In this document: positions 1 to 30,504 of the stretch, piece by piece
Layout of the letters: every line of letters begins with the position of its first letter
Numbering within the stretch: the stretch's first letter is position 1
Origin: a virus
IMG/VR virus record: IMGVR_UViG_3300021599_000358
Coordinates: 1-30,504 of that record
Length of the DNA stretch: 30,504 nt
Strand: one strand, 5' to 3'
Notes under the pieces: model-generated
Told to the model about the DNA's origin: nothing
Seen by the model: only the letters and a program-made list of their open reading frames with translations
Databases searched by the model: none
Made by a program: the position numbers and the translations under genes

Positions 1-41
1 AGGCTAGTATATGTACCCAACCACAATAAAATCTTACTATT

Positions 42-2312
42 ATGCCTAATTGGAAAAAACTCATAGTATCGGGTTCAGATGCTACTCTAAATTCATTAAC
101 TGTATCAAACGGAATTACAGGTTCACTACAAGGTACAGCAAGTTGGGCAATAAACGCACTAACTGCATCTTACGCACCTAATATGTTAATATCCGGTGGA
201 ATAACATCAGTTGATTATATAGATTTTGATTTAACAGCAACACCATCTCACACAGAGGGTAGAGTACATTGGAACGATGAATTAAAAACATTACAAGTCG
301 ATACCGAAAATAATAATGTACAAATAAATGTTGGACATGAAACAATACAAAGAGTCGTAAACGATTATAACTTTACCTTAAATAAAGGTAAAGTGGTTTA
401 TATAAATGGAGAGCAAGGTAACAGACCTACTGTTGCAACGGCTAGTTATGTAAGTGATGCGGTTAGCGCAAATACTTTGGGCGTTGTAATGGCAGATATA
501 AATTCTAGTTCTAATGGTTATATAATTACAAACGGATTACTAGAAGGAGTTAATACAATAGGATTATCTGCAGGAACTACTTTGTATTTATCAAGTAGTG
601 GAGATTTTACTTCTACAAAACCTCAAGCACCATTACACTTGGTTTATGTGGGCAAAGTTGTAACGGGTAATTCGGCAGCTGGTTCAATCTTTGTTACTAT
701 ACAAAACGGATATGAGTTAGAAGAATTGCACGATGTAAAAATAACAAGTTCAACCGATGGAGATTTAGTTGTTAAAAGTGGAAGTCTTTGGATAAATTCA
801 AAACAATTAACAGGTTCATACGGATTAACGGGTTCGTTGAGAGCGACTACTATTAACACATCTTTTCTAACCGCTAGTGGATTAAACTATCCAGCAACGG
901 ATGGTCAATTTAATGGACAAGTTTTACAAACAAATGCTGCGGGTACATTATCATTTGGTAATGTAAATGCCGTATTTGAAACTATATATAATGCTGAAGC
1001 AACACAATTAACCAAAGGAACACTGGTCTATATTTCAGGATCCCAAGGTGTAAACCCAAAAGCATATAGAGCTTGGATAGGAGATGCTAATAATCAACCA
1101 ATAGCTATTTCCTCTGCATCTTTCTTTGTAAATACGGCATCTTACGCAAACAATGCCGACTTAATTGACGGTATAGATAGCACAAGATTAGCAACAACGG
1201 GTAGTAATACTTTTAATGGCAATCAAACTATAAGTGGTTCGTTACTCATGTCTGGTTCAATCATACCAAATGTGGGCACGGGTACAACTACATCGAGTTT
1301 CAGTTTAGGTAGTGCTACAAATGCTTGGAACGATATATGGGTATCAAATGGTACTATAAACTTATTAGATGGTGCCGGAAATATACAAGCCGCACTATCA
1401 TCGAACGCAGGTGGACTCGTTGTATCGGGTGCATTGACAGTAACGACAATTGTGCCAGCATCCGGCTCGGTAGGCTCTTATACGGGCTCACTTTTGGGAA
1501 CAGCATCTTATGCAAGTAATTCCGACTTACTTGACGGTATAGATAGTACAAGACTAGCAACTACCGGTTCAAACACATTCATAGGTAATCAAACTATAAC
1601 TGGTTCACTATCCGTTTCGGGATCATTGGCTTTAAGATACGCAAGTGCATCGGCAACTTATACGGCTTCAATATCAGATTCTACAATAGAATTTACATCG
1701 GGTAGTGTAACTTGTTCACTATACACCGCAGTAGGAAACGCCGGAAGACAATTATATATTAAGAATGATGGAACAGGAGTAATAACCGTAGATGCAAATG
1801 GATCCGAAACAATAGATAAGCGGCTCACTCGTACACTAGGAGAATATGAAGATTTACTTATTCAGGCCGATGGTGTATCAAATTGGATTATATTGAACAG
1901 AAAACCAGTAGTAATGCAGTTTGAACATGGTGATACGTCAGCAGCCGATAATACTACATACTTAATAGGAAATTATCCTTGGGCATCACCGACAACCGCA
2001 CAAGATACAACACGTCAAGTTAGAGCTATGGTATCGGGTTGGGCTACGAGAATAAATCATATAACTGGTGTGGCCGGCACACTTGCAACGGCTGAAGACA
2101 GTACACTAAATTTATGGAATGTAACAGCAAATACGTCTACACCTATAACAACGATTGCGGAATACAATGTGACATTACAAAGCAATACATATACATTAGC
2201 AACTCCTTTACGAATTACAAAGGGAGATTATATACAAATTCGTTGGACAACACCAAATTTTACAACAAATCCAACATTGGTTAGACAATTATTTGATGTT
2301 TTGGTTGAATAA
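42..2312 (+). CDS. Repeat-built tail fibre-like virion protein
   Basis: This 756-residue protein starts at an ATG with an A/T-rich leader and no Shine-Dalgarno. It is rich in Thr, Ser, Gly and Asn, with many short G-S-L and T-A-S-Y turns, as in beta-structured phage fibres. Two pairs of internal repeats are visible. A KG-x-VYI-x-G-x-QG unit occurs near residues 110-130 and again near 320-345, and a block containing DGIDSTRLATTGSNTF occurs near residues 365-406 and 487-528. The last 130 or so residues lack the repeats and read as a separate beta-rich C-terminal domain, which could be a receptor- or sugar-binding head, but I see no catalytic motif. It lies just upstream of the sheath gene. Role as a fibre or other surface appendage is inferred from composition and context; the exact position on the virion is unknown. 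Confidence 0.6.
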   Translation: MPNWKKLIVSGSDATLNSLTVSNGITGSLQGTASWAINALTASYAPNMLISGGITSVDYIDFDLTATPSHTEGRVHWNDELKTLQVDTENNNVQINVGHETIQRVVNDYNFTLNKGKVVYINGEQGNRPTVATASYVSDAVSANTLGVVMADINSSSNGYIITNGLLEGVNTIGLSAGTTLYLSSSGDFTSTKPQAPLHLVYVGKVVTGNSAAGSIFVTIQNGYELEELHDVKITSSTDGDLVVKSGSLWINSKQLTGSYGLTGSLRATTINTSFLTASGLNYPATDGQFNGQVLQTNAAGTLSFGNVNAVFETIYNAEATQLTKGTLVYISGSQGVNPKAYRAWIGDANNQPIAISSASFFVNTASYANNADLIDGIDSTRLATTGSNTFNGNQTISGSLLMSGSIIPNVGTGTTTSSFSLGSATNAWNDIWVSNGTINLLDGAGNIQAALSSNAGGLVVSGALTVTTIVPASGSVGSYTGSLLGTASYASNSDLLDGIDSTRLATTGSNTFIGNQTITGSLSVSGSLALRYASASATYTASISDSTIEFTSGSVTCSLYTAVGNAGRQLYIKNDGTGVITVDANGSETIDKRLTRTLGEYEDLLIQADGVSNWIILNRKPVVMQFEHGDTSAADNTTYLIGNYPWASPTTAQDTTRQVRAMVSGWATRINHITGVAGTLATAEDSTLNLWNVTANTSTPITTIAEYNVTLQSNTYTLATPLRITKGDYIQIRWTTPNFTTNPTLVRQLFDVLVE
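1134..1626 (+). repeat. Imperfect direct repeat inside the fibre gene
   Basis: Two copies of about 127 bp, near 1134-1260 and 1500-1626, are offset by exactly 366 bp (122 codons). The reading frame is therefore kept and the protein carries the same block twice. The copies differ at many third positions, so this is an old duplication and not an assembly artefact. Confidence 0.8.
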
Positions 2313-2314
2313 TT

Positions 2315-2325
2315 TATATTTATAT
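2315..2325 (+). promoter_or_regulatory. TATATTTATA motif after the fibre gene
   Basis: The sequence TATATTTATAT lies right after the fibre stop codon and about 120 bp before the sheath gene. A TTG at 2293-2295 is 19 nt upstream, so it also fits the Bacteroidota TTG-N19-TAnnTTTx layout. It is one of a family of near-identical motifs before late genes. Confidence 0.35.
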
Positions 2326-2407
2326 AAGTTAATAAAAACCATACACAATAAATTGGACAAATATTTTATAGTTATTTGGAAATAATTTGTGTTTTGACTT
2401 TTTAATT

Positions 2408-2417
2408 TATATTTATA
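2408..2417 (+). promoter_or_regulatory. Putative late promoter of the sheath gene
   Basis: TATATTTATA is followed by GATAAAT and ends 28 nt before the sheath ATG. A TTG at 2387-2389 is 18 nt upstream. The same motif plus GATAAAT recurs before the gene at 6464. No Shine-Dalgarno lies between the motif and the ATG. Confidence 0.5.
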
Positions 2418-2445
2418 GATAAATCACAAACTAAATCATTAAAAA

Positions 2446-4722
2446 ATGGCAGAAAAAATAGTATCACCTGGCGTATTTACTAGAGAAAACGATCTATCGT
2501 TCTTACAACAGGGTATTGCTGACATTGGTACAGCATTCGTAGGACCTTTCAAAGAAGGACCATTAGTTCCAACCATTGTAAACACACAATCCGACTTTGT
2601 TGAATGGTACGGAACAGTTGATGACACTTATTATACACCAATCGCAGTTGCTGCTTATTTAAGAGAAGCTGGAGCAGCTACAATTTGTAGAGTTGGAGGT
2701 ATTGGTGGATATACGGAAAGAGCACCGGTTGTATTAACATATGCCAGTGGAACTATAAGTTCTTCTTTAGCAGTATTATTTAATACAGACACAGAAACGG
2801 CATCATTTTCAAGTGGACTTACATTATCTTCTAATATAGAAAACCTTGGTAGATTCGTAATATCAAGTAGTGCACTTGGTATATTTTCTTCCTCATTAGA
2901 TCCAACCAGCGCTGATAATGTAGGCTCAGTATTTGGAGCTGACCCTCGTGGTAATAAAGAAGCTTATGGATATGCTTGGTTCTCTTATAATGCTGCATCA
3001 TTGAGTATGAACGCATCGGCATCGGTATTGTCTACCATATTAGAAAATCAGGACTTTGCATTGGATGCATGTGAGGCACAAACGCCATATATCCAATCTC
3101 AGACTATTTCTGGACAAAAATATAATCTTTTCCGTTTCGAAACAATCGCAGGTGGTAACGCTGCGAATACAAAAGTTAAAATCGGTATTACTAATATCAA
3201 ACCAGCAGGAACTGTAGCAGGTAATAACTACTCTGTATTTACTGTGGTTGTTAGAAGATACGATGATAACAATAAGAAAAAAGCAGCAATTGAATCATAT
3301 TCTAATGTAACACTTGACCCTAACTCTCCAAATTACATTTATAGAGTAATCGGTGATAGACATATTACAATAGATGAAAACGGTAAAGTAAGTGAAACCG
3401 GTGATTGGGCTAATAAATCAAAATATATTAGACTTGTTAATTTTGAAAGAGACCCATCATTAGCACCTGAAAACTTACCAGTAGTATGTTCTCCTTGGGG
3501 AAATGCTCCATATAAATTACCGGTATCTTCTTCTAATGTTATAATTACAAAAATACCAGCAGTAACTTACAACGCAGCAAGTGCAACTACTTACGGTGGT
3601 ATTGATTTAGATACAAATACCGATAACGCATTCTATAACAGAGCATTACCATATTTGGCACCGACTGGTTCTAATGTGGGATATTCTCTTGAAACAGATG
3701 GCCTACTTCCTGTTGGAATTGTAGCAACCGACTTGGCTAAGAGAAACTTCTTAGTTGCATTCCAAGGTGGATTTGATGGTATGAGCCCAACAATTCCTAT
3801 AAATAAAGGAGCAGCTATAACAGAAGGAAATACACAGGGATTTGATTGTTCTACTCTTACAGCATCTGGATCTGTTGCTTACTTAAAACAAATCAACGCA
3901 CTTTCTAACGCTGACGAATATGATATTCAAATGGTAGTAACTCCTGGTCTTGTTAGAAAATTACATGATAAGCTTGTAGACGAGGTTGTTAATATGGTAC
4001 AAGAAGTACGTGGTGATGCATTTTACATATTCGATGGTACTGAAGTAAATGGTACAATCGCTGAGGCTAGAGACCAGGCTTCAAAAGTTGACTCTAACTA
4101 CGCAGCTATGTATTATCCTTGGGTTAAAACTACCGATGTAAATACCGGTAAATTGATTTCAATTCCGCCTTCTGTACTAATGCCCGCAGTTTACGCAGCT
4201 AACGATAGAGTAGCAGCTGAGTGGTTCGCACCCGCTGGTCTTAATCGTGGTGGATTGACTGGAGCAGTAGCAGTATTAAACAAATTGACTCAAGCTGATA
4301 GAGATAATCTATATGAAGATAAAGTAAACCCAATCTGCCAGTTTCCTGGACAAGGTATTGTGGCATTCGGACAAAAGACGCTACAAGATAAACCATCAGC
4401 ATTGGATAGAATAAATGTTCGTAGATTGTTGTTAACTGTTAGAAAATATATAGCATCTACTTCCAGATACTTAGTGTTTGAGCAAAATACATCAACTACT
4501 CGTAACAGATTCTTAAACATAGTTAATCCTTATTTAGAGGGAATCCAACAAAGACAAGGGTTGTACGCTTTCAAAGTAATTATGGATGAAAGTAATAATA
4601 CGCCAGATACGATAGATAGAAACTTCTTAAGAGGAGCAATTTATCTACAACCAACAAAAACGGCGGAATTTATACAAATTGATTTCAACATATTACCGAC
4701 TGGAGCATCATTTGGTGGATAA
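2446..4722 (+). CDS. Contractile tail sheath protein (T4 gp18-like)
   Basis: At 758 residues this is somewhat longer than T4 gp18 (about 659). The N-terminus has the sheath signature SPGVFTREND. The C-terminal part is the conserved sheath core: an RYLVFEQN stretch, then TRNRFLNIVNPYLEG, a QGLYAFKVIMDESNNTPD block, IDRN, and a final IYLQPTKTAEFIQIDF strand, all matching the gp18-type order. Copies of this protein stack around the tube and contract to drive it through the cell envelope. The extra length is in the middle, where gp18 proteins carry variable surface domains. The tube gene follows directly. The start is the ATG after a TTAAAAA leader. Identity is very secure. Confidence 0.95.
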   Translation: MAEKIVSPGVFTRENDLSFLQQGIADIGTAFVGPFKEGPLVPTIVNTQSDFVEWYGTVDDTYYTPIAVAAYLREAGAATICRVGGIGGYTERAPVVLTYASGTISSSLAVLFNTDTETASFSSGLTLSSNIENLGRFVISSSALGIFSSSLDPTSADNVGSVFGADPRGNKEAYGYAWFSYNAASLSMNASASVLSTILENQDFALDACEAQTPYIQSQTISGQKYNLFRFETIAGGNAANTKVKIGITNIKPAGTVAGNNYSVFTVVVRRYDDNNKKKAAIESYSNVTLDPNSPNYIYRVIGDRHITIDENGKVSETGDWANKSKYIRLVNFERDPSLAPENLPVVCSPWGNAPYKLPVSSSNVIITKIPAVTYNAASATTYGGIDLDTNTDNAFYNRALPYLAPTGSNVGYSLETDGLLPVGIVATDLAKRNFLVAFQGGFDGMSPTIPINKGAAITEGNTQGFDCSTLTASGSVAYLKQINALSNADEYDIQMVVTPGLVRKLHDKLVDEVVNMVQEVRGDAFYIFDGTEVNGTIAEARDQASKVDSNYAAMYYPWVKTTDVNTGKLISIPPSVLMPAVYAANDRVAAEWFAPAGLNRGGLTGAVAVLNKLTQADRDNLYEDKVNPICQFPGQGIVAFGQKTLQDKPSALDRINVRRLLLTVRKYIASTSRYLVFEQNTSTTRNRFLNIVNPYLEGIQQRQGLYAFKVIMDESNNTPDTIDRNFLRGAIYLQPTKTAEFIQIDFNILPTGASFGG

Positions 4723-4736
4723 TTTTTAAGAAAACC

Positions 4737-4746
4737 AATATTTATA
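4737..4746 (+). promoter_or_regulatory. Putative late promoter of the tube gene
   Basis: AATATTTATA ends 28 nt before the tube ATG, the same spacing as at the sheath gene. A TTG at 4712-4714 is 22 nt upstream, a poor fit to the host-type spacing. Confidence 0.45.
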
Positions 4747-4774
4747 TAAAATAACAATTAAAAAATAAAGTAAA

Positions 4775-5263
4775 ATGCCAGAAATTTTAGAGTTTGACAA
4801 AATGTTCTATAAAAATTTTGAACCGAAGCTTAGCAACAGGTTCATTATGGAAATAGATGGTATTGAGTCATATTTAGTTAAGACAGCAGCAAGACCTACT
4901 TTCACATCTGAGGTAGTTGAACTTGACCATATCAATATCAAAAGAAAGATTAAAGGTAAATCTACCTGGGATGATATTAGTATTTCCTTATACGATCCCA
5001 TTGTACCATCTGGAGCACAAATGGTAATGGACTGGATTCGCCAATCGCATGAATCGCTCACCGGCCGTGATGGTTACGCAGCGTTCTATAAGAAAGATGT
5101 AAACTTCTTCTTACTTGGACCTGTGGGGGATAAGATTGAGCAATGGACTCTAAAAGGAGCATTCGTATCTTCGGCAAACTTCGGTGATATGGATTGGAGT
5201 GGTAATGACCCAATGAGTATTGAGGTAACATTATCTTACGATTACGCTCTTTTGGAATACTAA
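4775..5263 (+). CDS. Tail tube protein (T4 gp19-like)
   Basis: The 162-residue length equals that of T4 gp19 (163). The sequence shows the expected small all-beta tube-protein pattern: an N-terminal FYKNFEPKLSNRFIMEIDGI strand, a central R-P-x-F segment followed by a charged IKRKIKGKSTWDDISISLYDP strand pair, and a C-terminal WTLKGAFVSSANFGDMDW motif leading into a final IEVTLSYDYALLEY strand. This protein polymerises into the inner tail tube through which DNA passes. It sits directly after the sheath gene, as in T4 and P2, and is followed by an intrinsic terminator, so sheath and tube may form their own transcription unit. Confidence 0.92.
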   Translation: MPEILEFDKMFYKNFEPKLSNRFIMEIDGIESYLVKTAARPTFTSEVVELDHINIKRKIKGKSTWDDISISLYDPIVPSGAQMVMDWIRQSHESLTGRDGYAAFYKKDVNFFLLGPVGDKIEQWTLKGAFVSSANFGDMDWSGNDPMSIEVTLSYDYALLEY

Positions 5264-5290
5264 TAGTAATCGAAATAAAATCAAAAATAA

Positions 5291-5318
5291 AAGGTACGCC
5301 TTATGCGTACCTTTTTTT
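5291..5318 (+). terminator. Rho-independent terminator after the tube gene
   Basis: A perfect 7-bp stem, GGTACGC at 5293-5299 and GCGTACC at 5305-5311, encloses a 5-nt loop and is followed by seven T. The A run before the stem can pair with the T run. It lies 28 nt after the tube stop codon and is the clearest terminator in the window. Confidence 0.9.
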
Positions 5319-5334
5319 ATTTTTTTCAAAACTA

Positions 5335-5344
5335 TATATTTATA
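5335..5344 (+). promoter_or_regulatory. Putative late promoter of the chaperone gene
   Basis: TATATTTATA lies between the terminator and the next ATG (37 nt before it). No TTG lies 18-22 nt upstream, so a host-type -33 element is absent. It would restart transcription after the terminator. Confidence 0.5.
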
Positions 5345-5381
5345 TTAAACACAAAGTTATTAAAATCAAGTTATTAAAATT

Positions 5382-6218
5382 ATGGAACAAACAACTGAAA
5401 AAAAGCAACCAGCTAGAGGGTTACAACCACAATCAAATTTTGAACAACCAACGGGTACTGTAGCTAGAGATTATCCATTTCCTACCGAAGTAATCACTTT
5501 ACCATCTAAAGGTCTTTGTTATCCCGAAAGTAATCCACTTTCAAAGGGAGAAATAACGATTAAACTAATGACGGCTAAAGAAGAGGATATTATAACATCT
5601 ACAAACCTAATCAAAAAAGGTATTCAGCTTGATAAATTATTAGAATCCATTGTTGTTGAGCCTGGTGTGAATATAAATGATTTGTTAATTGGAGATAAAA
5701 ATGCAATTTTAATTGCAACTAGAGTTTTAGCATTTGGACCAGACTATAATGTTAAAGTTCAAGATCCATTTGATAACGAAGAGGTTGAAGTTACCATAGA
5801 TTTATCAAAAATTAACACAAAGGAAATTGATGAATCTTTATTAAACAGAAGAAATGAGTATGATTTTACATTACCTGTTTCTAAAGCATCTATAAAATTT
5901 AAGTTATTAACTCATGGTGATGAGTTAGCAATCAATAAAGATGTCGAAGCAAGTCAAAAAACATTAAAGCAAGGTAATGAAATTACTGCAAGATATAGGA
6001 GAATAATTACCGAAGTTGATGGTAATCGTGACTTTGGATATATTAGTAATTTCGTAGCAAATCGTTTATTGGCTGGAGATTCCAAAGCATTACGAAAATA
6101 TATTGCTTCGATTAACCCAGATTTAGATTTCAAATTTGAGTATGTATCGCCCGTAACCGGTGAAACGGAGGCACTGAAAATTCCCTTTGGGATTGGGTTT
6201 TTTTACCCTACCGATTGA
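5382..6218 (+). CDS. Tail assembly chaperone / T4 gp26-like, short form
   Basis: This 278-residue protein looks like the T4 gp26-type baseplate protein family (T4 bacteriophage base plate protein) and occupies the tail assembly chaperone slot between tube and tape measure. Visible features are a disordered Q/P-rich N-terminus, a TEVITLPSKGLCYPESNPLSKG segment (about residues 36-57), a TAKEEDI motif, and a beta-rich middle ending in VSPVTGETEALKIPFGIGFF. Frame 0 stops at TGA only 12 nt after a T7 run. The C-terminal domain expected next is present in another frame, so this is probably the short product of a frameshifted pair, like gpE of P2 or gpG of lambda. Such chaperones bind the tape measure protein before tube assembly. 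The alternative is a structural baseplate hub protein, the T4 gp26 role. Confidence 0.7.
   Translation: MEQTTEKKQPARGLQPQSNFEQPTGTVARDYPFPTEVITLPSKGLCYPESNPLSKGEITIKLMTAKEEDIITSTNLIKKGIQLDKLLESIVVEPGVNINDLLIGDKNAILIATRVLAFGPDYNVKVQDPFDNEEVEVTIDLSKINTKEIDESLLNRRNEYDFTLPVSKASIKFKLLTHGDELAINKDVEASQKTLKQGNEITARYRRIITEVDGNRDFGYISNFVANRLLAGDSKALRKYIASINPDLDFKFEYVSPVTGETEALKIPFGIGFFYPTD
6195..6207 (+). other. Probable programmed frameshift site (T7 run)
   Basis: In frame 0 the codons read GGG TTT TTT TAC, with seven T at 6198-6204. The downstream domain lies in the frame reached by +1 (or -2) slippage, for example tRNA-Phe moving from 6201-6203 to 6202-6204, after which ACC is read. A one-base homopolymer error would give the same picture. 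Confidence 0.55.
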
Positions 6219-6423
6219 TTATAGCGTATATCTTCATAGTAAATTATTTCAAATGGTTTATTATTCCAATGGTGGATTTAATTGGAATGATGTATACTTT
6301 ATGCCCATCAAACTCCGTGAATTTTATTACAGAGAACTTATCAAAGCTAAAGAAAGCGAGAAAGCGGAAATGGATGCCGCGACGAGAAAATCTAGTTCAT
6401 CTAGCCGTGTAAGGAGAAGATAA
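6205..6423 (+). CDS. Frameshifted C-terminal extension of the chaperone
   Basis: This frame reads on from the T7 run into a 72-residue segment that looks like a real protein. It has FNWNDVYFMPIKLREFYYR, then a charged amphipathic helix (ELIKAKESEKAEMD), and a Ser/Arg-rich end. An aromatic residue, then a P-x-x-L/R-x-F-Y pattern and a helix, is what the C-terminal domains of long-form tail chaperones and of gp26-like proteins look like. Fused to the upstream frame it would give a product of about 346 residues. Independent initiation is possible (TTG at 6187 or ATG at 6253) but no Shine-Dalgarno is seen. In P2 and lambda the long form carries the domain that recruits tube subunits; that role here is inferred. 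Confidence 0.6.
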   Translation, partial: TLPIDYSVYLHSKLFQMVYYSNGGFNWNDVYFMPIKLREFYYRELIKAKESEKAEMDAATRKSSSSSRVRRR

Positions 6424-6437
6424 ATAATTAAATAATC

Positions 6438-6447
6438 TATATTTATA
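6438..6447 (+). promoter_or_regulatory. Putative late promoter before the small helical gene
   Basis: TATATTTATA followed by GATAAAT, identical in 17 bases to the copy before the sheath gene. It ends 16 nt before the next ATG. No -33 TTG is seen. Confidence 0.5.
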
Positions 6448-6463
6448 GATAAATACTATAACT

Positions 6464-6715
6464 ATGCCTAAAAAAAGATTAGTCGAAGTAGGTGCTCTTG
6501 ATAGATGGCTTGAAAAATTCTATGCAGCCAATGTAGATAAAAAAGAAAAATTTATAGATTTATTAGCTAAAACCGATCCGGGGTTAGCAAAAGCTTTAGA
6601 CCAATGGCAATATAAATTTTTAGACCTCCTATTAGCTACTAAAAAAACTAAAGAAAAGTATGGTAAAGATACTACAAAAGTCGATAAACTTATCAGACTA
6701 ATGAAAGGAAGCTAG
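6464..6715 (+). CDS. Small helical protein between chaperone and tape measure
   Basis: The 83-residue basic protein is not recognised. It reads as mostly alpha-helical, with regularly spaced hydrophobic residues, a LDRWLEKFYAANVDKKEKF stretch near the N-terminus and a Lys-rich second half. It ends at TAG, 20 nt before the tape measure ATG, so the two genes are likely co-transcribed. Its position suggests a role in tape measure folding or tail assembly, but nothing in the sequence proves this. Confidence 0.6.
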   Translation: MPKKRLVEVGALDRWLEKFYAANVDKKEKFIDLLAKTDPGLAKALDQWQYKFLDLLLATKKTKEKYGKDTTKVDKLIRLMKGS

Positions 6716-6735
6716 TTAATTTTTATTGTAATTAG

Positions 6736-9700
6736 ATGGCAAAAGAAAAAAAATCCGTTAAAGAAATTCAAGACGAAATAAATGCTTTAATACAACAGCA
6801 AAAGCAAATAAGTGCTAATGCGAATGAGTATCGCAAATTACTAAGAACGCAATCAGAATTAACTGAACAACAAAAAATAAAATTAAAGTTATTAGAAGAC
6901 GAGAGAAAGCTATATGCGCAAAACTCTAAAGCAATATCGCAATTAAGCACCGATTTAGATGCTGCAAAAGACAGAATACGCAAAAGCTTAGATTTTACAA
7001 ATGATTTAAGCGAAGCATTCGTAAGTATCAGTAATACAGTAGGAAAAACTCACCCACAATTTAATAGTATAGTAGATTCGCTTAAAGAAGCTCATAATGT
7101 AACCGCAGATATTAGTCGTGAAATGACTTCTTCGGCCGTTGACATTACTAAAAATGAAGAAGCGGTATTAAAGGTATCGGCGGCATATGTCAATATGAAA
7201 ACCGCTATAGCTGAAGCTAATGCTATGAGGGCAGCTGGAGAGATAACGGAAAGTGAAAGAATATCAATACTTCAAAAAGAGTCGGAACTGTTTATGGACA
7301 TATCTAAAAAAATAGATATGTCTGAAATAAGCTCTTCAAAATTAAGAGATACTATAAATGGAATTAAAAGTGAGGCGCGTGGTATTTTTGATGATATGAA
7401 GACTGAGCATTTATTTGATACAAAGCCGTTAGATGATATAGTCGTAAAAATGAGTAACGCTTTTGGAGAAACATCGGAATATGTTACTCAATTAAATATG
7501 AATTTAGCAGGAACACAGCAAGCAGTTGAAAGTATAGCTGAAGAAATAAGAGCCGGTGGGGCTGGAACCGAAGAAAATGCACAATCTGTTATGGATTTGG
7601 CAGATGCTTACAGACAGATGAAAGTGGATATTGCTGATATAAATGCCGAATATATGCAAGGCAAAATATCCGAGCAAGAACGCGTAGCAATGATTAAAGA
7701 GGCAACGGATAACTTATCAGAAATGGCGAATGCTATTGATATGAGTGTAGTAAGTTCCAATGACTTAAAAGATAGTATTGTTAAAATCAAAGGAGAAGCT
7801 GATGCATATAGTAAATCAATGCAAAATGCACAGCTTAAGACTCAGGCTATGGATCAGGTATTTGATTCATTTGGTGGAGTACCCGCTATGAGGGAAATAA
7901 ATACACTATTAAAAACTAACATAAAAGATACATTGGCTTGGAAAGCCGCAGTAGCCGCGGTTGGGGCAGCTTTAGGCGCAGCGGCGGGTGAATACTTCGG
8001 TGCACCAATGAAAGCGGGTATGGAAGCATCTTATCAAGCTGATAAAGCTGGTATAGATGCAGCTAAAAATATAGCTAAAATAGAAAGCGACTCTGGCTTC
8101 ATAAGACAGCAAAATATGATAGAAGCTGGGAAGCAAGGAATCGAAACGGAAAATCAAGTAGCACAAATTAGACATGAAGGCGCCTACACAGACCAAAAAG
8201 TAGCATTAGAAGCTCAGAGAACGAGATTAGATGGTGCACAACAAGTTGCTAGAGCTATGATGGAAGCTGGTGCGGCGCAAATAAGAGCAGCTAGACAATT
8301 TTCAGACCAAATGCAAGTTGGAGCAGCTACATTTGCGGCTCAAGCTAAAACTGCATTATTTGGTAATAAATTGGGTAGTATAAATTATGGTGCCGCACAA
8401 ATGCAATTAGCAGGAATTGGAGCCGATAAAGTAGCTGCGGCAATGATGGCAGCTGGTAAAGTTATGGGTAAAATGCCATCATCTGAAATTGCATCCGATA
8501 TGGCAGTTTTAGCAGAACGAACCGGACAATCAGCTGAAGATATAGCACAATTAAATTCATTTTTCCAAAGAACAGAGGGAGTATCTGAAAAAACCGCAAT
8601 AAATTTACAAGAAGGATTACGGGCTATGGCTGATCAAGCTGGTCTTAATTTGGGTGAATTGATGAAAGAAGTTGCAGATGCTTCAAAAGATGCTTTAAGT
8701 TATCAAATACAAAGTGGTAAAGCTTTAGCAAAGCAAGTAGCATATACACAATCAATAGGTGTTAATTTTGGAGATATTGCTAAGGCCGGAAAAAGTATGG
8801 TACTTAACTATAAAGATAGTATCAAAGCAGAAATGCAACTAAGTACATTGTTAGGTAAGCAAGTTGATTTGGCTGAAGTAAGACAAAAGTTTGCAGAAGG
8901 TGATACAACGGGAGCACTTGAGGCATTAAAAGCACAGGGATTAGATCCAGCTCAAATGGATATGTTCCAACAGCAAGCTCTACAAGATGCTCTTGGTGGT
9001 ATGGATTTGTCTTCTCTACAAAAAATAGCAACAAAAGAAGGGAAAAAAACTGGAGACTTAAAAGAAGGTGATGCGGAAAAAGAGGGTAAGGCGTTTCTAA
9101 AAAGAAAAGAAAGTGCAGAATCCGTATTAAACTCGCAGCAAGCTGCAATATCAGCAAAAACGGCTGTATTTGATGCACAACTATCGGCATCAATAAATAA
9201 TGCATATGTTAATTCCGAAGGATATAAAAATTACCAAAAGCAATTAAATGAATTAGCAGCGAAAGATGCAGAACTGGCAGGTTCAATAAGTAAAGCATAT
9301 CTTGAATCTCCTGAGTATGAAAAATATAAAAAGGGATTAGCTGAAATGGCTAAACAGGATGAGGCATTAACGGCCCAAATGGTTCAAAAGCTTATGAAAG
9401 ATAAAAAATATCAAGAACTTATGGCCAAAGAAATGCAGCTTGATTTCAAAAAAGGATTGCTTGATGCTGGCTTTAAGGGATTGACTTCTATACTAGGAGC
9501 TGGAATCGCACTAATGGGTGATAAGATTGCCGGTGGTGTAGCCAAGTCGGTTATGGGTGGTTTAGCTAAAACCGGTATAGGAAAAAAAATTACTTCTTTC
9601 TTTGGAGGCGGTGGAGGAGCCGCACCACCCGCACCGACTGTACCAGGCACCGGAGGACCCGGTGGTGGTCCCGGTGGTCCTGGTGGAGGTCCTGATATAG

Positions 9701-11778
9701 GTGATGCGCAAAATAAAGTTGGTGCAGTACAAAAGATATTTGATACTATAAAAGAGATATTGGGGGGCATTAGAAGTACTATTTTAGAAATCATAAAAAC
9801 GATAAAAGAGGTTGGTGTAGAATTAGTAAAAACAGTTGGAGATATAGTTGGACAAGTAATAGATACAGTTAAATCCGTAGGTGGTAAATTGATAGAGACA
9901 TTGGGAGAACTTGGTGGTAAGATATTAACTGTAGCGACTGACCTTACTGGTAAATTTGGTACATTACTTGAAAAGGTGGCGGAAATAATAACAAATGTAG
10001 GTAATAAAATCGCTGAGGGCGGAATGAAGATATTTAATACAGTAATTGATGGATTGACAAAAGCATCCAATTCAATGCCTACTATATTGGGAAATCTTGG
10101 TAAAGCAATAGGTTCTTTCTTTCAAGGAATAGGACCAGGATTATTAGCATTTGGTGAAATGATGGCCACACCTACGGCATTTTTTGGAATACCAGCCGGA
10201 GCAATAGTTCTTGCTATGATGATGGGTATAGCAGCAGCATTAAGAATAGCAGCACCTGCTATAGAAACATTAACACCACTACTTATTGGATTGGCCGATA
10301 GCATTGGTGGAACTTTTGTTGAAATGCTTAAAGCGGCAGCTCCGATTATTGAATCTGTATTTGATGGAATTTCCAAAGTAATAAAAACCGTTGGAGATGC
10401 CATTGTTGGTATTATAAATTCCATAACAAATAGTATTGTAACATTCTCTCAAATAGATGCTATGGGACTATTAGCCGCTGCAGGTGGTATTGCCGCAGTC
10501 GCAGGAGCTTTGGCATTATATGGGGCTGGTAGTTTAATTGGTGGTATAATGGATGGAATAGGTAAATTCTTTGGAGGCGATCCTGTTGAAAAATTCAGAA
10601 AATTTGCTACCATAGATGGCGGAGCGTTACAATCCGTAGCTAAAGGTGTAGGGGATTTAGGAACAGGTCTTAGAAATTTCAGCACTGGAAATTTAAGTGC
10701 AATACCTGGTGCATTAAAAACTCTTAATGAGGGCATTAACAAAAATTTAAGTACAGCCGCGGCAAATTTAATGTCTCAATTTGGAACAACAATAAAAAAT
10801 CTGTCAGATACATTAGTAACATTTGCAGGAGCTATTACTAAAATAAATAGTGAGGCAGTACAACTTGATGCTACAACGGCAGCATTTGAAAGACTTGGTG
10901 GAAAGTTATTAGAATTTCCAAAATTATCCGATATTCAACCCGCAATCGATGGTATTAAAGCGGTATCACAAGCATCACCGACTCCGGAATCAGCACAGGC
11001 GTTTTATGTATGGAATACGGCATTCACTGGATTTAATCAAAATATGGTTACAATGAGTGGTTATCCGCAATTAGTAGCACAATTAGTACCTATGTTTGAG
11101 CAATTAACTATGGTTACTAATAAGATGGGTAATGAATTAAATTTAATATCACAAGTACCATTCGCTAATTTCTTAGGATTGGCAGCTGGGTTAAAAGCAT
11201 TAGGATTAGCTACACCGACTTTTGAAATGGGTGAGAGATTATCGGTATGGAATGAGGAATTTGGTTCTTTTACTAATACAATTTTAACACTAACAACCGT
11301 TTCGGAGGGATTATTGAGTGTGGCTACTAATATGGATTCAACCGCAATTGCTTTACTCCATTTAGCAGATGCATTCAAAGAGTTTGCACGTATTGATATA
11401 GATGCAATAAATTCACTACCTTGGATAAGGATGACCGCTTTCGCCGCAGCTGGTGGAAAAATAACTGTAGCACAGCAAGCAAATAAAAGTTTCAACGTCA
11501 CTCAAGATACCGCAAAAAATATAGAATCAATTAAATCGGCTGATAAAATTCAAGCGGAAAAAGTATTAAAAGATAGTTCAGAACTAATTAAACTTACTAA
11601 AAATGTGCAAGCATTGGTTACGGTATTAGCACAAGGTGATGTTATTTCAGAGCAACAACGAACCGCTAGTATAAAATTATTTATGGATGGTACAGTTGTA
11701 AGTAAAGCACTTACTAAAAGAGAAGCTAATAAAGTAGGTGGGAATCCAACACCTCCAGACAAAAACTGTAATTGTTAA
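6736..11778 (+). CDS. Tape measure protein
   Basis: At 1680 residues this is the longest gene of the window. The first 90 residues form a Gln/Lys/Glu-rich coiled coil. Two paralogous helical repeats follow, near residues 140-228 and 279-366. The middle is long Ala-rich helix with many Gln and Lys. A Gly/Pro-rich linker lies near residues 957-988, and after it come hydrophobic helices, including an Ala/Met/Ile-rich stretch near 1140-1190, that could cross the host membrane when the protein is ejected. The C-terminus ends in a short Pro-rich tail with two Cys. Length, composition and position after the chaperone fit a tape measure, which sets tail length and is pushed out during infection. By the rough rule of 1.5 angstrom per helical residue, the tail would be on the order of 200 nm or more. 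Confidence 0.92.
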   Translation: MAKEKKSVKEIQDEINALIQQQKQISANANEYRKLLRTQSELTEQQKIKLKLLEDERKLYAQNSKAISQLSTDLDAAKDRIRKSLDFTNDLSEAFVSISNTVGKTHPQFNSIVDSLKEAHNVTADISREMTSSAVDITKNEEAVLKVSAAYVNMKTAIAEANAMRAAGEITESERISILQKESELFMDISKKIDMSEISSSKLRDTINGIKSEARGIFDDMKTEHLFDTKPLDDIVVKMSNAFGETSEYVTQLNMNLAGTQQAVESIAEEIRAGGAGTEENAQSVMDLADAYRQMKVDIADINAEYMQGKISEQERVAMIKEATDNLSEMANAIDMSVVSSNDLKDSIVKIKGEADAYSKSMQNAQLKTQAMDQVFDSFGGVPAMREINTLLKTNIKDTLAWKAAVAAVGAALGAAAGEYFGAPMKAGMEASYQADKAGIDAAKNIAKIESDSGFIRQQNMIEAGKQGIETENQVAQIRHEGAYTDQKVALEAQRTRLDGAQQVARAMMEAGAAQIRAARQFSDQMQVGAATFAAQAKTALFGNKLGSINYGAAQMQLAGIGADKVAAAMMAAGKVMGKMPSSEIASDMAVLAERTGQSAEDIAQLNSFFQRTEGVSEKTAINLQEGLRAMADQAGLNLGELMKEVADASKDALSYQIQSGKALAKQVAYTQSIGVNFGDIAKAGKSMVLNYKDSIKAEMQLSTLLGKQVDLAEVRQKFAEGDTTGALEALKAQGLDPAQMDMFQQQALQDALGGMDLSSLQKIATKEGKKTGDLKEGDAEKEGKAFLKRKESAESVLNSQQAAISAKTAVFDAQLSASINNAYVNSEGYKNYQKQLNELAAKDAELAGSISKAYLESPEYEKYKKGLAEMAKQDEALTAQMVQKLMKDKKYQELMAKEMQLDFKKGLLDAGFKGLTSILGAGIALMGDKIAGGVAKSVMGGLAKTGIGKKITSFFGGGGGAAPPAPTVPGTGGPGGGPGGPGGGPDIGDAQNKVGAVQKIFDTIKEILGGIRSTILEIIKTIKEVGVELVKTVGDIVGQVIDTVKSVGGKLIETLGELGGKILTVATDLTGKFGTLLEKVAEIITNVGNKIAEGGMKIFNTVIDGLTKASNSMPTILGNLGKAIGSFFQGIGPGLLAFGEMMATPTAFFGIPAGAIVLAMMMGIAAALRIAAPAIETLTPLLIGLADSIGGTFVEMLKAAAPIIESVFDGISKVIKTVGDAIVGIINSITNSIVTFSQIDAMGLLAAAGGIAAVAGALALYGAGSLIGGIMDGIGKFFGGDPVEKFRKFATIDGGALQSVAKGVGDLGTGLRNFSTGNLSAIPGALKTLNEGINKNLSTAAANLMSQFGTTIKNLSDTLVTFAGAITKINSEAVQLDATTAAFERLGGKLLEFPKLSDIQPAIDGIKAVSQASPTPESAQAFYVWNTAFTGFNQNMVTMSGYPQLVAQLVPMFEQLTMVTNKMGNELNLISQVPFANFLGLAAGLKALGLATPTFEMGERLSVWNEEFGSFTNTILTLTTVSEGLLSVATNMDSTAIALLHLADAFKEFARIDIDAINSLPWIRMTAFAAAGGKITVAQQANKSFNVTQDTAKNIESIKSADKIQAEKVLKDSSELIKLTKNVQALVTVLAQGDVISEQQRTASIKLFMDGTVVSKALTKREANKVGGNPTPPDKNCNC

Positions 11779-11796
11779 TAACATTTTCTGACTTGG

Positions 11797-11806
11797 GATA
11801 TTTATA
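11797..11806 (+). promoter_or_regulatory. Putative late promoter before the U-like gene
   Basis: GATATTTATA ends 15 nt before the next ATG. A TTG at 11772-11774 is 22 nt upstream. It has one mismatch to TATATTTATA at the first base. Confidence 0.45.
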
Positions 11807-11821
11807 ATAAATAATTTAATA

Positions 11822-13480
11822 ATGCCCACACTACTCGAATTACTTAATAGCAGACGTGAAGAGATATACCAAGGACAAAACATTGGTGGAGGAGAAAAAG
11901 AATCTCAAATCAATAAGAACGAGGGTGAAATGAAGAGGGAATTTAAGAATAGGCAAGATACTTTTAGAAATCGTGAATTATATGGAATACAAGGAACGGC
12001 ACTTATTGAGAGTAGAGGATTGATAAACCCAGCAAGAATAGCAGCATTAGCCGTATCGTCGCCCTCGCCAGTTGCTGATTTAATAGGTTCACAATTAAAT
12101 GGATTTTTAGGCGGTAATGCTAATAAGCCAGACGATACTATTTTCAAAAACAAAAAGGTTTTTAGTAAACCAATTACTTTATTAGCACCAACGCAGGCGT
12201 TACAAAGAGATGCAGTAAAAGAAGGTGAAATCTATTATATAAAATCAAGTCCTTTTCCTGGAAATATACTTAAAAATTTTATTTCTGCATTCAAAAATCC
12301 AACCGCATTTATTAGTATGGGAGCAATGGCTCTTAATAAATTCGGTAGTAAAGGAGCAATTAAACGATTGGGAGAGTTACTTAAACGCAAAGGAGATGCT
12401 CCTGGTTATGGTCCTAGATTTGGACAGCAAATAGGAAGAGGAAAGGATAAAGCGTGGGCTGACAGAGAGTATGTTAAGTATTCCACTCACTATACTTTAT
12501 TTACTCCTAAAAAAGCATTGGAGGGTTCAAAATCGGCAACTGGAAAATTAATTTACTCTAGAGAAAGCGATGAAAAGGCTGAAGTTAAAAAAAGAGATAA
12601 TACGGCTATGTCTGAGGGATCATCTCAATTTGACTTGATAAACGATACAATTTTATCATCTCCAGATGTGGATTTTGAAACAAGTGATAAAACCGAATCA
12701 ACAATTTTTGAAAAATTCCTTAAAAAAAATGGAATAAAAAGGCAACCTGGATATGTATATGTTGCAATTCGTCCATATGGAAAAAAAGGCAAAGCTTTAA
12801 TTTTACCGGGCACAATATCTGGAATATCCGAAGACTATTCTCCCGATATAGCCTCATTCAAATATGTGGGATCTCCATTTAGTTTGTATAGATACAATGG
12901 TGTAGAACGAACATTGAAATTTGATTTGAAATTATACGCATTAGATCCCAAACACGAGGTAAACCTCAGAAATAATTTGAATAGCTTAAGGAGATTGGTA
13001 TATCCTGATGATGAATTATCCGTAGTAACTTATGCCGGAGATACAGCATATGCGCCATTGTATTTTAATACGAGTTTAGTACAACTAACTGTATATGGCC
13101 TTTATTCGGATTTGCTATGTATTGTGGATAGCTTATCTATATCGGTTGAAGATACTGTACCCTGGGTAACTAATGATTATATATCCATTGACGGGAGTCA
13201 GGATTTACCACACCCGTCGGTATTTAATGTATCTCTTGGCTTCAAAGTAATAAACAACCCATCGGTTAAAAAAGAAGATGGTTCAGCTAATTATTCATAT
13301 AATTCTTCAACTGTTGAAGGTAACAAATATAATGACTTCTTTACAGGAATAACACCCGAAGTAAACGGATATTCTAATAAGGAAGATATTAAAGTTATAT
13401 ACGCAGAAAACGAAAAGCGTAGAAAGGAAGCTGAAGAAGCTGCAAAGTTGGAGAAAAAACGTGGTAGAAAAAAAGAATAG
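11822..13480 (+). CDS. Baseplate/tube adaptor protein (P2 gpU or T4 gp48/gp54-like)
   Basis: The protein has 552 residues. The N-terminal 300 or so are charged and not recognised. From about residue 315 to 485 there is a compact beta-rich domain: FKYVGSPFSLYRYNG, a strand RTLKFDLKLYAL, a helix with LNSLRRLVYPDDE, then SLVQLTVYGLYSDLLCIVDSLSISVEDTVPW cut by short turns, and a final FNVSLGFKVI strand. This order is what gpU-type and gp48/gp54-type proteins show; they sit where tube meets baseplate or tail end. Its place after the tape measure and before a LysM gene matches P2 gene U. The last 25 residues are very basic and Glu-rich and look unstructured. Assignment is by pattern and synteny. 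Confidence 0.5.
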   Translation: MPTLLELLNSRREEIYQGQNIGGGEKESQINKNEGEMKREFKNRQDTFRNRELYGIQGTALIESRGLINPARIAALAVSSPSPVADLIGSQLNGFLGGNANKPDDTIFKNKKVFSKPITLLAPTQALQRDAVKEGEIYYIKSSPFPGNILKNFISAFKNPTAFISMGAMALNKFGSKGAIKRLGELLKRKGDAPGYGPRFGQQIGRGKDKAWADREYVKYSTHYTLFTPKKALEGSKSATGKLIYSRESDEKAEVKKRDNTAMSEGSSQFDLINDTILSSPDVDFETSDKTESTIFEKFLKKNGIKRQPGYVYVAIRPYGKKGKALILPGTISGISEDYSPDIASFKYVGSPFSLYRYNGVERTLKFDLKLYALDPKHEVNLRNNLNSLRRLVYPDDELSVVTYAGDTAYAPLYFNTSLVQLTVYGLYSDLLCIVDSLSISVEDTVPWVTNDYISIDGSQDLPHPSVFNVSLGFKVINNPSVKKEDGSANYSYNSSTVEGNKYNDFFTGITPEVNGYSNKEDIKVIYAENEKRRKEAEEAAKLEKKRGRKKE

Positions 13481-13504
13481 AAATAATAATTTAAGTATAA
13501 TAAT

Positions 13505-13807
13505 ATGGCTAATAGATACATATACAATGTAATAAAAAAAGATACAGATACCAATAAAGATTATTATGAAACCACAATATATCCAAAAATAAAACCAGCT
13601 AACACAGATTTATATGTGATAACAGAAGCGGGTGATAGGTTGGATTTATTAGCAAAAAAATACTATGGTAATACTAATATGTGGTGGATAATAGCAACCG
13701 CAAATAATCTTAATGATGCAAACTTTTTTGTTCCAGAGGGAGTTCAATTAAGAATACCCAATAATATACAACAAATAACAGCAGATTTACAAAAATTAAA
13801 TAAATAA
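13505..13807 (+). CDS. LysM-domain baseplate protein (P2 gpX / T4 gp53-like)
   Basis: In 100 residues there is one LysM-like domain at about residues 36-85: DLYVITEAGDRLDLLAKKYYG, then NMWWIIATANNL and a VPEGVQLRIP ending. These are the usual LysM beta-alpha-alpha-beta elements. Phage tails use such domains as structural modules next to the hub: P2 gpX has one, and T4 baseplate wedge protein gp53 contains one. The gene lies 24 nt after the U-like gene and 3 nt before the hub gene, so the three are probably translated from one mRNA. The first 33 residues are polar and probably extended. Confidence 0.8.
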   Translation: MANRYIYNVIKKDTDTNKDYYETTIYPKIKPANTDLYVITEAGDRLDLLAKKYYGNTNMWWIIATANNLNDANFFVPEGVQLRIPNNIQQITADLQKLNK

Positions 13808-13810
13808 GTT

Positions 13811-16051
13811 ATGCCATTTCCATATTTAGCACCGCTTTCACCTTGGTCAGTAGAGATTTTTGAAGAAAGAGAAAAACATAAACTAACTACGGTATATAAA
13901 CATCCTTGGATATGTTTAACATCATCTGCAAAAGTTGTTAATGCCGGAATTAAAGGGCAAACCGAAGAAGAGAGAGCTCAAGAAATAGATAAACTATTAA
14001 ACGGTGATATGTCTGGAGGAGGAAAGGTATATAATGGCTGTATTATAGCTAATAATATAGGAGCTGGTATGAGTAATACTATTCAAGAAAATAAAAATTT
14101 TTTACAACTTGGGGGTACAACTAATTTATCATATTCATTGGGAGCAACTCCTGTTGGAATTGATTTAGATGGTAAAATAATAACTGTAGAAGGAGAAACG
14201 GGAAGAAGAGTATCTACTCCAATAGTTGAAAGTATGGATTTAGATACCGATGGGGCAAACAATACATTAAAAACAGCTAAGATTAGTGTTAAATGTTTTA
14301 CACTAAAGCAGCTTGAAATGTTTGAGATGTTTTTTATGAAACCAGGTATAAATATATTGGTTGAGTTTGGCGATAATTATTTAGATATTAGAAAAAAATA
14401 TATTAAAGCAGATCCTAATGCACCAACTGAGCCAATCACACAAAAAGATGATAAAAATGCCTTTATAAATGGAACGCCAAAAGAATTTTCACCATATGAA
14501 AAAATAGAACAGGCATTAGTTAAAAAAAATGATTTCAAAGGATTTTGTCAAGACTTTTCAAAATACTTTAGATCCGATACAAATGCGATTGGTGAGTATC
14601 TACAAACGGTTAGACAATCGTTTGGTTCATATGATAGGGTTGCTGGAAAAGTTTTAGATTATAATTTTAGTATAAATGATGATGGTACATATCAGGCACA
14701 ATTTGAGGTATCGCAGGGTAATCAACTATCAATGGCAATTCCACAAAAACCAACAACAACTAATTCACAAGCACAAACATCCGGCCCGGCTAAAGATGTT
14801 GAATTTAGAAATTTTGATACTATACTAACTGTAATGGCTTCCGATTTGAACCTAAATAAAACTGTTTTGGAAAGTATTATTAAAGATACGCCAACAGGTG
14901 ATACTACGGAGTGGTCGAATCATTTATTTAATTTTGTTAAAATAAATACTCAACAAAAAGATACAGCAGCATCCGATAAGGCATATGTATCTTTGAAATT
15001 TGTTTTAATGATTTTGATGAACTATATTGTTTATGGAAATGATCCTACAAAACGAGCATCAACATCATTTTTCAAATTAAATTTACCTGGATATAAAAAA
15101 GCGCTAACAGATCCGGATGATGAGGATAAATTGATTAGAATAATACCAGTAGAATCTAATAAAATGCTTATTTCATCGAATCAAGATATAATTTATCCAA
15201 GAAAAAACTTACCAACAGCCACAGCGGTTATAGATCCAGAAAATAAAGACGCCAAAATAATTACACTAACAACTGGATCGTTGGTAGATGGTAGAATTGA
15301 TGCAATAATAGACTTTGACACAATTCACGATACATTATTTTTACCAACCACATATTATAATGACTCAAAACAAGAACCCATTCAAAACATTACACCTGGT
15401 CAACCAATAGGAGATGCCTTACATATTTTTATTAACTATGCTAGAATAGTTGGGTTTTGGAAAAGAAGTTATACAAGAATGCAATTTCTTGATCAAGTAT
15501 TAAATTTAGTAAATGATAATAGCTATGGTTTATTTCATTTAGTTTTTGGAATACCAAAAGAAGACACTTATCCGGTTGTAATGAATCATAGATGGCAAAC
15601 TAACACAGTATTGGAACAAAACCAGCCGAAAAATTATAGGTTCAAACCAACAACAATAAATTCTATAGTCAAACAATTTAGCTTTAATTTTGAAATGAGT
15701 AATTTGGTAGCAGGAATGACAATATTCAATACTAGAAAAATGCTTGCCGAAAAAAGCTCAACCAAAGGCCAATTACCATTACCACCGAGCGCGTATAAGC
15801 TTGTTGAAAAATCAATGTTTGGTAACGCAGATGGATATTATACCTTAAATTATGTTGAGTATTTGAATTTACAAGAACTAGATAAAAAAAGAAAAGAAGA
15901 GGAGGCCGCGGGAGTCAACTCAACACCTCCGCCGCCAGAAGATGCAACAAAAGAGCCGGTAGACTATGCTCAAATTATCAAAGATAAATGTGTTAATTTT
16001 ATTTTTAATGATGATCCTAAAAATCTAAAATCAATTAATACAATGGTATAG
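13811..16051 (+). CDS. Baseplate hub-like protein, main part
   Basis: This 746-residue protein follows the LysM gene at the place of the P2 hub gene D. An N-terminal segment reads as strands and turns. GSYDRVAGKVLDYNFSINDD near residues 268-287 is a beta hairpin motif common in tail hub proteins. The stretch after residue 400 is long, with helices and strands, and a Pro-rich linker (STPPPPEDATKEP) lies near residue 705. It ends at TAG soon after INTMV. The typical hub C-terminus, missing here, follows directly in another frame (to 16284), so the gene is either broken by a one-base loss or the sequence has an error. Function as a gp27/gpD-type hub is inferred from order and the C-terminal motif. 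No lysozyme domain is seen. Confidence 0.55.
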   Translation: MPFPYLAPLSPWSVEIFEEREKHKLTTVYKHPWICLTSSAKVVNAGIKGQTEEERAQEIDKLLNGDMSGGGKVYNGCIIANNIGAGMSNTIQENKNFLQLGGTTNLSYSLGATPVGIDLDGKIITVEGETGRRVSTPIVESMDLDTDGANNTLKTAKISVKCFTLKQLEMFEMFFMKPGINILVEFGDNYLDIRKKYIKADPNAPTEPITQKDDKNAFINGTPKEFSPYEKIEQALVKKNDFKGFCQDFSKYFRSDTNAIGEYLQTVRQSFGSYDRVAGKVLDYNFSINDDGTYQAQFEVSQGNQLSMAIPQKPTTTNSQAQTSGPAKDVEFRNFDTILTVMASDLNLNKTVLESIIKDTPTGDTTEWSNHLFNFVKINTQQKDTAASDKAYVSLKFVLMILMNYIVYGNDPTKRASTSFFKLNLPGYKKALTDPDDEDKLIRIIPVESNKMLISSNQDIIYPRKNLPTATAVIDPENKDAKIITLTTGSLVDGRIDAIIDFDTIHDTLFLPTTYYNDSKQEPIQNITPGQPIGDALHIFINYARIVGFWKRSYTRMQFLDQVLNLVNDNSYGLFHLVFGIPKEDTYPVVMNHRWQTNTVLEQNQPKNYRFKPTTINSIVKQFSFNFEMSNLVAGMTIFNTRKMLAEKSSTKGQLPLPPSAYKLVEKSMFGNADGYYTLNYVEYLNLQELDKKRKEEEAAGVNSTPPPPEDATKEPVDYAQIIKDKCVNFIFNDDPKNLKSINTMV

Positions 16052-16284
16052 GTAAAGAAAGAGAAAAATCAAAATCGGTTGTATCACCATTGACGGTATC
16101 ATTGACTATAGATGGGTTTAGCGGACTTAGTCCTGGTCAATACTTTAACATAGATGGTGTTCCTGAAATATATAATAAAATAGGCGTATTTCAAATTACA
16201 AATACCAAACATAGTGTATCAAACGATGGTTGGACAACTTCAATAGAAGCAGATCATAGAATAGTGAACAAGAATAAAAAATAA
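16039..16284 (+). CDS. Displaced C-terminal end of the hub-like protein
   Basis: This frame is open from 16039 and contains KSKSVVSPLTVSLTIDGFSG, then LSPGQYFNIDGVPEIY, VFQITNTKHSVS and GWTTSIEADHR. This is the familiar last domain of tail hub and tube-like proteins (a Pro, a strand with TIDG, G-Q-x-F, then F-x-I-x-N-x-x-H and W-x-T). There is no good start codon of its own: the first candidate is TTG at 16090, inside the domain. It lies in the -1 frame relative to the upstream gene, and restoring one base near the TAG at 16049-16051 would join them as ...INTMV-x-GKEREK. I read the two as one gene. Confidence 0.7.
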   Translation, partial: YNGIGKEREKSKSVVSPLTVSLTIDGFSGLSPGQYFNIDGVPEIYNKIGVFQITNTKHSVSNDGWTTSIEADHRIVNKNKK

Positions 16285-16288
16285 TTGA

Positions 16289-16672
16289 ATGTATAAACAA
16301 CTACTTAAAAATCCGGAAAAATTTGAAGTTAAATATCCAAAAACCATAGTGCCTCAACCTACTGAAACGGATTATGAGATTGGATTTATAAGAAGATATT
16401 TTGCTAAAAAATCAAATAATGTATATGGATATGTTTTTGAAATTTCAGAAGAAACTTATGCGGAATATGTAAATAAAAAAAGCCCAATGTGGGTAGCTAC
16501 GAACGTGAAATGGAGAATAAAAGGGCCCATTGAAAAAACATTTAAGCCAGATGGTACTATACAAGATATTGGTGTACGTGATTCAAATAAGGCAGCATTA
16601 GGCATAGTATCTGCAACAATTCCAAATATAAAGCTATATCTTCCCAATTTACTACAATTTTATAGACCTTAA
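16289..16672 (+). CDS. Conserved unknown in the tail/baseplate block
   Basis: The 127-residue protein is not identified. It has an IGFIRRYFAKKSNN segment, a YGYVFEISEETYAEY segment, a V-K-W-R-I-K-G-P strand near residue 75, and ends NIKLYLPNLLQFYRP. I have the impression that small proteins with this layout (RYF near the start, W-R-I-x-G-P in the middle, L-x-x-L-L-Q-F-Y at the end) recur in structural regions of T4-like phages, but I cannot name one. It starts 4 nt after the hub gene end, so it is the last gene of the tail operon. Confidence 0.6.
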   Translation: MYKQLLKNPEKFEVKYPKTIVPQPTETDYEIGFIRRYFAKKSNNVYGYVFEISEETYAEYVNKKSPMWVATNVKWRIKGPIEKTFKPDGTIQDIGVRDSNKAALGIVSATIPNIKLYLPNLLQFYRP

Positions 16673-16674
16673 TT

Positions 16675-16704
16675 TTGTAAATTCAATTATTTTTCTTACA
16701 TTGG
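16675..16704 (+). promoter_or_regulatory. Bacteroidota-type promoter of the polymerase gene
   Basis: TTG at 16675-16677, a 19-nt spacer and TACATTGG at 16697-16704 fit TTG-N19-TAnnTTTG with one mismatch. The ATG follows 6 nt later, so the mRNA would have almost no leader. Confidence 0.5.
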
Positions 16705-16710
16705 GTTCGT

Positions 16711-17982
16711 ATGAACTTGATTGAAAATATAGAAACATTAGTAGAATTTATTAAATCTAAGCCGGTCTTAACACTTCTTATACCGGTTTGGAGTTCACAC
16801 AAAGCGCATGAGTGTGGTACTGATATATCATTTATATATTGGAGAACTGCCGACTCTGATGGTATAATCAATTTCAAACACATAGATGCCAACGGAGTCG
16901 CAATGTTTCCAATACACCGATTGTGTAACCAGAATACATTGGTATTAGGAAATCGCTATATAGATACAATAGGACTAGATTATGAGTGGGTTTACTTCGA
17001 AGAGTATGGAACACCATTTGTATTTAATGAGTTCGTAGAATCGGTTTATAGAGGTTATAGGAGGGATTTTAACGAACTTAATGATTGCATTCCACTAACG
17101 AAATGGTATGAAGTATTAGGTACAATCCCTGATATTGGAACTCGACAAGAATGGTATCGTAATTATTCAGACTCCATTACCGAATTAGGAAAATTAGAGG
17201 GGGCTGGGGTGAAAGTCGTAGAGGAAAAATTTATTGATAAGTTTGGCTTCAATCCAGCATACATAACAAGCGGCATCGTATATCCAAAATACAATCCATA
17301 CACAACGACAGGTAGACCTACAAATCGTCATCTCAATGTAAACTGGTCCGCAATGCCTAAAACCGATGGGGGTAGGCAATCAATCGTATCTCGCTTTACG
17401 GGGGGAACTCTATTGGCATTTGATTGGGAATCGTATCACATTCGTCTTATTGGGCGGCTCGTTGGTTACGACTTCCCTACGGATAAAACGGCACACCAAC
17501 ACCTTGCGGAGTGGTACGGGCCGGGTGTTACCTACGATGAAGCAAAAGGGATAACATTCCGTTATCTTTATGGTGGTTGGGATGAGACCAGTGACCGGAT
17601 TCCGTTTTTCGCAAAGGTGAGGGAATATATCCGTGAGGGGTATAAACGATTCATAGTAACGGGTGGCTTAACGACACCAATCTTCGGTCGACGTATCCCT
17701 TTCCAAAGGATAGAAGCGCCGAATGAGGGTAAGGTGTTTAACTACTTATTACAATCCCTTGAAACGGAAATCAATTATCGTAAGATTAGGGAAATAAATC
17801 AGGCCCTTGCCGACATGGAATCCTGCCCTACACTTTATACATACGATTCCATACTGATTGATACACATCCGGCTGAAAGGGATAGTGTGTTGAGAACGAT
17901 ACGCACCATTATGGAAAGGGGTGGGTTTCCCGTCCGAGCGTATGAGGGAAGTAATTACGAAGATTTAGTCTTATTATCTTAA
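16711..17982 (+). CDS. Compact family A DNA polymerase
   Basis: The 423 residues carry the polymerase palm and fingers motifs in order. TTGRPTN and R-Q-S-I lie just before motif A, whose Asp is D238 in LAFDWESYH. Motif B has K279 and Y287-G288 (EAKGITFRYLYGG). A T-x-x-x-GRR block follows, then a FNYLLQSLE helix, and motif C with D379 (YTYDSILID). The two catalytic Asp are present, but the HDE of motif C is YDS. About 200 N-terminal residues are divergent, and the protein is much shorter than Pol I, with no recognisable proofreading motifs. It probably replicates phage DNA with the helicase, SSB and nuclease genes encoded further right. T4 itself uses a family B enzyme. The gene sits alone between virion genes and has clearly higher GC in its second half, which suggests later acquisition. 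Confidence 0.85.
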   Translation: MNLIENIETLVEFIKSKPVLTLLIPVWSSHKAHECGTDISFIYWRTADSDGIINFKHIDANGVAMFPIHRLCNQNTLVLGNRYIDTIGLDYEWVYFEEYGTPFVFNEFVESVYRGYRRDFNELNDCIPLTKWYEVLGTIPDIGTRQEWYRNYSDSITELGKLEGAGVKVVEEKFIDKFGFNPAYITSGIVYPKYNPYTTTGRPTNRHLNVNWSAMPKTDGGRQSIVSRFTGGTLLAFDWESYHIRLIGRLVGYDFPTDKTAHQHLAEWYGPGVTYDEAKGITFRYLYGGWDETSDRIPFFAKVREYIREGYKRFIVTGGLTTPIFGRRIPFQRIEAPNEGKVFNYLLQSLETEINYRKIREINQALADMESCPTLYTYDSILIDTHPAERDSVLRTIRTIMERGGFPVRAYEGSNYEDLVLLS

Positions 17983-17988
17983 TTGTTT

Positions 17989-17998
17989 TATATTTATA
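17989..17998 (+). promoter_or_regulatory. Putative late promoter before the packaged-protein cluster
   Basis: TATATTTATA lies 7 nt after the polymerase stop and ends 49 nt before the next ATG. No -33 TTG is in place. It would restart late transcription after the polymerase gene. Confidence 0.45.
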
Positions 17999-18047
17999 TC
18001 ATATAATTATATGTGGACTATGTCCATTTAATGCTTAATATATAAAA

Positions 18048-18596
18048 ATGATACGATTAAAAGATTTATTAACCGAAGGTTATAATATGACAAAGCTCGG
18101 TGCTGATTTGGAAAGTTGGGCAAAGAAAAACGGTCTTAATTTCAAAAAGGTATCTTCTAAAAAGCAACCTGGCCCGTATGGTTCTTCTATATCCAATACT
18201 TTTTATCAAATTGGAGATAAATACGCTTTGGTAAGATATGAAACCGTAACCGGTGCTCCAAGATTAAACCAATTAAGATTTGCCATTTTCGATAAGCCCG
18301 ATTTGGCATCCAAAGCAACTTCCGTTCAAAACTATGTAGATGATTTTGGATATGTAGAGCAGGCACTTGAAAAAGCCGGACTTAAAGGTGGTAAAGAGGC
18401 TACAAAGTGGACTAAAGGGACGATTGACAAATTTGTAAAAGATTTGGGCAAAGATAAGAAGTATAATAAATTTACAGATGCTCAAGCCGGTGATATGGCA
18501 CAATCAGTATTGGATGATAACGAAGGACTAGAGCAAGCAATAAAAACAATATACAGAGTAAGAGATGCTGCCGGATGGTTAGCAGATAAGATGTAA
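18048..18596 (+). CDS. Unknown, possible prohead-processed protein A
   Basis: The 182-residue protein is not recognised. It begins MIRLKDLLTEG, nearly the same leader as the next gene (MIKLKSLLKES), with an L-T-E at residues 8-10 that fits the L/I-x-E cleavage rule of T4-type prohead proteases. The rest is mixed alpha/beta and basic, with a QPGPYGSSISNTFYQIGD segment near residues 40-57 and a helical second half. It ends 3 nt before the next gene, so the two are translationally linked. If the N-terminal match is meaningful, the protein enters the prohead and is cut to begin at Gly11. That is an inference; a plain cytoplasmic role cannot be excluded. Confidence 0.6.
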   Translation: MIRLKDLLTEGYNMTKLGADLESWAKKNGLNFKKVSSKKQPGPYGSSISNTFYQIGDKYALVRYETVTGAPRLNQLRFAIFDKPDLASKATSVQNYVDDFGYVEQALEKAGLKGGKEATKWTKGTIDKFVKDLGKDKKYNKFTDAQAGDMAQSVLDDNEGLEQAIKTIYRVRDAAGWLADKM

Positions 18597-18599
18597 AAT

Positions 18600-19355
18600 A
18601 TGATAAAACTAAAATCATTATTAAAAGAATCTCTACTTACCGAATTAGAGTTTGGTACACAAGATGCATTCGATGATTACCAAAAAAATCACGATATGCG
18701 TGCTGATACGCAAGTAACTGTAGCAGGTAAGAAGATGAGTGTTGGACAGGCTGCAAAACAATCAAAAGACCCTGCAGTTAATAAGATTAAAGGTACTGCC
18801 GTATTTGGTAAGAAAAAAAATTATGCTGTAACTTTTGGCGATGCTGATAGTGATGCGGCCCGATCCATATATGATAAAGAGATTGATAAAGCTAAAAAAG
18901 CAGGAAGAGATTTTAGTAAAGACCCATTTCCAGATTTTGGATCTGATGCTTGGAAAACAATGCACTCTAATATGAGGAGAAACGCCGCAGAAAAAAATCC
19001 TGGTTATCAAAAAATAAAAGGAATGGCTGATAAGTTCAAATCAATGGGTTACGAAGAAAGTGAAGTTGGGTATGGAGATTATGGAAGTGCTCTTGTTGGT
19101 AAAAGTTTTGGAAAAAAAGATGATGAAGGTAATCAAATTGACATATATATGATGCCAACAAAAGATGGTAACATTGAGGTAACTAGTACTAAACGAATTG
19201 AATCCGAAAAGAAACGTGGCGGACTTATGGGATTGATGGGTAAAAAAGATAAAAATGTACAGTATAAAGATACTGAAAGAGAAGTAATTGATATAAGTGG
19301 CAAAAGTGATGATGAAGTAGTTGATGCAATAACAAAGCATGTTAGCAAATTATAA
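18600..19355 (+). CDS. Unknown, possible prohead-processed protein B
   Basis: The 251-residue Lys-rich protein is not recognised. Its leader MIKLKSLLKESLLTELEF holds two L-x-E sites (residues 8-10 and 13-15). Directly after comes a module with Q-D-A-F-D-D-Y, K-N-H-D-M-R-x-D-T-Q-V and V-A-G-K (residues 20-45), which is paralogous to residues 40-68 of the next gene's product. The middle is charged helix, and residues 140-190 read as a small beta domain. A Lys/Gly-rich loop (KRGGLMGLMGKKDKN) precedes the final helix. High Lys content fits a DNA-associated internal protein. The function is unknown. Confidence 0.6.
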   Translation: MIKLKSLLKESLLTELEFGTQDAFDDYQKNHDMRADTQVTVAGKKMSVGQAAKQSKDPAVNKIKGTAVFGKKKNYAVTFGDADSDAARSIYDKEIDKAKKAGRDFSKDPFPDFGSDAWKTMHSNMRRNAAEKNPGYQKIKGMADKFKSMGYEESEVGYGDYGSALVGKSFGKKDDEGNQIDIYMMPTKDGNIEVTSTKRIESEKKRGGLMGLMGKKDKNVQYKDTEREVIDISGKSDDEVVDAITKHVSKL

Positions 19356-19364
19356 AACAAAAAG

Positions 19365-20156
19365 ATGAAAAAGACTCTATTACAAGAAATTAAAGCAATG
19401 AATAAAATTGCCGGAACAGAAATGACGGTAGAGCAGGAGATTGCGTTCATTAAGAATAGATTACAAGAGTTGGAGTTTACACATCAGGCTTCATTTGATG
19501 CTTATAGAAAGAATCACAAAATGAGACCTGATACAAGGGTGAAGATAGCAGGTAAGGAAACAACTGTTAAAGATGCATCAAAAGAAAAAAGTTTATTACA
19601 AAAAATAGGTGCAAAACTATTTGGTAAAAAAGAAGAGCCTGTTCCAATGCCAAAAGTAGACCCAAAGAGTCCATTGAATAAGATTATGGTATGGGATGAT
19701 AAACGTGGTTCACATGTAACAATCGGCAAAGCTCTACAAAACCCAGACAGATACAAACACTTGGCAGCAGATATACAATCAATGGTTGATATTGATCCGA
19801 AAGGTACTAAAGCTCAAAAATATCTAGATAAGAAAAAACAAAGAAGAAAGGATGCCGAAGCAGAGCGTAAAGCGTTTAATAAAAAAGAAGCGGATCGTAA
19901 GAAGTGGAGAGAGGAAAACCCTGAATTAGCAAAGAAGCAAGATGCTGAAGCAGAAAAATTAAGACAACAAGCAAGCGCTGAAAGAAGAAAACGTGATGGA
20001 GCTGGTGATGATGATTATTTGGGACGTGATAGTTCAAACTACTGGAAGTCCTCTAATCCAGTTTATCTTCCGTGGGATGATGATGATAAGGATAAAGGAT
20101 TTGGTGGTTTCGGTGGAGGTAGTTTCGGCGGCGGAGGAGCAGGTGGTAGTTGGTAA
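19365..20156 (+). CDS. Unknown, possible prohead-processed protein C
   Basis: The 263-residue protein starts MKKTLLQEIKAMN and carries LQELEF at residues 33-38, followed by the module shared with the previous gene (FDAYRKNHKMRPDTRVKIAGK, positions about 43-63). Residues 150-215 are a very charged Lys/Arg/Glu/Ala helix, probably coiled. The end switches to an acidic patch and then a glycine-rich tail (GFGGFGGGSFGGGGAGGSW). Such a mix of basic helix and flexible tail fits a DNA-binding or structural internal protein, but no enzyme motif is visible. It starts 9 nt after the previous gene. The shared module suggests an ancient duplication. Confidence 0.6.
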   Translation: MKKTLLQEIKAMNKIAGTEMTVEQEIAFIKNRLQELEFTHQASFDAYRKNHKMRPDTRVKIAGKETTVKDASKEKSLLQKIGAKLFGKKEEPVPMPKVDPKSPLNKIMVWDDKRGSHVTIGKALQNPDRYKHLAADIQSMVDIDPKGTKAQKYLDKKKQRRKDAEAERKAFNKKEADRKKWREENPELAKKQDAEAEKLRQQASAERRKRDGAGDDDYLGRDSSNYWKSSNPVYLPWDDDDKDKGFGGFGGGSFGGGGAGGSW

Positions 20157-20165
20157 ACATTTATA
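20156..20165 (+). promoter_or_regulatory. Weak copy of the late motif
   Basis: AACATTTATA begins at the last base of the preceding stop codon and ends 21 nt before the ATG of the 732-residue gene. It has two mismatches to TATATTTATA, one of them in the otherwise invariant ATATTTATA core. Confidence 0.25.
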
Positions 20166-20186
20166 TTATTAAAAATAAACAAAAAT

Positions 20187-22385
20187 ATGAACATAGATTT
20201 TCAAGAAATTCTTAAAGAGTTAGAATTTAGAGTACCAAAAGGTATAATAAACCTAAACGAAGAACAACAGGTTACAACATTAGTCGAAATACTTCGTGAG
20301 AATGGAGTTCCCGATGCTAATGAATTTGCTCAAAGGGCAAGAGTGATATTTGGATATGTGAGTGAAGCTAATAAAAAGAAAGCATCTACTAAAAAAATAG
20401 GAACAAAATTTCCCGCATTTAGTAAAGATGGTGAAAAGCTTGTTTATTTCAAAACAAAGGCTTCATTAGATACTGCTCTAAAACAAGGCTCACATATAAC
20501 TCCAAAACAAAAAGAGGATAACGATAAGAAGAAATCTGTATCAAAAACGGACAAAAAGCAAGAACCAAAACAATTAGGCGGGATTGAATTGGTAGGTGGT
20601 GCTGAAAAAAGAAAATCTAGAAAACAACAAAAACCAACATCTTTTGATGATAGAATTGATAGTAAAGTTTCGCAAAACTTGCAAAAAACATATAATACAG
20701 ACCCACAATTTTCACAAGCAGGAGATGAATATCCAACGCATAAAGACAGGTTAAAATTATTAGAAAGTAAAAAAGTACCAAAAATAAAAAATGTAAATGT
20801 AACCGAAGATGATGTGTATAAAGCATTGGGAATTAAAAAAGGAGAATGTAAATTTCCTTCAAAATATGTATCGGTTATGGCATTAGCATTGACACACGCG
20901 AAGGGAAAATATACAATAACCGATTTAACAGATGCAGCGGGTGCGGGTACTCTTGATTCTACTCTTGGTGAACTAATGGTACTGATTGGTTCAACTATAG
21001 AAGACGAAAAATCAAGAGCAAATTTCTATAACTATTTAAGAGATAATGTTGCAAAAGGTGGAAATCAATCGCCAATTACAAGAGACTGGATTGATGCAGC
21101 TGAAGAATCATGTAAAGCTTTCAATAAAAAATTAGGAAGAAAATGCGGCGGAGGTTATAGTGTTCAGGGAAACTTTTGGGATATTGAAAAGGAAGCAGCC
21201 GGGGCTGGAATTAAAAACTATAAGAGAGATAAGGGAAAATCTACGGATATAAATACTTTGGTAAATTGTACATCAAAAGATGGTAAAACTACTCAAATAT
21301 GGCAACAACCATCATTGAAGAAAAGTAAGGATGTAAATGCTATGAATGCAACAACATCAAGGGTATTTTCGGTAACACTTAATAGATATGGTTCAAAAGC
21401 AGAAAAAAAATTATATGAGGACAGTGGTGATGAAATTGATACTTACAAAGGACTTGATAAAAAAATGATTGTAAAGGTAAAATCAGCTGATGGTAGTGTC
21501 AAAGATATGACTGTAGAAAATAGAGTTCGTGAATTAAATGCGACAATGAAGAACTTGGAACGTAAATACGCAGATAAAATACCAAAATCTGCTAATCCTG
21601 AATATGCAGCAAAAATACAAAAACAATTACATGATAAATTATTAAACGATGTCGATGCAAATAAGGAATTAAATAAATTTTTTACAAATTGGCAATCAAT
21701 GAAGAATAATGAAAAGATGGAATTGGCCCAAAAAATATCAAAAAAATATCTATCGCAAAAGGGCGATGCATATGGTGAGCAATTAAAAAATATGTTTGAT
21801 AGAATGTCTGAATATGAAATGAACACACCCGAAAAGTTTAATGAAGTTTTAGATTATATGGAATTGCCGCCAAAAGAAAAATCTAAGCTTATGGTAGCTT
21901 CTATGAATGCTGTTTCTCTTACTAATGAGGGTAAAGAAACTGTTTGTGGTGATTATAAGAAAAAATTACTGAAAAATTCACATGGTCATTCGGAAGCCGT
22001 TTTGAAATATCTTATAGAAGATGATGAAAATAAGAACGCTCTTTTAGAAAATATATCAAAAACATTTCCATTAAAAGAATTGATGGAAGGTAAAGAGTGG
22101 GCAATACTTGGTGAAAAAGGAGGAGGTATAAATTTAGATACAGATACTATAACTAAATGTTTGGGTACAGCCAAATACGAAGATGTTGTTGAAAAATTAC
22201 AAATAGTACCTTATGGAGATAAAAAAGAACCAACACTTGTTTATTCCGCCGATAATGGTAAAAGGAATATACCTATAAGTAAGATAAATTGTAGACCCGA
22301 TGGTATTATGTATGGTACTGGTTGGAAATTAGAAATGGATATTCACGATGGGTTTGCAGCCTGTTGTAAATCACACGATGTATAA
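20187..22385 (+). CDS. Large unknown, possible packaged or ejected protein D
   Basis: The 732-residue protein is not recognised. It begins MNIDFQEILKELEF, with the same L-x-E-L-E-F motif as the two genes before it, at residues 9-14. Residues 60-180 are Lys/Gln-rich and look disordered. From about 200 to 400 it is a folded-looking domain with AFNKKLGRKCGGGYSVQGNF and several Cys. A helical middle follows (about 440-580). The last 150 residues are mixed alpha/beta and end in a His/Cys-rich HDGFAACCKSHDV. I see no enzyme motif I trust. The size, the shared N-terminus and the position at the end of the virion block suggest an internal head protein delivered with the DNA. The Cys/His end could bind metal. 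Both ideas are inference. Confidence 0.6.
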   Translation: MNIDFQEILKELEFRVPKGIINLNEEQQVTTLVEILRENGVPDANEFAQRARVIFGYVSEANKKKASTKKIGTKFPAFSKDGEKLVYFKTKASLDTALKQGSHITPKQKEDNDKKKSVSKTDKKQEPKQLGGIELVGGAEKRKSRKQQKPTSFDDRIDSKVSQNLQKTYNTDPQFSQAGDEYPTHKDRLKLLESKKVPKIKNVNVTEDDVYKALGIKKGECKFPSKYVSVMALALTHAKGKYTITDLTDAAGAGTLDSTLGELMVLIGSTIEDEKSRANFYNYLRDNVAKGGNQSPITRDWIDAAEESCKAFNKKLGRKCGGGYSVQGNFWDIEKEAAGAGIKNYKRDKGKSTDINTLVNCTSKDGKTTQIWQQPSLKKSKDVNAMNATTSRVFSVTLNRYGSKAEKKLYEDSGDEIDTYKGLDKKMIVKVKSADGSVKDMTVENRVRELNATMKNLERKYADKIPKSANPEYAAKIQKQLHDKLLNDVDANKELNKFFTNWQSMKNNEKMELAQKISKKYLSQKGDAYGEQLKNMFDRMSEYEMNTPEKFNEVLDYMELPPKEKSKLMVASMNAVSLTNEGKETVCGDYKKKLLKNSHGHSEAVLKYLIEDDENKNALLENISKTFPLKELMEGKEWAILGEKGGGINLDTDTITKCLGTAKYEDVVEKLQIVPYGDKKEPTLVYSADNGKRNIPISKINCRPDGIMYGTGWKLEMDIHDGFAACCKSHDV

Positions 22386-22396
22386 ATTTAATACAA

Positions 22397-22795
22397 ATGA
22401 ACACACAACTACTTTGCTTGTTTACAACGAAAGAGGAGCTTGATAAAACGCTAGATTTCATAGTATCTAATTATGAGATAATAAATCCTAATGTCTTTAT
22501 TTTGGAAAGCAAGGTAAGACCTGAAGAATTGTTCGTTACTTTTAATGTTGAAAAGGGGTCTCAACCTGTAAGTTCCCAATGGAAAACTATACTCGTTCAT
22601 AGGAAAAAGCAAACTAATACAATATACACAATAAACGCCCTAAACGAAGTTGTAAAATCTATGACCGGTGGGCAAATGGATAATTCATTTGTAATTGATT
22701 GGGAAGAATTTAGGAATTGTATCTTATCTACTTCAAATTCATCTTACAAAAAAATTCCTACAAAAATATACAAAACATTAAATTTGGAAAATTAA
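22397..22795 (+). CDS. Unknown small protein upstream of a promoter
   Basis: The 132-residue protein is not recognised. It reads as a small alpha/beta fold: TTKEELDKTLDFIVSNYEI helix, then VFILESK and LFVTFNVE strands, an SSQWKTILVHRK strand, and helices with LNEVVKSMTGG and WEEFRNCIL. It starts 11 nt after the previous gene and could be the last gene of the late block. Its 3' end runs into the promoter of the next gene. Confidence 0.55.
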   Translation: MNTQLLCLFTTKEELDKTLDFIVSNYEIINPNVFILESKVRPEELFVTFNVEKGSQPVSSQWKTILVHRKKQTNTIYTINALNEVVKSMTGGQMDNSFVIDWEEFRNCILSTSNSSYKKIPTKIYKTLNLEN

Positions 22796-22814
22796 AGTAT
22801 TTTCCATATATTTG
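22784..22814 (+). promoter_or_regulatory. Strong Bacteroidota-type promoter
   Basis: TTG at 22784-22786, a 20-nt spacer and a perfect TATATTTG at 22807-22814 match TTG-N19/20-TAnnTTTG exactly. The ATG of the next gene is only 4 nt downstream, so the transcript is probably leaderless. A perfect inverted repeat fills the spacer. Confidence 0.7.
22785..22806 (+). promoter_or_regulatory. Inverted repeat within the promoter, candidate operator
   Basis: TGGAAAAT, six bases, then ATTTTCCA: a perfect 8-bp inverted repeat that lies exactly between the -33 and -7 elements. A dimeric repressor bound there would block the promoter. No T run follows, so it is not a terminator. Confidence 0.45.
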
Positions 22815-22818
22815 TTTT

Positions 22819-23166
22819 ATGACAAAAAGGAAAAGATATAAACCAATCGAGCTACACGTTGATGCTCCTGACCAAATCTTTGATATTTACAAAGGTCAAA
22901 TTTCAAAATCAATAATAGAAGCAATTTCATTTGCTCTACGCAATAAAAAGAAACGTGTTGACTTCGCTTATATAATAGTTAAAAACTTTTTAGTTATTAC
23001 ACTTTCAATAGATAATAACGAGTTTATAGAATTGATAGAAGAAAATCTACAAAACTTAATTGAAGTTGAAGATTATGAAACCTGTGCATTAGCAATGAAA
23101 CTTAAAAATAAAATCGCAAAAAGAAATGATACACAGGTTCTTAAGAAAGCTAAATTGGATGTGTGA
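22819..23166 (+). CDS. Unknown small protein, first gene of the replication block
   Basis: I place the start at ATG 22819, giving 115 residues, because the best promoter of the window ends 4 nt before it. An in-frame extension back to 22717 would run through the promoter and the previous gene. The protein begins MTKRKRYKPIELHVDAPDQI and has a helix with ISKSIIEAISFALRNKKK, a strand DFAYIIVKNFLVITLSI, and a Lys-rich helical end. It is not recognised. Early position and basic charge could fit a regulator, but no DNA-binding fold is evident. It ends at TGA, one of the few in the window. Confidence 0.65.
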   Translation: MTKRKRYKPIELHVDAPDQIFDIYKGQISKSIIEAISFALRNKKKRVDFAYIIVKNFLVITLSIDNNEFIELIEENLQNLIEVEDYETCALAMKLKNKIAKRNDTQVLKKAKLDV

Positions 23167-23246
23167 TTACTATTTGGTTTATTTTCTTTACAATGAGAAG
23201 AAACGAATTAGATACCACAAATATATGAAAAGTAAATATAAAGGTT

Positions 23247-23552
23247 ATGGAGAATGGTAAACTAGATTACAATTTACAAAACGACTATATAAACATAAAA
23301 ACATCCACTATAGTCACATTGGCCGAATTTTTCCAACTTAAAACTACCGATGGACCTATTGATATTAAAGTTGACATAAAATGTGATTTTGCCGATATAC
23401 CTGAAAAGTATCACGAAGTTGTATTAAATATGCTGACATCAAAATACTTAAATCGTGTATCATTCGGCAACAATCCATTTTCAGAATGCAAACCCATTGT
23501 AAAGCGTAAATGGTGGCAGTTTTGGAAATCAAAATACTTTCAAATACAATAA
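23247..23552 (+). CDS. Unknown small protein
   Basis: The 101-residue protein is not recognised. It has an IDIKVDIKCDFADIPEKYHE segment in the middle, a helix with VVLNMLTSKYLN, and a basic, Trp-rich end (KRKWWQFWKSK) that could touch membrane or nucleic acid. It lies between the unknown gene at 22819 and the DUF3310 gene, 6 nt before the latter. Confidence 0.55.
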   Translation: MENGKLDYNLQNDYINIKTSTIVTLAEFFQLKTTDGPIDIKVDIKCDFADIPEKYHEVVLNMLTSKYLNRVSFGNNPFSECKPIVKRKWWQFWKSKYFQIQ

Positions 23553-23558
23553 ATAGTT

Positions 23559-23783
23559 ATGAGTAAAGAAATGGTAAATCACCCCAATCATTATGGGGGA
23601 GCAGACAATCCGTATGAAGTAATAAAAGTATGTGAAGCATGGGGATTGGATAAAGATGCATACATTTTCAATGTAGTTAAATATGTAGCCAGAGCAGGAA
23701 AAAAAGACCCGGCAAAGGAATTAGAGGACCTCAAAAAGGCCTCATTTTACCTAAATCGTAGGATAGAAACCCTCCAAAAATAA
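23559..23783 (+). CDS. DUF3310 family protein
   Basis: The 74 residues show the full pattern of this phage-borne family: VNHPNHYGG at residues 6-14, YEVIKVCEAWGLDKDAYIFN, VVKYVARAGKK, and LEDLKKASFYLNRRI. The domain is a helical bundle. It is frequent in phage replication regions and its biochemical role is not established; a link to nucleotide metabolism has been suggested. It lies directly before the SSB leader. Confidence 0.88.
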   Translation: MSKEMVNHPNHYGGADNPYEVIKVCEAWGLDKDAYIFNVVKYVARAGKKDPAKELEDLKKASFYLNRRIETLQK

Positions 23784-23786
23784 AAT

Positions 23787-23817
23787 TTGGTAAATCCAAA
23801 AAAAGTTCGTATATTTA
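23787..23817 (+). promoter_or_regulatory. Bacteroidota-type promoter of the SSB gene
   Basis: TTG at 23787-23789, a 20-nt spacer and TATATTTA at 23810-23817. The -7 element differs from TAnnTTTG only in the last base. TTTGG and CCAAA (23786-23800) form a small inverted repeat over the -33 element. The leader to the ATG would be about 90 nt, unusually long for this window. Confidence 0.6.
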
Positions 23818-23833
23818 CATAGTAAAAGTAAAA

Positions 23834-23911
23834 AAGGTTATATTTAGTAATAGGGACTATTGCAATAAAACCTTAAACTTAAAACAAATTCTTAAACCTT
23901 AAAACAAAAAG
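23834..23911 (+). promoter_or_regulatory. Putative autogenous operator in the SSB mRNA leader
   Basis: A folded element is followed by a bare A/U-rich stretch. AAGGTT (23834-23839) pairs with AACCTT (23869-23874) around an inner hairpin, GTAATAG (23847-23853) with CTATTGC (23857-23863, one G-U pair) and loop GGA. After it come four TTAAA repeats (23873, 23879, 23892, 23899), with the ATG at 23915. T4 gene 32 mRNA has the same plan, a structured nucleation site and then UUAAA-type repeats, through which gp32 represses its own translation. Confidence 0.5.
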
Positions 23912-23914
23912 CAA

Positions 23915-24766
23915 ATGGACATTTCATTGGCGCTAAATCGCTTCAAGAGCCTCCAAAACAACACAAAAAAATCAGATTTAATTTGGAAGCCAGCAAACGG
24001 AAAATCTCAAATCAGAATGGTTCCGTACAAGTTCAACAAAGACCTTCCTTTCATTGAACTTTATTTTCACTACAACATTAACAACAAAACTTATCTCAGT
24101 CCTATCTCATTTGGTAGACCTGACCCAATCGTTGAGTTTGCAGAAAAACTTAAACGCACAGGCGATACTGATGATTGGAAAGCAGGTAAGAAAATGGAGC
24201 CAAAATTAAGAACTTTCGTACCTGTGGTAATCAGAGGTAAAGAAAACGAAGGTGTAAAATTTTGGGGATTTGGAAAGACTGTATATCAAGACATTCTTGG
24301 TTACATTGCCGATCCTGATTACGGAGATATTACTGACCCTAACTCTGGTAGAGATATTGTGTTAGAGGTAACATCAGCCGAAGAATCAAACGCATCTTAT
24401 CCAACAACCACAATCCGTGTTAAACCAGCCACAACAAAGTTACATAGTGACCCACAAATTGTAGAAAATCTATTGGAAAACCAAAAAGAAATTACCGATT
24501 TATATTCGGAATTATCTTACGCAGAATTGAAAACAATTCTTGAAAATTGGTTAAACCCATCAGAAGCTAAAACAGCAGAGGGTGATGATAACTTCGTTGA
24601 AGAGTTGGAATCAATCAAACCGGCAGCAAAGCCAGCAGCTGAAAAGCAAACCAAATTGGAAGCTGAAATTGCATCTGGAAAGTTGACTGATTTCGGTGAT
24701 GAGCCAGCAAAACCAAAAGCAAACAACGATGTAGCATCGGCTTTTGATGATTTATTTAATTCCTAA
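23915..24766 (+). CDS. Single-stranded DNA-binding protein (T4 gp32-like)
   Basis: The 283 residues follow the gp32 plan (T4 gp32 has 301). The basic N-terminal segment (LNRFKSLQNNTKKSD) resembles the gp32 basic, cooperativity-type region. An OB-like core follows with IWKPANGKSQIRMVPYKFN, LPFIELYFHYNINN, FVPVVIRGKENEGVKFWGFG and PDYGDITDPNSGRDIVLEV. The C-terminus is acidic and ends FDDLFNS, like the protein-recruiting tail of gp32. It coats ssDNA and should bind the polymerase, recombinase and helicase. There is no cysteine at all, so the zinc site of T4 gp32 is absent. The leader carries an operator-like structure. It is followed 14 nt later by the recombinase gene. Confidence 0.9.
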   Translation: MDISLALNRFKSLQNNTKKSDLIWKPANGKSQIRMVPYKFNKDLPFIELYFHYNINNKTYLSPISFGRPDPIVEFAEKLKRTGDTDDWKAGKKMEPKLRTFVPVVIRGKENEGVKFWGFGKTVYQDILGYIADPDYGDITDPNSGRDIVLEVTSAEESNASYPTTTIRVKPATTKLHSDPQIVENLLENQKEITDLYSELSYAELKTILENWLNPSEAKTAEGDDNFVEELESIKPAAKPAAEKQTKLEAEIASGKLTDFGDEPAKPKANNDVASAFDDLFNS

Positions 24767-24780
24767 AATAGTTACGACAA

Positions 24781-25887
24781 ATGGCCAAAAGAGAAGAAGA
24801 CTTAGCAAGTATTCTTGCTGACTCGCTTAATAAACAAAACAAAGACGGAAAGATAGCATATTTCCTCACCGATGGTGGCGGAGATGCTCCGACCAATGTA
24901 AAAGATTGGTTATCCACCGGGAACGCTATACTCGATGTAGCAATCTCAAACCGACCGTATGGTGGATTTCCCGTAGGCCGTATTGCAGAAATAACTGGGT
25001 TAGAGCAGAGTGGAAAATCTCTGCTCTCCGCCCATTTATTAGCTGAAACTCAAAAGAAAGGTGGAGTAGCAGTTCTAATTGATACAGAAACCGCTGTTAA
25101 TAGGGATTTCTTGGAAGCAATTGGAGTGGATATATCCAAACTACTTTATGTATCAGTCGATACTGTTGAGGGGATATTTGAGGCTTGTGAAACTATTATT
25201 GAGAAGGTAAGAACCGGCGATAAGGATAGGCTAGTAACTATTGTAGTCGATTCAGTTGCCGCAGCATCTACCAAAAAAGAATTGGAAGCGGATTACGATA
25301 AAGATGGTTACGCTACCGATAAATCAATTATCATTTCTAAAGCAATGAGAAAGATTACCAATATGATTGGTCGTCAAAGCATAGCATTAGTATTTACAAA
25401 TCAACTTCGCCAAAAGATGAACGCAATGGCATTCGCTGACCCTTGGACAACTTCAGGCGGTAAAGCACTTGCATTCCACGCTTCAGTTCGTTTAAGATTG
25501 AAGTCAATGGGTTCACTTAAAGTTGGTGAGAAGATTGTGGGTATTAAAGTTCGTGCACAGATAATCAAAAATCGTATGGGCCCACCATTAAGACACGCCG
25601 ACTTCAACATTATGTTTGATAGAGGTATTGATAACTATGGTAGTTGGCTAACGATTATGAAAGATAATAAGCTCGTAAAGCAGGGTGGTGCTTGGTATGA
25701 ATATATTGACACTGATACCGGTGAGGTTATTAAATTTCAATCAAAGGATTTTCCCACTATTTTGGAAGACGAGAAATTAAAGGAGCAAATATATCTTAAA
25801 ATATGCGATGCTCTTATTTTACAATACAAAACGACATCAACGGATGAAGTTGAAATCTCAACGGACGTAGCAAATGAGTCAGATTAA
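24781..25887 (+). CDS. RecA/UvsX family recombinase
   Basis: The 368 residues have a Walker A motif GLEQSGKS at 73-80 (K79), the DTETAVN segment with E103 at the catalytic Glu position, Walker B LVTIVVDS with D157, an L1/L2-type region, FTNQLRQK, and the SGGKALAFHASVRLRL strand typical of bacterial RecA. The C-terminal part is short and ends acidic, without a full RecA C-terminal domain. It forms ATP-dependent filaments on ssDNA for strand exchange and recombination-driven replication, together with the SSB just upstream. Its last 14 nt overlap the next gene in another frame, so translation is probably coupled. Whether it is closer to UvsX or to RecA needs a tree. Confidence 0.93.
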   Translation: MAKREEDLASILADSLNKQNKDGKIAYFLTDGGGDAPTNVKDWLSTGNAILDVAISNRPYGGFPVGRIAEITGLEQSGKSLLSAHLLAETQKKGGVAVLIDTETAVNRDFLEAIGVDISKLLYVSVDTVEGIFEACETIIEKVRTGDKDRLVTIVVDSVAAASTKKELEADYDKDGYATDKSIIISKAMRKITNMIGRQSIALVFTNQLRQKMNAMAFADPWTTSGGKALAFHASVRLRLKSMGSLKVGEKIVGIKVRAQIIKNRMGPPLRHADFNIMFDRGIDNYGSWLTIMKDNKLVKQGGAWYEYIDTDTGEVIKFQSKDFPTILEDEKLKEQIYLKICDALILQYKTTSTDEVEISTDVANESD

Positions 25888-26932
25888 AAAGAAGTATTTA
25901 GATATACTAAAGCAAATAGACGAAGAACATAATAGTTTTGGTGACTTACACAGAAATTCCAAAACTTTGGTTATAGATGGACTTAATACTTTTATTAGGT
26001 CTTGGTCAACTGCACCTAATCTTAACGATAATGGTGACCACATAGGCGGAATAGTCGGTACTCTCAAGAGTATCGGCTATGCTATCCGCATCATTAACCC
26101 GACACGGGTAATCGTAGTATTCGATGGTAAAGGCGGAGCAAACAGCCGTAAAGAGATATTTGCCGATTACAAAGCAGATAGAGGTAAGAACAAAATCAAA
26201 ATGAGATTGAATCGAGCCGCAACGGTTGAAATGAACCCCGAAGAGGAATCTGTATCAATGCGTAGACAAATGGGCGCATTGGGTGAGTTACTTTCATCTT
26301 TACCTGTTTCTATTATGATTTACGATGGCGTTGAGGCAGATGACGTTATGGGTTATATCGCTACACAATTAAGACAAGATGGTGAGAAAGTTGTTTTAAT
26401 GAGTTCAGATAAGGACTTTCTACAACTTGTAAATAAGGATGTGAGTGTATATTCACCATCTAAAAAGAAAATCTATAACATTGATGAGGTAATCGAAGAA
26501 TACGGAATCCATCCGCATAATTTTATCAATTTCAGAATGATAGATGGTGATAAATCTGATAATGTTAGCGGAATTAGCGGACTTGGTTTGAAAACTATTA
26601 TCAAATCATTTCCTTTATTAACAGAAGCCGAAACGCATACAACCGACTCAATGGTTGAGTATGTTAATTCATTACCCAAAAAGACAAAAGCTCACGAATT
26701 GTTTTTAGATAATTTGGCAATTTGCGAAAGAAATCGTAAATTGATGCAGTTGTCAGAACCAATTTTTAGTGGTAATATCCGTATGAAAATTATGGATAGG
26801 TATAACGAACCAACCACTAAATTTGATAAGCAGACATTCTTAAAGTATGGACTTAAAAGTGGAGTGATAGATGCTTTCAAAGATATTAACGATTGGTTAA
26901 AATCAACATTTTCACACATAGCACGATTTTAA
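25874..26932 (+). CDS. 5'-3' exonuclease / flap endonuclease (T4 RNase H-like)
   Basis: The 352 residues show the FEN/PIN metal-binding set: D35 (VIDGLNTF), D84 (VVFDGKGG) followed by the basic helix SRKEIFADYKADR, the E154-D156-D157 cluster (GVEADDVMGYIA), D179 and D181 (MSSDKDFLQL), and D225/D229 in MIDGDKSDNVSGISGLGLKT, a helix-hairpin-helix. Such enzymes remove RNA primers and 5' flaps from lagging strands. The family A polymerase at 16711 lacks a 5' nuclease domain, so this separate protein can supply it. It overlaps the recombinase gene by 14 nt, and its stop TAA overlaps the next ATG by one base. Confidence 0.93.
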   Translation: MSQIKKKYLDILKQIDEEHNSFGDLHRNSKTLVIDGLNTFIRSWSTAPNLNDNGDHIGGIVGTLKSIGYAIRIINPTRVIVVFDGKGGANSRKEIFADYKADRGKNKIKMRLNRAATVEMNPEEESVSMRRQMGALGELLSSLPVSIMIYDGVEADDVMGYIATQLRQDGEKVVLMSSDKDFLQLVNKDVSVYSPSKKKIYNIDEVIEEYGIHPHNFINFRMIDGDKSDNVSGISGLGLKTIIKSFPLLTEAETHTTDSMVEYVNSLPKKTKAHELFLDNLAICERNRKLMQLSEPIFSGNIRMKIMDRYNEPTTKFDKQTFLKYGLKSGVIDAFKDINDWLKSTFSHIARF

Positions 26933-27702
26933 TGGATTTGAATAAAATTGAAATAAAAGAAATACCTTCTAAACTTGCAAATGACTTGATATGTAAAAAT
27001 CATTATAGTCGTACATTTGCAAGAGGAGTTCAATTCAACATTGGAATCTTTTATGAAAATGAATTGTATGGTGTGGCTCAATTTGGATATGGTATTAGAC
27101 CACAAAAAACTTGTCAATGGGTAAGTGGTACAAACCCGAATGAGTATTTAGAATTAAATCGTTTATGGTTAGATGATAGTTTGGGAAAAAATAGTGAGAG
27201 TAAGGCAATATCATTATGTTTGAAATACATTAAAAAAATGAAATCGGAACTAAAATGGATAATAAGTTTTGCTGATGGAATGATGGGAAAGGTAGGAACA
27301 ATATATCAGGCAACAAATTTTATTTATACCGGTTTTAGAAATGATGGTGGAATATGGATGACTAAGGATGGTGATAGATTGCATAATATATCTTTATGGC
27401 ATAAACATAAAACACAAAGTAGAGATGTATTGGAAGGTATTTATGGGACTCCATTATATAAAGTATTTGGCGGACAATATAGGTATTTTTATTTCTATGA
27501 TAGAAAGCTTATTAAAAATCTAATTGTACCCATTTTACCATATCCTAAATTTTCTGACTTAAAAAATGATTTAGAAATAAAAACAGCGTATAATGATACC
27601 GGAGATAATTGGGATAGTTTTATGGAACTACTATCCAAACCAATCAAAAATAAAGTATCAAAAGAAGAAAAGAAATTAGAAAAATTTTTTAACTTTAACT
27701 AA
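26932..27702 (+). CDS. Mom-like DNA base modification protein (GNAT-related)
   Basis: I start it at ATG 26932, which overlaps the preceding TAA (TAATG), giving 256 residues; a longer in-frame start would overlap the nuclease gene further. Two signatures match the phage Mu Mom family: KNHYSR at residues 22-27, and SFADGMMGKVGTIYQATNF at 112-130, with the LELNRLWLDD strand (73-82) and YGVAQFGYG (46-54) between them. Mu Mom converts adenines in phage DNA to an acetamido (carbamoylmethyl) form and so blocks host restriction. The C-terminal 60 residues are Lys-rich and less conserved. It sits in a replication operon and not with a Com-like regulator. Activity and target base here are inferred. Confidence 0.75.
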   Translation: MDLNKIEIKEIPSKLANDLICKNHYSRTFARGVQFNIGIFYENELYGVAQFGYGIRPQKTCQWVSGTNPNEYLELNRLWLDDSLGKNSESKAISLCLKYIKKMKSELKWIISFADGMMGKVGTIYQATNFIYTGFRNDGGIWMTKDGDRLHNISLWHKHKTQSRDVLEGIYGTPLYKVFGGQYRYFYFYDRKLIKNLIVPILPYPKFSDLKNDLEIKTAYNDTGDNWDSFMELLSKPIKNKVSKEEKKLEKFFNFN

Positions 27703-27712
27703 TAATTAAATT

Positions 27713-28018
27713 ATGGCACAAGACAGAGTAGCAAAACCGATTGGAGATAGAGTTCTCCTTACGGAAATTGAAACAAAAGAAGAAACAGTCGGTGGAATTA
27801 TTATCCCAGACTCAGTAAGACAAGAGGATGTAAAACGAGCTATCGTAGAATCCGTAGGACCAGGCATTTATACCCAAAGTGGTACATTGATTCCTATGAG
27901 TGTAAAGGTAGGCGATGAAGTTATACTTCCCCCATACCACCAGGGACAAGAAATAAAAATTGGTGGTAATAAATATACTCTATTAAGAGAGTCGGAAATA
28001 CTAATGATTATTAAATAA
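27713..28018 (+). CDS. GroES-type co-chaperonin (role of T4 gp31)
   Basis: The 101 residues are a complete Cpn10: KPIGDRVLLTEIETKEE, the mobile loop and hydrophobic GroEL-binding tripeptide in VGGIIIPDS (residues 27-35), VESVGPGI, VKVGDEVILPPYHQGQEI, and the final YTLLRESEILMII strand. It caps the host GroEL. T4 encodes gp31 for the same purpose, to fold its major capsid protein, but gp31 is very divergent, whereas this one looks like a bacterial GroES and may derive from a host. It starts 10 nt after the Mom-like gene. Confidence 0.95.
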   Translation: MAQDRVAKPIGDRVLLTEIETKEETVGGIIIPDSVRQEDVKRAIVESVGPGIYTQSGTLIPMSVKVGDEVILPPYHQGQEIKIGGNKYTLLRESEILMIIK

Positions 28019-28032
28019 CAAAACAAAAACAC

Positions 28033-28037
28033 GGAGG
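28033..28037 (+). promoter_or_regulatory. Rare canonical Shine-Dalgarno (GGAGG)
   Basis: GGAGG lies 5 nt before the ATG at 28043. I see no comparable site before most other genes of the window, which begin after A-rich leaders. Confidence 0.7.
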
Positions 28038-28042
28038 AAACT

Positions 28043-28309
28043 ATGAAGTGTATTAAAGCAATCAAAGGAACAAAGCACATTGAATTGGGTGAAATCAGAC
28101 GAGTAGATAATGAAGAAGCTGACTTAAAAGTAGGTTCTGGTTATTGGAAATTTATTCCAAAAGTTGAATGGAAAGAAGCAACTCGTAAGCAAGTAGAATC
28201 GGTAAGAGAAACCAACCCGGCAAATGTAGAGGGTACGAAAGAATTTAATGAGGCAAATTCACAAACAATCGCACAAAAGCAATTAAACAAAAAGAAAAAA
28301 TCTAAATAA
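28043..28309 (+). CDS. Small conserved-looking unknown
   Basis: The 88 residues begin MKCIKAIKGTKHIELGEIRRV, with a compact beta-type first half that ends GSGYWKFIPKVEWKEA near residue 54. The second half is polar, helical and ends in a Lys run. It is not identified. The gene has the only strong Shine-Dalgarno seen, and its stop TAA shares a base with the helicase ATG (TAATG), so it is translated together with the helicase. The beta half could be an SH3-like small fold, but this is only an impression. Confidence 0.6.
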   Translation: MKCIKAIKGTKHIELGEIRRVDNEEADLKVGSGYWKFIPKVEWKEATRKQVESVRETNPANVEGTKEFNEANSQTIAQKQLNKKKKSK

Positions 28310-29667
28310 TGGAAGCAGTAGATACATTAGTTAAATATGGGACTTCATATCAAACGAAAGTAGTTGCTTCACTAATATCAGACGTAAAATTCTTACAACA
28401 AGTTTCTGAAATAACAAAGCCAGGCTTTTTTGAGGCAGAAACTAATAAGTGGATTGTAAATTTAGCATTAGATTACTTCTCCGAATTTCATTCAGCTCCC
28501 ACAATGGAGATATTCAAAATGAGAGTTGCTGATATTGAGGATAAAGTATTAAAACAAACGGTAGTTGAACAATTAAAAGCCGTTTATTTGCAAATCGGGT
28601 CGGAGGACTTACCGGCAATCAAAAAAGAGTATCGCAAGTTTGCCAAAAATCAAAAAGTAAAAGATGCTCTACTTAAATCGGTTGACTTACTGAAAGTTGG
28701 TGAATACGATAAGATTATTGATACAATGAACTCGGCAACGCGTGTTGGTGAGGAAGTTGACTTGGGTTTGGATTACATTACGGAGTTTGAATCTATAATG
28801 GAAAATGTCAAACGTGACTCCTGTCCGACTGGTTGGGAAGTTATAGATGACCTTATGGATGGTGGACTCGGACCAGGCGAATTGGGAGTTGTAATGGCTC
28901 CGTCTGGTATCGGTAAGAGTTGGTTTTTGGCTAAGATAGCCTGTGCAGCAATATCTCGTGGGATTGATGTTTTACATTATACTTTGGAATTATCGGAAAG
29001 TTATGTAGGACAAAGATACACAACAATCCTTACAGGCGTTCAAACATCGGAACATTCGGAACGGAAAGATGAAATCATACGAAAAATCAAATCTATAAGA
29101 GGTAGAGTTCGTATCAAATACTATCCTCCGCAATTCGCATCAGCTAAAACACTTGCAGCTCATATTGATAAAGTTCGCCAAACTGGATTCAAACCTCAAC
29201 TTATTATCATTGATTACGCTGACCTTCTTAAATCTTCAGATAGAGGTAGAGATGGATTATACGCTGAATTAGGTGGAATATATGAGGAATTGCGTGGGTT
29301 GAGTGGCGAAAGCGGAATACCAGTTTGGACAGCAACTCAAACGAATAGAGCAGCAATTGACCACGAGGTTATTCAGGCTGATTCGGTTGGTGATTCATAT
29401 AAGAAAGTTCAAACGGCAGATTTCATAATGAGTGTCAGCCGGAAAACAAAAGATAAGTTATCAAAGACCGGACGTATTCATATTGTTAAAAACCGATTCG
29501 GACCAGATGGTTTAACATTCCCAGCAAAGATTGATACTTACCACGGCGTAATGGATGTATATGCAGAAAATTCAGCAGATGGCATTATGGCAACAAAGGA
29601 AAGTAAAAATGGCGAAAGCTTAGAGAAGAAATTATTACATAAAAAGTATGTAGAAAATATGGGATAA
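28309..29667 (+). CDS. Replicative DNA helicase (DnaB / T4 gp41 type)
   Basis: The 452 residues split into an N-terminal helical domain (about 1-150) and a RecA-like motor: SCPTGWEVIDDLMDGGLGPG before Walker A APSGIGKS (197-204, K203), the HYTLELSE segment with the catalytic Glu near residue 227, Walker B LIIIDYADLL (D302), the ATQTNRAA segment, DSVGDSYKKVQTADFIMSVSR, and KNRFGPDG with its Arg near the end. These are the motifs H1 to H4 of hexameric helicases. It unwinds the fork for the family A polymerase. No primase domain is attached and none is visible in the window. It starts by a one-base overlap with the preceding gene. Confidence 0.93.
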   Translation: MEAVDTLVKYGTSYQTKVVASLISDVKFLQQVSEITKPGFFEAETNKWIVNLALDYFSEFHSAPTMEIFKMRVADIEDKVLKQTVVEQLKAVYLQIGSEDLPAIKKEYRKFAKNQKVKDALLKSVDLLKVGEYDKIIDTMNSATRVGEEVDLGLDYITEFESIMENVKRDSCPTGWEVIDDLMDGGLGPGELGVVMAPSGIGKSWFLAKIACAAISRGIDVLHYTLELSESYVGQRYTTILTGVQTSEHSERKDEIIRKIKSIRGRVRIKYYPPQFASAKTLAAHIDKVRQTGFKPQLIIIDYADLLKSSDRGRDGLYAELGGIYEELRGLSGESGIPVWTATQTNRAAIDHEVIQADSVGDSYKKVQTADFIMSVSRKTKDKLSKTGRIHIVKNRFGPDGLTFPAKIDTYHGVMDVYAENSADGIMATKESKNGESLEKKLLHKKYVENMG

Positions 29668-29708
29668 ATATAAAACTTTGAAAAAAATAAATTACTAAAA
29701 AACCCTAA

Positions 29709-29726
29709 AATTTTCTAAAGAAAATT
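29709..29726 (+). promoter_or_regulatory. Inverted repeat upstream of the reductase gene
   Basis: AATTTTCT, two bases, then AGAAAATT: a perfect 8-bp inverted repeat whose right end overlaps the TTG of the putative promoter. It could be an operator. No T run follows, so it is unlikely to terminate transcription. Confidence 0.35.
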
Positions 29727-29754
29727 GGATATTTGTGGCGACAACCCATATTTA
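29725..29754 (+). promoter_or_regulatory. Possible promoter of the reductase gene
   Basis: TTG at 29725-29727, a 19-nt spacer and CATATTTA at 29747-29754, which has two mismatches to TAnnTTTG. It lies about 65 nt before the ATG. Confidence 0.4.
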
Positions 29755-29762
29755 TCTTTACA

Positions 29763-29782
29763 TTTTCAGGTTTTCCTGAAAA
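29763..29782 (+). promoter_or_regulatory. Hairpin in the reductase mRNA leader
   Basis: TTTTCAGG, loop TTTT, CCTGAAAA: a perfect 8-bp stem with a tetraloop, 37 nt before the ATG. There is no U tract after it, so a leader structure affecting translation or mRNA stability is more likely than a terminator. Confidence 0.5.
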
Positions 29783-29819
29783 AACTTATTTTCTACAAAA
29801 TTAAAAACTTTTTACAAAA

Positions 29820-30504
29820 ATGGACATTTCACAAAAAATTTTATCAGACATTACGGTTTATATGAAATATGCTAAATATAATCCGGACTTAAAAAGAAGA
29901 GAAACGTGGAACGAGTTGGTAACGCGTAATATGGATATGCATATAAAAAAATACCCACAATTAGAGGCAGAGATTAGAGATAACTATAAATTCGTTTTTG
30001 ATAAAAAGGTTTTACCTTCAATGCGTTCAATGCAGTTCGCTGGGAAACCAATCGAAATCAGTCCAAATCGTATTTACAATTTCGCTTATGCACCTGTTGA
30101 TGATTGGAGAGTGTTCTCTGAAATAATGTTCCTACTATTAGGCGGTACGGGCGTAGGATATTCGGTACAAAAGCATCACGTTGAACAATTACCTGAAATC
30201 AGAAAACCATCGAAAGATAAGACTCGTAGATTCCTTGTTGGAGATAGTATTGAGGGATGGGCCGATGCGGTATCTGTATTGATTAAAGCATACTTCTTTG
30301 GAGGTAGCAAACCCACATTTGACTTCCGTGATATTAGACCTAAAGGTGCTAGGCTTGTAACATCAGGCGGTAAAGCACCCGGTCCTCAACCACTTAAAGA
30401 GTGTTTGATTAAATTGGAAGGTATATTGGATAGTAAGAACGATGGTGATAAACTTAAACCAATCGAAGTACATGATATGGTTTGTTTTATCGCTGATGCG
30501 GTAT
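29820..30504 (+). CDS. Class II (B12-dependent) ribonucleotide reductase, N-terminal part
   Basis: The gene runs off the window; 228 residues are seen. They align well by eye with the monomeric adenosylcobalamin-dependent reductase of Lactobacillus leichmannii: TWNELVTRN, VLPSMRSMQFAGKP, FSEIMFLLLGGTGVGYSVQ, EQLPEI, EGWADAVSVLIKAYF, FDFRDIRPKGARL, and SGGKAPGPQPL. The enzyme makes deoxyribonucleotides for phage replication. The N-terminal redox cysteine (Cys119 in NNCWF of the bacterial enzyme) is replaced by Phe in the matching YNFAY, so the usual disulfide pair cannot form here. The other active-site cysteines lie beyond the window. The long leader with two inverted repeats suggests dedicated control. 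Confidence 0.88.
   Translation, partial: MDISQKILSDITVYMKYAKYNPDLKRRETWNELVTRNMDMHIKKYPQLEAEIRDNYKFVFDKKVLPSMRSMQFAGKPIEISPNRIYNFAYAPVDDWRVFSEIMFLLLGGTGVGYSVQKHHVEQLPEIRKPSKDKTRRFLVGDSIEGWADAVSVLIKAYFFGGSKPTFDFRDIRPKGARLVTSGGKAPGPQPLKECLIKLEGILDSKNDGDKLKPIEVHDMVCFIADAV

Follow-up and report, generated by a model that had tools for sequence, protein, structure and literature searches.

The internal head proteins IPI-IPIII of phage T4 bear capsid-targeting sequences that are cut by the protease gp21 (PMC9026906), an enzyme with a site of its own at LIE-9 (PMC9026906). The T4 Alt protein is a packaged effector that undergoes both N- and C-terminal processing (PMC9026906). Inner head proteins of SPN3US and phiKZ have long N-terminal propeptides with an inferred function like that of capsid-targeting sequences (PMC5694885). 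Capsid-targeting leaders and long propeptides are already known (PMC9026906, PMC5694885), and the loading of varied proteins by T4-like phages via such leaders has been suggested before; for T4-like phages from metagenomes, the literature yielded no paper on capsid-targeting sequences. The fast evolution of their bodies makes injected phage proteins difficult to recognise. The locus described here is new in that its leaders fall into four classes, that one leader is a folded unit of 60 residues behind which large cargoes are interchangeable, and that the cargo genes form a syntenic island in a lineage that is uncultured.

The window, meaning the whole stretch of DNA that was analysed, is a 30,504-base virus fragment of T4-like type that includes tail sheath, tube, baseplate, tape measure, SSB, and UvsX genes and no head genes. 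Four of its genes, P1 to P4 (Table 1), very probably encode proteins whose N-termini are removable tags that place them in the head, from which injection is possible. In nine fully listed relatives (all relatives were drawn from IMG/VR), the place of P1-P4 is taken by a cassette that varies in composition and comprises between two and five genes with leaders. The cassette is followed 3' by the MNTQLLCLFT gene and, where the locus extends far enough, preceded 5' by the short PolA-like gene. The protein encoded by this last gene in the window has 423 residues and a weak similarity to DNA_pol_A; phage immuto has a PolA gene of similar size in addition to a full-length one. A search for the T4 late-promoter box found 11 copies against 6.8 expected, an unconvincing enrichment.

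Table 1. Features of the leader-bearing gene island and its flanks (window positions).
Feature	Coordinates	Strand	Basis
Short PolA-like gene (left flank of island)	16711..17982	+	phrog_17 DNA polymerase match 4e-12; synteny
P1, 182 aa, candidate internal head protein, mature pI 9.3	18048..18596	+	ORF; five homologs with same leader
P1 leader MIRLKDLLTE, predicted cut after E10	18048..18077	+	class I; shared with the gp21-adjacent gene of relatives
P2, 251 aa, candidate internal head protein, mature pI 8.7	18600..19355	+	ORF; homologs with class II, IV leaders
P2 leader MIKLKSLLKE-SLLTE, predicted cuts after E10 and/or E15	18600..18644	+	class I
P3, 263 aa, candidate internal head protein, mature pI 9.6	19365..20156	+	ORF; homologs
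P3 leader, 35 residues, L-x-E at 6-8 and 33-35, predicted cut after E35	19365..19469	+	class IV
P4, 732 aa, leader domain, linker, and large cargo, mature pI 9.2	20187..22385	+	ORF; relatives
P4 leader domain, residues 1-60, predicted main cut VSE60|A	20187..20366	+	AlphaFold; relatives
P4 linker, residues 61-181, predicted disordered	20367..20729	+	pLDDT below 50
P4 cargo, residues 185-732	20739..22382	+	AlphaFold; invariant columns in 26 relatives
MNTQLLCLFT gene, conserved (right flank of island)	22397..22795	+	synteny, nine relatives

The leaders of P1 and P2 resemble those of T4 IPI-IPIII, being ten residues long, hydrophobic at positions 4 and 7, and provided with an L/I-x-E at 8-10. That of P1, with hydrophobic residues at 4, 7, and 8 and with E10, is in register with MKTYQEFIAE of IPII and IPIII, and so is that of P2; the five P1 homologs share the P1 leader with L/V-x-E at 8-10. 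The likeness extends to the basic mature bodies (pI 8.7-9.6 for P1-P4), to the occurrence of one leader on different bodies, and to a protease of the gp21 family, found here in relatives. T4 IP leaders span 10-19 residues, a range that P1 and P2 fit; the leaders of P3 (35 residues) and P4 (60) are longer, and T4 gp23 has one of 65. For T4 IPIII, an E-to-D change is reported to prevent cutting while packaging continues. The locus also differs from the T4 system in that its bodies are unrelated to IPI-IPIII, its leaders fall into four classes (two of them longer), its cargo is larger, and packaging is something that we infer. The bodies of P1-P4 matched no Pfam, PHROG, or PDB family, and it is in this sense that the earlier note's "types not described so far" holds. 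They are not four independent types: P2 and P3 are homologous over some 45 residues past the L-x-E site, and the bodies of P1 and P4 are unlike those of P2 and P3. Pfam and PHROG searches with P1-P4 and with ten relatives of P4 were uninformative, except for one HNH-like cargo type (L078), and P1-P4 matched no ADP-ribosyltransferase family.

L-x-E near all four starts, as first noticed (P1 8-10, P2 13-15, P3 33-35, P4 9-11), is confirmed, and further L/I-x-E sites lie at residues 6-8 of P3 and 8-10 of P2. The L-E-F said to follow the site in three proteins is present at P2-15, P3-35, and P4-11, but these are not three independent cases: the shared LEF of P2 and P3 counts as one event because the two proteins are homologous after the site. 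The LEF of P4 was considered as the same element and rejected, as it belongs to an ELEFRV/ELSYRV domain. The observation that two leaders are near copies (MIRLKDLLTE, MIKLKSLLKE) stands, with six identities within residues 2-10; a pair as good arose among 27 random internal 9-mers in 0.07% of trials (P about 0.0007), which is beyond chance. An [LI]xE lies within the first 12 residues of all four proteins, compared with 5 of 23 other window genes (Fisher P=0.007) and a background of 13% of 689 genes in four relatives. Extended to the first 35 residues, the comparison (4/4 versus 12/23 other window genes, P=0.10) is not significant, so that LQE at 33-35 of P3 is unremarkable by itself; in relatives, some 40% of genes contain [LI]xE within that span. 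A positional count of L/I-x-E in four relatives showed no clear N-terminal peak genome-wide, and the bare motif is therefore unusable as a signal.

Four leader classes were defined among 2,460 predicted proteins: class I, MI[RK]LK[DSN]LLxE (20 proteins, with about ten unrelated body clusters); class II, M[KR]LV[ND]L[IVM]PLxE (64 proteins); class III, the P4 domain (84 proteins); and class IV, MKKxLLxE... (10 proteins). These counts describe rather than test, because the patterns were written after examples had been seen. A more independent check is where homology begins in full-length alignments of proteins with different leaders. The starting point is the L of L-x-E for 278 of 312 class II-IV pairs and for all 40 class I-II pairs, and it lies between -8 and +3 of the E for class I-III pairs, although the pairs are not independent because many of the proteins are closely related. 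For P2, homology to proteins with other leaders starts at the second site, L13-x-E15, and for P3, homology to class II proteins likewise begins at the second site (33-35); both P3 sites are kept in relatives L026, L126, and L127. The body EDVVKNKKTGNVYVVK stands directly behind MIKLKDLLKE in one gene and behind YFSYLTE or YFSYINE in another.

Two isolates, Flavobacterium phage immuto and Microcystis phage Mel-JY01, also have candidate leaders, and for neither of them was a virion proteome found in the literature. The proteins with such starts include YP_010114600, YP_010114601, YP_010114452, and YP_010114453 of immuto and WWT39342 and WWT39336 of Mel-JY01. Adjacent Mel-JY01 genes (L206 10277-11106) start with MIKLKSLLQE and MIKLKSLLKE and continue with the same IISDRVWHLTT body, the longer of the two having no Pfam match. 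In one relative (L070 2032-4488), two P2-family proteins are fused in a single 818-aa frame, each with its own MKLVNLIPLKE|IDF leader, and the internal leader, if cut, would give two mature proteins. This protein and another of the P2 family (L028 1068-2321) end in a KLKSLL/KLKSLI-like tail that resembles the class I leader and is perhaps, by analogy with T4 Alt, a C-terminal propeptide.

P4 combines three regions. In the AlphaFold model (mean pLDDT 69), residues 1-59 form a helical domain with pLDDT mostly 78-92, disorder extends from about residue 60 to 181, and the remainder is folded. Modelled in this way, its architecture is that expected of a removable propeptide and a cargo. The leader has a mean column identity of 64%, versus 22% for the whole protein. 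Although the L-x-E at 9-11, which the earlier note had taken as the P4 site, is conserved, the main site is probably at residues 58-60. In an alignment of 77 relatives of at least 400 aa, selected by and aligned on a site near residue 60, E60 is present in 77/77, a result that, like the hydrophobic residue 58, is partly due to the site-based selection. Features outside the selection are the near-constant position of the site, the free choice of residue 59 (N, T, K, S, D), and the A that directly follows E60 in 50 of the 77. In the unselected list of P4-type proteins, 8 of 89 are without a recognised site at 60. The last 300 residues of P4 relatives fall into six clusters with no detectable mutual similarity.

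A parallel to the P4 leader is the T4 gp23 propeptide (65 residues, ending FLTE|A), since the 60 residues of P4 end in YVSE|A and those of relatives in YLNE|A or YINE|A; P4 differs in that it is not a capsid protein, and no sequence homology is claimed. The propeptides of SPN3US and phiKZ, in contrast, have 79-161 residues and other cleavage motifs (AxE, SxE). Searches with P4 gave no match in INPHARED phages or GTDB genomes, a search with its domain model against the PDB gave nothing significant, and a fold search returned no PDB match and, in a viral library, only two uncultured-phage proteins.

A gp21-like protease, which the earlier note had proposed to look for, is found in relatives, and in one of them on the same contig as the island; the window fragment itself includes no head gene. 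Peptidase_S77/gp21 is encoded by all four relatives above 130 kb. The protease of one relative matches T4 gp21 (5jbl, 2.6e-17) and keeps GELDHP, SRGLGS, and the LLIET start of the T4 enzyme. The related 39-kb contig G021 has both a gp21-family protease and the island (L127), and its genes run in the order gp21, MAKLINLIPANQ..., MKLKDLLSE|A..., MIRLKDILKE|T..., one more gene, scaffold, capsid protein, neck, sheath, and tube. The same leaders as in the island recur in this way on unrelated bodies of head-cluster proteins beside gp21. The G021 scaffold starts with MANSKLLKE|A, and its capsid protein has ...AKQLLDE|A ahead of the first conserved segment. The capsid-protein site directly precedes the first segment that aligns with T4 gp23*, and it reads ISE|A in Mel-JY01 and VSE|A in immuto. 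A caution for P4 is that its favoured site has V rather than L or I; the capsid-protein sites of these two phages indicate that V-x-E is acceptable.

The sharing of leaders, the junctions at L-x-E, the gp21 genes of relatives, and the sites in scaffold and capsid protein can be read directly from the sequences. The targeting-peptide reading of the N-termini, strongly supported by the comparison with relatives, leads us to consider P1-P4, with good confidence, a variable island of T4-type leader-tagged internal head proteins that are cut by a gp21-like protease and probably ejected. By analogy with T4, the N-terminal capsid-targeting leader would dock each precursor to the assembling scaffold or core, and a gp21-type protease would cut after L/I(V)-x-E during head maturation, most likely after residue 10 in P1, 10 and/or 15 in P2, 35 (with 8 as a second site) in P3, and residue 60 in P4. 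The leader would be lost and the basic mature bodies would remain in the head with the DNA. They would probably be ejected into the host at infection, where they may have an early role such as counter-defence or takeover.

Other readings of the same N-termini differ in how well they accommodate these data. The leaders could be uncut modules that bind the scaffold or another partner and recombine among genes, with L-x-E marking a helix end or a recombination junction. Cleavage is here predicted from sequence, and P4 has a folded leader domain that would offer a natural fusion point at its edge, both of which suit such modules; yet unlike leaders of 10, 11, 35, and 60 residues all finish in [LIV]-x-E with a free middle residue, the relatives' capsid protein and scaffold carry [LIV]-x-E too, and relatives encode the protease. 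We regard this reading as unlikely. Somewhat less likely still is that P1-P4 belong to the neighbouring replication cluster as early proteins absent from the virion and that their N-termini reflect incidental paralogy. Their position directly upstream of the SSB and UvsX genes and the paralogy of P2 and P3 would fit, but the same leaders occur on unrelated bodies in the head cluster beside gp21, and P1 and P4 have no body in common with P2/P3. Coincidence is highly improbable: L-x-E is a common tripeptide, as its frequency in the first 35 residues of relatives' genes attests, but the similarity of the P1 and P2 leaders and the conservation across dozens of relatives contradict a chance origin.

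The P4 cargo class that includes the window's copy has invariant GAG...E, WD, GxSxD, and SxKK in its first part (26 sequences). Examined as a PD-(D/E)xK nuclease, it keeps E, D, and SxKK without exception across 26 relatives, but conservation is missing at the acidic residue that precedes xK; in the window copy, Q stands at a position where many relatives have E. The P4 cargo matched no PD-(D/E)xK nuclease by Pfam, PDB sequence, or PDB fold, and a nuclease role would be an idea from motifs only, as distinct from family, sequence, or fold. Other P4-type cargo classes contain HNH-like strings; the HNH-like type L078 matches a PHROG of unknown function and cyanophage hypothetical proteins, and the S-CRM01 copy bears none of these leader classes. 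A Mel-JY01 protein that starts with MQFKQYILGE (L206 2406-3692) has an S-adenosylmethionine lyase match (4e-10, above the cut-off), and its gene lies immediately upstream of SSB and RecA. With its start resembling a capsid-targeting sequence, it is a candidate injected anti-restriction enzyme, a role that a lyase-like body of this kind would suit. A protein of another relative (L089 6951-7706) with the class I-like start MIKLKDLLNPPVLNE matches zeta toxin and AAA_33 and appears kinase-like. These two matches make it plausible that the cargoes of the island include injected counter-defence or takeover enzymes.

Since leader and cut site are conserved and the cargo changes, the leader may be used to search metagenomic T4-like viruses for injected effectors, and the 60-residue P4 leader might double as a packaging tag. 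More tentatively, T4-like viruses of uncultured aquatic bacteria might maintain an island dedicated to cargo, where recombination joins detachable packaging modules, among them a folded domain of 60 residues, to changing effectors that are loaded into the head and injected so as to act ahead of any phage gene expression.

Two further features of the window were observed. A baseplate-region ORF (13811-16284) encodes 746 aa and ends at 16051, its apparent C-terminus resuming in another frame at 16090-16284; the ORF is continuous in relatives L084 and L152, and the break is a frameshift, either genuine or an artefact of sequencing or assembly. Among the replication genes, positions 27713-28018 encode a 101-aa protein that, by the look of its sequence, is a candidate GroES-type co-chaperonin.
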